Source: Acidimicrobiia bacterium
GTDB lineage: Bacteria; Actinomycetota; Acidimicrobiia; Spongiisociales; UBA11373
Reading direction: 5' to 3'
Length of the DNA: 64,000 nt
Assembly: GCA_040902765.1 (NCBI GenBank)
Contig: JBBDWO010000028.1
Coordinates: 194,069 to 258,068, forward strand
Shown: positions 1 through 64,000 of the stretch, piece by piece
Layout: the number at the start of each line of letters is the position of its first letter
How positions within the stretch are numbered: the first letter of the stretch is position 1
Program-made: the position numbers and the translations under genes
Notes under the pieces: generated by a model
What the model was told of the DNA's origin: nothing
Database searches by the model: none
The model's input: only the letters and a program-made list of their open reading frames with translations

Positions 1-223
1 GAGCGACGCTGGCTGGGCTCGGGTCGGGAAGCAGGGCCAGCACGACATGTGAGGACGCCAGGTCGGAGATCAGGTCACAGTCCTCGGGTCCCCGCATCGT
101 GACCACCGCCACTCGGGCATCGGCCGCGTCATCGGTGACGGTGTAGCCCGCCTCGGTGAGTGCACCCGTGAGGCCGCGTCGAAACGCTCGTGCCGGTTCG
201 AGTATGACGACGCTCGTGCTCAT
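1..223 (-). CDS. Response-regulator-like protein, N-terminal part (cut by window edge)
   Basis: Only the first 74 codons are inside the window. Translation from ATG at 223 gives MSTSVVILEPARAFRRGL, then a Gly-Tyr-Thr-Val strand, an Asp-Asp pair near residue 30 and an ARVAVVTMRG strand. This matches the opening beta-alpha-beta pattern of a CheY-type receiver, as in NarL/LuxR regulators, although the usual acidic pair after the first strand is not obvious. The output domain is outside the window. Receiver fold is an inference from pattern only. Confidence 0.5.
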   Translation of the reverse strand, partial: MSTSVVILEPARAFRRGLTGALTEAGYTVTDDAADARVAVVTMRGPEDCDLISDLASSHVVLALLPDPSPASVA

Positions 224-506
224 CGGGCGCGTCAGCGTACCGGCCTCCGAGACGGCACGCTCCCGACACGCGAGTGGCATGGCTCGGCCACGGTCCCGGA
301 TCACCGGCGGCGGTGGTCGGGGCCCCGTGAGGGGTCCCTTCGGGGTGGTTCGGACGTCGCCGAAGTGGGGCGACAGTGTGGCGCATCTGCGCCAGCGCAT
401 GGCCGGGACAGGCGTGGTCGTCTTGGAGTACACATTGTGGGAAATGGGGACCGCGTCCCCAGCCACCGTCGCCCCCGTCGGGTGGGCGACCGAGAGAGGA
501 AGACGA

Positions 507-596
507 ATGGCGACTGCCAAGAAGCCCGCTGCCAAGAAGCCGGCGGCCAAGAAGACGAGCACGGCCAGGAAGTCAGGCGGCGCCAAGAAGCGCTGA
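507..596 (+). CDS. 29-residue Lys/Ala-rich basic peptide (histone H1-like repeat)
   Basis: A 30-codon frame starts at ATG 507 behind a purine-rich ribosome site (AGAGGAAG, about 5 nt upstream). The product is built from AKKPA-type repeats (about a third Lys, no acidic residue), like the C-terminal tails of H1-like and HU-tail proteins, here without any globular domain. A strong hairpin at 615-643 closes the unit. Nucleic-acid binding is an inference from composition. The 283-bp stretch before it (224-506) holds no other gene I can support. Confidence 0.6.
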   Translation: MATAKKPAAKKPAAKKTSTARKSGGAKKR

Positions 597-614
597 CGGT
601 TCCAGCTGTAGGTG

Positions 615-643
615 GTGGGGAGGGCGTATCGTCCTCCCCACCA
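615..643. terminator. Bidirectional hairpin between convergent genes
   Basis: GGTGGGGAGG (615-624) pairs perfectly with CCTCCCCACC (634-643) across a 9-nt loop. It lies between the end of the Lys/Ala peptide gene and the end of the desaturase gene, which face each other. There is no U-tract, so the call rests on stem strength and position. Confidence 0.6.
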
Positions 644-655
644 TCGCGTCCGGGA

Positions 656-1555
656 TCAGGTGGCGCGGGCCGCCCGCTTCTCGAACGCCTCGGCACCGCG
701 CATGATGCGGTCCGGGAGCGCCATGATCTTGTCCTGGAACTCCCTCGCCTTGGAGGTGAGACCGGTGAGCTGCTCGATCTTCCAGTCCCGCACCAGCGGC
801 ATGATCACCCGGTCGTGGTGGATGCGCAGGTTGTAGACCCCGGCCTTGGCCATGTCGACAGCCCGTCGCAGATAGCCGGGGATGCCGATCCCCGGCATGG
901 TGAAGGTCGAGAAGACGCGGTAGATCGGCTCCAGCATCGTGGACGGGCTCGCATCCAGCATCGCCTGAGTGACCCCGCGGTAGAACATGAAGTGATGGTT
1001 TTCGTCGGTGGCGATGCGGGCCATGATCTCGTAAGCCGTCTGGTCGTCGGCGAGCTTGCCGGCATTGCGGTGGCTGACCCGCGTTGCCAGCTCCTGCGCC
1101 GACGTGTAGGCCATCAGCGCCGCCGGGTCCTGGTACGGAAGGTCGTAGCCGGTCTCCATGGTGGACATCCGGTCGTCTTCCAGCGCCCGCGGATCACAGT
1201 TGCGCGAGGTGAGCAGGTAGGAGCGCAGGGCGATGGCGTGCTGGCCCTCTTCGGCCGTCCACAGGTGGTTCCAGCGTGACAGTGCCGAGTCCTTCGGTAC
1301 CCGCGAGGCGATGAGCTCGTGGTAGTAGGGGAGGTTGTCCTCGGTCAGGAGGTTGAGGACGAGGGCGGTGCGTACCTCGGGGGACAGGCTGGCGTGGGAC
1401 TCTTCCCAGGGCTCGTCGCGGAAGTTGCGGCCCTGCTCCCACGGGACGAAGTCGTGGGCGTACCAGTGTTCGCGGCGGGAACGGTGCTCGGCGGTGAGTC
1501 GCTCCACCTCGTCGTCGACGGCGGCCACCAGCTCGAACTGTTCGTCGATGCTCAT
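656..1555 (-). CDS. Acyl-[acyl-carrier-protein] desaturase
   Basis: A 299-aa member of the soluble di-iron stearoyl-ACP desaturase family (mycobacterial DesA1/DesA2 type), which puts a double bond into an ACP-bound acyl chain using O2 and electrons from ferredoxin or flavodoxin. Iron-ligand positions fit the family: E72 in TEDNLP, E103 and H106 in AEEGQH, E155 in AQELATR, E185 and H188 in DENHH. Length is near the usual size. A GAGGG sits just before ATG 1555. The type II fatty-acid genes at 49.9-54.2 kb would supply the acyl-ACP. Chain length and position of the double bond cannot be read. Confidence 0.9.
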   Translation of the reverse strand: MSIDEQFELVAAVDDEVERLTAEHRSRREHWYAHDFVPWEQGRNFRDEPWEESHASLSPEVRTALVLNLLTEDNLPYYHELIASRVPKDSALSRWNHLWTAEEGQHAIALRSYLLTSRNCDPRALEDDRMSTMETGYDLPYQDPAALMAYTSAQELATRVSHRNAGKLADDQTAYEIMARIATDENHHFMFYRGVTQAMLDASPSTMLEPIYRVFSTFTMPGIGIPGYLRRAVDMAKAGVYNLRIHHDRVIMPLVRDWKIEQLTGLTSKAREFQDKIMALPDRIMRGAEAFEKRAARAT

Positions 1556-1629
1556 GGTGCCCTCGCGCGGTTGGTCCTCGATCCGTCGTCACCACAATAG
1601 CCGCTGCAGGATGTGGGAGGATGCAGTCC

Positions 1630-2454
1630 GTGCCCACACCACCCATCCGTACGGCCGTGATCCCTTGCGCCGGTGAGGGTACCCGCATGCGCCCCGCCAC
1701 CCGAGCGGTCCCCAAGCCACTCCTCCCGGTGATCGACAAGCCGGTCATCCAATACGTCGTGGAGGAAGCGGTCGCCGCCGGCATCGACCGGGTGATCCTG
1801 GTGGTCGACGAGCGATCGGGCGACCCCGTCATCGCCCACTTCGTGGGGCCGCCCGCCCTCGAGGGCATGAAGCACGTCGAGTTCGTGGCGGTCGAGCAGC
1901 CCAAGCCGGCGGGTCTCGGGGATGCCGTGCTCCAGGCACGGCGCGCTGTCGGTGACGAGGCGTTCCTCTGCATGGTGTCGGACCGGTTCCCGGTTCCCGG
2001 TCGCTGGTTCGCCGACCGGATGGTGGCTGCCTACGACGGCCGGCCCGTGGTGGCCGTCGAACGGGTCGGGCAGGATGTCGCAGACCGGTATGGGTTCGTG
2101 TCGATCGGGGGACCCGCGACCGACGGCGTGGTGGAGGTCACCGGAGCCGTGGAGAAGCCGGGAATCGGGAAGGCACCCTCCGAGTTCGCCCTGCTGGGAC
2201 GCTACGTCTTCGGCCCCGATATCTTCGATGAGCTCGGATCCTTGCCCCCCGGGTATGGCGACGAGATCCAACTCACCGACGCCATCGACCGGGTGGCCCG
2301 GCGGGGCGGGGCCGTCGGGCTGCTGGTGGATCACGTCCTTCTCGACGTCGGTCTGCCAGCAGGACTGCTCGAGGCCACCGCTGCCGTCGGCCTCGCCCGC
2401 CCCGACCTCGCTCCCGAGTTCATCGCGGCGATGCGCCGGATGCTCGACGGGTAG
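1630..2454 (+). CDS. galU: UTP-glucose-1-phosphate uridylyltransferase-like nucleotidyltransferase
   Basis: About 274 aa with the nucleotidyltransferase signature near the N-terminus (PCAGEGTRMRPAT, then PKPLLPVIDKPVIQY) and later GalU-type segments (VEKPG, EIQLTDAI). It would make UDP-glucose from UTP and glucose-1-phosphate for cell-envelope sugars. I place the start at GTG 1630 because GGGAGG lies 9 nt upstream; the in-frame ATG at 1621 abuts that site and is a poorer choice. The stop TAG forms part of the -10 hexamer of the next gene. A dTDP- or CDP-sugar relative cannot be excluded. Confidence 0.8.
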   Translation: MPTPPIRTAVIPCAGEGTRMRPATRAVPKPLLPVIDKPVIQYVVEEAVAAGIDRVILVVDERSGDPVIAHFVGPPALEGMKHVEFVAVEQPKPAGLGDAVLQARRAVGDEAFLCMVSDRFPVPGRWFADRMVAAYDGRPVVAVERVGQDVADRYGFVSIGGPATDGVVEVTGAVEKPGIGKAPSEFALLGRYVFGPDIFDELGSLPPGYGDEIQLTDAIDRVARRGGAVGLLVDHVLLDVGLPAGLLEATAAVGLARPDLAPEFIAAMRRMLDG

Positions 2455-2457
2455 CGT
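2452..2457 (+). promoter_or_regulatory. Leaderless-type -10 box (TAGCGT) for haloalkane dehalogenase
   Basis: TAGCGT lies 7 nt before ATG 2465, and its TAG is also the galU stop codon. No Shine-Dalgarno precedes the ATG. Confidence 0.5.
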
Positions 2458-2464
2458 TGTTTCC

Positions 2465-3349
2465 ATGGACGAAGTGGTACGCACCCCCGACGACCGGTTC
2501 GCCGACCTACCCGACTTCCCGTTCGAGCCGCACTACGCAGAGGCCGATGGACTCCGACTCGCCTACCTGGACGAGGGGGAGGGCCCGGCAGTCGTGTTCT
2601 TCCACGGGGAGCCCACCTGGTCGTTCCTGTGGAGGAAGCTCGTCCCCCCGGTAGTCGCCGCGGGCTTCCGTGCGATCGCCCCGGACTACGCCGGCTTCGG
2701 ACGCTCCGACAAGCCCACCGACATCGGCTGGTACACCTACGACCGCCACACTCGCCTCATGGAGTCACTGCTCGGCGGGCTCGGCGTCGCCGACGCGGCC
2801 GCGGTGGTCCACGACTGGGGAGGCCCCATCGGGCTCCGGGTTGCGGTGGAGGCTCCCGGGATGTTCTCACGGCTGGTCATCATGGAGACGGCTCCGGTCA
2901 CCGGCCATCAGCGGATGACGGACGACTGGCTCCGGTTTCGGTTTTTCGTCGCCAAGACCGAGGACCTCCCGATCGGGTTCCTGGTGCGCGGCGGCTGCTT
3001 CAACGACCCCGGTGACGCGGTCATCGGGGCCTACGACGCCCCGTTCCCGAACCCGGAGTCGAAGGCGGGAGCCCGGGCCTTCCCGGCAATCCTGCCCACC
3101 GAGCCGGATGCCCCCGGCGCGGCCGCGGGTCGGGCCGTCATGGAAGCGCTGGTCGCCCACCCGCTTCCCGGCATCGTCATTTGGGCGGGGAACGACCCGA
3201 TCCTGCCCGAAGCGTTGGGCCGCAAGCTGGCGGGCGCCCTCGGCTACGACGAACCAACGATCGTCCCCGAGGCCGGGCACTTCCTCCAGGAGGACGCTGG
3301 TCCCACGCTCGGCGGCATGGTCGCCGAGTGGCTGGCGGCGACCACCTAG
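2465..3349 (+). CDS. Haloalkane dehalogenase (HLD-I type alpha/beta hydrolase)
   Basis: This 294-aa alpha/beta hydrolase would cleave carbon-halogen bonds by water to give an alcohol and halide. The oxyanion segment is HGEPTW (47-52), the nucleophile elbow is HDWGGP with D117 and halide-binding W118, the acid is D244 in GNDP and the histidine is H272 in AGHFLQ. The D-x-x-x-H spacing and the Asp after strand 7 fit subfamily I (DhlA/DmbB-like). The start at ATG 2465 follows TAGCGT by 7 nt. An epoxide or ester hydrolase is less likely given the Trp after the nucleophile. The natural substrate is unknown. Confidence 0.85.
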   Translation: MDEVVRTPDDRFADLPDFPFEPHYAEADGLRLAYLDEGEGPAVVFFHGEPTWSFLWRKLVPPVVAAGFRAIAPDYAGFGRSDKPTDIGWYTYDRHTRLMESLLGGLGVADAAAVVHDWGGPIGLRVAVEAPGMFSRLVIMETAPVTGHQRMTDDWLRFRFFVAKTEDLPIGFLVRGGCFNDPGDAVIGAYDAPFPNPESKAGARAFPAILPTEPDAPGAAAGRAVMEALVAHPLPGIVIWAGNDPILPEALGRKLAGALGYDEPTIVPEAGHFLQEDAGPTLGGMVAEWLAATT

Positions 3350-3352
3350 GCT
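3347..3352 (+). promoter_or_regulatory. Leaderless-type -10 box (TAGGCT) before a mini-ORF
   Basis: TAGGCT overlaps the dehalogenase stop codon and lies 6 nt before GTG 3359, which opens a 13-codon frame coupled to the flavin oxidoreductase. Confidence 0.45.
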
Positions 3353-3358
3353 CGGTCC

Positions 3359-3400
3359 GTGCACGACCGGCTGCTCATCGACTGGTGGTTCGGTGGCTGA
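3359..3400 (+). CDS. 13-residue upstream ORF overlapping the oxidoreductase start
   Basis: GTG 3359 opens MHDRLLIDWWFGG and stops at TGA 3398-3400, which overlaps the next gene's GTG start at 3393 in another frame. The -10 hexamer TAGGCT is 6 nt upstream. The layout suggests that ribosomes finishing this frame restart on the oxidoreductase. Two adjacent Trp codons near its end might make it sensitive to charged tRNA-Trp, but no attenuator hairpin is evident. Alternatively it is a chance frame. Confidence 0.3.
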   Translation: MHDRLLIDWWFGG

Positions 3401-4760
3401 GAGCGCGGCATCGTTCTGGTTGGAGCGCCTCGGTCCGATGCGCCTGCGGCCGCCACTGGCCGGGCCGCTCGAGGTCGACGTCTGCATCGTGGGAGCCGGC
3501 TACACCGGACTGTGGACCGCCTACTACCTCCTCGAGGCTGCACCGGCATTGAACGTGGCGGTACTGGAGCGCCGACACGTCGGTTTCGGCGCCTCGGGCC
3601 GCAACGGGGGCTGGGTGTCGGCCAAGGTCGCCGGATTGGACCGGTTGTTCAAGCACGCCGAGACGAGGGGTCCCGCCCTCGACATGCAGATGGCGATGAA
3701 CCAGACCGTCACCGAGGTGGGGGAGGTCGTGGCTCGGGAGTCGATCGACTGCGGGTTCGTCCACGGCGGGACGCTGCTGGCGGCGACCACCCCGGCTCAG
3801 GTCGGGCATCTCCGCGACTACGTCGTCTCCAAGCATGCCGTCGGGTTCACCGAGGAGGACCACCGCTGGCTCGGACCCGAGGAGGCAGCCTCCCGGATCC
3901 GCCCGGGCGCTCTCTACGGAGCCGCTTTCACGCCCCACTGTGCAGCCGTCGATCCTGCCCGGCTCGTTGTCGGACTGGCTGAGGCGGTGGAGCGGCGAGG
4001 CGGGGTCATCTACGAGGAGACTGAGGCGACCGTCAGTGGGGGACGGGTCTCGGTGGGGGGCGAGCCGGTCACCACTCATGCCGTGGTCGATGCCCGGGAG
4101 GCCTACCGGCTGCTCGACCGTGCCGAGCGACGGGCGATGATCCCGGTGTACTCGCTCATGGTGATGACCGAGCCGCTGGGTGACGATCGGTGGGCCGAGA
4201 TCGGTCTGGAGGGGCGCGAGACGTTTTCAGACGGTCGCTTGATGATCGTGTACGGGCAGCGCACTGACGACGGGCGGATCGCCTTCGGAGGCCGGGGCGC
4301 CCCGTATCACTTCGGCTCCAGCATTCGCCCCGAATTCGACCGTGACGAGGCCACCTTCGCCATGCTCAGGCGCACCCTGGAGGCCTTCTTCCCTGCGATG
4401 GCCGGAGCCCGCTACGAGGGAGCCTGGGGAGGGCCGCTCGGCATCCCCCGCGACTGGAGGCCCTCGGTGACCTTCGACCCCGACACCGGGCTCGCCCGGG
4501 CAGGCGGCTACGTCGGCCAGGGTGTGGCAGCGGCGAATCTGGCGGGGCGGACCCTGACCGACCTGATCCTCGAGCGCCACAGCCCGTTGCTCGACTTCCC
4601 ATGGGTCGGTCACCGTTCCCGGGCCTGGGAGCCCGAACCCTTGCGATGGATTGGCGTCAACCTGGGGCGGAAGCTCACCGAGTCGATCGACGCCGCCGAG
4701 GACCGGGAGAGTACCCCCCGATTCCGTCGGTGGCTGCTAGGCCGTCTCCCCGTCGGCTGA
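3393..4760 (+). CDS. FAD-dependent oxidoreductase (DAO family)
   Basis: A 455-aa D-amino-acid-oxidase-fold flavoprotein. The dinucleotide-binding motif is VGAGYTGLWTA (33-43), followed by LERRHVGFGASGRNGGW (58-74), as in gamma-glutamylputrescine oxidase (PuuB) and related amine oxidases. The C-terminal half has GGRGAPYHF and GYVGQGVAAANLAGR, the usual FAD-closing segment. The predicted reaction is oxidation of an amine or imino acid; the substrate is not identifiable. GTG 3393 is chosen because it overlaps the mini-ORF stop and keeps the N-terminus at family length. Confidence 0.75.
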   Translation: MAESAASFWLERLGPMRLRPPLAGPLEVDVCIVGAGYTGLWTAYYLLEAAPALNVAVLERRHVGFGASGRNGGWVSAKVAGLDRLFKHAETRGPALDMQMAMNQTVTEVGEVVARESIDCGFVHGGTLLAATTPAQVGHLRDYVVSKHAVGFTEEDHRWLGPEEAASRIRPGALYGAAFTPHCAAVDPARLVVGLAEAVERRGGVIYEETEATVSGGRVSVGGEPVTTHAVVDAREAYRLLDRAERRAMIPVYSLMVMTEPLGDDRWAEIGLEGRETFSDGRLMIVYGQRTDDGRIAFGGRGAPYHFGSSIRPEFDRDEATFAMLRRTLEAFFPAMAGARYEGAWGGPLGIPRDWRPSVTFDPDTGLARAGGYVGQGVAAANLAGRTLTDLILERHSPLLDFPWVGHRSRAWEPEPLRWIGVNLGRKLTESIDAAEDRESTPRFRRWLLGRLPVG

Positions 4761-4763
4761 GGA

Positions 4764-5954
4764 TCAGCGTGGCGTCCCTGCCACCCGGAGGCTCCGCACC
4801 CCTCGAAACACGAGGCTCGGGGTGCGCTCCGGCTCGGGATCGAGTGCCTCGAGGGACGAGAACCGCATCGCCAGGGCACGCAAGGCCTCCTCGAGTTCGA
4901 CCCGGGCGAGCGCCGAGCCCAGGCAAAAGTGCGTCCCCAGACCGAACGAGATGTGCGGGTTGGGGTCACGGTTCAGGTGAACGGTGTCGGGGTCGCTGAA
5001 GACGGCCTCATCACGGTTCGCCGAACCGAAGAGCAGACCCACCTTGTCGCCCGGCTCCAAGGGGATACCGGACCACTCGATCGGTTCCAGCACCCAGCGT
5101 TCGAACATCTGTAGCGGGGCGTCGAACCGCAGGAGCTCGTCGGCGCCGCCGTCCACCCGGTCCGGATCGTCCACGAGGGCGCCGAAGGCCCCGTGGTGGC
5201 GGGTGAAGGTGAGCACCGAGTTTCCGATGCCGTGGACCGTCGCCTCGTGTCCTGCGTTGAGGATCAGGATGCACGACGCGACCAGATCGTCGTCGGGGAG
5301 CGGGTCGTCGCTGTGGACCAGCTCCGAGATCAGATCGTTGCCGGGTTCGCTGCGACGCCGTTCGATCAGGTCACGCAGGTAGTCGGCGAACTCACCGACC
5401 GCGTGTTCTGCCCGCTGCTGCTCGGCGTCGGTGGCCGCAATGTCGAACACCCGCACGATGGCGTGGGACCAGTCGAGGAGCCGCCGGTGATCGGTGTCGG
5501 GCACCCCCATCATGTCGGCGATGACCGAGATCGGCATCGGCGTGGCGTAGTCGGCGATGACGTCGAAGCCGTCCCCGAGGCGGTCGAGGAGGCGCTGGGC
5601 AAGGGAGCGGATGTCGGAGCGCTGCACCTCGGCCCGACGGCGGGTGAATGCCCGGTTCACCGACCCCCGGATGCGTGTGTGTTCGGGAGGCTCGAGGTCG
5701 ATGAACGAGCCCCGGATGAGCCGCGTCCACTGGGGGAGGTGGGCCGGGTAGGTGCGGTGGTCGACCTGATCGGCGGGCAGGACGTGGCGAATGTCACGGC
5801 CGAAGGCACGACTGCGCAGGATGCCGGTCACATCGGCATGGCGGCTGAAGAAGGTCAGGCCCCACGTCTCGTCGAAGAACGGCCCGTGGGTGCGAAGCCT
5901 GGCATACGTCGGGTACGGATTTCTGACGAACTCTGGGTCGTAGGCGTCGAACAC
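4764..5954 (-). CDS. Cytochrome P450
   Basis: A soluble 396-aa bacterial P450. It has the I-helix oxygen-binding motif AGHEAT (234-239), the ExxR pair E273/R276 (ELLR), and the haem loop FGLGTHFC with the thiolate C344 followed by LGSALARVE. It would hydroxylate or otherwise oxidise a small lipophilic compound with a ferredoxin partner; no ferredoxin gene is adjacent. The GTG start at 5954 lies 5 nt after TACCCT. The gene is convergent with the flavin oxidoreductase (3-bp gap). Confidence 0.9.
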   Translation of the reverse strand: MFDAYDPEFVRNPYPTYARLRTHGPFFDETWGLTFFSRHADVTGILRSRAFGRDIRHVLPADQVDHRTYPAHLPQWTRLIRGSFIDLEPPEHTRIRGSVNRAFTRRRAEVQRSDIRSLAQRLLDRLGDGFDVIADYATPMPISVIADMMGVPDTDHRRLLDWSHAIVRVFDIAATDAEQQRAEHAVGEFADYLRDLIERRRSEPGNDLISELVHSDDPLPDDDLVASCILILNAGHEATVHGIGNSVLTFTRHHGAFGALVDDPDRVDGGADELLRFDAPLQMFERWVLEPIEWSGIPLEPGDKVGLLFGSANRDEAVFSDPDTVHLNRDPNPHISFGLGTHFCLGSALARVELEEALRALAMRFSSLEALDPEPERTPSLVFRGVRSLRVAGTPR

Positions 5955-5959
5955 GCCTC

Positions 5960-5965
5960 AGGGTA
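5960..5965 (-). promoter_or_regulatory. Leaderless-type -10 box (TACCCT) for P450
   Basis: On the minus strand TACCCT is followed by 5 nt and the GTG start at 5954; there is no ribosome site. Confidence 0.45.
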
Positions 5966-5985
5966 CCGGCTCGATGCCGACCCGG

Positions 5986-6378
5986 TCAGGCGGCGGTCTC
6001 GACGAGGATGCAGGCGTCGACGATGGCGTCGAACGCGTGCTCGTCGAGGTATCGGCGCACCGCGTCGTCGGCGGCCCCGGGCTGGACCCATACCGTCGTG
6101 TACCCGAGTTGGCGGCACTCGTCGAGGATGGCGAGGGTGACCACGGGTGGGACGACGAAGACCACGATGTCCGGAGGCTCGGGGAGGTCGGCCACCGTCG
6201 GATACGCCGGGTCGTCGGCGACTGTCGGTGCCGTCGGGTGGACGGCCATCACCTGAAAGCCCTTCGCCCGCAGATCGCGGTAGGCCCGTCCGCCCCACTT
6301 CCCGGGGCTGTCGGACGCACCCACCACGGCGACACAGGTGGTCGCCGGGTCGGTCAGGAGAGACATGATCGTGTCCAT
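5986..6378 (-). CDS. CoA-binding Rossmann protein (YccU/CoA_binding family)
   Basis: About 130 aa. The motif VVGASDSPGKWGGRAYRDL near residues 17-35 and the later VFVVPP and GYTTVWVQPGAAD segments match the stand-alone CoA-binding domain also found in succinyl-CoA synthetase alpha subunits. No catalytic domain is attached. The start is placed at ATG 6378; ATG 6366 is an alternative. The molecular role of this family is not settled. Confidence 0.75.
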   Translation of the reverse strand: MDTIMSLLTDPATTCVAVVGASDSPGKWGGRAYRDLRAKGFQVMAVHPTAPTVADDPAYPTVADLPEPPDIVVFVVPPVVTLAILDECRQLGYTTVWVQPGAADDAVRRYLDEHAFDAIVDACILVETAA

Positions 6379-6448
6379 GGTTTTGCGACGCGGGGTCAGT
6401 TGCCGCACGCTGCACGGTACTCCGCTATGCGACGCCGTCGAACCGTTC

Positions 6449-6766
6449 TCATGGTCGCCAATGGCGGGGTTGCCGACTGAGGCCGGCGAGGACGATAACG
6501 CCGACGACCGCGCCGGCGAGTACCCATGTCGTCGGGAAGGGCCGCCCCCCGATGTCGAGGGCGAACGGCCCCTCCAACCCGAACCGGTGCAGCACGGCCG
6601 CGACGACGGGGCCGCCGAGGAGAGCGGCGATCGTCGCCGCCCCGCGCATCCGTCCGGGAACTACGCCCAGCTGGACGGCCGTGACGGCGGTCGCCGTCGC
6701 CAGGAGGACGCCCATGCCAAGCCAGGCCAGACCGGCGAGGGCCACCTCGATGACCAGCCACGGCAT
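6449..6766 (-). CDS. Small integral membrane protein of unknown function
   Basis: 105 aa with hydrophobic stretches at about residues 3-28, 40-58 and 78-98, so three membrane segments are likely. The loop between the second and third carries GLEGPFALDIGG. The ATG start at 6766 lies 5 bp after the stop of the HhH-GPD gene, so the two are probably cotranscribed. I do not recognise the family. Confidence 0.6.
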   Translation of the reverse strand: MPWLVIEVALAGLAWLGMGVLLATATAVTAVQLGVVPGRMRGAATIAALLGGPVVAAVLHRFGLEGPFALDIGGRPFPTTWVLAGAVVGVIVLAGLSRQPRHWRP

Positions 6767-6771
6767 CGGGA

Positions 6772-7335
6772 TCAGCCCTTGTCCTGCTTGGCCTTCGCCT
6801 TGGCCGCCTTCTTCTGCTCGCGGAGCACGAACACCTTCTCGAACTCGTCGACGTCGGCGATCGAAGGCCAGTCCGCGGCCTCGGTCTCCCAGCCGGGGGG
6901 TCCTTCGCCGAGCCGCTTGCCGACGACGCCCACGAATATGCGAGCCTTTGCCTTCCCGAACCCGGGCAGCGCCTCGAGCCGACGGCGCAGCGCTGCCCCG
7001 TCTTCGGCCTCGGTCCAGATGCGGCTGGTCTCCCCGCCGTACTCGTCGACGACGATCTGGCATAGATCGCGCGCCCGCTCCGCCATCGCCTTCGGGAACC
7101 GATGCAGCGCCGGTGGCCCGACGAAGGCGGCTTCGAGGTCGGCTTCATCCATGGCCGCGATGGTGGCGGCGTCGAGGTCGCCACCGGTGCGCACCTGCAG
7201 GAGGTAGGGGGAGTAGAAGGCGCGCTCCATGGGGAACTGCTGGTCGAGCAACATCCCGATCACCAGCGCGGTCGGGTTGCTCGCCAGGAGCCGGTTGGCG
7301 TCGGCATCCTCGGTGAACGGCAGGGCGTCGGGCAT
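6772..7335 (-). CDS. HhH-GPD superfamily base-excision repair protein
   Basis: 187 aa. A helix-hairpin-helix LPGFGKAKA (123-131) follows a helical domain containing GMLLDQQFPMERAF (27-40), the arrangement seen in Nth/MutY-type DNA glycosylases. There are no C-terminal iron-sulphur cysteines. The tail is Lys/Ala-rich (EQKKAAKAKAK), likely DNA-contacting. It resembles the short actinobacterial HhH-GPD proteins rather than a standard Nth or AlkA. Damaged-base removal is inferred from the fold; the specificity is unknown. Confidence 0.7.
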   Translation of the reverse strand: MPDALPFTEDADANRLLASNPTALVIGMLLDQQFPMERAFYSPYLLQVRTGGDLDAATIAAMDEADLEAAFVGPPALHRFPKAMAERARDLCQIVVDEYGGETSRIWTEAEDGAALRRRLEALPGFGKAKARIFVGVVGKRLGEGPPGWETEAADWPSIADVDEFEKVFVLREQKKAAKAKAKQDKG

Positions 7336-7365
7336 CCGTGACCTCCGGCAGTGGGGCCGCCAACG

Positions 7366-8388
7366 CTAGTGCCGGTCGGTTGGTGCCTCGTCTCGCCCGA
7401 GGCGCCAGCCACCTCTCATGCCGAAGAGGCGACCCTTGGAGCCGAGAGGGCGCCGCACGCTGAGGTCGACGACGGGCGTGGTGGGGAGAGGGCGGGCATC
7501 GATTCCCCGGGGGAGGACGAGCTCGGTCACACCCTCGTCGGCGGCAGCGCAGGCAGCATCGGTGATGATCGGTGCCACCGGGCGGCTCGGGTGGTCGGTG
7601 AGGATGCTGTGGACCGCGATCGCGTTGGCAAAGCGTGCGCCGTAGAGGACCGCAGTGGTGCCGTGTGGACCGTCCTGGCGCCACATCCGCAGTCGGCCAG
7701 CATCGAGGAGTCGGTGCGTCGCTTGCCGGTGAAAGACGGCGAGTGCCGGATGGGCGAGAGGCGGTGCCTGCGGCCCGGAGGTGAGGGTTGCCATGATGTC
7801 CAGCGTCTCTTCGAGGTCGAGGGGGCGAGACACCAGGCGTCTCGATTCGCCTCCCGGGGAACCGGCGGGCACGGCGTCGTCGGTGCGGAGGGCGCTGGCT
7901 GCCGAGCCGTGAACGTCACGGCGGTCCGCCCGGCGTCGAAACAGGAGGGTGGCGAGGGCGCCGTCGGCGGCGAGCGCGGTCAGATCGACCACATCCCACC
8001 GGGGGTCGCGGGTGGTCGCATCCCACAGCGTCGAGGCGAGCGTCGTCGGATGGGTCGGGTCGACGAGGATGTCGAGACCACGGCCGCCGGCGATACCGGC
8101 GCCCATCATGCGCAGCGAGCTCACGGCGACGCCGAGCCGCCGCCGATGATCGACAAAGCAGGGGGCGGCACCGACCAGCTCCCCGGTGTTGGCGTCGCGA
8201 GCGGTGATGAGTTGGAGGTCGGCATCGCTGCCGATGGTGTCGACCCAGGCGCTCAGCCAGGGCCACGACAGGAACGGGGAGGGACTCGCCGATCGTGCGA
8301 GCAGTGGATCCCACTCGGCTCGCAGCGACGCAAAGCCACGCCGATCGACCGATTCCACCACCGGGGCGTGGTGGCGAGCCGATGTCAT
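7366..8388 (-). CDS. GNAT-superfamily (CelD/BioF2-like) acetyltransferase-domain protein
   Basis: About 340 aa from ATG 8388. Features shared with the CelD/BioF2-like double-GNAT group include SPFLSWPWLSAWVDTIG near the N-terminus, a central LTALAAD segment and a C-terminal GTTAVLYGARFANAIAVHSIL strand-helix core. Members transfer acyl or aminoacyl groups to carbohydrate or peptide precursors. The upstream in-frame extension to 8529 is rich in Pro/Arg/Ser and is probably not translated. It is divergent from the zinc-ribbon gene at 8547. Confidence 0.6.
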   Translation of the reverse strand: MTSARHHAPVVESVDRRGFASLRAEWDPLLARSASPSPFLSWPWLSAWVDTIGSDADLQLITARDANTGELVGAAPCFVDHRRRLGVAVSSLRMMGAGIAGGRGLDILVDPTHPTTLASTLWDATTRDPRWDVVDLTALAADGALATLLFRRRADRRDVHGSAASALRTDDAVPAGSPGGESRRLVSRPLDLEETLDIMATLTSGPQAPPLAHPALAVFHRQATHRLLDAGRLRMWRQDGPHGTTAVLYGARFANAIAVHSILTDHPSRPVAPIITDAACAAADEGVTELVLPRGIDARPLPTTPVVDLSVRRPLGSKGRLFGMRGGWRLGRDEAPTDRH

Positions 8389-8510
8389 CGTGGGCTCGGC
8401 ACGGAGGCGGGAGCGCGGTCGTGGGACCCGTGGTGGGGCATAGGAGGAAGGTTTCGGACACTCGATCACCGGACTTGAGGCGGGGCTGCGCCGGCCGAAC
8501 GGGGACGGGT

Positions 8511-8516
8511 TAGCCT
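8511..8516 (+). promoter_or_regulatory. -10 box (TAGCCT) upstream of the zinc-ribbon gene
   Basis: TAGCCT lies about 30 nt before ATG 8547. Unlike most promoters here it leaves room for a short leader with a GGAGG at 8538-8542. Confidence 0.4.
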
Positions 8517-8546
8517 TGCGGCGCTCCACCGTGGCGCGGAGGTGTG

Positions 8547-9260
8547 ATGGACGACATCGGCATGCTGGAATCCCTTCTCGACGTCCAGGGTGTGGACTCT
8601 GAGATCGACCGCCTCCTCGCCCGTCGCTCCAGCCTCCCCATCCTGGAGGAGTTTCGGCAGGCTCACGGGGAGCTCCAGCGGTTCGAGAGGGATCTCGCCG
8701 AGCAGAGCACCCACGCCCGGGAGACCCGGCTCGCTCTCGACCGTGCCGAAGGCGAGATGCTCCTCGACGAGGAGAAGGCGGCGAAGGAGGAGCATCGCCT
8801 GTTCGCCGGAGGGCTGACGGCGCGTGAGGCCACGCACATGCGCGACGAGGTGGCCATGCTGCGTAAGCGGGTGTCCGACCGGGAGGACGAGGTCATCGAG
8901 CTGATGGAGCTGCGCGAGCAGTACGACCAGCGAGTGGCCGAACTCGAAGCGCAGCGGGTGGATGCCGCGGCGACCAAGGCGCGGCTCGACGAGGAGATCC
9001 GGGCCGAGTGGGCGGCGATCGACGGTCAGGTGGCGACGCTGCGTGGCCAGCGCGAGGGGCTCGCATCCAAGGTGGATCCCGATCTCATGCAGTTGTACGA
9101 CGCCATCCGGCCGGGCAAGGATGGCGTGGCGGCGGCCGTGCTCGCCGACCGGGTCTGTGGTGGATGTCACCTGGCCCTGTCGGCGGCCGAGGAGTCCCAG
9201 GCCCTGAAGGCGCAGCCCCCCAGATGCCTCCACTGTCGACGCATCCTCGTCCCCCGATGA
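8547..9260 (+). CDS. Coiled-coil protein with C-terminal C4 zinc ribbon
   Basis: 237 aa. Residues about 5-190 are a charged heptad-like coiled coil (many Glu/Arg/Leu). The last 45 residues hold CGGC and CLHC, a four-cysteine zinc ribbon. This is the actinobacterial 'C4-type zinc ribbon domain' family, often located beside RNase H or NIF3-like genes, as here. The role is unresolved; RNA or protein scaffolding is a guess. Start at ATG 8547 behind GGAGG (8538-8542). Its stop overlaps the RNase H start (ATGA). Confidence 0.8.
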   Translation: MDDIGMLESLLDVQGVDSEIDRLLARRSSLPILEEFRQAHGELQRFERDLAEQSTHARETRLALDRAEGEMLLDEEKAAKEEHRLFAGGLTAREATHMRDEVAMLRKRVSDREDEVIELMELREQYDQRVAELEAQRVDAAATKARLDEEIRAEWAAIDGQVATLRGQREGLASKVDPDLMQLYDAIRPGKDGVAAAVLADRVCGGCHLALSAAEESQALKAQPPRCLHCRRILVPR

Positions 9261-9664
9261 GCGCTGCATTCACGCTGAACTGCGACGGGGCGTCGCGGGG
9301 CAATCCAGGACAAGCGGCCCTCGGTGTCTCCCTACTCGATCCGCAGGGAGAGCCGGTTACCGAGTTCGGCCGGACCCTCGGCGTGACGACCAACAACGTC
9401 GCCGAGTACGAGGCGCTCATCGCCGGCCTCGAGGCGGCACTCGAGCACGGCGCCGTGCCCCTGGAGGTCCGCCTCGATAGCCTGCTCCTCGTCCGACAGG
9501 TGCTGGGGGAGTTCAAGGTGAAGGCGCCCGGTCTCAAGCCCCTGCATCGGCGCGCCGTCCATCTGCTCGCCGCGCTCCGCGAGGTGCGGGTGACCCATGT
9601 GCGGCGCGAGCACAACACCCGCGCCGACGCCCTCGCCAACGAGGCGCTGGACGGGGACCGCTGA
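9257..9664 (+). CDS. rnhA: Ribonuclease HI
   Basis: A 135-aa RNase HI that cuts RNA in RNA-DNA hybrids. The four acidic active-site positions are visible in order: D in NCDGASRGNPG, E in NNVAEYEAL, D in RLDSLLLV, and D in HNTRADALAN. It overlaps the zinc-ribbon gene by 4 bp and the following membrane gene by 1 bp, so the three are one translationally coupled unit. Confidence 0.9.
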   Translation: MSAAFTLNCDGASRGNPGQAALGVSLLDPQGEPVTEFGRTLGVTTNNVAEYEALIAGLEAALEHGAVPLEVRLDSLLLVRQVLGEFKVKAPGLKPLHRRAVHLLAALREVRVTHVRREHNTRADALANEALDGDR

Positions 9665-10188
9665 TGTTGTTCTGGCAGCTCGGAGGAACCGTTTTCATCG
9701 CCCGATACGTCTTCAAGGACGCCGCCATGGATCTGCGTTGGCTCATGCTCGGCGCCCTGCTCTCTGACCTGATCGACAAGCCGATCGGATCGGTGCTGTT
9801 CGCCGGTACCTTCGACAGTCACCGGCTCTGGGGGCACACCCTGCTGTTCCCGGTCGTCATGCTGGCCGCGGCCATGCTGGCATTCCGTCGAGGATCGGCC
9901 GCCCGCAAGAACGCCCTCGCCGTGGTGCTCGGGGTCTTCATCCACCTGCTGCTCGGCGGTGCCTGGCTCCGGCACGAGGGCTTTCTGTGGCCGCTCTTCG
10001 GACTCGACTTCCCGCGGATGGCGAATCACCAGCTCGGCGATCTGGTGCGTTCGATGATCACCAACCCGATGGTGATCGCCGGTGAGGTGTTGGGGCTCAC
10101 CTATCTGGTGCTGCTGTGGTGGCGCTACCTGCGCGAACCTGGTGGCGTCGCCCGGTTCATGCGTCGGGGCCGGATTCCGTTGCCTTAG
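9664..10188 (+). CDS. Membrane-bound metal-dependent hydrolase-like protein (YdjM/DUF457 type)
   Basis: 174 aa with about four membrane segments. LGALLSDLIDKP followed by SHRLWGHTLLF carries the conserved Asp and His pattern of the YdjM/DUF457 family. The start (ATG 9664) overlaps the rnhA stop. Its last 32 bp overlap the end of the convergent TauE-like gene. The enzymatic role is unproven for the family. Confidence 0.65.
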   Translation: MLFWQLGGTVFIARYVFKDAAMDLRWLMLGALLSDLIDKPIGSVLFAGTFDSHRLWGHTLLFPVVMLAAAMLAFRRGSAARKNALAVVLGVFIHLLLGGAWLRHEGFLWPLFGLDFPRMANHQLGDLVRSMITNPMVIAGEVLGLTYLVLLWWRYLREPGGVARFMRRGRIPLP

Positions 10189-10555
10189 GCGTCGACTGGC
10201 GCGTGCTGCGCAGCATGCGGACCGCGATGAGCACCAGCACGACGGCAAAGAGTCGCCGCAACACGAGACCGTCGAGCCCCAGGGCCGTCCACGCACCGAG
10301 TACGCCGCCGCCCAGCCCTCCGAGGGCGAGCCACATCGCCAGGGTGAAGTCGACCCGCCCAGCGCGGGCATGGACCGCCGTGGCGACGATCGCGGTGGGC
10401 ACGATGACGACCAGCGAGGTGCCCTGAGCGGTGTGCTGGGCGACGGCGAGCAGGACCACCATCCCGGGGACCATGACGATGCCGCCGCCCACGCCCAGGG
10501 CGGCGCCGATGACGCCGGCGAGGAGCCCGATGGTGACGAGGGTGAGGACCGTCAT
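10157..10555 (-). CDS. TauE/SafE-like sulfite exporter, C-terminal half as a separate gene
   Basis: 132 aa, about half the family's usual 240-270 aa. It opens with the TauE repeat signature LLAGVIGAALGVGGGIVMVPG and has about four membrane helices. The gene upstream (10552-10911) carries a second, homologous copy of the same signature. The two overlap by ATGA, so they should be made in equal amounts and presumably associate. The family exports sulfite or organosulfonates; the substrate here is unknown. Confidence 0.7.
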   Translation of the reverse strand: MTVLTLVTIGLLAGVIGAALGVGGGIVMVPGMVVLLAVAQHTAQGTSLVVIVPTAIVATAVHARAGRVDFTLAMWLALGGLGGGVLGAWTALGLDGLVLRRLFAVVLVLIAVRMLRSTRQSTPKATESGPDA

Positions 10556-10911
10556 GACCCCAGCCCCAGGCGGGCAGCAGCGATCAGGGCGAGTACGACG
10601 AAGGACCGGGCCAGCCAGGTGGCGGGGATCCGGGAGATGGCGCGGGCACCGACGACTGCGCCGATGAGCGAACCCGAGAGCAGCCAGACGGTGTGGCTCC
10701 ACTCCACTTCCCCACTGGCAGCGAACGGAACGGCGGCTGCGGCGGCCACCAGGACGATCGCCGCCATCGACGTGGCATGCGCCCGATGCTGAGGGAGCGA
10801 CAGAAAGAGGACCAGGCCGGGAACCATGACCAGACCCCCACCGATGCCGAACATCCCGCTGAAGAAGCCAGCGGCCATCCCGAGCAGGACGGCGACGAAA
10901 GGACGGGGCAT
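10552..10911 (-). CDS. TauE/SafE-like sulfite exporter, N-terminal half as a separate gene
   Basis: 119 aa from ATG 10911 (an in-frame start at 10938 would add nine residues). The signature GMAAGFFSGMFGIGGGLVMV occupies residues 11-30, matching the start of a TauE repeat, followed by about three further hydrophobic segments. It runs straight into the second half-gene through an ATGA overlap. I see no frameshift remnant that would rebuild one long protein: each half has its own start, and the sequence between the two repeats is lost. Confidence 0.7.
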   Translation of the reverse strand: MPRPFVAVLLGMAAGFFSGMFGIGGGLVMVPGLVLFLSLPQHRAHATSMAAIVLVAAAAAVPFAASGEVEWSHTVWLLSGSLIGAVVGARAISRIPATWLARSFVVLALIAAARLGLGS

Positions 10912-10963
10912 TGGGCGTGAGGCTACCGCCCCCGCCACCCGAGCCGCCAGCGGGCGCTTCGGT

Positions 10964-10997
10964 CAGCTGGTAGCTGGTAGCCGGTAGCCGGTAGCCT
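10964..10997 (+). repeat. Heptamer tandem array ending in the -10 box of the LLM gene
   Basis: Units of AGCTGGT then AGCCGGT repeat with a strict 7-bp period, about five times. The last unit supplies TAGCCT, the putative -10. The same unit occurs upstream of dinB (56472-56506). Confidence 0.7.
10992..10997 (+). promoter_or_regulatory. Leaderless-type -10 box (TAGCCT) for LLM oxidoreductase
   Basis: TAGCCT is followed by 6 nt and ATG 11004. It is the final unit of the heptamer array. Confidence 0.5.
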
Positions 10998-11003
10998 GCT
11001 CGA

Positions 11004-11984
11004 ATGCGCCTTGCCTTCAGTCCCTCCGCACCTGGCGCCGATGCCGCCACCCTGGTCGATCTCTGCGTCGAGGCGGAGGCACTCGGCTTCGAGGAGGCGT
11101 GGCTCGCCGAGGTCGCCGGCCCGGAGTCGTTCGCCCTCGCCGGGGCGATCGCTGCAGCGACCATCACTATGGCGCTCGGGGTCGCCGTAGTCCCTGCCTC
11201 GACCCGGACCCCGGCGCTGCTGGCGATGGGGGCGGGGACGATCAGCCAGGTGCTGCGCGGCCGCGAGTTCTGCCTCGGTGTCGGCTCGTCGTCCCAGGTG
11301 ATCGTCGAGACCTGGCACGGGGCGCCATTCGCGCCCCCGCTCGCCCGGGTGCGAGAGACGGTGGAAGCGACGCGGGCGCTCCTCGGAGGGGAGCGCTCCT
11401 ATGCCGGCACCCTGGTCCGCGCCGACCGGTTCACGCTCACCTCGCCGCCGGTCGGCCCGGTCCGGCTGTTCGTCGGTGCGCTCGGTCCGCGGATGCTGCG
11501 CCTCGCCGGTGCCGTCGGGGACGGCGTGTGCCTCAATCTCATGCCCCCCGAGGTGGTGCCCCGGCAGCTCGCCGAGATCCGGCGGGGAGCCGAGGAAGCC
11601 GGCAGGGATCTACCCGAGCACTTCCGGGTGATGGCGCGGTTCCACACCGTGATCACCGACGATCGAATCGCCGGTCGGGAGGCGATTCGGATGGGCTTTG
11701 GTCCCTACTTCGCACAGCCCGTGTACAACCGCTTCCTCGCCTGGTGCGGCCATCCGGATGCGGCGGACGCCATCGCGGCGGCGTTCACCGCCGGCGATCG
11801 GGCCGGTGTCGCGGCCGCGCTCACCGACCAGGTCGTCGACGGCGTGGCCATCGTCGGATCGCCCGACGAGGTCTCCGCCCGCCTCGATGAGTACTCCGTT
11901 GCCGGCGTCGACGTCGGTGCGATCAACCTGCTCGGGTCGCCGGAAGCGGTGACCGACGGCCTGAGGGCCCTGTCGGGCCGCTAG
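11004..11984 (+). CDS. LLM-class F420-dependent oxidoreductase
   Basis: 326 aa of the luciferase-like TIM-barrel family: LGFEEAWLAEVAGPE near the N-terminus, the cofactor strand GREFCLGVGSS, and a closing VAIVGSPDEVSARLDEY. Close relatives are F420H2-dependent reductases; a flavin cofactor cannot be excluded from sequence. The stop TAG uses the first base of palindromic element copy 1. Confidence 0.75.
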   Translation: MRLAFSPSAPGADAATLVDLCVEAEALGFEEAWLAEVAGPESFALAGAIAAATITMALGVAVVPASTRTPALLAMGAGTISQVLRGREFCLGVGSSSQVIVETWHGAPFAPPLARVRETVEATRALLGGERSYAGTLVRADRFTLTSPPVGPVRLFVGALGPRMLRLAGAVGDGVCLNLMPPEVVPRQLAEIRRGAEEAGRDLPEHFRVMARFHTVITDDRIAGREAIRMGFGPYFAQPVYNRFLAWCGHPDAADAIAAAFTAGDRAGVAAALTDQVVDGVAIVGSPDEVSARLDEYSVAGVDVGAINLLGSPEAVTDGLRALSGR

Positions 11985-12074
11985 GGGGTGCGCGAATAGG
12001 CTCGCCCCGGGATCAGGTTTCGGCTTGCCACAAGCCGAAACCTGATGAAGCCAGCGACCTATTCGCGCACCCCC
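11984..12074 (+). mobile_element. 91-bp nested palindromic element, copy 1
   Basis: Outer arms GGGGGTGCGCGAATAGG (11984-12000) and CCTATTCGCGCACCCCC (12058-12074) are perfect 17-bp inverted repeats. Inside them, ATCAGGTTTCGGCTTG (12012-12027) and its complement (12031-12046) form a 16-bp stem with a 3-nt loop. The asymmetric linkers (CTCGCCCCGGG and GAAGCCAGCGA) still allow a 4-bp TCGC/GCGA pairing. The element fills the whole gap between two convergent genes and touches both stop codons (TAG left, TAA right). It may also end transcription in both directions. Confidence 0.85.
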
Positions 12075-13058
12075 TTAGAGCGCTCGGAGTCGGGGGACGA
12101 CCTCGGACCCGAGCATGCGAATGGTCGCCTCCTGGTCGAGTGAGGCGATCTGGAAGGCCACGGTGTCGGCGTGGAGGTCCTCCACCAGCGGTCGGTAGAT
12201 CTCGGTGATGGCGTCGGCGTCGGCGCCGATCGAGTATCGACCCAGAACCTCTTCGCGGGGCATCGCATCGGCGCGTTCCCGCAGGTCCTGGGGGTCGACC
12301 GCCTCCAGCCTGCCCGGCGCCCTGAGCCCTCGCCACGAGGTGAGTGCCTGCCAGGCCTCCTCTTCATCGGCGGCATGGAGGGACCAGCGGGTCGCCAGCA
12401 GGTGCGGCTTTGGCCGGCCCGCTTCGGCAGCGGCGGCGGCTGCCGGATCGACCACGTTCTCGATGGTCTCGGCAGCGACCTTGCACGACGCGATGATCCC
12501 GTCGGCCAGCTCGGCGGCGAGCTGCGCCGACTTCGGTCCGCCCGCCGCCAAGAGGATCGGTAGGTAGCGGTTCGGGGGGCTGTACAGCTTGGCCCGGTCG
12601 GTGCGGTAGTACTCGCCGTCGAAGGTGAGCTTCTCCCCGTCGAGGAGGCGTCGCATGATCTGGAGCGCTTCGCGCATCCGGGCGGCACGCTCCTTGTAGG
12701 CAGGGAAGTCGTATCCGAGGGGGCCCTCGTTGATGTTCTCGCCGGTGCCGACCCCGAGGTCGAAGCGGCCGTTGGAGAGGCGGTCGAGGGTCGCTGCGGC
12801 CTGGGCGACGATGGCCGGGTGGAATCGAAACAGCGGAGTCGTGACTCCGGTGACGATGCGGATCCGCTCCGTCGCCTGAGCCATGGCGCCGATCGTGGAG
12901 AAAGCGAACCCCGACGCCGAGTGGTCGTCGACCCACGGATGGAAGTGCTCCGACACCACCACGCCGTCGAACCCGGCTTCCTCGGCGACCACGGCGTGGC
13001 GCACCAGTTCCTCGGGGTGCCACTGCTCGTGTCCGCAGAAGTAGTAGAAGCTGGTCAC
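12075..13058 (-). CDS. LLM-class F420-dependent oxidoreductase (FGD-like)
   Basis: 327 aa, of the subgroup resembling F420-dependent glucose-6-phosphate dehydrogenase: WHPEELVRHAVVAEEAGFDG, then VVSEHFHPW, RFDLGVGTGENINE, YSPPNRYLPILLAAGGPKSAQLAAELADG. The actual substrate is uncertain. GTG 13058 is chosen because GAGGAG lies 5 nt upstream; the GTG at 13064 overlaps that site. The stop TAA sits at the right edge of palindromic element copy 1. Confidence 0.75.
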   Translation of the reverse strand: MTSFYYFCGHEQWHPEELVRHAVVAEEAGFDGVVVSEHFHPWVDDHSASGFAFSTIGAMAQATERIRIVTGVTTPLFRFHPAIVAQAAATLDRLSNGRFDLGVGTGENINEGPLGYDFPAYKERAARMREALQIMRRLLDGEKLTFDGEYYRTDRAKLYSPPNRYLPILLAAGGPKSAQLAAELADGIIASCKVAAETIENVVDPAAAAAAEAGRPKPHLLATRWSLHAADEEEAWQALTSWRGLRAPGRLEAVDPQDLRERADAMPREEVLGRYSIGADADAITEIYRPLVEDLHADTVAFQIASLDQEATIRMLGSEVVPRLRAL

Positions 13059-13169
13059 CGGCACTCCTCGCTCGTGTCCCGGCCCTCATCATCGCGTAGT
13101 CTCACACGATGCCGTTTGGAGCCAGCGGGCGACCGGCGGTGCAGTGGAGGACAGAAGGGAGAACTGCAC

Positions 13170-13853
13170 ATGCAGACATGGCAGAAGTATGCCGCCGAGG
13201 CCTATGGGACGTTCGTTCTGGTGGGGATCGGCACCGGCGCCATTCTCGGGGCCATCGCGACCGGAGGGGGCGTGCTCACCGTCGCTCTGGCCTTCGGCCT
13301 GGCGCTGATCGCAGGCCTGTACACCGTCGGGCGCCTCTCGGGAGGCCACTTCAACCCTGCTGTCTCACTGGCGATGTTCCTCGACAAGCGGCTGTCGGCG
13401 ACCGACATGCTGTTCTACTGGGCGTCCCAGGTGGTCGGAGCGCTGCTGGCCAGCCTCACCCTGGCCTGGGTGATCGGTAAGGACGCGGTGGCGCTGACCA
13501 TCACCCGACTCGACACCCAGCTGGTGGACACGACCGGCGGCATCGTGGGTGAGGCGCTGTTCACGATGGTGCTGGTGATGGCGATTTTGGTGATCTCGAA
13601 GAGCCCGTCGTACTCGAAGTACCTGGGCATCGGGCTCACGTTCACCGCGGTGATCTTGATGGGAGCGGCTTTCACCGGCGGATCGGTCAACCCGGCGCGA
13701 TCGCTCGCCCCGGCGATCGTCGGCGGTGACATGACCGACATCTGGGTGTACATGATCGGCCCGGCCATCGGTGCGGTGGTCGCCTGGGTTCTCTACAAGG
13801 TGATCGTCACCGGCGACACCGACCTGCGGGACGATGTCGCCACGCTGATGTAG
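13170..13853 (+). CDS. aqpZ: Aquaporin (AqpZ/MIP family channel)
   Basis: 227 aa with six expected membrane helices and two NPA half-helices: HFNPAVS (N62-P63-A64) and SVNPARS (N174-P175-A176, with filter Arg177). GGHFNP and the lack of the Asp found after the second NPA in glycerol facilitators favour a water-specific channel. A ribosome site (AGAAGGGAG) precedes ATG 13170. A 16-bp perfect hairpin follows the gene. Confidence 0.9.
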   Translation: MQTWQKYAAEAYGTFVLVGIGTGAILGAIATGGGVLTVALAFGLALIAGLYTVGRLSGGHFNPAVSLAMFLDKRLSATDMLFYWASQVVGALLASLTLAWVIGKDAVALTITRLDTQLVDTTGGIVGEALFTMVLVMAILVISKSPSYSKYLGIGLTFTAVILMGAAFTGGSVNPARSLAPAIVGGDMTDIWVYMIGPAIGAVVAWVLYKVIVTGDTDLRDDVATLM

Positions 13854-13874
13854 CCGCGACCCGCTCCGAACACA

Positions 13875-13906
13875 CGAATGCCCCCCGCCGCGGCGGGGGG
13901 CATTCG
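13875..13906. terminator. Terminator hairpin after aquaporin gene
   Basis: A perfect 16-bp palindrome, CGAATGCCCCCCGCCG and its complement, with no spacer. It lies 21 bp after the aquaporin stop and 20 bp before the end of the convergent membrane gene, so it could serve both. Confidence 0.75.
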
Positions 13907-13926
13907 CGCGGAGGGATGCAGCCCGA

Positions 13927-14232
13927 CTAGCTGCCCCAGTTGCGCAGAGCCATGACGATCGCGGTCATCAACCCGACGAAGGCGACCACCGGGATCCACA
14001 ACAGATTGATCCATTTGCGACCGCGCGCCGTTCGGCCCGCCGCCTGAACGATGAGCACGCCGACGATCGCGCCAGCGACGGCGAAGGGCCAGAAGGGGGG
14101 TGTCGAGTCGCCGCCGAGGCGAGCGGCGAAGATCCAGGCGAACCACCCGAGCGAGAACCCACCGGCGACGCCGAGGAGGAACTGGTAGATCGTCTGCAGC
14201 GGCGTGCGGGTGGTATCTGCGGTGTGTGTCAC
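13927..14232 (-). CDS. Small membrane protein of unknown function
   Basis: 101 aa from GTG 14232 with three hydrophobic segments: about residues 15-35 (FLLGVAGGFSLGWFAWIF), 45-62 and 75-95. The N-terminus (MTHTADTTRTPLQT) is polar. An upstream extension in frame is possible but would overlap the divergent lipoprotein promoter. I do not recognise the family. Confidence 0.5.
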   Translation of the reverse strand: MTHTADTTRTPLQTIYQFLLGVAGGFSLGWFAWIFAARLGGDSTPPFWPFAVAGAIVGVLIVQAAGRTARGRKWINLLWIPVVAFVGLMTAIVMALRNWGS

Positions 14233-14303
14233 GGTTCTTTGACGCACGCGGGTACCGGCGAGTTTCACGGTCTCCAGGTGCTTTCGAGGTCGGGCATCGG
14301 CGG

Positions 14304-14309
14304 TACGCT
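14304..14309 (+). promoter_or_regulatory. Leaderless-type -10 box (TACGCT) for lipoprotein gene
   Basis: TACGCT is 5 nt before GTG 14315 and 8 nt before ATG 14318; no ribosome site is present. Confidence 0.4.
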
Positions 14310-14317
14310 CCCCGGTG

Positions 14318-15163
14318 ATGTCACCCATTTCGCGGATCGTCCTCGGTTGTGCGGTGGTTGGCCTCGTCGCCGCCTGCACTGGCAACGGAGGCGACCGGGG
14401 ATCCACCACTCAGCACCCGGCAAACGCTCCGTGCCCTCCGACGGTCACCGATGGGGAGATCAACGCTGGGATCGACCTGCCACGGCCCGACTGGCTCCAC
14501 GGCGACTTCCCGCTCCCCGAGGCCCTGAGCATCCACAGCATCACCAGCGGGGACCAGCTGGTACTCATCGGCTTCATCCCTGGGGGTGAGCCGGAGGTGG
14601 TGCGGGAGATCGAGGCTGCGCTCGTCGAGGACCTGCGCGAGATCATCCTGAGCACCGGCGACTACCTGCCGGTGGCCAATCCCGCCCTGGTGGCCACCGC
14701 CGACGGCATGGGTCAGGTGGCCATCATCGAGGTGACCCCGACGGTGGCGGCCACACGGGTCGACGACGGGTGTGCTGAAGTCGAGGGGGTGTTGCTCACG
14801 CTCCGGCTTGAGCCTCGCGCCGCTCGCACCTACTGGATCCGGGCGGTCGTGGCCCCGGGGTCCGCCATCGCCGAGATCGGCGACCAGACTTTCCGGTCGA
14901 CGGGGGAGTGCTTCATGCGCGACCCCGACTACCGCTACACGCCCACGGACGGCGACATGGTGAACGCGTCCCTGACCGTGGACGGGCTGCCGTCGGGGAC
15001 GGCCGGGGTCGAGATCGACGGGGAGCTATCCCTGGTCCTGGTGGAGGACATCGTCCCGGCCTTCACTGCCACCGCTCGGGGGTTCTCGATCTACGGCGTC
15101 TTCCGCGACGCCATGGGCGACGGCGAGCAGGTGTCTGGCATCATCGAGATGGTCTGCGGGTAG
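14318..15163 (+). CDS. Secreted lipoprotein of unknown function
   Basis: 281 aa. A short signal peptide ends in the lipobox VAAC (Cys at about residue 20), so the mature protein is probably lipid-anchored outside the membrane. The body shows alternating strands (HSITSGDQLVLIGFIP, VAIIEVTP, LTLRLEPRAARTYWIRAVV) and four further cysteines at most. No enzyme motif is seen. GTG 14315 directly before the ATG is an equally possible start. A hairpin at 15174-15201 follows. Confidence 0.65.
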   Translation: MSPISRIVLGCAVVGLVAACTGNGGDRGSTTQHPANAPCPPTVTDGEINAGIDLPRPDWLHGDFPLPEALSIHSITSGDQLVLIGFIPGGEPEVVREIEAALVEDLREIILSTGDYLPVANPALVATADGMGQVAIIEVTPTVAATRVDDGCAEVEGVLLTLRLEPRAARTYWIRAVVAPGSAIAEIGDQTFRSTGECFMRDPDYRYTPTDGDMVNASLTVDGLPSGTAGVEIDGELSLVLVEDIVPAFTATARGFSIYGVFRDAMGDGEQVSGIIEMVCG

Positions 15164-15173
15164 GCCCAAACGC

Positions 15174-15201
15174 TTCCGGGCCCCGTGAGAGAGGCCCGGA
15201 A
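15174..15201. terminator. Hairpin between lipoprotein gene and rnpB
   Basis: TTCCGGGCC (15174-15182) pairs with GGCCCGGAA (15193-15201) over a 10-nt loop. It lies 10 bp after the lipoprotein stop and just beyond the 3' end of RNase P RNA, so it can end both transcripts. TTTT at about 15207 follows on the plus strand. Confidence 0.7.
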
Positions 15202-15210
15202 ACGGGTTTT

Positions 15211-15568
15211 GAGTTCGCCTATAAGCCGGATTCTGTGCCGGTTTCCCGGTGGTGACCATCTATCTGGGCCCGCCGTTGCCGACGGGCTCGTGCGGCCTAC
15301 CCGGACCGTCGGACGGGCCGTCCTGGTCCTGCTTGGCCTTGCTCCCGGTGGGGTTTGCCGAGCCGCCCCGGTTGCCCGGTGCGCTGGTGGTCTCTTACAC
15401 CACCGTTTCACCCTTGCCTGTGCCCTCGCGGGCCATCGGCGGTCTGCTCTCTGTTGCACTTTCCGTCGGGTTTCCCCGCCTGGGTGTTACCCAGCACCGT
15501 GCCCTGTGGAGTCCGGACTTTCCTCGAAGCGACGCCGAAACGCCGCTCCGCGGTCACCCGGCGAACTC
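15211..15568 (-). ncRNA. rnpB: RNase P RNA (bacterial type A)
   Basis: The minus strand begins GAGUUCGCCGGGUGACCGCG and ends in CCGGCUUAUAGGCGAACUC. The first and last nine bases pair perfectly as helix P1, giving 358 nt. The universally conserved segments are present, including the GGAAAGUCCGGACUCCAC block (plus strand about 15510-15530) and the 3' CUUAUAGGCGAAC region. RNase P RNA is the ribozyme that matures tRNA 5' ends. Exact ends are estimated from P1 pairing. Confidence 0.95.
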
Positions 15569-15638
15569 ACCATCAGTATCCCGCAGTAACGCCTTCAACG
15601 CCAGGGGAATTCCCCCGAGGCGTCGAACGGATCGTGGC

Positions 15639-16421
15639 TCAGTCGAGGAAGCTGCTCACCCAGTCGTGGACGCTGGCGATGTCGGTCCGGTGCGAGAACC
15701 CGCTGCCCATGCAGAACGAGTTGAGCACGAACGAATTCACCGCGACCACGGTGCTGCTGTAGTAGACGGCGCCACCGGAGTCGCCGAAGCAGAGCCCGCC
15801 GCCCGTACCCTCGGCGGAGGTCAGCTGGACGTTGTATCCGGCGTTGAGGTCCGATTCGAGGTTGATCATCCGCACTTCGCCCTTGTAGCGGCTGCGCTCC
15901 GCCGAGAACAGTGTCGGGCGCGCATCCTGGAGGCCGTAGCCGACGATGGCGAACGTCGCCGACGCCCGGCTCGTGCCGAGGCTCAGGCCGTCAAGCGTGC
16001 CGACCGGGGCCAGCGACGTGAACGGACCCGCCTGGGCCTCGCTCAGGATGACGATCCCGATGTCGTGCGTTGCCGGGAACGACGCGAAGTCGTCGTAGAG
16101 CGGATGGGTGTGGATCGTGGCCGCCTCGACCGAGTCGGTTCCGGCGAACGGGTACTGGGGGGAAGTCACGTCGACGTCGAACCAGACACGGGCCCCACTG
16201 GCACCTTCGGTGCAGTGCCCTGCGGTGAGCAAGACGGTCGGGCTCAGGAGCTGCCCGGTGCACCTCCACGCCGGGCGGCCGCCGAAGTCGAAGACGACGA
16301 GGCCGACGTAGGGATACTCGTTGTCGACGTCCTTCTCCCCGAACATGACGGCGCCCGCCGGGATGGCGACCGCGAGGAGTACGGCGAGGGCGATGAGGAT
16401 GGTGGTCGATCGTCTGCGCAT
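15639..16421 (-). CDS. Secreted trypsin-like serine protease (S1 family)
   Basis: 260 aa. A signal peptide (MRRR followed by a 17-residue hydrophobic core ending PAGA) leads to a chymotrypsin-fold domain with H69 in LTAGHC, D120 in HDIGIVIL and S215 in GDSGGAV, a complete triad. C54/C70 and a later pair fit family disulfides. The short IPAGAVMFGE region is a possible activation site, but there is no clear long pro-peptide. AAAGGA lies 7 nt before ATG 16421. Confidence 0.85.
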   Translation of the reverse strand: MRRRSTTILIALAVLLAVAIPAGAVMFGEKDVDNEYPYVGLVVFDFGGRPAWRCTGQLLSPTVLLTAGHCTEGASGARVWFDVDVTSPQYPFAGTDSVEAATIHTHPLYDDFASFPATHDIGIVILSEAQAGPFTSLAPVGTLDGLSLGTSRASATFAIVGYGLQDARPTLFSAERSRYKGEVRMINLESDLNAGYNVQLTSAEGTGGGLCFGDSGGAVYYSSTVVAVNSFVLNSFCMGSGFSHRTDIASVHDWVSSFLD

Positions 16422-16551
16422 CGGCGTTCCTTTCGTAGCAACTACTTACAGTGGTCGATGCTACACCGGCAGCGGAAGGTGTGCGCAGGGAGCCGCGGGA
16501 TGAGCTGAACCGCGAAGGGGTGCGCACCGGGCACGCCCCTCCTCGAGGGAC

Positions 16552-16983
16552 CTAGGACAGATGCTCTTCCAGGGCCATCACCCAGCCGGCGGGGAGTTTC
16601 CAGTGTCGACCGCCGCTCACCATCAGCCGGACATACGACGACTCGGGCGTAAACGACTCGTGGTGGCCGTTGCTGCTGATGTGGGTGAGCACGTCGTGTC
16701 GGTGCCCCTCCCGGTCCATCGCCTGGGTCGTGGTCGGGATCCGGCCCTCGGCCTTCTCGGCCTCGTCGAGTGCCTTGCGCTCGCCGCTCTTGATCGAGAA
16801 GACGGCGCCCCACACCGTGTTGCCGGGCAGGGGGCGGACCGAGGGCAGGCCGCCCTTGCCGTTGGGGATGGTGTACTCGAGGACCCACTCGGGCAGGTGG
16901 GCGATGAACTCGAAACTCGCCCCGGGCGCGATGGTCCGCAGCCGAGCGGGGTCGATCTGGGCGTCGTAGGCAAAGTAGAGCAA
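16552..16983 (-). CDS. Gamma-glutamylcyclotransferase-like fold protein (AIG2/GGCT)
   Basis: 143 aa. LYFAYDAQIDPARL at the start mirrors the YFAYGSNL motif of GGCT proteins, and LPEWVLEYTIPNGKGGLPSVRP, TVWGAVFSIK and YVRLMVSGGRHWKLPAGW follow the fold's strand order. The Gly-Ser-Asn of the classical motif is replaced (DAQ), so catalysis is not assured. TTG 16983 is selected because GGAG lies 8 nt upstream and it puts the motif at residue 2. Confidence 0.65.
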   Translation of the reverse strand: MLYFAYDAQIDPARLRTIAPGASFEFIAHLPEWVLEYTIPNGKGGLPSVRPLPGNTVWGAVFSIKSGERKALDEAEKAEGRIPTTTQAMDREGHRHDVLTHISSNGHHESFTPESSYVRLMVSGGRHWKLPAGWVMALEEHLS

Positions 16984-17127
16984 GGCAGTCTCCGTGGTTC
17001 CGAGACTTCGGCGCGGGCGGGGATTGTACCGCCCCGTCGGTATCTCAGGACCGCGAGCAGCCGGGAACCGAACCGGGTGCTCTGACCGTCGTATCCCGGA
17101 GAACCGGTTTGCCGCGGAGGTGCCCTG

Positions 17128-17394
17128 GTGCGCACGACACCGACGCCGATGGATCAATACATGGTCGACCTCGATGAGCGGCCCTGGGCGTCCTACGCCG
17201 CCTGCCGGACTGCCGACCCGGAACTCTTCTTCGCGGGCACCGACACCGCCTCCTTCGAAGCCGTCAAGATCTGTCGGTCGTGCCCGGTCCAGGACCAGTG
17301 CCTGGCTTGGGCGCTGGACAATCGTGTCCGTTACGGCGTGTGGGGTGGCCTCACCGAGCGTCAGCGTCGACGGGCGAGTCGCCTCAGCGCGTAG
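17128..17394 (+). CDS. WhiB-family iron-sulphur regulator
   Basis: 88 aa. The four [4Fe-4S] cysteines are C26, C49, C52 and C58 (spacing C-x2-C-x5-C for the last three), followed by the family's GVWGG turn (70-74) and a basic tail TERQRRRASRL. WhiB-like proteins bind sigma factor and sense redox or nitric oxide. This family is confined to Actinomycetota and their phages. GCGGAGG lies 7 nt before GTG 17128. Confidence 0.9.
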   Translation: MRTTPTPMDQYMVDLDERPWASYAACRTADPELFFAGTDTASFEAVKICRSCPVQDQCLAWALDNRVRYGVWGGLTERQRRRASRLSA

Positions 17395-17426
17395 TCCCCG
17401 TGCCGTTGGTGCGCCCCCGAGCCTGC

Positions 17427-17432
17427 TGTAAT
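17427..17432 (+). promoter_or_regulatory. Leaderless-type -10 box (TGTAAT) for acyl-CoA dehydrogenase
   Basis: TGTAAT is followed by 5 nt and the double ATG at 17438/17441; no ribosome site is present. Confidence 0.35.
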
Positions 17433-17437
17433 GGCCA

Positions 17438-18631
17438 ATGATGTCCGGCCCCGTACCCGCCACCCCGGTGGACCCCAAAGACCTGCTGGCGATCGACGCG
17501 CTGCTCGATGACGACGAGCGGATGCTGCGCGACACGGTGCGACGGTTTGTCGCCGAACGCATCCTCCCCGACGTCGGCGACTGGTTCGAGGCGGGTACCT
17601 TCCCCAAGGAGCTCGCCAAGGAGATGGGCGCCCTCGGCCTCCTCGGTATGCACCTCGATGGTTACGGCTGCGCCGGGACGAGCAGCACCGCATACGGGTT
17701 GGCGTGCACCGAGCTCGAATACGGCGACTCCGGCACGCGGTCGTTCGTCAGCGTGCAGGGCTCGCTGGCCATGTTCCCGATCCACGCCTTCGGGTCGGAG
17801 GAGCAAAAAGAGCAGTGGCTACCCCGGATGGCGGCGGGCGAGGCGGTCGGCTGCTTCGGTCTCACCGAATCCGACGCCGGGAGCGACCCGGGCTCGATGC
17901 GGACCACCGCCCGACGCGACGGCACCGACTGGATGGTGCGGGGCTCGAAGATGTGGATCACCAACGGCGGCATCGCCGACGTGGCGATCGTCTGGGCACA
18001 GACCGACGAAGGAATACGAGGCTTCGTGGTCCCGACCGACACCCCGGGCTTCACCACCAACGACATCCACAAGAAGCTGTCGCTGCGGGCGTCGGTCACC
18101 TCCGAACTGGTCCTCGACGACGTTCGGCTTCCGGAAGGATCGGTGCTGCCCGGCGTCGTCGGACTCAAGGGCCCCCTGTCGTGCCTCAACGAGGCTCGTT
18201 TCGGCATCATGTTCGGGGTGGTGGGGGCGGCGCGGGCCTGTTACGAAGCGGCCCTCGACTACGCCGGCGAGCGGACCATGTTCGACGGCCCGATCGCCCG
18301 CTTCCAACTGATCCAGCGACAACTGGTGGAGATGATGGTCTCGGTGAACCGCTCCATGCTGGTGGCGCTGCACATCGGGCGAATGAAGGATGCCGGCACG
18401 CTGTCGTCCACCCACATCTCCTTCGGCAAGCTGGACAACGTCCGGGCAGCCCTCGACGTCGCCCGTACCGCCCGCAGCGTGCTGGGCGCCAACGGCATAA
18501 CCCTCGAGTATCCGGTGATTCGCCACATGAACAATCTCGAGTCGGTGTACACCTATGAGGGCACCAACGAGATCCACACCCTGATCCTCGGCCAGGCGAT
18601 CACGGGGATCGGAGCCTTCGGCTCCGAGTAG
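17438..18631 (+). CDS. Acyl-CoA dehydrogenase, glutaryl-CoA dehydrogenase-like
   Basis: 397 aa flavoenzyme of the acyl-CoA dehydrogenase family. Signatures are GCFGLTESDAGSDPGSM (FAD/substrate loop), KMWITNGGIADV, ARFGIMFGVVGAARACYEAALDYAGER, and YEGTNEIHTLILGQAITG with the catalytic Glu region at the C-terminus. The ARFGI/YEGT pattern is closest to glutaryl-CoA dehydrogenase, which oxidatively decarboxylates glutaryl-CoA to crotonyl-CoA in lysine and tryptophan breakdown. A simple short-chain dehydrogenase is the alternative. Confidence 0.8.
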   Translation: MMSGPVPATPVDPKDLLAIDALLDDDERMLRDTVRRFVAERILPDVGDWFEAGTFPKELAKEMGALGLLGMHLDGYGCAGTSSTAYGLACTELEYGDSGTRSFVSVQGSLAMFPIHAFGSEEQKEQWLPRMAAGEAVGCFGLTESDAGSDPGSMRTTARRDGTDWMVRGSKMWITNGGIADVAIVWAQTDEGIRGFVVPTDTPGFTTNDIHKKLSLRASVTSELVLDDVRLPEGSVLPGVVGLKGPLSCLNEARFGIMFGVVGAARACYEAALDYAGERTMFDGPIARFQLIQRQLVEMMVSVNRSMLVALHIGRMKDAGTLSSTHISFGKLDNVRAALDVARTARSVLGANGITLEYPVIRHMNNLESVYTYEGTNEIHTLILGQAITGIGAFGSE

Positions 18632-18714
18632 CGAGTAGCGAGTAGCGAGGGCGAACCCCTCGTCCCTCGCCCCTGGCTCCTGGCCCTTGGCCTCTCGTGC
18701 CTCGCCCCTATCCT
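18626..18714 (+). repeat. Heptamer tandem array between acyl-CoA dehydrogenase and trpD
   Basis: GAGTAGC repeats three times from 18626, then pyrimidine-rich 7-mers (CTCGTCC, CTCGCCC, CTGGCTC, CTGGCCC, TTGGCCT, CTCGTGC, CTCGCCC) run to the trpD -10 box. The period of 7 is kept throughout while the unit drifts. Confidence 0.65.
18709..18714 (+). promoter_or_regulatory. Leaderless-type -10 box (TATCCT) for trpD
   Basis: TATCCT lies 6 nt before ATG 18721, at the end of the heptamer array; no ribosome site is present. Confidence 0.5.
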
Positions 18715-18720
18715 CAGCGG

Positions 18721-19740
18721 ATGTCGTTCTCCTGGCCCGCCGTGCTCGGTCCGCTCGCCTCCGGTGAGGACCTAGGCGAGTCGGTCGCCCACGCCGCCAT
18801 GACCGAGATCATGGAGGGGCGTGCCGATCCCGCCCAGATCGCTGCTTTCATCGTCGGTCTGCGCACCAAGGGCGAGACGGTGGACGAGATGGTGGGCATG
18901 GTGAGCGCCATGTACGACGCGGCGGTCACCGTCGAGCTGGCCTCACCGGCGGTGGACACCGCAGGTACCGGTGGTGATCGCAGCGGGACCTTCAACGTCT
19001 CGACGGCGGCCGCGCTCATCGCCGCCGGCGCCGGGGCCCGGGTGGCCAAACACGGCAATCGGGCGGCGTCGTCGCAGGCGGGGAGCGCCGACGTGCTCGA
19101 GGCACTCGGGGTCCGCATCGACCTGGAGCCGAAGGCGACGGCGGCCCTCGTCAACGAGGTGGGCTTCGGGTTTTTCTTCGCCCCGCGCTACCACCCGGCC
19201 ATGCGGTTCGCCGCGCCGGTGCGTGCGGCGCTCGGTATCCCGACCGTCTTCAACGTGCTCGGGCCGCTGGCCAACCCGGCCCGGGCGCCGTACCGGGTGG
19301 TGGGGGTCGCCGATGCTCGAATGGCGATGCGGATGGTGGGGGTACTCCAGCGGCTCAGCTGTGAGCGGGCCTTCGTGATCCACGGTGAGGACGGACTCGA
19401 CGAAGTGAGCCTCTCGGCACCGACGCGGGTGCTGCGCCTCGACGCGGGCACCGTGACCGAAGAGGTGTTCGAGCCCGAGTCGATCGGGTTGTCCCGAGCG
19501 CCTCTCGACGCGGTGGCCGGAGGGGACGCCGGGGAGAACGCTCGTCAGATCCGCGCCGTCCTGGGGGGCGAAATTGGCGCCCGCCGCGACATCGCCGTGG
19601 CCAACGCAGCGTTCGCTCTGGTCGCCGCCGGCGTGGCGGATGGATTCGAGGAGGCCGCCCGGGCGGCGGAGGATGCGATCGACTCCGGTGCGGCCGCAGC
19701 CGTGCTTTACGCCGTCGTCGAGGCCTCCGGCGCCGGATAG
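18721..19740 (+). CDS. trpD: Anthranilate phosphoribosyltransferase
   Basis: 339 aa. It joins anthranilate to phosphoribosyl pyrophosphate in tryptophan synthesis. The PRPP/metal motifs are clear: DTAGTGGDRSGTFNVST, then ARVAKHGNRAASSQAGSADVLEALG, FFFAPRYHPAM, and NVLGPLANPA with HGEDGLDE. No other trp gene is adjacent. The nearest upstream gene, a glutaryl-CoA dehydrogenase-like enzyme, belongs to a catabolic route, so the two need not be linked. Confidence 0.95.
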   Translation: MSFSWPAVLGPLASGEDLGESVAHAAMTEIMEGRADPAQIAAFIVGLRTKGETVDEMVGMVSAMYDAAVTVELASPAVDTAGTGGDRSGTFNVSTAAALIAAGAGARVAKHGNRAASSQAGSADVLEALGVRIDLEPKATAALVNEVGFGFFFAPRYHPAMRFAAPVRAALGIPTVFNVLGPLANPARAPYRVVGVADARMAMRMVGVLQRLSCERAFVIHGEDGLDEVSLSAPTRVLRLDAGTVTEEVFEPESIGLSRAPLDAVAGGDAGENARQIRAVLGGEIGARRDIAVANAAFALVAAGVADGFEEAARAAEDAIDSGAAAAVLYAVVEASGAG

Positions 19741-19764
19741 GTGTTCGTAATTCGGCTGCTTTCC

Positions 19765-19770
19765 TAGGCT
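19765..19770 (+). promoter_or_regulatory. -10 box (TAGGCT) upstream of thioredoxin-like lipoprotein gene
   Basis: TAGGCT lies 12 nt before GTG 19783, which predicts a 5' leader of only a few bases. Confidence 0.4.
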
Positions 19771-19782
19771 GTCGACATATTG

Positions 19783-20394
19783 GTGCACAGACTCACAGCC
19801 GTCCTCACGGGTTTCCTGGTCGCCGTACTCGCGGTTCTCCTGATCGCCGGGTGCGCCCCCACTGCGACGGCGCCGTCGACGACGACCCCCGGCACCACAG
19901 CGACGACGGTGGTCGGTGAGACGACCATGCCGCCTCAGGGCGGCGACCCGGGCGAGACCACGACGACCCGGGTCGCACCCGCAGGAGAACCGGCACCCGA
20001 CTTCACCCTGGCCCTCGACGGGGGAGGGTCATTCAGCCTCAGCGCCGAGACGAAGCCGGTGCTGCTCGTGTTCTGGGCGGAGTGGTGCCCCAAGTGCAAC
20101 GTGGAGATGCCGATCATCAACTCCCTCGCCGCCGACTACGGGGACGAGGTCACCTTCGTGACCGTTGCGGGTCGCAGCACACTCGAGGCGTCACAGGAGC
20201 GTGCCGGGATCTGGTTCTCGTCGGATCGGATCCTCTGGGGCTACGACGACGATCTATGGCAGACCTACCTGGTCCGGGGGCAGCCGGTGGGATTCCTCAT
20301 CTCCAGCGACGACGTCATCGTCGACCAGTGGTTCGGCAACATCGGCAAGGAAGCGATCATGGAGCGGCTCGACGCCCTGGTCGCCATCGGCTGA
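19783..20394 (+). CDS. TlpA-like thioredoxin-fold lipoprotein
   Basis: 203 aa. The lipobox IAGC puts the lipidated Cys at residue 24. A Thr-rich linker (about 25-65) precedes a thioredoxin-fold domain with the active pair WCPKC (C102, C105), and a cis-Pro region GQPVGFLI. It should act as a membrane-anchored thiol-disulfide oxidoreductase outside the cytoplasm. It is convergent with the ccm operon and is the third such protein in 8 kb. TTG 19780 is an alternative start. Confidence 0.8.
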   Translation: MHRLTAVLTGFLVAVLAVLLIAGCAPTATAPSTTTPGTTATTVVGETTMPPQGGDPGETTTTRVAPAGEPAPDFTLALDGGGSFSLSAETKPVLLVFWAEWCPKCNVEMPIINSLAADYGDEVTFVTVAGRSTLEASQERAGIWFSSDRILWGYDDDLWQTYLVRGQPVGFLISSDDVIVDQWFGNIGKEAIMERLDALVAIG

Positions 20395-20434
20395 TACCCG
20401 AACCGTCGGTTCACGCGCCGGAGGACACGGCGCC

Positions 20435-21013
20435 TCACGGCGCAGGCTGCACCGTTCCGGTCGTCCCGCTGTCCACGGGCTCGCCGAGGATGATGGCGTC
20501 GATGGTGGCGGAGAGAAGAGCCCGGTTCACGGGGCCGGTGACCTTGGCCACCACGGTGCCGTCGCGATCGACGAAGAAGGTCTCGGGGACGCCGCGGATG
20601 CCGAAACCGATGGCGGCGCGCGAGCGCTCGTCCATGGCGATGTCGTAGCCCCAGCCGAGCTCGTCGAGGTATTGGAGAACGTGGCCGGTGTCCGACTGGT
20701 AGGCGATGCCGAGCACGCGGACCCCGGAGCTGGCGTAAGCCTCGGCAGTGGCGAGCAGGTCCGGGTGCTCGTCCCGACAGGGGAGGCACCAGGGTGCCCA
20801 AAAGTTGACCACCACGATCTCGCCGGTGAGGTCGCTGAGCCGGAAGTCCTGACCATCGGGGAGCAGGGACACCACGGCGTCAGGAGCCCGCTGCCCGATG
20901 AGGGGCGACGCCGACAGGGTCGGGTCGCTGCCGAAGCGGGAGGCGAGGGCGACGGCGAGGACGACGACCGCCGAAGCTCCTACGGCGATGGCGATCAGGA
21001 TGCCCCGCTTCAT
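20435..21013 (-). CDS. ccmG: Cytochrome c maturation thioredoxin CcmG/DsbE
   Basis: 192 aa with one N-terminal membrane anchor (about 5-25) and a periplasmic thioredoxin fold. The active site is WAPWCLPC (C76, C79), with SLLPDGQDFRLSDLTGE and the cis-Pro loop GVPETFFVDRDG. In System I it keeps the apocytochrome CXXCH thiols reduced. It is the last gene of the ccm operon and overlaps ccmI by 4 bp. Confidence 0.85.
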   Translation of the reverse strand: MKRGILIAIAVGASAVVVLAVALASRFGSDPTLSASPLIGQRAPDAVVSLLPDGQDFRLSDLTGEIVVVNFWAPWCLPCRDEHPDLLATAEAYASSGVRVLGIAYQSDTGHVLQYLDELGWGYDIAMDERSRAAIGFGIRGVPETFFVDRDGTVVAKVTGPVNRALLSATIDAIILGEPVDSGTTGTVQPAP

Positions 21014-21792
21014 CGATCCTCCGCGCGGGCTTCGGCGAGCATCGCCTCGGCCTCGGCAACCACGTCAGGCGGGATGTCAGGAGCCGCGATCAGGGCCTCG
21101 AGGAGCGGGATGGCCCCTTCGGCATCGTCGAGGCCGTACAGGCGGGCGTTGGCCAGGAACCACATGGCTAGCAGGTTGTCGGGGGCGACCGCCAGGCTCC
21201 GCTCCAGTAGCGATGCGCCGGTGACGGCGTCACCCGATACGTAGGTCATCCACCCGAGGTACATGAGGGCCTCGGGCTGCTGCGGTTCGCGGTCGAGCAC
21301 CTCGAAATAGTGGGGGAGAGCCGCCGAGAAATCTCCGGCCTCGACGTAACGACGGGCCAGGGCGAGCCGCATCCCGACGACCTCGGGGTTGGCCGCCACC
21401 ACGGCCTCGAGTTCCTCGTTGGTGATCCGGGACAGGTCTACGCCGCCGTCGCGCACCACGTCGGCTGCGACCCCACCGGTGATGAATCCCCCGGGGGGCC
21501 GTGGTTCGACTGCTTGCACGAGGGCGATGAAGGCGGCGACGACGGCGAGCGTAGCGACTCCGACGCCGACGAGGACCCGGCGTGACGAACGCCCTAGCGG
21601 TGCCGCGTCCACCGCGTCCAACGCTGCCAGGGTGTCTGCAGCTTCGGTCTCGTAGCGCTGTCGGAGCTCCGCGGCCCGGTCCGGTGGAATCTCCCCCTGT
21701 TCCACCTGGGCAACGAGCTCACTCAGGTCGGCGAGGGCACCGGCGAGACGCTCCTCCAGGACGGAACGCGCCGATGCGCCGCCTTCATGCAT
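21010..21792 (-). CDS. ccmI: Cytochrome c maturation TPR protein CcmI (CycH)
   Basis: 260 aa. The N-terminal 60 residues are a charged coiled coil, followed by a membrane helix (about 73-92) and a C-terminal TPR-like domain (AALPHYFEVLDREPQQPEAL, ASLLERSLAVAPDNLLAM). CcmI holds apocytochrome c for haem attachment with CcmF and CcmH. It overlaps ccmH by 8 bp and ccmG by 4 bp. The first membrane segment seen in proteobacterial CcmI seems absent. Confidence 0.75.
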   Translation of the reverse strand: MHEGGASARSVLEERLAGALADLSELVAQVEQGEIPPDRAAELRQRYETEAADTLAALDAVDAAPLGRSSRRVLVGVGVATLAVVAAFIALVQAVEPRPPGGFITGGVAADVVRDGGVDLSRITNEELEAVVAANPEVVGMRLALARRYVEAGDFSAALPHYFEVLDREPQQPEALMYLGWMTYVSGDAVTGASLLERSLAVAPDNLLAMWFLANARLYGLDDAEGAIPLLEALIAAPDIPPDVVAEAEAMLAEARAEDR

Positions 21793-22239
21793 CGTCGCCC
21801 CCGGGACCAGTGGCCGAGAGGAGGCGGCGCCGCTCCTCCTCGGAGAGCGGCCGTGTGGCGACTCGGCTTCGGCGTCGGAGGATCACGCCTGCCCCGACGG
21901 CGAGCCCGAGCGCCGGAACCAGCCACAGGGCGACGGTGCGGGCATCGATCGGCGGATCGAGGCGTACCTGTTCGCCGTAGGTGGCAACGAAGAAGTTCAC
22001 GATCTCGTAGTCGGTCCATCCGTCCGCCACCTGCTCGGCGATGAGGTCGTAGAGGTCGCGAGCCAGGCTGCTCGGCGAGTTGGCGATCGACTCGGAGGCG
22101 CACACCGGGCACTTCAGCCGCTGCGCCAGCGCCTCGACCCGATTGGCGTCGCTCGGGTGATCCGCCGCCAGCGACGCCACCGTCACACCCAGCGACACCG
22201 CCATCACACAGAGAGCCACCACGGTACGGATCCGCTCGG

Positions 22240-22243
<4 letters not shown>
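21785..22243 (-). CDS. ccmH: Cytochrome c maturation protein CcmH
   Basis: 152 aa. A signal or anchor helix (about 6-26) is followed by the conserved RLKCPVCASESIANSPS motif (thiols C45 and C48), the helical FFVATYGEQV segment and a C-terminal membrane helix (VALWLVPALGLAVGAGVIL). CcmH exchanges disulfides with apocytochrome and CcmG. GTG 22243 overlaps the ccmF stop. Confidence 0.9.
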
Positions 22244-24194
<1,951 letters not shown>

Positions 24195-24198
<4 letters not shown>

Positions 24199-24608
24199 GG
24201 AACCGTTGGGGGCGCACCCGGGACGTACACGCCGCCATCCTCGGTGCGGTACTGCTCGTCGTGCTTGATGATCATGGTGTCGGACCGGAAAACGGTCCCG
24301 TCCCAGGTGCCCTCCACGACGACGCCGATCCCCGGCCGAAACAGCTGCTGGGGCGTACCGGTGTGCTCCACCATCACCTCGGTGTGCCCGTCGGTGACGG
24401 CGAAACGGACCATCCCGGGTCCCTCCTCGACACCGGGAGCCACCTGGCCGCCGAGGCGAACCCGAGCCCCGGTATCGACGGTGAGATCCCGGACCTCGGT
24501 CGGAGTGCGGTAGTAGACGAGGTGATCGCCGAGACTGAAGACCAGGAACCCGATGAGAACGGCGGCGAGTCCGAGGGCCGGAATCACAAAGGCGGCGTAG
24601 CGCCTCAT
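24195..24608 (-). CDS. ccmE: Haem chaperone CcmE
   Basis: 137 aa. One N-terminal anchor helix (about 5-26), then an OB-fold beta barrel, then IIKHDEQY with haem-binding H116 and Y120 in the classical H-x3-Y form. The C-terminal tail is short (about 17 residues). CcmE accepts haem covalently at the His and delivers it to CcmF. It overlaps ccmD and ccmF by 4 bp. Confidence 0.92.
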
Positions 24609-24727
24609 GAGCCGTCGAGGAGGCGCTTCACCTGGCGGAACCGGCGGGCGAGAATCGCCGCATAGGCGATCAGGGTGCCGTACACGACCAGGTAGGCCGC
24701 GATGACCCACGCCCACGCCTCGGTCAC
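24605..24727 (-). CDS. ccmD: Haem exporter protein CcmD
   Basis: 40 aa: MTEAWAWVIAAYLVVYGTLI opens a single membrane helix, followed by a basic stretch ARRFRQVKRLLDG. Small size, one helix with Tyr residues and a charged tail are the hallmarks of CcmD, which releases holo-CcmE from CcmABC. GTG 24727 overlaps the ccmC stop; its own stop overlaps the ccmE start. Confidence 0.85.
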   Translation of the reverse strand: MTEAWAWVIAAYLVVYGTLIAYAAILARRFRQVKRLLDGS

Positions 24728-25431
24728 CGCGCACCTCCCTCGGGTCTGCCGACGGCCGCTCCGGCCACCGGCTCCGTGGTGGCGCGTTCCATCGTGAGTC
24801 GATCCTCCAGCACAGCCAGTGCGGTACGACGGACGAGGAGGGCCGCGTAGACGGCGGTGAAGGCGACGGTGGCCAGCAGGAGGGCGAACAGCAGCGGCGC
24901 ATCCATCTGCGGACCGTCCGGACGGATCACCGTCGGCGGTTGGTGCAGGCCGCGCCACCACACCACCGAGAAGTGGACGAGCGGGAGCTGGACGACGGCG
25001 AGGATGCCGAAGACCGCCACCCGACCGGCCCGGCGATGAGGGTCGTCGAGCGATCGTCGCACGGCCAGGTAGCCCAGATACACGAAGAACATGGCCGCGG
25101 TGAGGACCAGCCGTGCATCCCAGGTCCACCAGACACCCCACGTGGTCTTGCCCCAGATCGAGCCGGTGGCCAGGGCGAGACCGGTGAACACGACCCCGAG
25201 TTCGGCCGAGGCCCCGGCCCGGTGGTCCCAGCGGAGGTTGCGGGTGGCGAGATAGCCGATGCTGCCGATCAGCGTGACCACGAAGGCCACGTAGGCGAGC
25301 CAGGCCGAGGGCACGTGGACGTACATGATCTTCTGCACTGTCCCCTGTACCACGTCGGTCGGCGCCAGGATGCCGAAGACGAGGGCCGAGGTGAGAGCCG
25401 TCACCGCGGCCATCTCGAGGGGCCGGATCAT
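24724..25431 (-). CDS. ccmC: Haem exporter membrane protein CcmC
   Basis: 235 aa with six membrane helices. The WWD domain reads WGKTTWGVWWTWDARL (93-108), flanked by the haem-ligand region YVHVPSAW (H39) and HFSVVWWRGLHQ. It presents haem to CcmE. It overlaps ccmB and ccmD by 4 bp each. Confidence 0.93.
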   Translation of the reverse strand: MIRPLEMAAVTALTSALVFGILAPTDVVQGTVQKIMYVHVPSAWLAYVAFVVTLIGSIGYLATRNLRWDHRAGASAELGVVFTGLALATGSIWGKTTWGVWWTWDARLVLTAAMFFVYLGYLAVRRSLDDPHRRAGRVAVFGILAVVQLPLVHFSVVWWRGLHQPPTVIRPDGPQMDAPLLFALLLATVAFTAVYAALLVRRTALAVLEDRLTMERATTEPVAGAAVGRPEGGAR

Positions 25432-26099
25432 CCGGCGGCCTCCTCGAGGGGTCGGGCGGTGAGGACGCCGGCGACGGCCACGAGGGTGTCGACGAGGGCG
25501 AGCAGGAGCATCCATCGCAGGATACCCGCCCCCTGTCGCATGCCCTCCATGGCCTGAGTGGCGCCGAGGAGTATGGGTATCGCCAGGGGCGCCGCCAGCA
25601 GCGGGGCCAGCGTGGTGCGCGATCCGATTCCGCGGGCGACGGCCCCGGTGATGGTTCCAACCATCGCCAGGCCGGCGACGGCCAGGGCGACCACGGTGGC
25701 GAGGAGCCACCACGACGGAAGGGGTGGGTCGTAGAGGATCACGGTGGCGAGGCCGACGAGGGTGGCGAATCCGAGCAACAGAGAGGCACTGGCGAGGGAG
25801 TTGCCGACGAACCGGGCCGCCGGGTCGACCCCGAGGAGCCGCAGCGTGTCGTCGTGAGCCGACGAACCCGAGGCGGTCTGGCGCTGGGTAACGCCCAGAC
25901 CGAAGAGGAGGACGACCACCCAGAACAGACCGGAGCCGAGGCGGGCGAGCAGCGCCGTGTCGATCCCGATGGCCATCGGGATGACGAGGAGGGCGACGAT
26001 GCCGAACGGGATTGCCACCCAGACCACCTCGCCGATCCGGCGTTCGGCACGCAGATCGGCGGCGGCGATGAGGAGCGCCTGGCGCCGCAGCGGGATCAC
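25428..26099 (-). CDS. ccmB: Haem exporter membrane protein CcmB
   Basis: 223 aa, six hydrophobic segments. The N-terminal AADLRAERRIGEVVWVAIPFG and the FWVVVLLFGLGVTQRQTASGSSAHDD region are typical of CcmB (the R-x-E-T-like cytosolic loop is rewritten). It forms the ABC complex with CcmA that releases holo-CcmE. It overlaps ccmA and ccmC by 4 bp. Confidence 0.88.
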   Translation of the reverse strand: MIPLRRQALLIAAADLRAERRIGEVVWVAIPFGIVALLVIPMAIGIDTALLARLGSGLFWVVVLLFGLGVTQRQTASGSSAHDDTLRLLGVDPAARFVGNSLASASLLLGFATLVGLATVILYDPPLPSWWLLATVVALAVAGLAMVGTITGAVARGIGSRTTLAPLLAAPLAIPILLGATQAMEGMRQGAGILRWMLLLALVDTLVAVAGVLTARPLEEAAG

Positions 26100-26743
26100 G
26101 ACCGCTCCATCACAGAGCCATCGACCAGCATCAGCGTGCGGGTGGCGTTCTCGACGCGGGAGGGGTCGTGGGTGGCGACCACGGCGGCGCCGCCGCGAGT
26201 GACGACGCCGGAGGTGAGTTCGCCGACGAGAGTGACGGCGTCGGTGTCAAGGCCGACATGAGCCTCGTCGAGGAGGATCAGGGAGGGCTCTCCGAGAGTC
26301 AGGCGCGCCAGGTCGGCGCGGCGCAGCATCCCGTTGGAACAGTGTTCCACCCGTCGATGGCGCGCTTTGTGGAGACCGACCTGCTGCAGCGCGGCCTCCG
26401 CCGCCTGTGGACGCAGTCCGGCGAGCCCGGCGACGAGTCGGAGGTTCTCGCCGAGCGTGAGACCGGCTCGGAGCCCCGTCTGATGCCCAACGAGGCCGAT
26501 CCCGGGGCGAACCGTACCGACGGTGGCGCTGCCAAGGGGAGTCCCCAGCACGGTGCCGGTGCCAGCGGAGGGGGAGGTGATGGTGGCGATGAGGCGGAGC
26601 AGCGTCGTCTTGCCGGACCCGTTCGGGCCGAGGAGCCGGATCAGGTCGCCCGATCGGATGACAAGGTCGACGTTGCGAAGAATGGGGGTGGCGCCGCGGT
26701 GGACCGACACACCGGCGAGTTCGACCAGGGGCTGCAGGCTCAT
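26096..26743 (-). CDS. ccmA: Haem exporter ATPase CcmA
   Basis: 215 aa ABC ATPase. Walker A is GPNGSGKTT (39-47), Walker B LILLDEAHVGLD (155-166), and the switch His is in VVATHD. The signature loop is CSNGM (135-139) instead of LSxGQ, followed by LRRADLARL as in other CcmA proteins. It powers release of haem-loaded CcmE. It overlaps the Lgt-like gene and ccmB by 4 bp. Confidence 0.92.
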   Translation of the reverse strand: MSLQPLVELAGVSVHRGATPILRNVDLVIRSGDLIRLLGPNGSGKTTLLRLIATITSPSAGTGTVLGTPLGSATVGTVRPGIGLVGHQTGLRAGLTLGENLRLVAGLAGLRPQAAEAALQQVGLHKARHRRVEHCSNGMLRRADLARLTLGEPSLILLDEAHVGLDTDAVTLVGELTSGVVTRGGAAVVATHDPSRVENATRTLMLVDGSVMERS

Positions 26744-27444
26744 GGGCCGTCCGAGTGTACGGATGGTGAGCTTCGGCCACGCCCGGCGAGGCTCAGAGCC
26801 ACGGTTGCGAGCGCTGCCACGGCGAGCCCGACCCCGTAGGTCGCCACCCTCCCCGAACCCAGTGTCGGGCGCAGCGGCTCGGTCAGCAGCCGAATGGCCG
26901 CCGCGGCGACGAGCGCCGATCCGGCCAGGGCCCCGAGTGTCGCGATGCCCGCACGGGCGAGGAGCAGAGCGACGACACCGAAGAGCACGGCTGCATAGAG
27001 CTCCACGGGGTGCCGGGTGAGCGTGCTCCCCGATTCGGCGTACGCCCATGGAAGTTCGGATGGGCTTCCCAGACAGGCGGACCGCAGCAGGCAGGCACCA
27101 TGCCATCCGGCGAGGCCAGCGAGGGCGGGGACGGCGAGGAGGTCGAGGCTCCTCAGTGCGCCCTGGCGCCGCAGGGCGATCACGGCGGTGAGCGCCCCGA
27201 GGGTCGCTGCCATCGGCTCGACGCCGCCACGGACGATGAGGAGGTCGGCGGGCCGGAGCAGGGGATTGGTGCCCCCCAGGAGCATCGCCGTAATCCGTCC
27301 GACGAGGACGCCACCCATGACGGCTCCGAGAAGGAGGTCGATCCGCGACCGTCGCTCCTCAGGATCGTCCCGTGTGGCGGCGCCGATGACGAGCGCGGCG
27401 ACCGCGATGGCGAGGGCGGCGGCGAAGAGCAGCCCGAACTCCAT
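26740..27444 (-). CDS. Lgt-like integral membrane protein inside the ccm operon
   Basis: 234 aa with about seven hydrophobic segments. The pattern GRI (49-51), GWHGACLLRSACLG (113-126), LPWAY and RHPVELY (144-150) follows prolipoprotein diacylglyceryl transferase (Lgt), but the Lgt core motif RxGNFxNxE is not recognisable. In its place are two cysteines, C118 and C124. The position between tlpA and ccmA, with overlapping ends, suggests a role in cytochrome maturation rather than general lipoprotein modification. Electron transfer to CcmG/TlpA is a hypothesis only. Confidence 0.6.
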   Translation of the reverse strand: MEFGLLFAAALAIAVAALVIGAATRDDPEERRSRIDLLLGAVMGGVLVGRITAMLLGGTNPLLRPADLLIVRGGVEPMAATLGALTAVIALRRQGALRSLDLLAVPALAGLAGWHGACLLRSACLGSPSELPWAYAESGSTLTRHPVELYAAVLFGVVALLLARAGIATLGALAGSALVAAAAIRLLTEPLRPTLGSGRVATYGVGLAVAALATVALSLAGRGRSSPSVHSDGP

Positions 27445-27920
27445 CAGCCGAGCAACTCGTCGATCAACAGGACCAGGGTTCGCTCGTCGATGACACCGCT
27501 GTGGGTCTGCACGAGGTCACCGCCCGGAGCGAAGAAGAAGGTGATGGGAACCCCCCGACCGCCCAGCGACGCTGGCACCGCACCCGTGGGGTCGAAGTAG
27601 TGCTCCAACCCGGTCAGCGAGAACTCGCCGATGAAGGCCCGAGCGCCGTCCTGCGAGTCGCGTACCGCCACCCCGATGAAGTCGACCCGATCCCCGTATT
27701 CGGCCGCCGCCGCCCGCAGCAGGGGCGCCTCGGATCGGCACGGGGTGCACCACGAGGCCCAGATGTTGACGACGACGGGCCGCTCGGCTGCGTCGAGGGC
27801 GGATGCGAGGTCGGTTGGGGTGATGAGCGGCAGCTCGTCGGCGCTGGGAGGTCCCGGTGTCGCACAGGCAGTGACGATCACGGCGGCGGCGACGATGAGG
27901 AGGAGGACGCGTCGGGGCAT
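27444..27920 (-). CDS. TlpA-like thioredoxin-fold lipoprotein, first gene of the ccm operon
   Basis: 158 aa. Lipobox VTAC (lipidated C19), then a thioredoxin fold with NIWASWCTPC (C58, C61) and cis-Pro loop GVPITFFFAPGG. It is probably an outward-facing, membrane-anchored reductant or oxidant for cytochrome c thiols. The start ATG 27920 lies 6 nt after TACACT. An in-frame extension to 28013 would destroy the signal peptide and is rejected. Confidence 0.82.
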   Translation of the reverse strand: MPRRVLLLIVAAAVIVTACATPGPPSADELPLITPTDLASALDAAERPVVVNIWASWCTPCRSEAPLLRAAAAEYGDRVDFIGVAVRDSQDGARAFIGEFSLTGLEHYFDPTGAVPASLGGRGVPITFFFAPGGDLVQTHSGVIDERTLVLLIDELLG

Positions 27921-27926
27921 CGGGCG

Positions 27927-27932
27927 AGTGTA
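27927..27932 (-). promoter_or_regulatory. Leaderless-type -10 box (TACACT) of the ccm operon
   Basis: On the minus strand TACACT is followed by 6 nt and ATG 27920. It is the only plausible promoter for the eleven overlapping genes down to 20435. Confidence 0.5.
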
Positions 27933-28011
27933 TGGCCGTTCCCGGTCCCGCCCTCCGCCGCCCCGCCGCGAGCTGACGGTCGACGGTTGACGAGATCGTC
28001 CCGGTCTGGCC

Positions 28012-28060
28012 ATGAGCTATGAGCTATGAGCTATGAGCCATGAGCTATGCGCCATGAGCG
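28012..28060 (+). repeat. Heptamer tandem array upstream of threonine dehydratase
   Basis: Seven near-perfect units of GAGCTAT (variants GAGCCAT, GCGCCAT) end 1-2 bp before the -10 hexamer. A weaker GACGGTC/GACGGTT pair with the same period lies at about 27974-27990. Confidence 0.75.
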
Positions 28061-28061
28061 C

Positions 28062-28067
28062 TAGCGT
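28062..28067 (+). promoter_or_regulatory. Leaderless-type -10 box (TAGCGT) for threonine dehydratase
   Basis: TAGCGT is followed by 7 nt and ATG 28075, directly after the heptamer array. Confidence 0.5.
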
Positions 28068-28074
28068 CGCCACG

Positions 28075-29058
28075 ATGGATTCCACCGCACCCACGATCGA
28101 CGACGTCAAGCGGGCGGCAGCCCGACTCGAGGGACGCATCGTGCGGACCCCGCTCCTCGAGGCCGAGGCAGCCGGGGACCTGCTCGGTCGCCGGGTGTTC
28201 GTCAAGGCCGAGGTGCTCCAGAAGACCGGCTCGTTCAAGTTTCGGGGGGGATTGGCATTCCTCGACCGGCTCGATCCGGGCACTCGTGCCCGGGGCGTCG
28301 TCGCCTTTTCCTCGGGGAACCACGGCCAGGGAGCCGCCGCGGCGGCGGCGGCCTACGGCGTGCCGGCGACGGTGGTCATGCCGGCAGATGCTCCGGCGAT
28401 CAAGGCGGCGCGCACCAGGGCGTGGGGTGCCGACATCGTCCTCTACGACCGGGCGAGCGACGACCGCGAGGCCATGGCCGCCGCCATCGCCGAGGAGCAC
28501 GGGATGACGGTGCTGCCGCCCTACGACCATCCCTGGGTGATCGCCGGTCAGGCCTCTCTCGGCCTCGAGGTCGCCGAGCAATGCGGTCGATTCGGTGTGG
28601 AGAACCCGACGGTTCTGGTCCCTGCCGGCGGCGGAGGCTTGTGTGCCGGCACCGCCCTGGCGCTCGCCGATGCCATGCCGGAGGCCGGCGTCGTGGCGGT
28701 GGAACCGGTGGGGTGGGACGACCACGGACTGTCGTTGCGCGCCGGCGAGCGCATTGCCGCACCGCAGACCGGTTCGGCCCTATGCGACTCGTTGCTGGCG
28801 CCCATCCCCGGGGAGATCACCTTCCCGCTGAACCAGCGGCTGCTTGCGGGGGCGCTCGCCGTGGACGATGCCGAGGTCCGGACCGCCATCAGGCACGCCT
28901 TCGAGCAGTTGAAACTAGTGGTGGAGCCGGGCGGCGCGGTCGGCCTCGCCGCCGCGCTCGCCGGCCGCGCCGACGGGGATGGTCCTCTGGTGGCGGTGCT
29001 CTCTGGCGGCAACGTCGACGGGGCGTTGTTCGCCGAGATCGTCGCCGGCACCGACTGA
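28075..29058 (+). CDS. Threonine/serine ammonia-lyase (PLP fold type II)
   Basis: 327 aa. It converts threonine (or serine) to the 2-oxo acid and ammonia. The PLP lysine is in LQKTGSFKFRGG (K near 51), the phosphate loop is PAGGGGLCAGTALA, and SSGNHGQGAA binds substrate. The regulatory ACT domain of biosynthetic IlvA is absent, so this is the short catabolic or TdcB-like form, or a serine racemase. ATG 28075 is chosen over the earlier in-frame ATGs because those are made of the heptamer repeat. Confidence 0.85.
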   Translation: MDSTAPTIDDVKRAAARLEGRIVRTPLLEAEAAGDLLGRRVFVKAEVLQKTGSFKFRGGLAFLDRLDPGTRARGVVAFSSGNHGQGAAAAAAAYGVPATVVMPADAPAIKAARTRAWGADIVLYDRASDDREAMAAAIAEEHGMTVLPPYDHPWVIAGQASLGLEVAEQCGRFGVENPTVLVPAGGGGLCAGTALALADAMPEAGVVAVEPVGWDDHGLSLRAGERIAAPQTGSALCDSLLAPIPGEITFPLNQRLLAGALAVDDAEVRTAIRHAFEQLKLVVEPGGAVGLAAALAGRADGDGPLVAVLSGGNVDGALFAEIVAGTD

Positions 29059-29062
29059 GCGC

Positions 29063-30691
29063 TCAGACGGCGATACGCAGCAGGCGGGGGAGTGCCGGCG
29101 CCGCTTGCAGGTCGATGCCGGTGGTCTCGATCACGGCGGTGTCGTCGCGGTTCAGCCACTTCCACACGATGTCGGCTTCGGCGGCATCGGTGACGGTGGC
29201 CGGCACCTCCGGCCACTCCTGCACCGGAGGCTGGAGCGAATGCAGCGGCGGGCGGTCCGGATCGGCCCACGCCACCGACAGCCTGCCCTGCTCGATGACG
29301 GCACCGCCCTCGGGTCCCACGGCGTGAATCGATCCTGCCGCCTGCATCGCCTTCCAGGCGGCGCGGCGTTCGAGCGTTCGGAGGAGGGCGCCATGGCGAT
29401 CCCGCACCCAGGCGGCCTCCTCGAAGCGCTGGCTGCAGGCCAGCCCGACCATGCGCTCGGCCAGCGGGTCGAGGAGGACCTCGGGGCTCCCATCGAGTCC
29501 GACGAGGAGTCGCTCGATGATCCCCCGGTAGTCGGCGGGCGTCAGTCGACCATCGCACGGGCAGGCGGCGACCCCCAACTGGGCGAAGGCGCACGGACCG
29601 TCTCGGGAGCCCGGCCGACCTGTGCAGCGTCGCAAGGGCAGTGCATCCCACAGCGCTTCGACCACGAGAGTCGCCGCCGCTCGCCCGCGGAACGGACCGA
29701 GGTGGGTGATCGCCTTCGCCGACGGCGACCGGGCCAGCGAGAGTCGGGGGAACGCCTCATCGGTGACCCGCACCCAATGCGGTGCCCTGCTCGGTTTCGA
29801 TCGTCGGTTGTGGCGGGGGGTATGGGCGGAGATCAGGCGGAGCTCGGTGACCTCAGCCTCCAACTCCGTCTCACAGACTCGATGGTCGACGCGAGCGAGC
29901 TCGGCGAGCATCCGCTCCACACTGCGGCGGGTATCCCCGTAGAAGTAGCTGCGCACTCGGGATCGCAGGTTCTTCGCCTTCCCGACATAGAAGATCGCAT
30001 CGTTGCGATCGCGGAACAGGTAGACGCCGGGACGGTGGGGCAAACCGTCGGTGAGTTCGATCTTGCGGTAGTCGGCACGGCCGCGTGCGGTGGGGAGGCG
30101 GAGCAGGTCCTCGAGGTGGGTGGCACCGACCGTCCCTGCCTGCTCGACGAGCGACCAGAACACATGCGCCGTGGCCCTGGTGTCGTCGAGGGCCCGGTGG
30201 TTGGGGGTGACCGGCGACCGGAAGTGGGCAGCCAGGGTCGCCAGCTTGAAGTTGCGGGCATCGGCCCCGACGAGGCGACGCGCCAGACCGAGCGTGTCGA
30301 CCGACTTGTTCTCGAGGCGCCCGTATCCGAGTTGGCGTGCCGCGGCGTCGAGGAACGAGAGGTCGTAGCGCACGTTGTGGCCGACGATGACCGCGTCTCC
30401 CAGGAACTCGAGGAACGCGGGCAGGGCTTCGGCGAGCTTGGGTGCTTCGATCACCATCGCCTGGGTGATGCCGGTGAGCACCGTGATGAACGGTGGGATG
30501 GGCAGCCCGGGGTTGACGAGCGTGCCGAACTCGGCCTCGAGTGACCCGCCGCGGTACCGCTGTGCCCCGATCTCGGTGATCCCGAGACTCGACGGCGTGC
30601 CGCCGGTGGTCTCGATGTCGAGCACGCAGAATGGCACCTCGAACAGCGGCGCCCCGAGGTCGTCAAAGGTGCGCTGAACGGCGAGGGACAT
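29063..30691 (-). CDS. DEDDh exonuclease fused to a UvrC/Cho-like GIY-YIG nuclease
   Basis: 542 aa in two parts. Residues 18-190 are a DnaQ-type 3'-5' exonuclease: D25 and E27 in VLDIETTG, D110 in HNVRYD, H165 and D170 in NHRALDD. Residues 205-300 are a GIY-YIG domain (PGVYLF, YVGKAKNLRSR with R243), followed by a UvrC-like middle with CAFAQLGVAACPCDG. The UvrB-binding and RNase H-like halves of UvrC are missing. The same fusion is known in mycobacteria. A role in DNA repair is likely. Start 30691 follows TAGCCT by 7 nt. The stop faces that of the threonine dehydratase across a 12-bp palindrome. Confidence 0.85.
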   Translation of the reverse strand: MSLAVQRTFDDLGAPLFEVPFCVLDIETTGGTPSSLGITEIGAQRYRGGSLEAEFGTLVNPGLPIPPFITVLTGITQAMVIEAPKLAEALPAFLEFLGDAVIVGHNVRYDLSFLDAAARQLGYGRLENKSVDTLGLARRLVGADARNFKLATLAAHFRSPVTPNHRALDDTRATAHVFWSLVEQAGTVGATHLEDLLRLPTARGRADYRKIELTDGLPHRPGVYLFRDRNDAIFYVGKAKNLRSRVRSYFYGDTRRSVERMLAELARVDHRVCETELEAEVTELRLISAHTPRHNRRSKPSRAPHWVRVTDEAFPRLSLARSPSAKAITHLGPFRGRAAATLVVEALWDALPLRRCTGRPGSRDGPCAFAQLGVAACPCDGRLTPADYRGIIERLLVGLDGSPEVLLDPLAERMVGLACSQRFEEAAWVRDRHGALLRTLERRAAWKAMQAAGSIHAVGPEGGAVIEQGRLSVAWADPDRPPLHSLQPPVQEWPEVPATVTDAAEADIVWKWLNRDDTAVIETTGIDLQAAPALPRLLRIAV

Positions 30692-30698
30692 GGGGACG

Positions 30699-30704
30699 AG
30701 GCTA
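30699..30704 (-). promoter_or_regulatory. Leaderless-type -10 box (TAGCCT) for DEDDh/GIY-YIG gene
   Basis: On the minus strand TAGCCT is 7 nt before ATG 30691. Confidence 0.5.
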
Positions 30705-30730
30705 GTCGAACAGGTGTTCGGGCACCGCGC

Positions 30731-30876
30731 TTTCTCCCCCCTAAGGGGGGAGTCCCGCAGGGAGCGGAGCGACCGGAGGGGGGAGGGTGAACGCTACGCG
30801 GGCCTCGCGACGCGTCTGGCCTCCCCCTCCGTCATCGGCCTCCGGCCGCTGCCACCTCCCCCTGCGGGGGAGAAAA
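30731..30876. repeat. 146-bp multi-hairpin dyad repeat
   Basis: Ends are inverted repeats TTTCTCCCCC (30731-30740) and GGGGGAGAAA (30866-30875). Each end is itself a hairpin: CTCCCCCC-TAA-GGGGGGAG (30734-30752) and CTCCCCC-TGC-GGGGGAG (30856-30872). Between them GGAGGGGGGAGGG and CCTCCCCCTCC can pair. It occupies the intergenic space between two divergent genes. It looks like a dispersed non-coding palindromic repeat, unrelated to the 91-bp family. Confidence 0.65.
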
Positions 30877-30899
30877 TGAGAATGGGGGTCGCGACTTCG

Positions 30900-30905
30900 T
30901 ATCCT
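30900..30905 (+). promoter_or_regulatory. Leaderless-type -10 box (TATCCT) for rRNA methyltransferase
   Basis: TATCCT is 8 nt before ATG 30914. Confidence 0.5.
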
Positions 30906-30913
30906 GAACCCGG

Positions 30914-31723
30914 ATGGCTCACAGTGACCCGATCACCAGCGCTTCCAATCCGCGGGTCAAGGACCTTGTGCGGCTGCGGGACCGGCGGCATCGGGATCGT
31001 TCCGGGCGGTTCCTCGTCGAGGGGTACCGGGAGATGCGGCGAGCATTGGATCGGCCGGTGGAGTTGGAGGCACTCTTCGTGTGCCCGGCGCTGTACCTGG
31101 GGGACAACGAGGTCGAGATCATCGAGCGGGCCGCGAGCACCGGATGCGAGATCGTGGAGCTCGCCGAGGGACCCTTCCGCAAGGCGTCGTACCGCGATCG
31201 CCCCGAGGGACTCCTCGGCGTTGCCCGGCACTTCCCGCTTGACCTCGACGGGATCCGACTCGGGGAAGCACCGTTGCTCCTGGTCGTCGAGTCGATCGAG
31301 AAGCCGGGGAACCTCGGCACGATGCTGCGAACCGCGGCGGCGGCGCGAGTCGACGGGGTGATCGTCGCCGATCCGACCACGGATCCGTTCAACCCCAATG
31401 TGATCCGGGCGTCGTTGGGGCTGGTGTTCACCGTTCCGCTGGCCGTCACCTCGTCGTCGACGGCGATCCGCTGGTTGGGCGACGCCGGCGTGTCGATCGT
31501 GGCGACCTCACCCGAGGCGAGCCTGGCCCATCACGACGCCGACCTCACCGGTCCGACGGCGATCGTCGTGGGCAGCGAGCAGTACGGGCTCTCCGAGGCG
31601 TGGTTCGCTGCCGCCGATCAGCGCGTCACGATCCCGATGCCCGGGGCCGCAGACAGTCTCAACGCGGCAACGGCCGCCGCCGTCGTCCTCTTCGAGGCTC
31701 TCCGGCAGCGGTCGGGCCGCTAG
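30914..31723 (+). CDS. TrmH/SpoU-family RNA 2'-O-methyltransferase
   Basis: 269 aa. The N-terminal substrate-binding domain (ITSASNPRVKDLVRLRDR, GRFLVEGYREMRRAL) precedes a SPOUT knot: VVESIEKPGNLGTMLRTAAAA, ADPTTDPFNPNVIRASLGLVF, AIVVGSEQYGLSEAW and VTIPMPGAADSLNAATAAAV. It should methylate a ribose in rRNA or tRNA with S-adenosylmethionine; the site is not predictable. Confidence 0.85.
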   Translation: MAHSDPITSASNPRVKDLVRLRDRRHRDRSGRFLVEGYREMRRALDRPVELEALFVCPALYLGDNEVEIIERAASTGCEIVELAEGPFRKASYRDRPEGLLGVARHFPLDLDGIRLGEAPLLLVVESIEKPGNLGTMLRTAAAARVDGVIVADPTTDPFNPNVIRASLGLVFTVPLAVTSSSTAIRWLGDAGVSIVATSPEASLAHHDADLTGPTAIVVGSEQYGLSEAWFAAADQRVTIPMPGAADSLNAATAAAVVLFEALRQRSGR

Positions 31724-31736
31724 TTCGGGGTTCGGG

Positions 31737-32642
31737 TCAGCCCAGGAAGCCGTTTGCCTGGAGCCACTCTCGGGCCAGCACATCGGCGTCGACGGCGTCG
31801 ATGCCGTAGCGTTTGTTGAGCTCGCTGAGCTCGGCCGTGGTGATGAGCGCGCTCACCCGGTTGATCAGATCCACGAGGTCCTGCCCGTGGGCATCGATCA
31901 CTTCCTGCCGGAGCACCGGGACGATGTTCTCCGCCGGCTGCAGGCCCATGTCGTCCTCGAGGAGGACGAAGCCGCGGGCGGCGATCACGCCGTCCGAGGT
32001 GAACAGCAACGCGACGTCGATGTCGCCTCCGGTGAGGGCTTCGACGGTGAGTGGCCCACCGACGTCGAGCGGCCGGAAGTCGGCGAACTCGAGCCCGTAC
32101 ACGCCCTCATAGCCAGGCAGGCACAGCGGACGCTCCGGGCACTCGGGCGGACCACCCAGCACGAGGGTGCCGTTGTGGGCGGCGAGATCACTCACCGTCG
32201 CCAGACCGAGAGCTTGTGCCGTCTCGGCGGTCACCACCAGGCCGTTCTTGTCCTGGGCAGGTGCGTAGTCGAGTGCGGTCAGCTCCTGTGGTTCCAGGGC
32301 GGCGACGAGCGACGCATAGGTCGCATCGGAGTCGGGCGATGGCTCGCCACCTTCATAGGCGAGTAGCGAGCCGGTGTACTCGACCATGAGGTCGATTTCG
32401 CCGTCGCGTAGCGCGGGAGCCACGATGTCCCGCTGTCCCAGGTTGAAGCGTCGCTCGACGGTGTACCCCTCGGCTTCGAGCGCCTGGGCGTAGATCTCGC
32501 CCAGGATCAGCTGCTCGCCGAAGTTGGTCGATCCGATGGTCACGGTCGGGCCGTCTCCCGATCCACCGCCACAGGCGCTTGCCAGAAGCGCCACGGCGAT
32601 TGCGATCGCCCCAACGGTCCCGGTGCGGCGTGATGACCGCAT
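31737..32642 (-). CDS. Osmoprotectant ABC transporter substrate-binding lipoprotein
   Basis: 301 aa. Signal with lipobox ASAC (Cys about 24). The OpuCC/ProX fold is recognisable from VTIGSTNFGEQLILGEIYAQALEAEGY, DLMVEYTGSLLAY and GDIDVALLFTSDGVIAARGFVLLEDD. It binds glycine betaine, choline or a similar compound outside the cell. It is the last gene of a four-gene operon (ATPase, two permeases, binding protein); 36 bp separate it from the permease. Confidence 0.88.
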   Translation of the reverse strand: MRSSRRTGTVGAIAIAVALLASACGGGSGDGPTVTIGSTNFGEQLILGEIYAQALEAEGYTVERRFNLGQRDIVAPALRDGEIDLMVEYTGSLLAYEGGEPSPDSDATYASLVAALEPQELTALDYAPAQDKNGLVVTAETAQALGLATVSDLAAHNGTLVLGGPPECPERPLCLPGYEGVYGLEFADFRPLDVGGPLTVEALTGGDIDVALLFTSDGVIAARGFVLLEDDMGLQPAENIVPVLRQEVIDAHGQDLVDLINRVSALITTAELSELNKRYGIDAVDADVLAREWLQANGFLG

Positions 32643-32678
32643 GGGTTCCCTCCTCGAGTTGGTTGTCTCAGGTGGAAC

Positions 32679-33419
32679 CTAGTTGACCCTCGATGTGTTC
32701 CGACTTCCTGACTGCGGTGTCGCAGAGTCGCTGCGTGTACTCGGCGTGAGTCGGCGTTCGACGGCACCGAAGACGGCGTCGGTGAGCAGGGCGGCGGCGG
32801 CGACGAGCAGCGCCCCGGCGAAGATGCGCACCGAGTCGCGCACGGCGAATCCGTCGATGATGAACCTCCCCAGGGCGTCGTGGGCGACCAGCGCGCCGAG
32901 GGGTGCGGTCGCCACCACCTGCACCGCGGTGACGCGGATCCCGGTCATGATGACCGGCACCGCGAGCGGCAGCTCGATGCGCCGCAGGATCTGGCGTCCC
33001 GTCATTCCCATACCCGTGGCGGCTTCGACGACATCCGGGGAAACAGCCAGGATCGCAGTGTGGGTGTGGATGAAGATCGGCGGAATGGCCAACGCCACCA
33101 GCGCCACGTAGATCGACGGAAAGCCGATGCCCGTCGACATCCAAGGCACGATGCCGGCGATCCAGATCATGATCGGCAGGGCAAGGACCACGATGCCGAA
33201 CGTGGGGATCGCACGGCCCGAGTTGACCAGGGCGGTCACCAGTCCGGTTCCGCGGCGACGGTGCCCGAGCCAAAAGGCAGGAGGCATGGCGAGCACTGCG
33301 GCGGTGATCAGGGCGGCTCCGCTCAGCTCGAAATGGGACCGGGAGCGCGAGATGATGCCCTTCGGCCCCCACCAGTTGTCACCGAACCAGGTCATGACCT
33401 CACCCAGGAATTCGATCAT
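32679..33419 (-). CDS. Osmoprotectant ABC transporter permease (OpuCD-like)
   Basis: 246 aa with about five or six membrane helices. The ABC permease EAA loop is EAATGMGMTGRQILRRIELP. NSGRAIPTFGIVVLALP and FAVRDSVRIFAGALLVAA are typical of OpuCB/OpuCD. ATG 33419 overlaps the stop of the other permease. The C-terminus ends in a polar Ser/Thr/Arg tail. Confidence 0.85.
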   Translation of the reverse strand: MIEFLGEVMTWFGDNWWGPKGIISRSRSHFELSGAALITAAVLAMPPAFWLGHRRRGTGLVTALVNSGRAIPTFGIVVLALPIMIWIAGIVPWMSTGIGFPSIYVALVALAIPPIFIHTHTAILAVSPDVVEAATGMGMTGRQILRRIELPLAVPVIMTGIRVTAVQVVATAPLGALVAHDALGRFIIDGFAVRDSVRIFAGALLVAAAALLTDAVFGAVERRLTPSTRSDSATPQSGSRNTSRVN

Positions 33420-34093
33420 GCCCCCACCCTGGCTCTGCGCTCGGTCCACGGGGCCACCAGCCGTCCCACCAGGACGAGGACGCGATCGATGGCGGCGGCG
33501 AGGGCCACCGACAGGGTGATGGCGACGATGACTTCCGTCCAGAAGAACCGTCCGAGGCCGCGCAGGATGAAGAACCCGAGCCCACCGCGGCCGATGAGGG
33601 CGGTGATGGTGACCAGTCCGACGGTGGTGACCGCGGTCACCCTGATGCCCGCCAGGATGACCGGCATCGCCAGGGGGAGCTCTACCTCGAACAGGAGGCG
33701 GCGTCGGCTGTAGCCCATGCCGACGGCGGCCTCACGAATCGCCGGATCCACGCCGTCGATCCCGGTCACGATCGAGCGCACCAGGATGAGCAGGGTGTAG
33801 GAGACGAGCCCGATCTGGGCGGAGAGCATCGTGAAGCCGGTGATCGGGACCAGGAAGGCGAACAGCGCCAGCGAGGGGATGGCATACAGGCCCGCCGACA
33901 GCCAGGTGATCGGGCCGTAGGTGCGCCGGTAGCGAAGGGCGAGTCCGGCGAGGAGTGCCGAGATGATCAGTCCAACCCCGACGGCTATACCGGTGAGTAC
34001 CAGATGTTCGAGAACCCGCTCGAGGATCTCCCCGATGTGGCTGCCTACCCAGTCCCACCGGAAGAAGGGCCGCTCGGTGCCGGCGACGATCAT
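33416..34093 (-). CDS. Osmoprotectant ABC transporter permease (OpuCB-like)
   Basis: 225 aa. Membrane helices around residues 30-50, 63-83, 90-110 and 170-205; the EAA loop is REAAVGMGYSRRRLLFEVELP. LYAIPSLALFAFLVPITG fits the osmoprotectant permeases. It shares its first base with the ATPase stop codon and overlaps the second permease by 4 bp. Confidence 0.85.
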   Translation of the reverse strand: MIVAGTERPFFRWDWVGSHIGEILERVLEHLVLTGIAVGVGLIISALLAGLALRYRRTYGPITWLSAGLYAIPSLALFAFLVPITGFTMLSAQIGLVSYTLLILVRSIVTGIDGVDPAIREAAVGMGYSRRRLLFEVELPLAMPVILAGIRVTAVTTVGLVTITALIGRGGLGFFILRGLGRFFWTEVIVAITLSVALAAAIDRVLVLVGRLVAPWTERRARVGA

Positions 34094-35196
34094 CAGCGGG
34101 CCAGTTCGGCGGCGATGTTCTCGGCGGTGAGCATGCCGAGGAAGCGATCCCCGTCGAACACCGGAGCGGCCCGGGTGTGGGAGGTGACGATCACATCCAG
34201 CGCGTCACGGAGGGTGTCGCCGAGGCGCAGCCGGGCCGAGAACGACCGGGCTCCGGTGGTGGGCACGATGGAGTCGGTGAGATCCGTCGCCCAGTGCCAG
34301 CCCAGCATGCGCTCACCGTCGGCGATGCCAAACCAGTCGGTCCCGTAGCGATCCATGACGCTGCGGGCCTCCTGCGCGGAGGCGCCGGGTGCCACGACCG
34401 GTCCGGGTTCGAGGTCGACGCCGCCGATCGGGAGGAGGGAGAGCCGCTTGATCCCCCGGTCGCGACCCAGGATCGACTCCACGAACGGGTTCGCCGGCGT
34501 GGTGAGGATCTCACCGGGGGCGTCGAACTGTTCCAGGATTCCACGGACGTTGAGGATGGCGATGCGATCGCCGAGGGTGATGGCCTCGTCGATGTCGTGG
34601 GTGACCAGCACGATGGTCTTGCCGAGCCGGGCCTGGAGCGCCCGCAACTCTTGCTGCAGGTTTGCCCTGACGATCGGGTCGACGGCGCCGAAGGGCTCGT
34701 CCATGAGCAGCACCGGGGGATCGGCGGCGAGGGCTCTGGCCACCCCGACCCGTTGCTGCTGGCCGCCGGACAACTCTGCCGGGTACCGATCGCGCATCGA
34801 CGGTTCCAGTCCGACAAGTCCGACGAGTTCGTCGACCCGGGCGTCGATCCTCCCCTTCTCCCAGCCGAGGAGCCGGGGGACCGTCGCCACGTTCTGGGCC
34901 ACCGTGCGATGGGGGAGCAGCCCGACCTGCTGGATCACGTAGCCGATGCGGCGGCGCAGCTCGTGAGCTGGCTCGGTGGTCACGTCCGTCCCGGCGACTT
35001 CGATCAGCCCTGAGGTGGGCTCGATCAGGCGATTGATCATCTTGAGGGTGGTGGTCTTGCCGCATCCCGAGGGACCGATGAGCACCACCGTCTCGCCCTC
35101 CTCGATGGTCAGGCTCAGGCGGTCGACCGCCGGCGTCTCCGAGCCGGGGAAGGTCTTGGTGACGCCTTCGAGGCGGATCATCGGCGCGGTTCCCAT
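34093..35196 (-). CDS. Osmoprotectant ABC transporter ATPase with CBS domains (OpuCA/ProV-like)
   Basis: 367 aa. Walker A GPSGCGKTT, signature LSGGQQQR, Walker B LLMDEPFGAVD and switch VTHD are intact. After residue about 245 a CBS-type regulatory region follows (SFSARLRLGDTLRDALDV, RAAPVFDGDRFLGMLT), which in relatives senses ionic strength. It is the first gene of the operon. ATG 35196 lies 8 nt after TAGGCT on the minus strand. Confidence 0.9.
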   Translation of the reverse strand: MGTAPMIRLEGVTKTFPGSETPAVDRLSLTIEEGETVVLIGPSGCGKTTTLKMINRLIEPTSGLIEVAGTDVTTEPAHELRRRIGYVIQQVGLLPHRTVAQNVATVPRLLGWEKGRIDARVDELVGLVGLEPSMRDRYPAELSGGQQQRVGVARALAADPPVLLMDEPFGAVDPIVRANLQQELRALQARLGKTIVLVTHDIDEAITLGDRIAILNVRGILEQFDAPGEILTTPANPFVESILGRDRGIKRLSLLPIGGVDLEPGPVVAPGASAQEARSVMDRYGTDWFGIADGERMLGWHWATDLTDSIVPTTGARSFSARLRLGDTLRDALDVIVTSHTRAAPVFDGDRFLGMLTAENIAAELAR

Positions 35197-35204
35197 GCGG
35201 CGGG

Positions 35205-35210
35205 AGCCTA
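35205..35210 (-). promoter_or_regulatory. Leaderless-type -10 box (TAGGCT) of the osmoprotectant operon
   Basis: On the minus strand TAGGCT lies 8 nt before ATG 35196. Confidence 0.5.
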
Positions 35211-35236
35211 GAGAGCGTGGTCGGCGGCGTCGCCAG

Positions 35237-35242
35237 TAGCCT
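35237..35242 (+). promoter_or_regulatory. Orphan leaderless-type promoter facing into the metK 3' end
   Basis: TAGCCT lies 7 nt before ATG 35250, the same spacing as at real genes, but the frame stops after five codons (MTDPH, TAG 35265) inside the metK stop region. It may drive an antisense RNA or be the stub of a lost gene. Confidence 0.3.
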
Positions 35243-35263
35243 GTTCCCGATGACGGACCCGCA

Positions 35264-36439
<1,176 letters not shown>

Positions 36440-36490
36440 CGGTGGTGACCTCGTAGGGTGTGGCGGCAAGGGTAGTTGCGTCTTCGGCCG

Positions 36491-37063
36491 TCACCAACGC
36501 TGGTGACGAACGGCGTCGTCGCGCCGGGGTCGTCGGGACGATGCTGAACGGCGGTCGGCGGCGATCGGGCCGAGGGTCACCACGCCGAGGATCTCGACCT
36601 CGTCGGGGATCTCGAGGAGTCGCCGGACGTCGCCCGCGCGGTGGCCACCGAGGAAGCCGGCGCCGAGGCCGGCATCGACGGCGGCGAGCAGGATGGCCAT
36701 GAGGGCGGCGCCCCCGTCCACCCACCACCAGGGGATGGCCAGGGCCTTCGGATCTTTGTCCGGCTCCGCGTACCGGCCCCGGTATCGGCCCGGTTCGACG
36801 CAGAGCACCAGGTGGGCCGCCGCCGAGGAGAGCCAGGGGTCGTAGCCTCGCTCGAGATGGGCAGGCTCGCCGCACGCCTCGGCGATGGCGGCGAGGCGCG
36901 TCGGCTCGGTGACCAGGATCACGGTGACGCCCTGTGCGTTTCCCGCAGTCGGTCCGCGGGTCGCCGCCGTGGCGATGCGCTCCAGGACCTGGAGCTCGAC
37001 GGCGCCGCCCGGGGCGTGGTGGCGGATCATCCGGCGTCGGCGGAGGACCTCGTCGAAGTCCAT
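36491..37063 (-). CDS. Nitroreductase-family flavoprotein
   Basis: 190 aa. FDEVLRRRRMIRHHAPGGAV is the FMN-binding N-terminus of the nitroreductase fold; RGPTAGNAQGVTVILV, WWWVDGGAALMAILLAAVDAGLGAGFLGG and VVTLGPIA complete the core. It overlaps the pntB stop by one base and is therefore the last gene of the transhydrogenase operon, suggesting an NADPH-using reductase. The physiological substrate is unknown; the tail after residue 170 is Arg-rich. Confidence 0.8.
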   Translation of the reverse strand: MDFDEVLRRRRMIRHHAPGGAVELQVLERIATAATRGPTAGNAQGVTVILVTEPTRLAAIAEACGEPAHLERGYDPWLSSAAAHLVLCVEPGRYRGRYAEPDKDPKALAIPWWWVDGGAALMAILLAAVDAGLGAGFLGGHRAGDVRRLLEIPDEVEILGVVTLGPIAADRRSASSRRPRRDDAVRHQRW

Positions 37064-38427
37064 CAGAGGTCCTCGAGACCCGCCTGGATGTCGATCAGGG
37101 CCTGCTTGGCGTCAGCGAAGAGCATCACCGTGCCGTCTTTGGTGAACAGTGGGTTTTCGATCCCGGCGAATCCGGAGGCCATGCTGCGTTTCACCACTAC
37201 CACCGTGGTCGCCTTGTCCACTTCGATGATCGGCATGCCATAGATGGGGCTCCCCGGCTCGTCGCGCGCCGCCGGGTTGACCACGTCGTTGGCGCCGAGC
37301 ACCAGGGCGACGTCGGTGCGGTCGAGGGCGGCGTTCGCCTGCTCCAGGTCGAGGAGCCGGTCGTACGGAACGTCGGCCTCGGCGAGCAGCACGTTCATGT
37401 GACCCGGCATCCGCCCGGCCACCGGATGGATCCCGTAGAGCACCTCGACCCCGCGGGTCTCTAGGGCGGTGGCCAGGGATCGGACGGCATGCTGCGCCTG
37501 GGCGACGGCGAGGCCGTAGCCGGGCACCACGAGGACCCGGGACGCATAGGCGACGGCGATGGCCACGTCGTCGGCGCTGGTGGCGCGGACGTCGCCGCCG
37601 ACCGCGCTCGGCGCAGCCGTTCCGTCGGAGCCGAAGGCCGCGAAGAGGACGTTGCTCAGCGGGCGGTTCATCGCCTTGGTCATGAGCGTGGTGAGGATCA
37701 GACCCGACGCACCCACCAGGGCGCCGCCGATGATCAGGATGGGACTCTGGATCACGAAGCCGGCTGCGGCGGCAGCGACTCCCGACAGCGAGTTGAGCAG
37801 CGAGATGACCACCGGCATGTCGGCCCCACCGATGGGGAGCACCAGCGAGATTCCCATGACCAGCGCCACCGCCGCCACAGTGAGGAACCCGGTCGGCGAC
37901 TGGGTGACCCCGGCCCAGACCGCAGCCGCCACCAGGGTCAGACCGAGCACGCCGTTGACGATGCGTTGGAGGGGGAAGGTGATCGGCGCGCCCCGCAGGA
38001 TCCCCTGGAGCTTGGCGAAGGCGATGATGCTGCCGGTGACGGTTATCCCACCGACCACGATCGACGCCACCATCGAGACCATGGTGTCGGTGTCGAATCC
38101 GTCCCCGCCGACGAAGGCGACCCCGGCGACGAGACCCGAGGCGGCGCCGCCGAATCCGTTGAGCAGGGCGACCAACTGGGGCATCGCGGTCATCTGGACG
38201 CGGAGCGCGGCGATGATGCCGATCACGGCTCCGGTGCCGAGCCCGGCGGCAACGACCCACCAGGCCACACCGGCGGTACCCACGGTGGTCAGCACGGCGA
38301 CGAGCATCCCGGTGGCGGCGATGCGGTTCCCCGACCTCGCCGTGCGGGGCGACCCCAGACGGCGGAGACCGAGGATGAAGGCGGCCGCCGCCGCCAGCTG
38401 GACCAGGGTGAGGGCCTGGGCGTTCAT
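37063..38427 (-). CDS. pntB: NAD(P) transhydrogenase subunit beta
   Basis: 454 aa. Membrane domain dII (residues about 1-260, eight or nine helices) is followed by the NADP-binding dIII: VVPGYGLAVAQAQHAVRSLA, HPVAGRMPGHMNVLLAEADVPYD, LVLGANDVVNPAARDEPGSPIYGMPIIEVDKA and KRSMASGFAGIENPLF. It couples hydride transfer from NADH to NADP+ with inward proton movement. It overlaps pntAB by 4 bp. Confidence 0.95.
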   Translation of the reverse strand: MNAQALTLVQLAAAAAFILGLRRLGSPRTARSGNRIAATGMLVAVLTTVGTAGVAWWVVAAGLGTGAVIGIIAALRVQMTAMPQLVALLNGFGGAASGLVAGVAFVGGDGFDTDTMVSMVASIVVGGITVTGSIIAFAKLQGILRGAPITFPLQRIVNGVLGLTLVAAAVWAGVTQSPTGFLTVAAVALVMGISLVLPIGGADMPVVISLLNSLSGVAAAAAGFVIQSPILIIGGALVGASGLILTTLMTKAMNRPLSNVLFAAFGSDGTAAPSAVGGDVRATSADDVAIAVAYASRVLVVPGYGLAVAQAQHAVRSLATALETRGVEVLYGIHPVAGRMPGHMNVLLAEADVPYDRLLDLEQANAALDRTDVALVLGANDVVNPAARDEPGSPIYGMPIIEVDKATTVVVVKRSMASGFAGIENPLFTKDGTVMLFADAKQALIDIQAGLEDL

Positions 38428-38732
38428 TCGTCGTCACCCTTCGGGGTGCGGCCCGGAGCGCGGAACATCCTCAGCATGCGGTCGGTCACCAGGAACCCGC
38501 CGACGACGTTGATCGTCGCCGTGGTGACCGCCACGAAGGCCATGACGGTCGCCAGCGTGGGTTCGCTCGCCTGGGTGGCGACAACCGCCCCGACCAGGGT
38601 GATCCCGGAGATGGCGTTCGCCCCGGACATCAGCGGCGTGTGCAGGGTGGGGGGAACCTTGGTGATCACCTCGAAACCGACGAATGCGGCGAGGACGAAG
38701 ACGACGATGCCGGCGATAAGCGGGTCGGTCAT
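38424..38732 (-). CDS. pntAB: NAD(P) transhydrogenase subunit alpha part 2
   Basis: 102 aa, three membrane helices: VITKVPPTLHTPLMSGANAISG and VVATQASEPTLATVMAFVAVTTATINVVGGFLVTDRML are the family's conserved segments. It forms the dII membrane part contributed by PntA. Alpha is split in two genes, the usual state outside enterobacteria. It overlaps pntAA and pntB. Confidence 0.95.
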   Translation of the reverse strand: MTDPLIAGIVVFVLAAFVGFEVITKVPPTLHTPLMSGANAISGITLVGAVVATQASEPTLATVMAFVAVTTATINVVGGFLVTDRMLRMFRAPGRTPKGDDE

Positions 38733-39841
38733 GCCGGCGACCCGAGAGCCTGGGCGACCCGATCAGACACGATGCGGCCATCGCGGGCGATACAGGCCTC
38801 GCGTCCGATCTCGCCCTCCACCGAGAGCTCGCCGTCTCCGGCGAGATGGGAGATGAGGGCGAGGATGTTCTTGCCGAGCATCTCGGAAGCATCTCCGGCG
38901 GTGCGCGAGGAGAGGTCGAGGGGCCCGTGGATGACCACCCCGTCGTGGTCGACCACCTCGCCCGCCCGGGTCAGCTCGCAATTGCCCCCGGTCGACGCCG
39001 CCAGGTCCACGATGAGGGACCCGGGTTTCATGGCCTCCACCATGGCAGCGGTGACCAGGGTGGGGGCCCTGCGTCCCGGCACTGCCGCCGTCGAGATGAC
39101 CACGTCGGCGGCGGCGACCGCGTCGGCGAGGGCCTGCTGCTGTGCGGCGCGGGTTTCCTCGTTGACCTCGGTGGCGTATCCGCCGCCGGAAGGGGCAGCA
39201 TCGCTGACCGGGCCACCGACGAACGACGCTCCCAGGCTCTCGATCTGCTCGCGGGCCTCGGGACGAATGTCGTAGGCGGAGACGGCGGCTCCGAGGCGCC
39301 GGGCGGTGGCGATCGCCTGCAAACCGGCGACACCGGCGCCGAGGACCAGGACTCGCGATGGGCGAATGGTCCCGGCGGCGGTGATCAGCATCGGGAAAAA
39401 GCGCGGCAGCTCGCTGGCGGCGAGCAGGACCGCCTGGTATCCGGCGACATTCGCCTGGCTCGATAGCGCGTCCATCGACTGCGCCAGCGTGGTGCGGGGG
39501 ATCATTTCGAGAGCGATGAGGGTGGCGCCGGTGGCGGCGAGCTCGACGGCGCGGTCTGGCTCACCGAGCGGGTCGAGGAAACCGATCACCGCAGCACTCC
39601 CGGCGATGTCGTCCGGGGTGAACGGCCCGACCCCGACGAGCAGGTCGGCCGGTTCCGGCGTCCCGGCGAAGACGTCGGCGCCGGCGTCGCGGTACGCCGC
39701 ATCGGGAAAGCCGGCGCGTTGGCCGACCCCGGCGGGTACGGCGACCGAGTGACCCTCCCCTATCAGTGTCGTCACCGTCTTCGGGGTGAGCGCGACGCGC
39801 CGTTCACCATCGGTGGCGTCTCGGTGCACTCGGATTCGCAT
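38729..39841 (-). CDS. pntAA: NAD(P) transhydrogenase subunit alpha part 1
   Basis: 370 aa, soluble NAD(H)-binding dI. It opens with the alanine dehydrogenase/PNT N-terminus (RDATDGERRVALTPKTV), has the Rossmann motif VLVLGAGVAGLQAIATARRLGA, and the mobile-loop region around KPGSLIVDLAASTGGNCELT. First gene of the pnt operon; ATG 39841 follows TAGCCT by 8 nt. Confidence 0.95.
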   Translation of the reverse strand: MRIRVHRDATDGERRVALTPKTVTTLIGEGHSVAVPAGVGQRAGFPDAAYRDAGADVFAGTPEPADLLVGVGPFTPDDIAGSAAVIGFLDPLGEPDRAVELAATGATLIALEMIPRTTLAQSMDALSSQANVAGYQAVLLAASELPRFFPMLITAAGTIRPSRVLVLGAGVAGLQAIATARRLGAAVSAYDIRPEAREQIESLGASFVGGPVSDAAPSGGGYATEVNEETRAAQQQALADAVAAADVVISTAAVPGRRAPTLVTAAMVEAMKPGSLIVDLAASTGGNCELTRAGEVVDHDGVVIHGPLDLSSRTAGDASEMLGKNILALISHLAGDGELSVEGEIGREACIARDGRIVSDRVAQALGSPA

Positions 39842-39849
39842 CGGGGGTC

Positions 39850-39855
39850 AGGCTA
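39850..39855 (-). promoter_or_regulatory. Leaderless-type -10 box (TAGCCT) of the pnt operon
   Basis: On the minus strand TAGCCT is 8 nt before ATG 39841. Confidence 0.5.
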
Positions 39856-39874
39856 CCCGTCGGCGAGTGCCTCC

Positions 39875-41308
39875 TCAGCGCAGGGTCGCCCAGTCGGTGC
39901 CGTCGGGAAGCAGCTGGTTCGCCTCGGGCGGCCCCCACGAGCCGGCCGGATACTCGTGGAAGGGGAGGTCGTAGGAGAGGGTCGGGGCGAAGAGGCGCCA
40001 TGCCTCCTCGGCCTCGTCGCCGCGAACGAACAGCGTCTGGTCGCCGTCGAGCAGGTCGCCGATCAGGGTGTGGTACGCCTCGGGGATCGGCGCCAGCTCG
40101 TCGTACGAGAACCGCAGGGGAATGGTGCGCACTGCGTTGTCGGCCGCCGGATCCTTCACCTCGATGTGCAGGGCGAAGCCCTCGTCCGGCTGAAGCGTGA
40201 GGAAGAGGCGGTTGGGGTGAGTGACGCAGTCGTCCGGCCCCGCATGGAAGAAGCAGATCGGCGGGGGGCGGAAGGTGACGACCACCTCGGTGAGCCGGCG
40301 GCTCATCGCCTTGCCGGTGCGAAGGTAGAACGGGACGCCCTGCCATCGCCAGTTGTCGATCCAGAGCCTGATCGCGGCGAAGGTGGGAACCCGGGAGTCC
40401 TCGGCGACGCCATCGGTGGTGCGATACGCCGCCACCGGAGCACCGTCGATGGATCCTTCTCCGTACTGACCGACGACGACGGCGCGTTCGGGGATGCCGC
40501 GGATCGAGCGCAGCACTTTGACCTTCTCGTCGCGGATGGCGTCAGCCTCGAAGGCCGGGGGCGGCTCCATGGCGACGAGGGTGAGCACCTGGGTGAGGTG
40601 GCTCTGCAGCATGTCGCCGATGGCGCCGGTGAGTTCGTAGAAGCGGCCCCGGCCGCCCACGTCGAGCGTCTCGGCAACGGTGATCTCGACCCGATCGATG
40701 CTGGAGCGGTTCCACGATGCCTCGAACACGGGGTTGGTGAATCGGAAGACGAGCAGGTTCTGCACCGTCTCCTTGCCGAGGTAGTGATCGATTCGATACA
40801 CCTGATCCTCATCGAACCATCGGTGGGTGAGCTCGTTGAGTCGGTGTGCCGAGTCCAGGTCGCGTCCGAACGGCTTCTCGACGACGAGGCGTACCCATCC
40901 CGGGGCGCGATGCAGGCCTGCCGTGCCGAGGGCCTCTATAACCGGGGCGAAGGCGGTGGGCGGGAGCGCCAGATAGAAGATGCGGTTCCCGGCGAGGTCG
41001 TGCTCCGCTTCCAGTCGTGCGATGCGGTCGGCGAGGGAGTCGGCCGAACCGTCTTCGGCGGCTTGGTGGTAGTGCACCCGCCGTCGGGCCCACTCGGCGG
41101 CCTCGCGGTCGGCGACGCCAGCGGCGAGCAGGGACTTGGTTGCCGTCTGCTGGAGGTCGGCATCGGTGAGATCGCCGGTGGCCACACCGAGCACCAGCGA
41201 GCCGTCCTCGGGGTCGAGCGTGCTGTGGAGTGCCGGGAACAGTCGGCGGGAGGCGAGGTCGCCGGTGGCTCCGTAGACCACGAAGAGCAAGGAGCCCGAC
41301 CGGCTCAC
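39875..41308 (-). CDS. zwf: Glucose-6-phosphate 1-dehydrogenase
   Basis: 477 aa. First step of the pentose phosphate pathway, giving 6-phosphogluconolactone and NAD(P)H. The nucleotide motif is FVVYGATGDLASR (9-21), the active site RIDHYLGKETVQN, and EKPFGRDLDSA precedes it. GTG 41308 overlaps the gnd stop (GTGA); the longer frame to 41368 would only add Arg-rich sequence read inside gnd. 6-phosphogluconolactonase is not in the window. Confidence 0.95.
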   Translation of the reverse strand: MSRSGSLLFVVYGATGDLASRRLFPALHSTLDPEDGSLVLGVATGDLTDADLQQTATKSLLAAGVADREAAEWARRRVHYHQAAEDGSADSLADRIARLEAEHDLAGNRIFYLALPPTAFAPVIEALGTAGLHRAPGWVRLVVEKPFGRDLDSAHRLNELTHRWFDEDQVYRIDHYLGKETVQNLLVFRFTNPVFEASWNRSSIDRVEITVAETLDVGGRGRFYELTGAIGDMLQSHLTQVLTLVAMEPPPAFEADAIRDEKVKVLRSIRGIPERAVVVGQYGEGSIDGAPVAAYRTTDGVAEDSRVPTFAAIRLWIDNWRWQGVPFYLRTGKAMSRRLTEVVVTFRPPPICFFHAGPDDCVTHPNRLFLTLQPDEGFALHIEVKDPAADNAVRTIPLRFSYDELAPIPEAYHTLIGDLLDGDQTLFVRGDEAEEAWRLFAPTLSYDLPFHEYPAGSWGPPEANQLLPDGTDWATLR

Positions 41309-42771
41309 GCGTTGTACGACCCGGAGGCCACGTCTCCGCCGCTGCCGGTCCAGTTGGTGTGGAACCACTCGTCCCGGGGACGATCGGTCCGCTCATAGGT
41401 GTGGGCCCCGAAGTAGTCGCGCAGCGCCTGGATCAGGTTCGCCGGCAAACGGGCGCTGCGGACCGCGTCGAAGAAGGCGAGCGCCGACGAGTAGGCCGGA
41501 GCCGGGACCCCCGATCCGACCGCGGCCCGCACGGTGCGCCGCCATCCCTCGAGCGCGTCGGTGATGGCGTCGGCGAACACCGGCGCCAGCAGCAGCGACC
41601 CGAGGTCGGGGTCGGCGGCGTAGGCGGCCCTGATGTCCTCGAGGAAGGCGGCGCGGATGATGCACCCGGCCCGCCACATGGCCGCGATCGAGCCCAGGTC
41701 GAGATCCCAGTCGCGCTCGTCGGCCATGGCTTGCAGCAGCATGAATCCTTGCGCATAGGACACCACCTTGGATGCGTAGAGGGCATTTTCGAGGTCGGTG
41801 AGGGTGAGCTCGTCGTCGGTGATCGGAGCCGTGCCTCCTCCCAGGACGGTAGCCGCCTGTTGGCGTTCGTCGTACAGCGCCGAGACCGCCCGAGCGAACA
41901 CGGCTTCGGCGATCAGCGTCACCGGGATCCCGATAGCGAGGGCCGACTCGACGGTCCAGCGGCCGGTGCCTTTCTGGCCGGCGGCGTCGAGGATGGTGTC
42001 GAGGGTGGGTGCCCCGTCCTCGCGGTGGGCGAGGATGTCGGCGGTGATCTCGATGAGGTACGACTCGAGGCGCCCGGCATTCCACTCTTTGAACACGGTC
42101 GCCATCATCTCGTGGTCCATCCCGAGGCCACGGCGCATCAGGTCGTAGACCTCGGCGAGTAGCTGCATGTCCCCGTATTCGATGCCGTTGTGAATCATCT
42201 TGACGAAGTGGCCGGATCCGCCCGGACCGATCCAGTCGCAGCAGGGACGCCCATCGGCGGCGCGCGCCGCGATCGCCTGGAGGATCTCACCGATGATCGG
42301 CCAGGCGCCGGCCGATCCGCCCGGCATGATCGACGGACCGTGGCGGGCGCCCTCTTCGCCCCCGGAAAAGCCGGCGCCGACGAAGTGGAGCCCCTCGGTC
42401 TCGAGTCGGGAGACCCGACGCTCGGTGTCCTCGAAGTGGCTGTTGCCGCCATCGATCACCACGTCGCCCGGATCGAGGAGTGGGATCAGGTCGTCGAGCA
42501 CGGCGTCCACCGGCGTGCCTGCCTTCACCATCAGCAGGATCCGCCGCGGCGAGGAGAGTTGGGAAGCGAGCGCTGCCAGCGAGTCGACCCCCACGATCGA
42601 CATGCCGTCGGCGGGACCGGCGACGAACTCGTCGGTGCGCTCGGTGGTCCGGTTGTAGACGGCGACCCGATAGCCCTTGTCGGCCATGTTCAGGGCGAGG
42701 TTCTGGCCCATCACAGCCAGTCCGACGAGTCCGATGTCGGCGGCGGGGTCGGTCCGGACGGTGGAGGTCAC
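41305..42771 (-). CDS. gnd: 6-phosphogluconate dehydrogenase, decarboxylating
   Basis: 488 aa, the long (NADP-type) form. GLAVMGQNLALNMADKGYRVAVYNRT binds NADP; the catalytic Lys region is GGSGHFVKMIHNGIEYG; GTGRWTVESALAIGIPVTLI and RDYFGAHTYERTD complete the fold. It makes ribulose-5-phosphate, CO2 and NADPH. It is cotranscribed with zwf. GTG 42771 lies 7 nt after TAGCCT. Confidence 0.95.
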   Translation of the reverse strand: MTSTVRTDPAADIGLVGLAVMGQNLALNMADKGYRVAVYNRTTERTDEFVAGPADGMSIVGVDSLAALASQLSSPRRILLMVKAGTPVDAVLDDLIPLLDPGDVVIDGGNSHFEDTERRVSRLETEGLHFVGAGFSGGEEGARHGPSIMPGGSAGAWPIIGEILQAIAARAADGRPCCDWIGPGGSGHFVKMIHNGIEYGDMQLLAEVYDLMRRGLGMDHEMMATVFKEWNAGRLESYLIEITADILAHREDGAPTLDTILDAAGQKGTGRWTVESALAIGIPVTLIAEAVFARAVSALYDERQQAATVLGGGTAPITDDELTLTDLENALYASKVVSYAQGFMLLQAMADERDWDLDLGSIAAMWRAGCIIRAAFLEDIRAAYAADPDLGSLLLAPVFADAITDALEGWRRTVRAAVGSGVPAPAYSSALAFFDAVRSARLPANLIQALRDYFGAHTYERTDRPRDEWFHTNWTGSGGDVASGSYNA

Positions 42772-42778
42772 CGGGCCA

Positions 42779-42784
42779 AGGCTA
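42779..42784 (-). promoter_or_regulatory. Leaderless-type -10 box (TAGCCT) of the gnd-zwf operon
   Basis: On the minus strand TAGCCT is 7 nt before GTG 42771. Confidence 0.5.
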
Positions 42785-42798
42785 CCGGCCCGGGGCGA

Positions 42799-44253
42799 TC
42801 ACCCGGGAAGCGGTGGGATCTCGGTCGCGAACAGCCACTCCTCGAAGAAGTCGGCGAGATCCAGGGCCGCGACCTCCTCGGCGAGGGCGATGAAGTCGGC
42901 GGTGGTCGCGTTGCCGTGGCGATACCGCTCGGCGTAGTCTCGCAGCAGGGTGCGCATGGCCTCGTCGCCGATCTCGGCTCGCAGCGCGTAGAGCGTGAGC
43001 GCCCCACGCCAGTAGACCGCACCCTCGAACATGTCCTCGGGGCCGGGGTTTCCGATGGTCGGATGGGGTCGTTGGGCGGTCGCCTGATGACGGCGCAGCG
43101 CTTCTTGGTGCATCGCCGCCGGACCCCGGTCGTGCTCGATCCAGAGCAGCTCGGCGTAGCTGGCGAATCCCTCGTTGAGCCAGATGTCGCGCCAGGTGGC
43201 AACCGAGACGCTATTGCCGAACCACTGGTGGGCTATCTCATGCAGCACCGTGATCTCCCCGACGGCGCCGCGCCCGACGACCGACATGGTTTGGGTTTCC
43301 AGGGCGATGGAGAACTCGGGGACGATCACGTGGCCGTAGCGGTCGAAGGGGTAGGGGCCGAACCAGGTGGCGAGGAATCCGATCATCTCCGGGGCCCTCA
43401 GCAGCGATGGTGGTGGCACCGCGGCGAGGTCGAGGGGCAGGTAGTCAGCGACCGACACGCCGTCGACCACACCGGATTCCACGCGCTCCAGTTCTCCGAC
43501 GACGACCGTCGCCAGGTAGGTGGCCATGGGGTCGTCCATCCGCCAGCCGAAGGTCCGCCCCCCCGGCCCTTCGACGACGGGGACCGGGCGGCCATTCGAC
43601 ACGGCGACGAACGGCTCGGGCACGGTCACCTCGATGGCGAAGGTCGCCTTGTCGCTGGGGTGGTCGTTGGCGGGGAACCAGGTCCGCGCCCCGTCGGGCT
43701 CGGCGATCACGTGGACGCCCTCGGCGGTGACGACCCACCCCGCCCGGGTGTCGAAACCGGGGATGAAGAACGGTTCGGGAACACCCGCGTAGGTCACTCC
43801 GACGACGATGCGCGTCCCGGCGGCGATGGGGGCCGGCGGTTCCAGGATGAGCTTCGCTCCCTGCCTCCGGTACGGCACCGTGATGCCGTCGATTCGGGTC
43901 TCGTGGACGGTGAGGCCGAGCAGGTCGAGAGCGATCTCGGCGAGCGGGGCGATGGCCACCGTGGTGAGGTCGGCCTCGGCGGCGACGATCTCGCCGGTGT
44001 CGGGATCGACCCACAGCGCGAGGTGGTAGTGCTCGACGTCGATGCCGGCGTTCCCCAGGTCCGGAAAGTACGGGTCGCCGATGGACCCGGGGATGCCATC
44101 GACGACGGTGGTCGACGGGATCGGGGGTGCGGTGGTGGTGGTCGGAGCGACCGTATCGGCAGTCGTCCCGGTCGGGTCAGGGGGAGGCGCTCCGGTGCAC
44201 CCGACGAGGCCGAACAGGACGGCCGCGGTGGCGGCGCGGAGACGAAGGGGCAT
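42799..44253 (-). CDS. M1-family zinc aminopeptidase, lipoprotein
   Basis: 484 aa. Lipobox LVGC (C19), then a Pro/Thr-rich linker (21-55), the M1 beta-sandwich, and a catalytic domain with HEIAHQW (H338, E339, H342) and E361 in WLNEGFASYAELLW. The exopeptidase motif GAMEN is replaced by ALETQTMS (317-324), common in bacterial cold-active and DUF-type M1 enzymes. The usual C-terminal helical domain is short. It should trim peptides at the outer face of the membrane. Confidence 0.85.
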   Translation of the reverse strand: MPLRLRAATAAVLFGLVGCTGAPPPDPTGTTADTVAPTTTTAPPIPSTTVVDGIPGSIGDPYFPDLGNAGIDVEHYHLALWVDPDTGEIVAAEADLTTVAIAPLAEIALDLLGLTVHETRIDGITVPYRRQGAKLILEPPAPIAAGTRIVVGVTYAGVPEPFFIPGFDTRAGWVVTAEGVHVIAEPDGARTWFPANDHPSDKATFAIEVTVPEPFVAVSNGRPVPVVEGPGGRTFGWRMDDPMATYLATVVVGELERVESGVVDGVSVADYLPLDLAAVPPPSLLRAPEMIGFLATWFGPYPFDRYGHVIVPEFSIALETQTMSVVGRGAVGEITVLHEIAHQWFGNSVSVATWRDIWLNEGFASYAELLWIEHDRGPAAMHQEALRRHQATAQRPHPTIGNPGPEDMFEGAVYWRGALTLYALRAEIGDEAMRTLLRDYAERYRHGNATTADFIALAEEVAALDLADFFEEWLFATEIPPLPG

Positions 44254-44260
44254 CGACGCG

Positions 44261-44266
44261 ACGATA
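44261..44266 (-). promoter_or_regulatory. Leaderless-type -10 box (TATCGT) for M1 peptidase
   Basis: On the minus strand TATCGT is 7 nt before ATG 44253; it is divergent from the promoter at 44286. Confidence 0.45.
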
Positions 44267-44285
44267 GCCAGAGCCGGCGGCTGGG

Positions 44286-44291
44286 TAGCGT
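44286..44291 (+). promoter_or_regulatory. Leaderless-type -10 box (TAGCGT) for NYN-domain gene
   Basis: TAGCGT is 7 nt before ATG 44299. Confidence 0.5.
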
Positions 44292-44298
44292 CGGTGCG

Positions 44299-45546
44299 AT
44301 GGACCTCCCCACCGCAGCCGCCATCGGACGCCTCGTGCCCCGAGCGCTCGACGCCGCCCGAAAGGCGCTCCGGGACGCCGACGACAAGGAGATCCCTCCC
44401 CGGCTCAAGGCTCGACTCCAGCGGGTACGGGCCGCGTCGGGGACGCTTCCCCCGCCGCTGGTGAGGCCACTCATCGAGGCCCTCGACGAGGACGCATGGC
44501 TCCGGGGGCGGGCGATCGCCGCCTGGCCGGAGGCGGCGGGGGAGCTCCCGGAGTCGGAGCATCACGCCTCGGCGCTGTTTCTGCTGCGCCCTGAGGGCTG
44601 GGAGACGGTCTTCGCCGCGGTCGCGATGGCCCGGGCGGCTCGCGAGGCGGATGCTCGAGCCGATCGGGCCCTACAGCAAGCGGACGATGCGGCCGAAGCG
44701 GCGGGAGCGGCGAAACGGCGCGAGCGCGATGCCGAAAGGCGGGCGCGCCAGGCGGAAGCCGCACGCCGAGAGATCGACCGGGTTCAGCGGGAACCGATGA
44801 GAGCGCTTCGCGTGGAGGAGACACGGGCCCAGGCGGCCCTCGGTGAGGCCACGGCGGCCTGGGAGGCGGAGCGTCGGCGGCTCGAAGCGGAGACCGACAG
44901 ACTCGAGGGGTCCGTCGGCGCCCTCCGGAAGGAGGTTCGCTCCCTGAGAGCGGCTCGGGCCGAGGCCGAGAGGGCGGCGCGGGCCGCAGCCGGTGGCGCG
45001 TCGTGGACCGAGCGCGAAGCGGTCGTACTCGCCGAGCACCTCGACCAAGTGGCGTTGCAGGCGCGTCTTCCTCGGGATCCTGGATTCGACGATCGGCCGC
45101 ACGAGTCGCCGCGCTTCACGCTGCCTGCCGGGGTGCGCCCGGACGAGGCGGCGGCCATCGACGCCGTGGTGCGATGGGGTGGACCCATCTGGCTCATCGT
45201 CGACGGGTACAACGTGGGCCTCCAGGTCGTCGACGAGCCGGGGGAGGCTCGGGAGCGGTTGTGGGTTGTGGGCACTCGCCTGGTGACCGCGGGAAGCCTC
45301 CTGGTCTCGCTGGTGTGGGACTCACGAGACGGGGAACACCAAGTGACCCGACAGCGCGGCCTCGAGGTGCGATTCGCCGGACTGGGGACCACCGCCGACG
45401 ACGAGATCGTGGCGATGCTTGCTTCGGCGTCGCGGCCGGCCGTGGTGGTCACCAGCGACCGGGAGCTCCGAGAGCGAGCGATCGCCCGCGGCGCGACGGT
45501 GATCCAGTCCGAGGCCCTGATCGCCTGGTCCAATCAGCGGGGCTGA
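44299..45546 (+). CDS. Coiled-coil protein with C-terminal NYN/YacP-like nuclease domain
   Basis: 415 aa. Residues about 110-240 are a highly charged Arg/Glu/Ala coiled coil. The last 130 residues are a NYN (PIN-like) domain: PIWLIVDGYNVGLQV, LLVSLVWDSRDGEH, TADDEIVAMLASAS, AVVVTSDRELRERAIARGATVI, with acidic residues at metal-binding positions. Relatives are RNA-processing nucleases or RNA-binding proteins. The much longer in-frame extension upstream (to 42190) is antisense to two real genes and is rejected. Confidence 0.75.
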   Translation: MDLPTAAAIGRLVPRALDAARKALRDADDKEIPPRLKARLQRVRAASGTLPPPLVRPLIEALDEDAWLRGRAIAAWPEAAGELPESEHHASALFLLRPEGWETVFAAVAMARAAREADARADRALQQADDAAEAAGAAKRRERDAERRARQAEAARREIDRVQREPMRALRVEETRAQAALGEATAAWEAERRRLEAETDRLEGSVGALRKEVRSLRAARAEAERAARAAAGGASWTEREAVVLAEHLDQVALQARLPRDPGFDDRPHESPRFTLPAGVRPDEAAAIDAVVRWGGPIWLIVDGYNVGLQVVDEPGEARERLWVVGTRLVTAGSLLVSLVWDSRDGEHQVTRQRGLEVRFAGLGTTADDEIVAMLASASRPAVVVTSDRELRERAIARGATVIQSEALIAWSNQRG

Positions 45547-45554
45547 GCGCCGCT

Positions 45555-45770
45555 TCACCCAGCCTGTGAACGCGGGGTTTCGGGAGTCTGCACGCGGGGG
45601 ACGAGCCGTAGGGTCGGCACCAGGCCGGCGTCGGCGAGCACGTCGAGCGCCGCGGCCTGCTCCCGGTCGACTTCGATGGGGCCGAGCATGTCGCGTAGCA
45701 GCAGTGAGACGACACAGTCCTCGCAGGCGTCGGTGTGTTGCATCGAGCATTCGTCGCAGTCGATGAGCAT
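45555..45770 (-). CDS. Small cysteine-rich protein, possible metal binder
   Basis: 71 aa from ATG 45770 behind GGAGG (5 nt). The N-terminus MLIDCDECSMQHTDACEDC has four cysteines (C5, C8, C16, C19) in two CxxC-type pairs, which would suit one zinc or an iron-sulphur cluster. The rest is helical (VVSLLLRDMLGPIEVDREQAAALDVLADAG). It is convergent with the NYN gene, and divergent from queG. I know no firm function for this small actinobacterial type. Confidence 0.6.
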   Translation of the reverse strand: MLIDCDECSMQHTDACEDCVVSLLLRDMLGPIEVDREQAAALDVLADAGLVPTLRLVPRVQTPETPRSQAG

Positions 45771-45834
45771 CCGGTCCTCCTTCAGCGGCATATCCACCAT
45801 GACGGGCACGGTACGGACGGCGTGTGACAGAAAT

Positions 45835-45883
45835 GTTGCCGGTTGCCTGTTGCCGGTTATCTCGTCTGCCGTCTGCCTTGCCG
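45835..45883 (+). repeat. Heptamer tandem array upstream of queG
   Basis: GTTGCCG, GTTGCCT, GTTGCCG, GTTATCT, CGTCTGC, CGTCTGC, CTTGCCG run in strict 7-bp register directly into the -10 hexamer TAGCCT. Confidence 0.7.
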
Positions 45884-45889
45884 TAGCCT
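45884..45889 (+). promoter_or_regulatory. Leaderless-type -10 box (TAGCCT) for queG
   Basis: TAGCCT is 7 nt before ATG 45897, in phase with the heptamer array. Confidence 0.5.
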
Positions 45890-45896
45890 GGGGCGC

Positions 45897-46910
45897 ATGA
45901 GCCTTCGCGACGACGTTCTCGCCGCCGGGCGGGTCGCCGGGCTCGCTGGAGTCGGGGTGTGCGCCGCTGAGCCATTCTCCGATGTCGAAGAGAACTTGCG
46001 CGATGCGGTGGCGTCGGGGCGCTCTGCCGGGATGCGTTTCACTTTCGGGACGCCCGAGCGATCGAGTGACGTCACGGCGAGTTTCGCCTGGGCCCGGTCG
46101 CTCGTGGTCGGCGCCCACGCCTACCTCCCCGCAGCGGGTAACCCGATCCCCGGCGACGGTGAGGGGAGGGTTGCCCGGTTCGCCGTGTCCGATCACTACG
46201 CACCGCTGCGTGAGGCCCTGACGACGATCGCCGACCTGTTACGGGCACGGGGCCATGAGGCGCAGATGCTCGCCGACGACAGCCGTCTGGTCGATCGCGC
46301 CGCGGCCGTCAGGGCCGGGGTCGCCTGGTGGGGGAAGAACACCATGGCACTGATACCCGGGTATGGCCCGTGGGTGCTCCTGGGCAGCGTGGTGACCGAC
46401 GCCATCATCGACTCCGACGAGCCGATGCGCCGCACCTGTGGCACCTGTGAAGCCTGCCTCCCTGCCTGCCCCACCGGGGCCCTCATCGAGCCCGGCATCC
46501 TCGACGCGCGGCGGTGCATCGCTTACCTGCTGCAGTCGCCCGGGAACATCCCCGAAGGATTCCGGGAGGCCGTGGGTGATCGGTTCTACGGGTGTGACGA
46601 CTGCCTCGACGCCTGTCCTCCCGGCGCCCCGCTGGTGCGGAGGTCTCCGGACACCACCGAGACTCCTGACATGGCGGCGGTCTTGGAGAGCTCCGACGAG
46701 GAGCTGCTCGATCGATTCCGACGCTTCTACATCCCGGAACGGGATCCGGCCTTCCTCCGTCGGAACGCGCTCGTCGTCCTGGGCAACGTCGGCGACCGGT
46801 CGCATCGGTCACTGGTCGCCGGCTTCGCCGCCTCAGACGACCCCATGCTGAGCGAGCACGCCCGTTGGGCACTCGCTCGCATCGACGAGCGGCTGGCCGG
46901 AGCATGCTGA
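45897..46910 (+). CDS. queG: Epoxyqueuosine reductase
   Basis: 337 aa. It reduces epoxyqueuosine in tRNA to queuosine using cobalamin. The N-terminal cobalamin domain includes FAVSDHYAPLREAL, DSRLVDRAAAVRAGVAWWGKNTMALIPGYGPWVLLGSVVTD; two [4Fe-4S] sites follow: CGTCEACLPACPTGAL and FYGCDDCLDACPPGAP. The C-terminal HEAT-like repeat (RRNALVVLGNVGD) is present. It overlaps the phosphoesterase by 7 bp. Confidence 0.9.
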   Translation: MSLRDDVLAAGRVAGLAGVGVCAAEPFSDVEENLRDAVASGRSAGMRFTFGTPERSSDVTASFAWARSLVVGAHAYLPAAGNPIPGDGEGRVARFAVSDHYAPLREALTTIADLLRARGHEAQMLADDSRLVDRAAAVRAGVAWWGKNTMALIPGYGPWVLLGSVVTDAIIDSDEPMRRTCGTCEACLPACPTGALIEPGILDARRCIAYLLQSPGNIPEGFREAVGDRFYGCDDCLDACPPGAPLVRRSPDTTETPDMAAVLESSDEELLDRFRRFYIPERDPAFLRRNALVVLGNVGDRSHRSLVAGFAASDDPMLSEHARWALARIDERLAGAC

Positions 46911-47656
46911 TCGTCTCCGACATCCACGGTGCCTTCGAACCGCTGGCGCGGGTGGCGGGGCGCGGTGAGCCCCTGCTGGTCCTGGGCGACCTCCTCAACG
47001 TCATCGACTACCGGACCATGGACGGCATGCTCGTCGACGTGTTGGGGCGCGCCCTGGTCGCCGACGTCGTGGAGCGGCGGTCCCGGGGGGACCACGACGG
47101 GGCCAACCACGCCTGGCGGACCGCGGTGGCCGGATCCGAGGAGGCGGTGCGCCGCCGGTTCCACGAACTCACCGTCAGCGCCTACGAGACCGCGGCCACC
47201 GCCCTCGCCGGATCGGACGCCATCGTCACCTACGGCAACGTCGACCGCCCCGACCTGCTCGAAGCCTCGCTGCCCGAGGGGGTCCGCTTCGTCGAGGTGG
47301 GCGTGGTCGAGGTCGAAGGCCGGTCCGTCGGGATCGTCGGCGGAGGTATCCCGTCGCTGGGAACGCCAGGCGAGGTGGCCCACGAGGTGATGCGGGAGCG
47401 ACTGTTCGGTCTCGGCGAGGTCGACATCCTGTGCACCCATGTGGCACCGGCGGTGCCCCAGCTGAGCCTCGACGTGATCGGGGGGAGTACCAAGCAATCC
47501 CAAGCCGTGCTCGACTATCTCCTCCGGTTTCGACCCGGATGGCACTACTTCGGCGACATCCACCAGCCCCAGGCGGTGAGCTGGCGGGTGGGGAGCACCG
47601 TGTGTCGCAACGTCGGCTACTTCCGGGCGACCGGGCGGGCCGTGCGTCATGGCTGA
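46904..47656 (+). CDS. Calcineurin-like metallophosphoesterase
   Basis: 250 aa. Metal-binding motifs: SDIHG (5-9), VLGDLL, TYGNVD, THVAP and FGDIHQP. This is a full di-metal phosphoesterase core with an unusually acidic first half. ATG 46904 lies inside the queG end. Its stop TGA (47654-47656) once overlapped the start of the next gene (ATG 47649), now interrupted by palindromic element copy 2. Confidence 0.8.
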   Translation: MLIVSDIHGAFEPLARVAGRGEPLLVLGDLLNVIDYRTMDGMLVDVLGRALVADVVERRSRGDHDGANHAWRTAVAGSEEAVRRRFHELTVSAYETAATALAGSDAIVTYGNVDRPDLLEASLPEGVRFVEVGVVEVEGRSVGIVGGGIPSLGTPGEVAHEVMRERLFGLGEVDILCTHVAPAVPQLSLDVIGGSTKQSQAVLDYLLRFRPGWHYFGDIHQPQAVSWRVGSTVCRNVGYFRATGRAVRHG

Positions 47657-47657
47657 G

Positions 47658-47748
47658 AGCGCGCGCCAATAGGCTCGCCCCCCGGAATAAGGTTTCTGCT
47701 TGGCACAAGCAGAAACCTCATCGGCCCCGCGACCTATTGGCGCGCGCT
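47658..47748 (+). mobile_element. 91-bp nested palindromic element, copy 2, with 5-bp target duplication
   Basis: Outer arms AGCGCGCGCCAATAGG (47658-47673) and its exact complement (47733-47748). Inner stem is TAAGGTTTCTGCTTG against CAAGCAGAAACCTCA with a 3-nt loop GCA and one mismatch. Direct repeats CTGAG flank it on both sides (47653-47657 and 47749-47753). Removing the element and one CTGAG rebuilds ATGGCTGAGGTCGATCTC, a clean in-frame start for the methyltransferase overlapping the upstream stop. The outer arms differ from copies 1, 3 and 4 but remain self-complementary. Confidence 0.9.
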
Positions 47749-48488
47749 CTGAGGTCGATCTCGGGCGGCTCGCCGCGGCATACGACCATCGCGTCGAGGC
47801 CGGCGCAGTCCGGCGAGCAGGCATCGCTGCCGACACGACGGGGCTCGGCTCCGGCGCGACCGTGGTCGACGTGGGAGGTGGCAGGGGGGTCCACGCCGTC
47901 GTGTTCACCGAGCGCGGGGCCCGTGCCGTCGTCGTCGATCCGTCGCCGGCGATGGTCCTCGCCTCACACCGTCGGGGCGTCGTCGGCGTGGTCGCCCGGG
48001 GCGAGTCGCTTCCCATCGCGGACGGTGTGGTGGACCTCGTCTACTTTCACCTGTCCATCCATCACGGCGCCTGGCCCGACATGCTCGCCGAGGCCGCTCG
48101 GGTGGCCGGATCTCGGGGCCGGATCTGGGTGTGGACCTTCCCCGACACCTATCACGAGAACTCGTACCTGGCCCGCTGGTTTCCTTCGGTGGCTGCCATC
48201 GATGCAGCCCGTTTCCCCCCGGTCGAGGGCCTGCGCACCGGACTCGCCGATCTCGGACTCGTCGTCGCCCCGACCGTGGCCCATCACGATCGGATCAGTC
48301 GCCCCGCCGGTGCCTGGATGGCGGCGGTTCGGGCCGGTTTCGTCAGCACGCTCCATCTGGTCCCGCCCGATGAGATCGAAGCCGGCTTGGTTGCCTTCGG
48401 GAGCCGGCACCCCGATCCGTCCGAGTCGATCGAGTACGACCTGCCCTACCTGGGTCTGCACGCCGAAGGGCCGGGGCTAGTGTCATGA
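47700..48488 (+). CDS. SAM-dependent methyltransferase (class I), start rewritten by an inserted element
   Basis: About 262 aa. VVDVGGGRGVHAVVF is SAM motif I, VVVDPSPAMV motif II, GVVARGESLPIADGVVDLVYFHLSIHH motif III/IV, with AARVAGSRGRIWVWTFP after it. The original start (ATG 47649) now ends after seven codons inside element copy 2. The open frame today begins at TTG 47700 in the element's inner stem, 7 nt after AAGG, adding about 17 foreign residues before EVDLGRLAAAYD. It may therefore be expressed poorly or not at all. The substrate is unknown. Confidence 0.7.
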   Translation: MAQAETSSAPRPIGARSEVDLGRLAAAYDHRVEAGAVRRAGIAADTTGLGSGATVVDVGGGRGVHAVVFTERGARAVVVDPSPAMVLASHRRGVVGVVARGESLPIADGVVDLVYFHLSIHHGAWPDMLAEAARVAGSRGRIWVWTFPDTYHENSYLARWFPSVAAIDAARFPPVEGLRTGLADLGLVVAPTVAHHDRISRPAGAWMAAVRAGFVSTLHLVPPDEIEAGLVAFGSRHPDPSESIEYDLPYLGLHAEGPGLVS

Positions 48489-48943
48489 GTGTGGAAGGCA
48501 CGATGCGCACGAGCGAGGCGGCGGCGCCTCCGGAGGCGGTGTTCGCCGTCGCCACCGATCTCGAGTCGTACCCGGAGTGGGCGGACGGGGTGACCCGCGT
48601 CGAGGTGCTCGAACGGGACGAGTCGGGCCTCCCCAGGCGGGCACGCTTCGAGGTGGACGGGTTCGTCCGCCAGATATCCTACGAGCTGGAGTATCGCTAT
48701 GACCCGCCCCACCGGATCACCTGGACAGCGATTCCCGGCGACGACATCCGCGACATGGAGGGTTCCTACGAGTTCACCGCCAAGGCCGACGGCATGACCG
48801 AAATCGTGTATGCCCTCCGGGTCGATCCGGCGTTCACGGTGCCCGGCTTCCTGCGCAGGCAAGCGGAGCGTCAGATCGTCCAGGCGGCCATCCGCAACCT
48901 GCGTCGCCGTGCCGAGGCGATGCAGGGCGGCTCCACCGATTGA
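48485..48943 (+). CDS. SRPBCC-fold protein (polyketide cyclase/START-like)
   Basis: 152 aa. The helix-grip fold is seen in APPEAVFAVATDLESYPEWADGVTRVEVLERD, ISYELEYRYDPPHRITWTAIPGDDIRDMEGSYEF, and the C-terminal helix RRQAERQIVQAAIRNLRRRAEA. Such proteins bind hydrophobic ligands or act as cyclases or lipid carriers. ATG 48485 overlaps the methyltransferase stop. Context between a methyltransferase and fatty-acid genes is compatible with a lipid-related ligand. Confidence 0.75.
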   Translation: MSVEGTMRTSEAAAPPEAVFAVATDLESYPEWADGVTRVEVLERDESGLPRRARFEVDGFVRQISYELEYRYDPPHRITWTAIPGDDIRDMEGSYEFTAKADGMTEIVYALRVDPAFTVPGFLRRQAERQIVQAAIRNLRRRAEAMQGGSTD

Positions 48944-48945
48944 CC

Positions 48946-49848
48946 ATGTCTGAGGGCGTCCTCGCGGTCGACGCCGGCGGCACCTCGGTTCGGATCGCCC
49001 AATTCGCCGAGGGTGATGACACGCCCGGTCCCATCGTCGAATGGGCCACCCCTCCCGACGCTGGCGACCTCGTCGACGGGATCATCGGCGCTGCCCGTGC
49101 TCTCGAGGCCCCATTCACCGCTGCGGGGGTGGGAATCGCCGGTCTGGTCGACCACGACACCGGGACGCTCGTGTGGTCGCCGCACGTCACGGGACCCATC
49201 CCTCTGGAGCGAGAGCTCGGCTCGGCCCTGGGGGTTCCGGTCAAGGTGGACAACGACGCCAACGCTGCCGCACTCGCCGAGGCCACCCGGGGTGCCGGGC
49301 GTGGGCATCGGATGGTGCTCATGGTCACGGCGGGCACCGGCATCGGTGGTGGCCTGGTGGTCGACGGCCGCGTTGAGCGCGGACGGGGCTTTCTGGGGGA
49401 GATCGGACATCTACCCCTCGACGATGCCGACACGCCGTGCCAATGCGGGCTGCTCGGGTGCTGGGAGGCCGTCGCCTCCGGTACGGCGCTCGACCGCGCT
49501 GCGGCGGCCCTCCTCGGCGGGGACGCCACCGGGGAGGACCTGGCGGCAATCGCCGAAACGGATGACGCGGCTCGGCAGGCGCTGACGGGCGTCGCCCGAT
49601 GGTTCGGCGTCGGGCTTGGCGCGCTGGTCAACCTCCTCGACCCGGATGTGATCGTCGTCGGCGGTGGTGTCGCCGGGATCGGGCCGGCGTTCCTGGATCC
49701 TGCGGTCGAGGCGATGGCGGCGGCGGTGACCGGGTCGGCTGCGCGGTCGCCCACGCCGGTCTTCCCGGCGCACTTCGGCGCGTCGGCCGGTCTGGTCGGA
49801 GCGGCGCTGTTGGCACATGAGAGCCGGTCGATCGACGCACCCCCGTAG
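48946..49848 (+). CDS. ROK-family sugar kinase (glucokinase-like)
   Basis: 300 aa. ATP motif VDAGGTSVR near the N-terminus, KVDNDANAAALAE with the catalytic Asp, TAGTGIGGGLVVDG, EIGHLPL, and the ROK zinc motif CQCGLLGCWEA. Glucokinase activity would feed zwf-gnd with glucose-6-phosphate, but N-acetylglucosamine or other hexose kinases share these motifs. ATG 48946 is 2 bp after the SRPBCC stop. Confidence 0.82.
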   Translation: MSEGVLAVDAGGTSVRIAQFAEGDDTPGPIVEWATPPDAGDLVDGIIGAARALEAPFTAAGVGIAGLVDHDTGTLVWSPHVTGPIPLERELGSALGVPVKVDNDANAAALAEATRGAGRGHRMVLMVTAGTGIGGGLVVDGRVERGRGFLGEIGHLPLDDADTPCQCGLLGCWEAVASGTALDRAAAALLGGDATGEDLAAIAETDDAARQALTGVARWFGVGLGALVNLLDPDVIVVGGGVAGIGPAFLDPAVEAMAAAVTGSAARSPTPVFPAHFGASAGLVGAALLAHESRSIDAPP

Positions 49849-49879
49849 ACTCCGCATCGCCCTCGGTCGAGGAGTCCTC

Positions 49880-50806
49880 ATGTCGTTCGCCGTACTGTTC
49901 CCCGGGCAGGGGAGCCAGCACGTCGGTATGGGTGGCGATCTGTTCGATGCCCGACCCGACCTGCTCGGCGCCGCCGCCGACGAGGTCCTCGGGTGGTCGC
50001 TGCGGCGCCTGTGTCTCGACGGTCCCGAGGAGGCCCTGACCGGTACCGACCGGGCTCAGCCGGCGTTGTACGCGGTGGCCCATGCCCTGTGGCGCACGCT
50101 CGTCGATCGCCTGGAGGGTCCTCCGCAGGCGGCGGCCGGGCACTCCCTCGGCGAGTACACGGCGCTCGTCGCCGCCGACGCACTGTCGTACGCCGCCGGT
50201 CTGGCCCTCGTCGCCGCCCGGGGCCGGGCCATGGCGGCAGCGGCGGAGCTGGAACCGTCGGGTATGGCGGCGCTGATCGGTGGCGACGATGCCGCCGCCG
50301 AGGCACTGGTTGCGACGCGACGCGACCTGGGCGGTCGGCTGTGGGTGGCGAACCTGAACGCGCCCGGGCAGGTCGTGGTCGCCGGTGGAGTCGAGGACAT
50401 CGCCTGGGCGGTGGAGTCGGCATCCGAGCACGGGGTCCGACGCGTCGTGCCCCTCAAGGTGGCCGCAGCGTTTCACTCGTCCTTCATGGTGCCGGCAGCT
50501 GCCGCCCTCGCCGAGGCGATGGGGGAGGTGGTCTTCGCTCCTCCGGCCTTCCCGGTGTGGGCCAACGCCACGGCCGCACCCCATGACGATTCGATCGGGG
50601 ACACCCTGCTCGCCCAGTTGACCGCGCCGGTGCGATTCGGGGACAGCCTGAGCGCCATGGCCGCCGCCGGGGTCGACACCTTCGTGCATGTCGGGCCCGG
50701 CGACGTAACCGCGGGGCTCGCCCGGAAGTCGGTACAGGGTGCGACGACGCTGGTGGTATCCAGCCTGGACGACGTGGCCGGGGTGGCCGCTGCGCTCGCC
50801 TCGTAG
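49880..50806 (+). CDS. fabD: Malonyl-CoA:ACP transacylase
   Basis: 308 aa. It loads malonyl groups onto ACP. LFPGQGSQHVGMG opens the protein, the nucleophile elbow is AGHSLGEY (S89), and AAAFHSSFM carries the catalytic His. A ribosome site GAGGAG is about 5 nt before ATG 49880, and TAGACT (49846-49851) could be a promoter, so the fab cluster may have its own start of transcription inside the longer run of genes. Confidence 0.93.
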   Translation: MSFAVLFPGQGSQHVGMGGDLFDARPDLLGAAADEVLGWSLRRLCLDGPEEALTGTDRAQPALYAVAHALWRTLVDRLEGPPQAAAGHSLGEYTALVAADALSYAAGLALVAARGRAMAAAAELEPSGMAALIGGDDAAAEALVATRRDLGGRLWVANLNAPGQVVVAGGVEDIAWAVESASEHGVRRVVPLKVAAAFHSSFMVPAAAALAEAMGEVVFAPPAFPVWANATAAPHDDSIGDTLLAQLTAPVRFGDSLSAMAAAGVDTFVHVGPGDVTAGLARKSVQGATTLVVSSLDDVAGVAAALAS

Positions 50807-50835
50807 CATGATGGCTCCTCGGAGGTGAATGGCCC

Positions 50836-51906
50836 GTGCACAACAGCGTGATAACCGGTTGGGGGCGCTGCCTGCCGCCCGCGGTGCTCACCAACGCCGA
50901 CCTGGAGACCGTCACCGATACGAGTGACGAGTGGATCACGACGAGAACCGGCATCAAGGAGCGTCGGATCAGCCACGTCGAAGTGTCCGATCTGTCAGCG
51001 GTGGCGGCCCGGCGCGCCCTCGCTGCAGCCGGTCTGGAGGCGACCGACTTGGACATGATCCTCATGGCGACCTGCAGCCCCGACCGCGCCATCCCCGGTG
51101 CCGGGACGATGGTGCAGGCGAAGATCGGCGCGGTCAACGCGGTGGCGATGGACCTCAACGCGGCATGCTCCGGCTTCCTGTTCGCCCTGGCGACAGCCGA
51201 TCAGATGATCAAGACCGGAGCGATGCGGCGAATCCTGGTCGTGGGCGCGGAGAAGCTGTCGTTCTGGCTCGACTTCAGCAACCGCAGCACCTCCGCGCTC
51301 TTCGGCGACGGCGCCGGCGCCGTGATCGTCGAAGCATCCGACGAGGACGCCGGTGTGCTCGCCTTCGAGTTGGGATCTGACGGGACCGCCGGCTACCTGC
51401 TGTGCGTGCCCGCCAGCGGCACCGAGGGCAACCCGCTACGCGACATGCTCCCGACGATCCTGATGGAGGGGCCCGAGGTGTTCCGGCGGGCGGTGACCGC
51501 CATGGGCGATGCCTCGGCGCGTGTCGTGGAGCGCGCCGGCCTCGGCGTCGAGGATGTCGACCTGTTCATCCCGCATCAGGCGAACGTCCGGATCATCGAC
51601 GCCACGGCCCGTCGCCTCTCCCTCGATCCCGGCAAGGTGTTCGTCAACATCGCCTCGTACGGGAACACGTCGGCGGCGACGATCCCGATCGCCCTGTCGG
51701 AAGCGGTGGAAGAGGGCCGGATTCAACCGGGTTCGGTGCTCGTCTTCGCCGCTTTCGGAGGCGGGTTCACCTGGGCTGCCATGGCCTATCGATGGGGTTC
51801 ACGAGTCGAGCCGCTCGGAGTCTCCGACGCTCAGTTGCCGCCGTCGTCGGCGTCGGCGCTCGAGCTGCTGGCCCCGAATCTCGAAGTCCATGGGACGGGC
51901 CTGTGA
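50836..51906 (+). CDS. fabH: 3-oxoacyl-ACP synthase III
   Basis: 356 aa. It starts fatty-acid chains by condensing acyl-CoA with malonyl-ACP. Catalytic residues: C111 in LNAACSGF, His in FIPHQANVRI, Asn in NIASYGNTSAAT. About 32 residues follow the usual end of the fold (FGGGFTWAAMAYRW), giving a tail SRVEPLGVSDAQLPPSSASA and beyond that is absent from typical FabH. GGAGG precedes GTG 50836 by about 11 nt. Confidence 0.93.
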   Translation: MHNSVITGWGRCLPPAVLTNADLETVTDTSDEWITTRTGIKERRISHVEVSDLSAVAARRALAAAGLEATDLDMILMATCSPDRAIPGAGTMVQAKIGAVNAVAMDLNAACSGFLFALATADQMIKTGAMRRILVVGAEKLSFWLDFSNRSTSALFGDGAGAVIVEASDEDAGVLAFELGSDGTAGYLLCVPASGTEGNPLRDMLPTILMEGPEVFRRAVTAMGDASARVVERAGLGVEDVDLFIPHQANVRIIDATARRLSLDPGKVFVNIASYGNTSAATIPIALSEAVEEGRIQPGSVLVFAAFGGGFTWAAMAYRWGSRVEPLGVSDAQLPPSSASALELLAPNLEVHGTGL

Positions 51907-52637
51907 GCCGCGTCGCCCTGGTCACCGGCGCTTCGCGCGGCATCGGTCGTGCCGTGGCCGAGCGACTGGCCGCCGATGGGTACCGGGTCGCGGTCAACTA
52001 CCACACCGGCAGCACGGCGGCCGACGAGGTCGTGGCGGCGATCGCGGCGGCTGGGGGAGAGGCGATGGCCATCGGGGCCGACGTCGGTGACGGGGGGGCG
52101 GTCACGGCCATGTTCGACGCGGTGGTCGAGCGGTTCGGTCCGGTCGAGGTGTTGGTGAACAACGCCGGCGTGACTGCCGACGACCTGCTGCTGCGGATGG
52201 CCCCCGAGGCGTGGGACCGGGTCATCCGGACCAACCTGACTTCCGCCTACCTGTGCACGCGAGCGGCCCTCAGGGGGATGCTCAAGGCGCGCTGGGGCCG
52301 CATCGTCAGTGTCACCTCGGTGGCCGGCATCACCGGCAATCCAGGCCAGGCGAACTACGCCGCTGCCAAGGCGGGGTTGATCGGGTTCACCCGGAGCGTC
52401 GCCAAGGAGGTGGGATCACGGGGGATCACGGTCAACGCCGTCGCCCCGGGCTTCGTCGACACCGACATGACCGGTGCGCTCGACGACTCGGTGAAGGGGG
52501 CGGTGCTGCCGGCGATTGCTCTGGGCAGGTTCGGAGAACCAGGCGAGATCGCGGCCGCCGTGGGCTATCTTGCCTCGGACGGTGCCGCGTATGTGACTGG
52601 CCACGTCCTCGTGGTGGACGGCGGCCTGTCGTTCTAG
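51903..52637 (+). CDS. fabG: 3-oxoacyl-ACP reductase
   Basis: 244 aa short-chain dehydrogenase. NADPH motif VTGASRGIGRA (8-18), NNAGVT, catalytic Ser in SVTSVAGITGNPGQ, YAAAK catalytic pair, and GFVDTDMTGAL. GTG 51903 overlaps the fabH stop (GTGA). Confidence 0.93.
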   Translation: MSRVALVTGASRGIGRAVAERLAADGYRVAVNYHTGSTAADEVVAAIAAAGGEAMAIGADVGDGGAVTAMFDAVVERFGPVEVLVNNAGVTADDLLLRMAPEAWDRVIRTNLTSAYLCTRAALRGMLKARWGRIVSVTSVAGITGNPGQANYAAAKAGLIGFTRSVAKEVGSRGITVNAVAPGFVDTDMTGALDDSVKGAVLPAIALGRFGEPGEIAAAVGYLASDGAAYVTGHVLVVDGGLSF

Positions 52638-52674
52638 ACGAGCACCTATCGACGACGCAGACAGGGAGACCAGC

Positions 52675-52920
52675 ATGGACAGGGCGCAGGTAGAGGAGAA
52701 GATGACCGAGCTCCTGGTCAACGAACTCGGCATTCCGAAGGACAAGATCGCGATGGGGGCCTCGTTTGAGGCAGACCTCGAGGTCGACTCGCTGGGGGTG
52801 GTCGAGTTGCTCATGGCGCTGGAGGACACCTTCGGCGTGACCATCCCCGACGAGGAGGCCGAGTCGATCGGCACCGTCGGTCAGGCGGTCGACCTCGTCC
52901 TGGAGAAGCTGCAGAGCTGA
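52675..52920 (+). CDS. acpP: Acyl carrier protein
   Basis: 81 aa acidic helical protein. The phosphopantetheine site is Ser39 in LEVDSLGVVELL. ATG 52675 follows GGGAG by about 8 nt. It carries growing acyl chains for FabD, FabH, FabG, FabF and, presumably, the desaturase at 656-1555. Confidence 0.95.
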   Translation: MDRAQVEEKMTELLVNELGIPKDKIAMGASFEADLEVDSLGVVELLMALEDTFGVTIPDEEAESIGTVGQAVDLVLEKLQS

Positions 52921-52922
52921 CC

Positions 52923-54167
52923 GTGTCGCGACGCGTCGTCGTCACCGGCCTCGGGACCGTCAACCCGCTCGGCCACACTGTCGACGAATTCTGGGCTGCA
53001 GCACTGGCCGGCACTCCCGGTGTAGGTCCGATCACCGCGTTCGACGCCAGTGGCTTCAAGGCGCGGATCGCCGCCGAGATCCACGGTTTCGACCCTGAGG
53101 TGTACATCGAACGCCAGGAGGCTCGCCGCCTCGACCGCTACGACCAGCTGTTCTGGGCGTCGTCGGCACAGGCGATCGCCGACGCCGGCCTTTCCTACGA
53201 GGAGGACGATCCGGCGGCGTACCGGGCCGGCGTGGTCGTCGGGTCGGGGATCGGCGGGATCATGGCCTTTCAGGACGGTATCGATGCGCTACGCCAGCGC
53301 GGGCCTGACCGGGTGAGCCCGTTGGTGATCACGCAGATCATCTCGAACATGGCCGCAGGTCTGGTGTCGATCCGATACAACCTGTTCGGGCCGAACTCGT
53401 GCATCGTGACGGCCTGCGCCGCCTCGGCCAACGCCATCGGCGATGCCGCAGAGATCATCAAGCGCGGCGCCGCCGACGTGATGGTGGCGGGCGGTGCCGA
53501 GGCGCCGATCATCGAGTTCACCGTCGCCGCATTCGCCCAGTCCCGGGCGCTGTCGACCAACAACGACGATCCGGCTGGGGCGAGCCGCCCCTTCGATGCC
53601 AATCGCGACGGCTTCGTCATGGGCGAGGGAGCGGCCACCGTGGTGCTCGAGGAGCGGGAACACGCCCTTGCCCGAGGGGCGAAGATCCATGCCGAGGTCG
53701 TCGGATACGGCATGTCGGCGGACGGCTACCACATCACGCTGCCCCGACCAGGAGGAGCCGGTGCGGCGCGCGCCATGCAGAACGCCCTCGACGATGCCGG
53801 GCTCGGCGCAGACCAGATCGACTACATCAACGCCCACGGGACGTCGACCGCGGCCAACGACTCGACCGAGACCTCCGCCATCAAGACCGTGTTCGGAGAT
53901 GGTGCCTACTCGGTACCGGTGTCGTCGACCAAGTCGATGACCGGGCACCTCCTCGGTGGTGCCGGTGCCCTGGAGTCGCTGGTGTGCATCCTGGCGATTC
54001 GCGACGGCCGGGTGCCCCCGACGATCAACTACGAGACCCCCGACCCCGAGTGTGACCTGGATTACGTGCCCAACGAAGCGCGCGACGTCCGGGTCGATCG
54101 GGCGATGACCAATTCGTTCGGCTTCGGCGGCCACAACGTGTCGCTCGTGTTCGCCCGGCACGAGTAG
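52923..54167 (+). CDS. fabF: 3-oxoacyl-ACP synthase II
   Basis: 414 aa condensing enzyme for chain elongation. Catalytic C165 in VTACAASAN, H305 in NAHGTSTAAND and H342 in KSMTGHLLGGAG are all present, with the closing NSFGFGGHNVSLVF. GTG 52923 lies 2 bp after the acpP stop. Confidence 0.95.
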   Translation: MSRRVVVTGLGTVNPLGHTVDEFWAAALAGTPGVGPITAFDASGFKARIAAEIHGFDPEVYIERQEARRLDRYDQLFWASSAQAIADAGLSYEEDDPAAYRAGVVVGSGIGGIMAFQDGIDALRQRGPDRVSPLVITQIISNMAAGLVSIRYNLFGPNSCIVTACAASANAIGDAAEIIKRGAADVMVAGGAEAPIIEFTVAAFAQSRALSTNNDDPAGASRPFDANRDGFVMGEGAATVVLEEREHALARGAKIHAEVVGYGMSADGYHITLPRPGGAGAARAMQNALDDAGLGADQIDYINAHGTSTAANDSTETSAIKTVFGDGAYSVPVSSTKSMTGHLLGGAGALESLVCILAIRDGRVPPTINYETPDPECDLDYVPNEARDVRVDRAMTNSFGFGGHNVSLVFARHE

Positions 54168-54179
54168 TCGGAGAGCCGC

Positions 54180-54455
54180 TCAGCAGCCTCCCGAAGGCGG
54201 GAGATCGTCGTCGGCGAAGGTCACGATGTCTCGGTCCAATGCGTCGCGGTGCTCGGCGAGAGAACGAAGCGCCAGGGCGGCGATCACCGCCACGCCGATG
54301 GCGGTCACCACGGCTCCAACCACGGCGGCGGCGATCGCTGACACCGTGCAGGAGGACGGGGCACACGACGCCCCGGTGACCGCGTAGCCGACCACACCGC
54401 CGCCGATCCCCGCGACCAGCGCCGGGATGCCGACCCACGGGTTGGGGAGCCTCAT
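54180..54455 (-). CDS. Small membrane protein of unknown function
   Basis: 91 aa with two hydrophobic segments (about 8-30 and 38-64), a CAPSSC pair in the short loop between them, and an acidic tail DRDIVTFADDDLPPSGGC. ATG 54455 overlaps the stop of the membrane gene upstream, so the two are coupled. The family is not recognised. Confidence 0.55.
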   Translation of the reverse strand: MRLPNPWVGIPALVAGIGGGVVGYAVTGASCAPSSCTVSAIAAAVVGAVVTAIGVAVIAALALRSLAEHRDALDRDIVTFADDDLPPSGGC

Positions 54456-55213
54456 GGCCGGTCCCCTTGTCGCCGGCCGCGGTCGTCGAGTCCGGCCGCC
54501 GCCAGGATCTCGGGTGCGACCAGTTCGGGCGGAAAGGGCACGACCGACGGATCGTGAGCGGGAGGCGTCACGGCGAGGCGAACCTCCCTGGTCCAGGAGA
54601 GCGTCGACGCCGCCAGCGCCGCCGCGGCCACCGTGAACCCCTGAGGAGCGCCGGAGAGGAGTGCCACGACCACCCCGAGCGCGGGATGGAGCCACCTCGC
54701 CGCCGTGAGGCTTCCGGGCACGGCGCGACCGAGGGCGAGCGCCAACACCACGCACCACGCAGACCATGCCCAAACGGCTCGGTGCGTGCCGAGCGGAGCG
54801 GCGAGCCCGGAAAAGGCAGGAGTGGCGACCAGGGCCAGGAGGAGGGCGGTCGCCGCGGGCGGGGGCCCGTCCGCTGATGGGAGCCGTCGCAGCCAGCGGT
54901 CTGGCCACGGTCCGATGAGTCCGACGAGCGCAGCAACGCTGGCCGCAGCGAGGAACCAAGACAGCGGGGTGCCATCACCGGCCGAACCGGCGGCGAGTGC
55001 GGCGCCGACGCATCCGTACAGGGCATACCTCGACCACCGGGTACGGCCGACGAGGAAGGCGGCGAGTGAGACGACGGCGAACAGGAGCAGCCCACCCGCC
55101 ACCAGGGCCCCCGAAGAGGTGTGGTACACGGTTTCCCCGAGGACCAGTCGGACACCGGCGAGCACAACGGTGGCGGTCGTCAGGGCGGCGATGACGAACG
55201 GGCTGCGCGGCAT
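54452..55213 (-). CDS. Multi-pass membrane protein of unknown function
   Basis: 253 aa with about seven hydrophobic segments up to residue 200, then a polar tail (PPAHDPSVVPFPPELVAPEI). No catalytic or transport motif stands out. ATG 55213 lies 6 nt after GATAAT. It is coupled with the small membrane gene downstream. Confidence 0.6.
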   Translation of the reverse strand: MPRSPFVIAALTTATVVLAGVRLVLGETVYHTSSGALVAGGLLLFAVVSLAAFLVGRTRWSRYALYGCVGAALAAGSAGDGTPLSWFLAAASVAALVGLIGPWPDRWLRRLPSADGPPPAATALLLALVATPAFSGLAAPLGTHRAVWAWSAWCVVLALALGRAVPGSLTAARWLHPALGVVVALLSGAPQGFTVAAAALAASTLSWTREVRLAVTPPAHDPSVVPFPPELVAPEILAAAGLDDRGRRQGDRP

Positions 55214-55219
55214 GGGGGC

Positions 55220-55225
55220 ATTATC
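55220..55225 (-). promoter_or_regulatory. Leaderless-type -10 box (GATAAT) for membrane gene pair
   Basis: On the minus strand GATAAT is 6 nt before ATG 55213. Confidence 0.45.
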
Positions 55226-55245
55226 CCCCGCTGCGGGATCCGCGA

Positions 55246-55656
55246 TCAGCGGCTCGGTCGGGTGTCGATCAGGCCGGGGATCCGCTGGTTACCGATCTCG
55301 GTGTTGTACCGGTACAGCGCCTCGGGCAGCTCGCTGAAGTCCACCTCGAAGGAGTCACCGGGGGCCAGCACCGGGCTCTCGAACTCGCCGGTGCGCTCGG
55401 TGATCACGTACTCACGGGGTGGGTCCTGGTTCTCCCACCGCACGATCCAGTGCGTCTCGAGGTTCAGGCTGAGGTTCGAGGGCGCAAATCGCCCGTTGGA
55501 GATCACGACCACGATGACGCCTTCGGGGGGCGGTTCGGTGGTCGTGGTGACCGCTGGGATCTGATTGCGCTCGAGGGCCTGGGGCGATGGGCCACTGGCA
55601 CAGGCCGTGGCGATCAGGCCACTCATGATGGGGATCAGCAGCAGGGTTCGACGCAA
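55246..55656 (-). CDS. Lipoprotein with a cupredoxin-like domain
   Basis: 136 aa. Signal with lipobox ATAC (C19), linker with Thr run, then a small beta-barrel-like region (VIVVVISNGRFAPSNLSLNLETHWIVRWENQD, EFESPVLAPGDSFEVDF). The order resembles cupredoxins, but no Cys/His/Met copper ligands are present in the mature part. TTG 55656 is chosen because AAAAGG is about 7 nt upstream and the signal peptide begins there. Confidence 0.6.
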   Translation of the reverse strand: MRRTLLLIPIMSGLIATACASGPSPQALERNQIPAVTTTTEPPPEGVIVVVISNGRFAPSNLSLNLETHWIVRWENQDPPREYVITERTGEFESPVLAPGDSFEVDFSELPEALYRYNTEIGNQRIPGLIDTRPSR

Positions 55657-55735
55657 CGCAGGCCTTTTCTCGGGTTCTTGGAGCCGGCAGTGTAGTTGCG
55701 TCCGAGCCCGCCGGGCAGGGAGGCGCCGGCTCGCC

Positions 55736-56347
55736 TTATGCGGGTGTTATCGGCGGCGCCCATCGGGAGGCCTCGATCCACGAGGGGTCGCCGGGTTCCA
55801 GGCTGGTGACGGATGCCAGCGGTGGGGGATCATCGGGGAGGTGCTCGAGCGGGAGGCAGCGGAGATGCAGTCGGAGCGCCTGGACGGGATCCTGGTGAGA
55901 GACGGCCACGGCGATCCCGCCGGGGTGGGCTCTCCCGAGATCGTGCACGACCGCAGCCATCCGTTCGGCGACGGCCCTGATGGATTCGGGGGAGAAGGGG
56001 AGGTCGTGGGGATGCTCGAGGTAGCGCTCCAGCTCGCCGGGGAAGACCGTCGGCAGATCGTCCCAGGCGACGCCCGCCCAGCGGCGGGCCAGCTCCCACT
56101 CGGTCAGCCGGGGATCGATGCTGACCGTGAGGTCGAGGGCGTCGGCGATGATGCCGGCGGTCTCGACCGCCCGGTCCAGAGGACTCGACACCACGGCGGT
56201 CGTCCCCGAGCCGACCAGGTGCCGCGCCGCGCCGCGCGCCTGATCGCGGCCGAGCGGTGACAGGGGGAATCCGGGCAGGTCGGCGTAGACGAATTCCTTC
56301 GGGTTGAGGACCTCGCCGTGACGCACAAGATGAAGACGCTTCAGCAC
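55736..56347 (-). CDS. Histidine phosphatase (phosphoglycerate mutase superfamily)
   Basis: 203 aa. RHGE (R9, H10, G11, E12) is the catalytic motif; SSPLDRAVETA provides the second Arg, and VSHQDPVQAL the second His. Substrate unknown; relatives act on sugar phosphates, alpha-ribazole phosphate or phosphoproteins. GTG 56347 lies 7 nt after TACCCT. Confidence 0.82.
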   Translation of the reverse strand: MLKRLHLVRHGEVLNPKEFVYADLPGFPLSPLGRDQARGAARHLVGSGTTAVVSSPLDRAVETAGIIADALDLTVSIDPRLTEWELARRWAGVAWDDLPTVFPGELERYLEHPHDLPFSPESIRAVAERMAAVVHDLGRAHPGGIAVAVSHQDPVQALRLHLRCLPLEHLPDDPPPLASVTSLEPGDPSWIEASRWAPPITPA

Positions 56348-56354
56348 CAGGGAG

Positions 56355-56360
56355 AGGGTA
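56355..56360 (-). promoter_or_regulatory. Leaderless-type -10 box (TACCCT) for histidine phosphatase
   Basis: On the minus strand TACCCT is 7 nt before GTG 56347. Confidence 0.45.
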
Positions 56361-56382
56361 GATAGGGGGGAGGGGCCAGGAG

Positions 56383-56506
56383 CAGCTACCAGCTACCAGC
56401 TACCAGCCAGACTTGGTACTTGGTACTCGGTACTTGGTACGAGGAGCGGACAGCTCACAGTCAGAGCAGTTTGGCTGGTGGCTGGTGGCTGGTAGCTGGT
56501 AGCTGT
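56383..56506 (+). repeat. Three heptamer arrays upstream of dinB, two of them mutually inverted
   Basis: CAGCTAC units (56383-56409), ACTTGGT units (56411-56440) and GGCTGGT/AGCTGGT units (56472-56506), each with a 7-bp period. The first and third are reverse complements over most of their length and could fold into a long hairpin around the middle array. Apart from these repeats the 185-bp region holds only the promoters of the flanking genes. Confidence 0.75.
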
Positions 56507-56520
56507 GGACTGCTAGCTCG

Positions 56521-56526
56521 TATCCT
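56521..56526 (+). promoter_or_regulatory. Leaderless-type -10 box (TATCCT) for dinB
   Basis: TATCCT is 6 nt before ATG 56533. No LexA-type box was recognised beside it. Confidence 0.5.
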
Positions 56527-56532
56527 TCGCCC

Positions 56533-57729
56533 ATGATTTCGCTTCCTGAGCCCATCCTGCATGTCGATGCCGACTCGTTCTTCGTCGCCGTGGAGCGGCT
56601 GCGACGGCCCGAGCTGTGCGATCGCCCCGTGCTCGTCGGTGGCGACGGCCCGCGCAGCGTGGTAGCGGCGGCGTCCTACGAGGCGCGCCGACATGGAGCG
56701 CGGTCGGCGATGCCCATGGTCATGGCGAAACGGCTGTGCCCGACTGCCGTCATCGTGGCCGCCGATCACGCCGAATACCGGCGGGTGTCGGAGGAGCTCA
56801 TGGCGGTACTCGGCGAGGTGACCTCACGCGTCGAGCCGATCTCGATCGACGAGGCCTTTCTCGACCTCACCGGTGTCGATGGGCCGGGCGGGGCCATCGC
56901 CATCTCCGAGCGGCTCCGTCGGTTGGCACAGGAGCGGGTCGGGGTCACGGTCTCGGTCGGCATCGCAGCGACCAAGTTGGTGGCCAAGATGGCCTCTCGG
57001 GACGCCAAGCCCGACGGCCTGCTGCTGGTCCCGGCGGGGGCTGAAGCCGACTTCATGCATCCGAAATCGGTTCGCGCTCTCTGGGGGGTGGGGGAGGCGA
57101 CGCTGGCACGACTGGAGGAACTCGGGATACGAACGATCGGGGATCTGGCGGGGTTCCCGAGGGCGACGCTGGCGCGTCGTCTGGGCGAGGGGCTCGGAGG
57201 GGTCCTCTGGGATCGGGCCCATGCCATCGACGAGCGCGAGGTTGAGCCCGACATCGGGATGCGGTCGATCTCGGTCGAGGAGACCTACCCCGTCGACCTC
57301 CTCGGCGACGACGCCGTCGCCCGCGCCCTGCTCGCCCATGCCGCCGAACTGACCCGGAGACTGCGGGAGGCGGGGGTCGCCGCCGGCACCATCACGGTGA
57401 AGGTTCGGTTCGGAGACTTCACGACGGTGTCGCGCTCTCACACGCCGACGCGGCCGGTGGTCGACACCACCGGGGTGCTCGATGAGGCACGCCGGCTGCT
57501 CGCCGCCGCCGACCGACGGGACCAGGGGGTGCGGCTCCTCGGTATCGCGGGAAGCGCCCTGATTCCCGCCGATGCCCCGCGCCAGCTGGTGCTGGGGGAG
57601 GACGACCAGCGCTCGGTCGACGAGGCGATCGGGCGAGTCCAGGACCTATTCGCTCACCCCCTAATGCCGAAGTCGGACCCCTCGGTATACTCGAAAGACG
57701 ACCGGAGATCACCCGATGCCCCTCGATGA
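56533..57729 (+). CDS. dinB: DNA polymerase IV (Y family), altered C-terminus
   Basis: 398 aa translesion polymerase. Metal ligands: D12 in HVDADSFF and D106/E107 in SIDEAFLD; VAAASYEARRHGARSAMPM is the steric-gate/nucleotide region; SVGIAATKLVAKMAS and HhH segments follow. The little-finger domain ends at about VDEAIGRV. After that the frame reads through a 20-bp piece identical but for one base to an end of the 91-bp element (QDLFAHPL) and a non-conserved tail that overlaps the next gene by 14 bp. No beta-clamp motif is obvious at the tail. Confidence 0.88.
   Translation: MISLPEPILHVDADSFFVAVERLRRPELCDRPVLVGGDGPRSVVAAASYEARRHGARSAMPMVMAKRLCPTAVIVAADHAEYRRVSEELMAVLGEVTSRVEPISIDEAFLDLTGVDGPGGAIAISERLRRLAQERVGVTVSVGIAATKLVAKMASRDAKPDGLLLVPAGAEADFMHPKSVRALWGVGEATLARLEELGIRTIGDLAGFPRATLARRLGEGLGGVLWDRAHAIDEREVEPDIGMRSISVEETYPVDLLGDDAVARALLAHAAELTRRLREAGVAAGTITVKVRFGDFTTVSRSHTPTRPVVDTTGVLDEARRLLAAADRRDQGVRLLGIAGSALIPADAPRQLVLGEDDQRSVDEAIGRVQDLFAHPLMPKSDPSVYSKDDRRSPDAPR
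57643..57662 (+). repeat. Relic of the 91-bp palindromic element inside dinB
   Basis: GACCTATTCGCTCACCCCCT matches the right end of element copy 1 (12057-12076) at 19 of 20 bases. Neither the inner hairpin nor a left arm is found next to it. Confidence 0.6.
57686..57691 (+). promoter_or_regulatory. -10 box (TATACT) of the DUF3040 gene
   Basis: TATACT lies in the dinB tail, 24 nt before ATG 57716, and would give a short leader containing the CGGAG ribosome site at about 57702-57706. Confidence 0.45.
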
Positions 57730-58048
57730 CAGAGAGCAGCGAATCCTCGAGGAGATAGAGCGTCAGTTTTACGCCGACGATCCTGAGCTCGCCGAAACCG
57801 TGCGCAGCGCCCGGCTCGCCTCGCGTTCATCGGGGCGGGTTCGACTGGCCGGGTTCGGTCTCGTCGCCGGGTTGGCGCTGATGATCGGGTTCTTCACCCG
57901 AAGCACCGGGGTGGCACTCGTCGGGTTCGGCATCATGGTCGCCTCGGCGGTCGCGCTCTCGTCCGCTGTCAAGCATCGGGCGAACGTCGCGGCGGCGTCG
58001 CCCGACTCGATGGCCGGCCGGATGCGCCGCAGGTGGCGCGGGCGCTAG
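57716..58048 (+). CDS. DUF3040-family membrane protein
   Basis: 110 aa. LDDREQRILEEIERQFYADDPELAETV is the conserved DUF3040 N-terminus, followed by two membrane helices (about 45-62 and 66-85) and a basic tail RMRRRWRGR. The family is typical of Actinomycetota and its function is unknown. It overlaps the end of dinB by 14 bp. Confidence 0.8.
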   Translation: MPLDDREQRILEEIERQFYADDPELAETVRSARLASRSSGRVRLAGFGLVAGLALMIGFFTRSTGVALVGFGIMVASAVALSSAVKHRANVAAASPDSMAGRMRRRWRGR

Positions 58049-58125
58049 AGTCGTTTGCCCGGGGGAGATCGGAGAGGCGGCCGCCGGCCGCGTCGGCGCC
58101 GTCATCGTGAGGGAGAGAGGTTTCG

Positions 58126-58617
58126 TTGGAAGGCTTCACGGCACAGCAGGCTTGTCGGCTGACGGGCTGCACGCCACATCAGCTGCGGTACTGGGATCGT
58201 GTCGAGTTGGTTCCCCCCTCGGTTCAGAGCACTGGAGGCCGACCGGGGAAGCGGCGTCTGTACGCGTTTCGCGACCTGGTGGCGCTTCGCGTGGTGAAGA
58301 GTCTCCTCGACAACGGCATGTCGGTCCAGCGCGTGCGACGCGCCTGGGACTACCTGCGCAGCACCGGCGATATGGACCGGCACCTCGCCGAGGTCCGGCT
58401 GGTCACCGATGGGCAGTCGATCTTTCGGGTCGCCGCCGACGACGGTGAACTCGTCGATGCCCTCCGGGAGGGCCAGCTCGCCTTCTTCGTGGCCATCAAC
58501 GAGATCGCCCGAGAGGTCGAGGAAGACGTGACCCGGTTCCAACTCGACCGGGACGAGTTCCTGCTCATGCTCCGTCGTGTCGAGGAGGACGTCCAGTCCG
58601 AGGCCGCCGACGGCTGA
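58126..58617 (+). CDS. MerR-family transcriptional regulator
   Basis: 163 aa. The winged-helix N-terminus runs FTAQQACRLTGCTPHQLRYWDR, then STGGRPGKRRLYAFRDLVALRVVKSLLDNGMSVQRVRRAWDYLR. The remaining 80 residues are a helical effector or dimerisation part with no cysteine, so heavy-metal sensing is unlikely. TTG 58126 follows GAGAGAGG by 5 nt. Its target genes are not evident; DUF3040 lies just upstream. Confidence 0.8.
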   Translation: MEGFTAQQACRLTGCTPHQLRYWDRVELVPPSVQSTGGRPGKRRLYAFRDLVALRVVKSLLDNGMSVQRVRRAWDYLRSTGDMDRHLAEVRLVTDGQSIFRVAADDGELVDALREGQLAFFVAINEIAREVEEDVTRFQLDRDEFLLMLRRVEEDVQSEAADG

Positions 58618-58650
58618 GCGCCCTGCGAGGGGGACCGCCCCGTCGGGTCA

Positions 58651-58741
58651 GTGGGCGAGCGAATAGGCTCGCCCCTGGATCAGGTTTCGGCTTGTGGCAA
58701 GCCGAAACCTGATGAAGCCAGCGAGATATTCGCTCGCCCCC
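58651..58741 (+). mobile_element. 91-bp nested palindromic element, copy 3
   Basis: Left arm GTGGGCGAGCGAATAGG (58651-58667) against GATATTCGCTCGCCCCC (58725-58741): 13 bp pair without a break; the base of the stem and the two bases next to the linkers are mismatched. Inner stem ATCAGGTTTCGGCTTG is identical to copies 1 and 4, with loop TGG. Direct repeats TCAGTG flank it (58648-58653 and 58742-58747), overlapping the left arm by up to 3 bases. It lies between the ends of merR and the transglutaminase gene and supplies the latter's last codons. Confidence 0.85.
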
Positions 58742-61091
58742 TCAGTGACCGCAGGCTGTATCGGGACGCGATCCGCCGCCCCAACGAGTACCGACCGACG
58801 ATCTGGAACTCGGTTTCCTGGAACGACTCGCCGGCTGCGGCGACGTCTTCGGGCGAGGGCGTGCCCGGTGGGCCATAGGCGGCCCGGGCGTAGATCACAG
58901 CGAGTGGGGCCAGCGCCGCCGTGGCCCTCCGGGCGATCTCGGCCGGCGTCGCGGTGAGCGGCGGACCCTCGCCAAGGTCGGTGAGGCGGTCGACGATCTC
59001 CACCCAGGCGGCCCCGATGTCGCCATCTTCGAGCCGGCGCACCCGCGACCGACGGCGCCCCCACTTGAGTACCGGCAGGGCGGCGACCAGCGCGACCACG
59101 AGTAGCCCGATGCCCACGGCTCTGAATGGTACGGGCAGGCCCGGCGAGGCGTTCTCGCCGGCGTCGGTCGTCGGCACGGTGGTCACCACTGAAGGATCGG
59201 TGGTCGGATCCTCCTCGAGAGGAGTCTGGCCGGGAAGTGTCGGTTGGGTCGGCGAGCCCGGCTCGGGCAGCGCCGCCTCGAGATACTCGGCCACGGCGAA
59301 GGGGATCGCTTCCAGGGCTCCTGGGTTGACTCCGTCGCCCCGCGGCGTGGGGTCGAAGGTGACCCAGCCCTGGGTCGGCATCCACAGTTCGACCCAGGCG
59401 TGGGCGTTGCGATCCCGCACTACGAAGGTCCCATCGTCGGCGTAGGAGCCCGGCGTGAAACCGAGCACCACGCGACTCGGGATCCCTACGGCCCGGGCCA
59501 TTACCCCCATCGCAGTGGCGTACTGCTCGCAGTAGCCGACCCGGTAGTTCGGGCTGCTCGGGTCGAGCAGCCAGGCCTCGAGATCCGTTGCGCTGTGCCC
59601 GGGCACGATCTGCGTCGAGTACTGGAACCCACCGCCCGTCTTGAAGAGGGCCTCGAGGGCGAGGCCGCGCTCGTAGTCGGTCTCCAGGCCCGCCACCTGT
59701 TGGTGAGCGAAGTTGGGGATTCGGTTCCCGATGTCGTCGGGCAGGTCTAGGAAGTGGGCCCGGTCGGGCAGCGACCGGGTCGTGTACTCCAGGGGTTCGT
59801 CGCCGAGGTCGAACGCCCCGTCCTCGATGGCGGCGGCGAACACCACCGACGGGTCGCCGTCGTCGCCCAGTGACAGCACTCGGAGGTCCGGGACCGGCAC
59901 CTGCGAGATCACGGTGTAGCTCATCCCCCGGTAGGTGAGGGCGTCGAAACGAAGCGATCCGTCGTCGCGCTTCACCCGCAGGCCCCGCTCCACCGTCCGG
60001 TCCGGGGACGAGAAGGAGATCGGGGCGTACGGAGCGGGGAGCCAGTCCATCTGGAGCTGGGAGATCGTCACCGTCGAGGTGACCCGGCTGACCGGACCGA
60101 GGAAGGCGGTCGACGGGGGTTCGAAGGTGTCGATGTCGTCGATCGAGGCGATGCCGGCGCCCCCTCCGACATGCCACTGGAGACCGTTGAATGAGTCGAG
60201 CGTGAGCAGCCGCCAGTACACGGTGCGCGGGTCGACGCCTCCCTCCACTCGGGCACTGAACACCGGCACCGTCGACGAGGAGACGAGGCTCTGGCGAATG
60301 CCGACGAACGGGTTGTACTGGATGCTGCCCAGGTACTCACCGGTGAGCGAGGTGCTGGTGCGCCATGCCAGGTAGCCGCTGCGCGGCACCGCACCGGCCA
60401 GGGCCTGTCCGGCGAGCAAGGACACCGCCACGACGGCGCCGACGACCGCGATCCCCAGCGAGGGGAGGGATCGGTCGAGGGCGCGCCGGGTCGCCCGGGA
60501 GGTGAGCAGTCCGGTGCCGGATCGGCGTTGGTCGAGCATGACAGCGAGCAGGCTGGCGCCGATGGCGAGCATCAACCAGACCGTCCAGACACCGCCGGGT
60601 CGCCGGTCCATGACGGCGAACTCGAGATATACGAGAAGTGGGGCGAGCACCGCCACGTAGGGCCGATTGGCCAGCAATCCCCACGCCAGGACGGCGCCGA
60701 GCGCCCAGAAGACCACCGCCATGACGGCGACGATCCCGGCGAAGGGCATGACCGGGGCGATACCACTCCCGATGACGTCGCGCGCGAGGGCGAGTTCCTC
60801 GCCGAGCGCCGGAACCGACGCCGTCGTCGGGAAGACGAACCAGGTCGTCTCGGGGACCGAGATGCGCACGAGGGTGAGCGTGGCGGCAATGAAGTTGAGT
60901 ACCGTCACCCACCGGCCGCGGATCCGGTAGGCGACCGCTGCCCAGGTGATGGCACCGCCCAGGAGGGCGGCAGCGATCATCACGGCCTGCCAGGGCAGCC
61001 CCTCGATCGTCGGTCGGAGGAGGCGGCTCGATCGGCCGAGCGCGAGCAGGATGCCCGCGCCGCCCGCTACCCAGCTGAGGCGGTAGACCAT
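58680..61091 (-). CDS. Membrane-anchored transglutaminase-like protein (TgpA type)
   Basis: About 803 aa. The first 260 residues hold seven or so membrane helices, then an extracytoplasmic region with a transglutaminase core: GYCEQYATAMGVMARAVGIP (catalytic Cys), NAHAWVELWMPTQGWVTFDPTP (His and Asp), a Thr/Pro linker, another helix and a DUF4129-like tail. It belongs to the MoxR-DUF58-TgpA module. The last residues, GFGLPQAET and the preceding ten or so, are translated from element copy 3, so the natural C-terminus has been replaced. ATG 61091 has GGAG 5 nt upstream and overlaps DUF58 by 25 bp. Confidence 0.85.
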   Translation of the reverse strand: MVYRLSWVAGGAGILLALGRSSRLLRPTIEGLPWQAVMIAAALLGGAITWAAVAYRIRGRWVTVLNFIAATLTLVRISVPETTWFVFPTTASVPALGEELALARDVIGSGIAPVMPFAGIVAVMAVVFWALGAVLAWGLLANRPYVAVLAPLLVYLEFAVMDRRPGGVWTVWLMLAIGASLLAVMLDQRRSGTGLLTSRATRRALDRSLPSLGIAVVGAVVAVSLLAGQALAGAVPRSGYLAWRTSTSLTGEYLGSIQYNPFVGIRQSLVSSSTVPVFSARVEGGVDPRTVYWRLLTLDSFNGLQWHVGGGAGIASIDDIDTFEPPSTAFLGPVSRVTSTVTISQLQMDWLPAPYAPISFSSPDRTVERGLRVKRDDGSLRFDALTYRGMSYTVISQVPVPDLRVLSLGDDGDPSVVFAAAIEDGAFDLGDEPLEYTTRSLPDRAHFLDLPDDIGNRIPNFAHQQVAGLETDYERGLALEALFKTGGGFQYSTQIVPGHSATDLEAWLLDPSSPNYRVGYCEQYATAMGVMARAVGIPSRVVLGFTPGSYADDGTFVVRDRNAHAWVELWMPTQGWVTFDPTPRGDGVNPGALEAIPFAVAEYLEAALPEPGSPTQPTLPGQTPLEEDPTTDPSVVTTVPTTDAGENASPGLPVPFRAVGIGLLVVALVAALPVLKWGRRRSRVRRLEDGDIGAAWVEIVDRLTDLGEGPPLTATPAEIARRATAALAPLAVIYARAAYGPPGTPSPEDVAAAGESFQETEFQIVGRYSLGRRIASRYSLRSLRGRANISLASSGFGLPQAET

Positions 61092-62244
61092 GATCGCTCC
61101 AGTGCGGTTCTCCACGGGCGAGCCCAGCTCAGGTCGGGCGTCGACACGACGGTGATCGCCGCCGATCGCTCCAGCATGCTCAGGGCCTCACCCGGCTCGG
61201 CGACCGCCATGACGATGGTGCGAGTGAAGTCACGAGTGAGGTTTCGGTACGCCGCCAGCACAGCGTCGTCCGGTTGTCCGGTCACCAGCACCAGGGCACC
61301 GCCGCCGACTCCCTGACGCCGCATGTTGGTCACGGCGGCTCGGAGATCGACGTGCTGGAGCGGCTGGATGGTGGCGAGCGCCTCGAGGGCCTGCCGGTAC
61401 CGATTCCCCGTTCGCGTTCCGGGTGCCCGTTCCGAGGTCCACAGATCCGGGCTGAACCCTCCCCGATAGAGGTGCGCCACCGCCGATGCGGCTCCGCGCA
61501 CCGCGTGCTCGAACGCCTCATCGTCCCCATAGCGCTCGGCGCGGGCGTCGAGAAGGACGAGGGCTCGCGACTGCCACGGGATCTCGAGCTGCTTGATCAT
61601 GATGTCGCCGCGCTTCGCCGTCGACGGCCAGTGGACTTTCCGCAGGTCGTCGCCGATCTGGTACTCGCGAAGCGTGAAGAAGTCGTCGCCGCCACGCGGG
61701 GCATAGGTGGGCCTGGTCGCCTGCACCGCCGGATCGTTACCGCGGACCGCCGGGAAGCCGCGGAGGGTCTCGATGCGCGGGTACACGAGCAGACGATCGA
61801 CCGGGCCTGCGGTGCGCCGGTGGTCGACGAGTCCGAGGGGATCGGTCACGGACACCTCCGTCGGCCCGACCGGATACACCCCTCGCTCCCGACACGAGAC
61901 CTCGTACCTGGCGACGACGGGGTCGGATGGGAGGGTTCGGGCCGCGGCGAACCTGGCGACGCCCAGGCCGTGGACCGTATCCTCGACCTGCACGTTGCGC
62001 ATCCGGCGTCGTGCAGACAGGTTGACCTCGATGGTGACGGTGTCCCCGGCGTGCGCTGCCGGTGGGTGGAGCCTTCGGTCGACCTCGATCGCCGTCGAAG
62101 ACAGACGAACGAACACCATCCCCGCGGTCACGGCGACGCCCAGGAACACGGCGGTGGACATGAGCTCTCGCTCCCCGAAGGCGAGCCAGAGGACGAGGAG
62201 GGCCACGGCGACTCCGATCGCCGTCCATCCTCGCGTCGTCGGCA

Positions 62245-62245
<1 letters not shown>
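61067..62245 (-). CDS. DUF58 (von Willebrand factor A-like) protein
   Basis: 392 aa. Two membrane helices at the N-terminus (about 8-26 and 31-48), a beta-rich region, then DUF58: RGGDDFFTLREYQIGDDLRKVHWPSTAKRGDIMIKQLE and a VWA-like core with LVLLDARAE and LVLVTGQPDD. The VWA metal site is degenerate. It is the partner of MoxR. It overlaps the MoxR stop by one base. Confidence 0.88.
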
Positions 62246-63225
<980 letters not shown>

Positions 63226-63375
63226 GGAGATCCTCCTCGTGGCGGGCCCGGCGGAGGGTATCAGCGCCCTGTCAATAGGGGGTAAACGCGGGGCGCATCC
63301 CGATCCGACGAAAAGGCTCTCACCCGGGACCACCGATGGGCCGATGCCTACCATCCGCTTGACGACGGGAGACCG

Positions 63376-63948
63376 GTGCGCCGTATCGACACGCTCATGG
63401 ACCAACTGACGCGCCTGCCCGGCGTGGACACCGCCGATGTCGACGGCGATGGCGACACGCCGCAGAGCGTTCGCGTCCGTATGCGCTCGGGAGCGGATGC
63501 CCGGGCCGTCGGTGTCGAAGTCCAGCGGCTGCTCGCCTCGTACGGGCTGCGGTCGCGGATCTCGAACGACGAGGTGGTGTCGCTGTCAGAGGTGGCGCCC
63601 GCCCCCGCCCCCGCCGCCACACCCTCCAGCCGCATCGCATCGGTGACGGTGCGGGAGGCGGCGGAAGGCACCACCATCACCGTGGACGGTGGTGGACAAG
63701 CCGTGACCGAGTCGAGCGACGGAACTCGGGCCGGGCTGGCTCGTGCCGCCGCCGTCGCCGTCGGACGGATCCTCGTCGGAACTCCGGTCGCCCTGCTGTG
63801 GTTCGACACTTCCGAGGTGGATGGTCAGCAGGTGGTGTCGGTGCTGGTCGAATGCCCCGACGGCGCCCGGGTCGCCGGCGCGGCCACCGTCCGGGGCGAG
63901 GTGGCCGCCGGCGTCGCTCGGGCCGTGGCGGCGGCGCTCTCCAACTAG
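63376..63948 (+). CDS. Hypothetical protein, Val/Ala-rich with two repeat-like halves
   Basis: 190 aa from GTG 63376 behind GGGAG. Residues 1-70 (PGVDTADVDGDGDTPQSVRVRM, VGVEVQRLLASYGL) look like a small alpha-beta domain. An Ala-Pro linker (APAPAPAATP) follows, then a second domain (SSRIASVTVREAAEGTTI, AGLARAAAVAVGRIL, PVALLWFDTSEVDGQQVVSVLVE). It is divergent from MoxR and shares its promoter region. Its stop codon TAG touches element copy 4. Function unknown. Confidence 0.6.
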   Translation: MRRIDTLMDQLTRLPGVDTADVDGDGDTPQSVRVRMRSGADARAVGVEVQRLLASYGLRSRISNDEVVSLSEVAPAPAPAATPSSRIASVTVREAAEGTTITVDGGGQAVTESSDGTRAGLARAAAVAVGRILVGTPVALLWFDTSEVDGQQVVSVLVECPDGARVAGAATVRGEVAAGVARAVAAALSN

Positions 63949-64000
63949 GGGGTGCGCGAATAGGTCGCTGGCTTCATCAGGTTTCGGCTTGCCACAAGCC
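63948..64000 (-). mobile_element. 91-bp nested palindromic element, copy 4, inverted and cut by the window edge
   Basis: GGGGGTGCGCGAATAGG (63948-63964) is identical to the left arm of copy 1. The linker reads TCGCTGGCTTC, the reverse complement of the right linker in copies 1 and 3, so this copy is in the opposite orientation. The inner stem ATCAGGTTTCGGCTTG, the loop CCA and the first six bases of the returning arm are present before the window ends. It begins at the last base of the preceding gene's stop codon. Confidence 0.85.

What the first reader, a model, noticed from the sequence alone, without database searches (positions are those of the whole stretch)
11984..12074. A family of ~91-bp nested palindromes with a fixed core and covarying outer arms
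Seen: copies at 11984-12074, 47658-47748, 58651-58741 and 63948-end, plus a relic at 57643-57662. The inner hairpin (AGGTTTCGGCTTG-type, 3-nt loop) is nearly invariant, while the outer arms differ (GGGGGTGCGCGAATAGG, AGCGCGCGCCAATAGG, GTGGGCGAGCGAATAGG), yet each arm still pairs with its own partner. Independent drift would break pairing, so either structure is selected (RNA or cruciform) or the arms are copied from one another during movement. No transposase is in the window, so it would be a non-autonomous element. I do not recognise it as a named family.
Basis: partly seen in the sequence, partly recalled or inferred. Interest (0 to 1): 0.9.

Follow-up and report, generated by a model that had tools for sequence, protein, structure and literature searches.

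The report
Mobile DNA hairpins with co-changing arms
A family of 91-base DNA hairpins is scattered through a bacterial genome, often right beside gene stop signals; each is likely a tiny jumping element moved by a borrowed enzyme, and its two arms, which change together base for base, are probably copied from one another by slips in DNA replication rather than kept matched by a working RNA.

Summary
The window has three full copies and one cut by the contig end; its genome has 29 full copies plus 10 cut at contig ends. Seven of 14 genomes of its family carry the element, and 0 of 381 other sampled genomes of its class.

Copies are flanked by 3-bp direct repeats at a palindromic CTNAG target: 35 of 87 exact; where both flanks read TNA (38 copies), N agrees in 32, p=8e-12. 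At parB only the window's genome has it, of 13. It is a MITE-like element; repeat length, target and terminal-repeat length match the IS1031 group of IS5, but no transposase with these ends was found.

Arms covary (21 of 37 pairs, 0 of 500 shuffles), the inner hairpin included. Two results favour copying over RNA selection: unmatched pairs show no G-U preference on the transcribed strand (45 vs 42), and the 3-nt apical loop occurs as TGG and its reverse complement CCA, 11:11, a known footprint of template switching. Against: in one relative close copies differ by one-sided changes, and whether copying happens in place or during movement is unresolved.

The parts
11984..12074 (-). Full copy, type A (GGGGGTGCGC arms); flanks CTA / TTA (2 of 3 identical). 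'-' means the side with TCGCTGGCTTC is 5' on the minus strand.
   Evidence: 165 bits as query, second identical copy at G000:C17:7445
11984..12000 (.). Left outer arm GGGGGTGCGCGAATAGG; pairs with 12058-12074
12058..12074 (.). Right outer arm
12012..12046 (.). Inner hairpin ATCAGGTTTCGGCTTG-CCA-CAAGCCGAAACCTGAT: 16-bp stem, 3-nt loop at 12028-12030
47657..47749 (-). Full copy, type B (GAGCGCGCGCC arms), 93 nt
47654..47656 (+). TGA target repeat, left; also the stop codon of the ORF 46865-47656 (metallophosphoesterase-like)
47750..47752 (+). TGA target repeat, right
58651..58741 (-). Full copy, type A variant (arms GTGGGCGAGCG / CGCTCGCCCCC); flanks TCA at 58648-58650 and 58742-58744
63948..64000 (+). 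Partial copy (first 53 nt); the contig G000:C28 ends here (258068 of 258068)
57645..57661 (-). Solo 17-nt end (relic) GGGGGTGAGCGAATAGG on the minus strand, flanked by TTA (TAA at 57662-57664 on +), at the 3' end of a dinB-like gene

Best explanation
Each copy is likely a non-autonomous DNA transposon (a MITE): a 91-bp palindrome flanked by a 3-bp direct repeat at CTNAG targets, predicted to have been inserted by an IS1031-like transposase acting on its 17-bp terminal repeats, and its two arms match probably because replication template switching copies one arm onto the other. Shown: many dispersed copies; 3-bp flanking repeats whose middle base agrees far above chance; a palindromic CTNAG target; presence at parB in one genome and absence in 12 relatives; two abutting copies sharing one TTA; paired changes in both stems; loop inversion at 1:1; no strand preference of wobble pairs. 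Inferred: a DDE transposase supplied from elsewhere or since lost (step: 3-nt staggered cut at C^TNA^G, insertion, gap filling). Inferred: hairpin extrusion lets the polymerase switch to the complementary arm, which turns a one-sided change into a matched pair and, when the switch is between strands, inverts the apical loop; the same hairpin instability yields the shortened copies by deletion between direct repeats. Inferred: the frequent overlap with stop codons is a survivor effect, because TNA contains TAA/TGA or their complements and an insertion there leaves the gene's reading frame intact.
For: Copies: 29 full-length plus 10 cut at contig ends in a 1.99-Mb genome. Target repeats: 35 of 87 copies have 3/3 identical flanks (TCA 13, TGA 12, TAA 5, TTA 2, TTG, CGA, TAG 1 each), C before in 28 of 35, G after in 28 of 35; of 38 copies with TNA on both sides, N agrees in 32 against 30% expected, p=8e-12. 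A type-B and a type-A copy abut as TTA-B-TTA-A-TTA. parB: the element follows the stop codon in G000 and is absent from the loci of 12 relatives. Two relatives have insertions at different points of the same intergenic gap, each showing the other's empty site (L109/L146). IS1031 members prefer TNA, make 3-bp repeats and can have 17-bp ends starting GA (PMC12016507, passages seen). Arms: 21 of 37 pairs change on both sides; in 18 type-A copies of 91 nt 10 private matched double changes against 0.19 expected from independent change. Loop: TGG 11, CCA 11 of 29 in G000, CGG 3, CCG 3 of 7 in G005; L001/L002 and L004 differ by loop inversion alone. RNA selection disfavoured: GT 45 vs AC 42 on the transcribed strand in 42 tandem contexts, p=0.83. 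Template switching homogenises arms and inverts spacers (PMC8604942, passages). Deletions: the four identical 26-nt forms are all from the A allele, the one with a 9-nt near-repeat GCTCGCCCC/GCTCACCCC.
Against: No transposase with these ends was found: PF01609 hits only 2 of 14 family genomes, both non-carriers; PF13586 and PF01797 none of 14; PF00665 in 5 of 7 carriers but not in G000; I looked for matching ends at 7 of the 11 rve matches in carriers and found no inverted pair of them. In G007 nearest copies (8 of 25, those of 91 nt) differ by 18 one-sided changes and 0 matched doubles, and in G005 and G007 one-sided changes outnumber matched doubles. The pair L125/L145, same place in two species, shares a C-A mismatch in the inner stem, so no correction since their split. 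If copying went on steadily in place, the asymmetric internal loop should be homogenised too, and it is kept. In a minimum spanning tree of G000 copies only 1 loop-inversion step is strictly needed within type A; recurrence rests on both loops also occurring in type B and on the 1:1 ratio. Broken pairs rise as target repeats decay over all copies (6.2% vs 12.2%, p=7e-4), but within each genome this is not significant (p 0.11-0.30). All carriers are draft assemblies; reads were not available.
Confidence: 0.62

Rival explanations
1. The hairpin works as an RNA (3'-end protector, terminator or small RNA) and selection on the transcript keeps the arms paired.
For: Very stable predicted folds; 21 covarying pairs; 19 of 29 G000 copies touch the stop codon of an ORF of 100+ codons against 24 of 75 CTNAG sites in the window; the C-A mismatch kept in L125/L145 is G-U on the strand of the flanking genes (by reading).
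Against: No G-U preference on the transcribed strand, 45 vs 42; both orientations relative to genes; no intrinsic-terminator match at the three full window copies and 0 of 174 copy-ends with 5 or more T in the next 8 nt; no Rfam family; loop inversion is not what selection on an RNA loop would give.
Confidence: 0.13
2. The element moves as a folded single strand (like REPINs or integron attC sites), and only well-paired hairpins are recognised, so active lineages covary by selection on the DNA hairpin.
For: Bulged G and asymmetric internal loop are conserved, as in sites read as single strands (recalled); REPIN spacers also show frequent compensatory changes (PMC3116915, passages).
Against: Target duplications of 3 bp at a palindromic target are the mark of a staggered double-strand cut; no Y1 transposase (PF01797) in any of 14 family genomes; does not explain loop inversion.
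Confidence: 0.13
3. Arms are rebuilt at each move: a fold-back intermediate copies one arm from the other during transposition.
For: Matched doubles are frequent in copies with intact target repeats (e.g. L010, L016, L020, L065, L066), while old copies in G005 and G007 have more broken pairs.
Against: The age trend is not significant within any one genome group; no known element does this, to my knowledge; ordinary template switching needs no new step.
Confidence: 0.08
4. Loop flips (and part of the arm matching) are assembly artefacts of a palindromic repeat in a metagenome bin.
For: Ten of 70 contig ends of G000 lie inside copies, so the assembler struggled here; short k-mers cannot tell loop orientations apart (reasoning).
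Against: The same pattern is seen in separately assembled relatives (CGG/CCG in G005, TGG/CCA in G008); copy-private matched doubles at unique loci are not expected from collapse.
Confidence: 0.06

Closest known systems
MITEs derived from the IS1031 group of the IS5 family
   Same: 3-bp TNA target duplication, 17-bp terminal repeats that in type B begin with GA, no coding capacity, many copies
   Different: No autonomous partner or IS5-type transposase found in carriers; nearly the whole element is palindromic and its arms covary
RUP, Correia/NEMIS, ERIC and other bacterial MITEs
   Same: About 100 bp, long stem-loop, target duplication, intergenic (PMC2229807, passages)
   Different: Those listed there mostly carry terminal TA motifs and are A+T-rich; here the target is CTNAG with a 3-bp repeat and the element is 55-76% GC
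REPINs with RAYT transposases
   Same: Small palindromic doublets in extragenic space with compensatory changes across the hairpin (PMC3116915, passages)
   Different: No Y1/RAYT gene in 14 family genomes; a target duplication is present here
Quasipalindrome template-switch mutation
   Same: Arm homogenisation and spacer inversion (PMC8604942, PMC8794818, passages)
   Different: There, single loci; here a mobile repeat family in which both footprints are common. PMC8794818 found compensatory change with loop inversion only 6 times in rRNA

Membership tests
MITE | Short, no transposase gene, many copies | tested here: met
   91 nt; 29 full copies in G000
MITE | Target site duplication of constant length | tested here: met
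   3 bp; N agrees in 32 of 38 TNA/TNA copies
MITE | Terminal inverted repeats shared with an autonomous element | tested here: not met
   Terminal repeats present; no longer element with these ends in G000, G004, G005, G008, G013; G007 and G012 not scanned
IS1031-group (IS5) derivative | TNA target and 3-bp repeat | tested here: met
   group rule from PMC12016507
IS1031-group (IS5) derivative | IS5-type transposase in the genome | tested here: not met
   PF01609 and PF13586: 0 of 7 carriers; PF13340 and PF13359 not searched; drafts may lack IS elements
REPIN | RAYT / Y1 transposase | tested here: not met
   PF01797 0 of 14
REPIN | No target duplication (recalled) | tested here: not met
   Duplication present
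Intrinsic terminator | T-run after the stem | tested here: not met
   0 of 174 copy-ends with 5 or more T in 8 nt
Known structured RNA (Rfam 15) | Match at gathering score | tested here: not met
   Window: only RNase P at 15206-15569; 6 loci at E up to 1: the only match over a copy is a weak miRNA model, 23.2 bits against a gathering score of 75
Integron attC site | Integrase and cassette array nearby | not tested
   Copies are dispersed singly through the contigs, which argues against it; no integrase search was made

The most novel reading that the evidence does not exclude
The hairpin replicates its own symmetry: each move passes through a fold-back intermediate in which one arm is the template for the other, so the family drifts in sequence while staying palindromic, and flips its loop at random each time.
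Probability: 0.1. Interest if true: 0.85.

Novelty: new member of a known kind. Interest (0 to 1): 0.48.

Why it matters
Whether matched changes in hairpins come from selection or from one arm being copied onto the other is a long-standing question. PMC8794818 (passages) calls its own evidence for maintenance of stems by template switching circumstantial and finds compensatory change with loop inversion extremely rare. This family offers about 87 parallel hairpins in seven genomes where both footprints are common and no RNA-level preference is seen, so the question becomes testable by counting. It also warns that covariation alone, the usual proof of a functional RNA, can arise in a mobile DNA palindrome.

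Tried and rejected
A 26-bp mobile element: four identical 26-nt forms with their own flanking repeats (TGA/TGA, TGA/TGA, TCA/TCA, TAA/TAG) at G000 C20:21170, C4:26237, C14:71148 and C23:622 first looked like the smallest transposon. Rejected as the first choice: all are of the A allele, the one with a 9-nt near-direct repeat that would give this deletion again and again. Other short forms (G000 C2:32835; G008 L165, L167, L168, L170) fit deletion as well.

RNA function: strand-specific wobble test negative, terminator test negative. Autonomous element: end-motif scan of five genomes, four transposase families, ends near 7 of 11 rve matches in carriers (L185 holds two same-direction motif hits, GGATAGG and GAATAGG, not followed further). 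Vertical inheritance of old insertions: of four element pairs with both flanks homologous, two have opposite orientation and one has different insertion points, so shared places mostly mean repeated insertion into the same gaps. Age test by target-repeat decay: significant over all copies, not within genomes. Gene context by a home-made codon-position score: rough, used only for the wobble test. Paper searches for the family itself: searches gave nothing describing it; small dispersed repeats of cyanobacteria and double-hairpin elements of mitochondria are recalled, their papers not found or not read.

Dropped rows: and one search use only copies of exactly 91 nt (22 of 29 in G000, 8 of 25 in G007, 7 of 13 in G008; one search also 4 of 7 in G005; counts). 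The alignment behind the model holds 42 copies of the 87.

Full report
What is there. The window (G000:C28:194069-258068) holds full copies at 11984-12074, 47657-47749 and 58651-58741, a copy cut by the contig end at 63948-64000, and a solo 17-nt end at 57645-57661. Each full copy is a palindrome in two storeys: a 17-bp outer stem continued by TCGC/GCGA across a bulged G, an asymmetric internal loop (TGGCTTC against CCCGGG in the commonest form), and a 16-bp inner stem with a 3-nt loop. There are two main arm types in this genome, A (GGGGGTGMGC) and B (GAGCGCGCGN).

How many and where. A covariance model from 42 copies finds 29 full copies in the 1.99-Mb genome; 10 more are cut off at contig ends, that is 10 of 70 contig ends. 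In the GTDB-like family, 7 of 14 genomes carry it: G000 29, G007 25, G008 13, G005 7, G013 6, G004 5, G012 2. In 395 genomes sampled from the class, under stricter filters, 7 carry it, all in this family. Viral contigs, phages and plasmids: none. Rfam: none at gathering score.

Mobility. Thirty-five of 87 copies have three identical bases on both sides; they are TNA in 32 (TCA 13, TGA 12, TAA 5, TTA 2), with C before and G after in 28 of 35 each. Of 38 copies with TNA on both sides, N is the same in 32 (30% expected; p=8e-12). At C14:21180-21365 a B and an A copy abut, sharing a TTA. At parB, G000 has the element after the TGA stop, and the model finds none in the parB loci of 12 relatives. 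In one intergenic gap G004 and G012 have insertions at different points, each showing the other's empty place. A TNA target with a 3-bp repeat is the stated habit of the IS1031 group of IS5 (PMC12016507, passages).

Stop codons. Nineteen of 29 G000 copies touch the stop of an ORF of at least 100 codons, against 24 of 75 CTNAG sites in the window (Fisher p=0.0035); over all genomes 46 of 87. I read this as survival of harmless insertions, not as aiming at stop codons.

Why the arms match. In 42 copies 21 of 37 pairs changed on both sides. Among 18 type-A copies of 91 nt in G000, private changes comprise 10 matched doubles, 1 double to a wobble and 17 one-sided; independence predicts 0.19 matched doubles. 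So arms do not drift apart independently. If an RNA were selected, one-sided intermediates should be G-U on the transcribed strand; in 42 tandem contexts they are 45 GT and 42 AC (p=0.83), and over all copies 80 GT and 89 AC. The apical loop gives a positive clue: TGG 11 and CCA 11 of 29 in G000, in both arm types (A 8 and 10, B 3 and 1); L001 and L002 differ from L004 in nothing but this inversion. Three simultaneous changes that yield the reverse complement are what template switching between strands makes (PMC8604942 and PMC8794818, passages).

What does not fit smoothly. In G007 nearest copies of 91 nt differ by one-sided changes only (18 to 0), and G005 and G007 copies carry more one-sided than matched changes. 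The orthologous pair L125/L145 keeps one inner-stem mismatch in both species while its outer arms changed (two matched doubles, four one-sided or mismatched, by reading). Thus correction is not constant in old copies; it may act mainly in young, perfect hairpins or in lineages still moving. Broken pairs are commoner in copies with eroded target repeats (12.2% vs 6.2%, p=7e-4), but within single genome groups the trend is not significant.

Engine. Four transposase families were sought in 14 genomes: PF01609 in 2 non-carriers, PF13586 and PF01797 in none, PF00665 in 11 but not in G000 or G012. No longer element with these ends was seen in the five carriers scanned. The enzyme is therefore unknown; drafts that break at repeats can hide it.

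Shortened copies. Four identical 26-nt forms with own flanking repeats occur in G000. They are explained by deletion between GCTCGCCCC and GCTCACCCC, a near-repeat present in the A allele and absent from the C allele.

Verdict. A real, family-restricted, MITE-like palindrome family; its covariation is more likely mutational copying than RNA selection.

Noticed in passing
58651-58741 and 58680-61115 (-): The ORF of a TgpA-type transglutaminase protein (Pfam TgpA_N, Transglut_core) runs into the element and ends inside it at 58680, so the element appears to supply its last ~20 codons.
   Followed up: partly
57645-57664: A solo element end lies at the 3' end of a DinB-like (Y-family) DNA polymerase gene (IMS, IMS_C) and may have become coding or stop sequence.
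   Followed up: partly
15206-15569 (-): Bacterial RNase P RNA class A, 295.6 bits.
   Followed up: no
L162 (G000:C20:38076-38140): A palindrome with similar outer arms (GAGGGTATGCGAATAGG) and TCA/TCA flanks but an unrelated interior, perhaps a third kind of cargo between the same ends.
   Followed up: no
L145 (G012:C152): The copy is preceded by a second right arm (CCCATTGGTGCACGCCC-GAC), as if a tandem neighbour had been lost.
   Followed up: no
G000 contig ends: Ten of 70 contig ends of this metagenome bin lie inside the repeat: short palindromic repeats alone can fragment a bin.
   Followed up: yes
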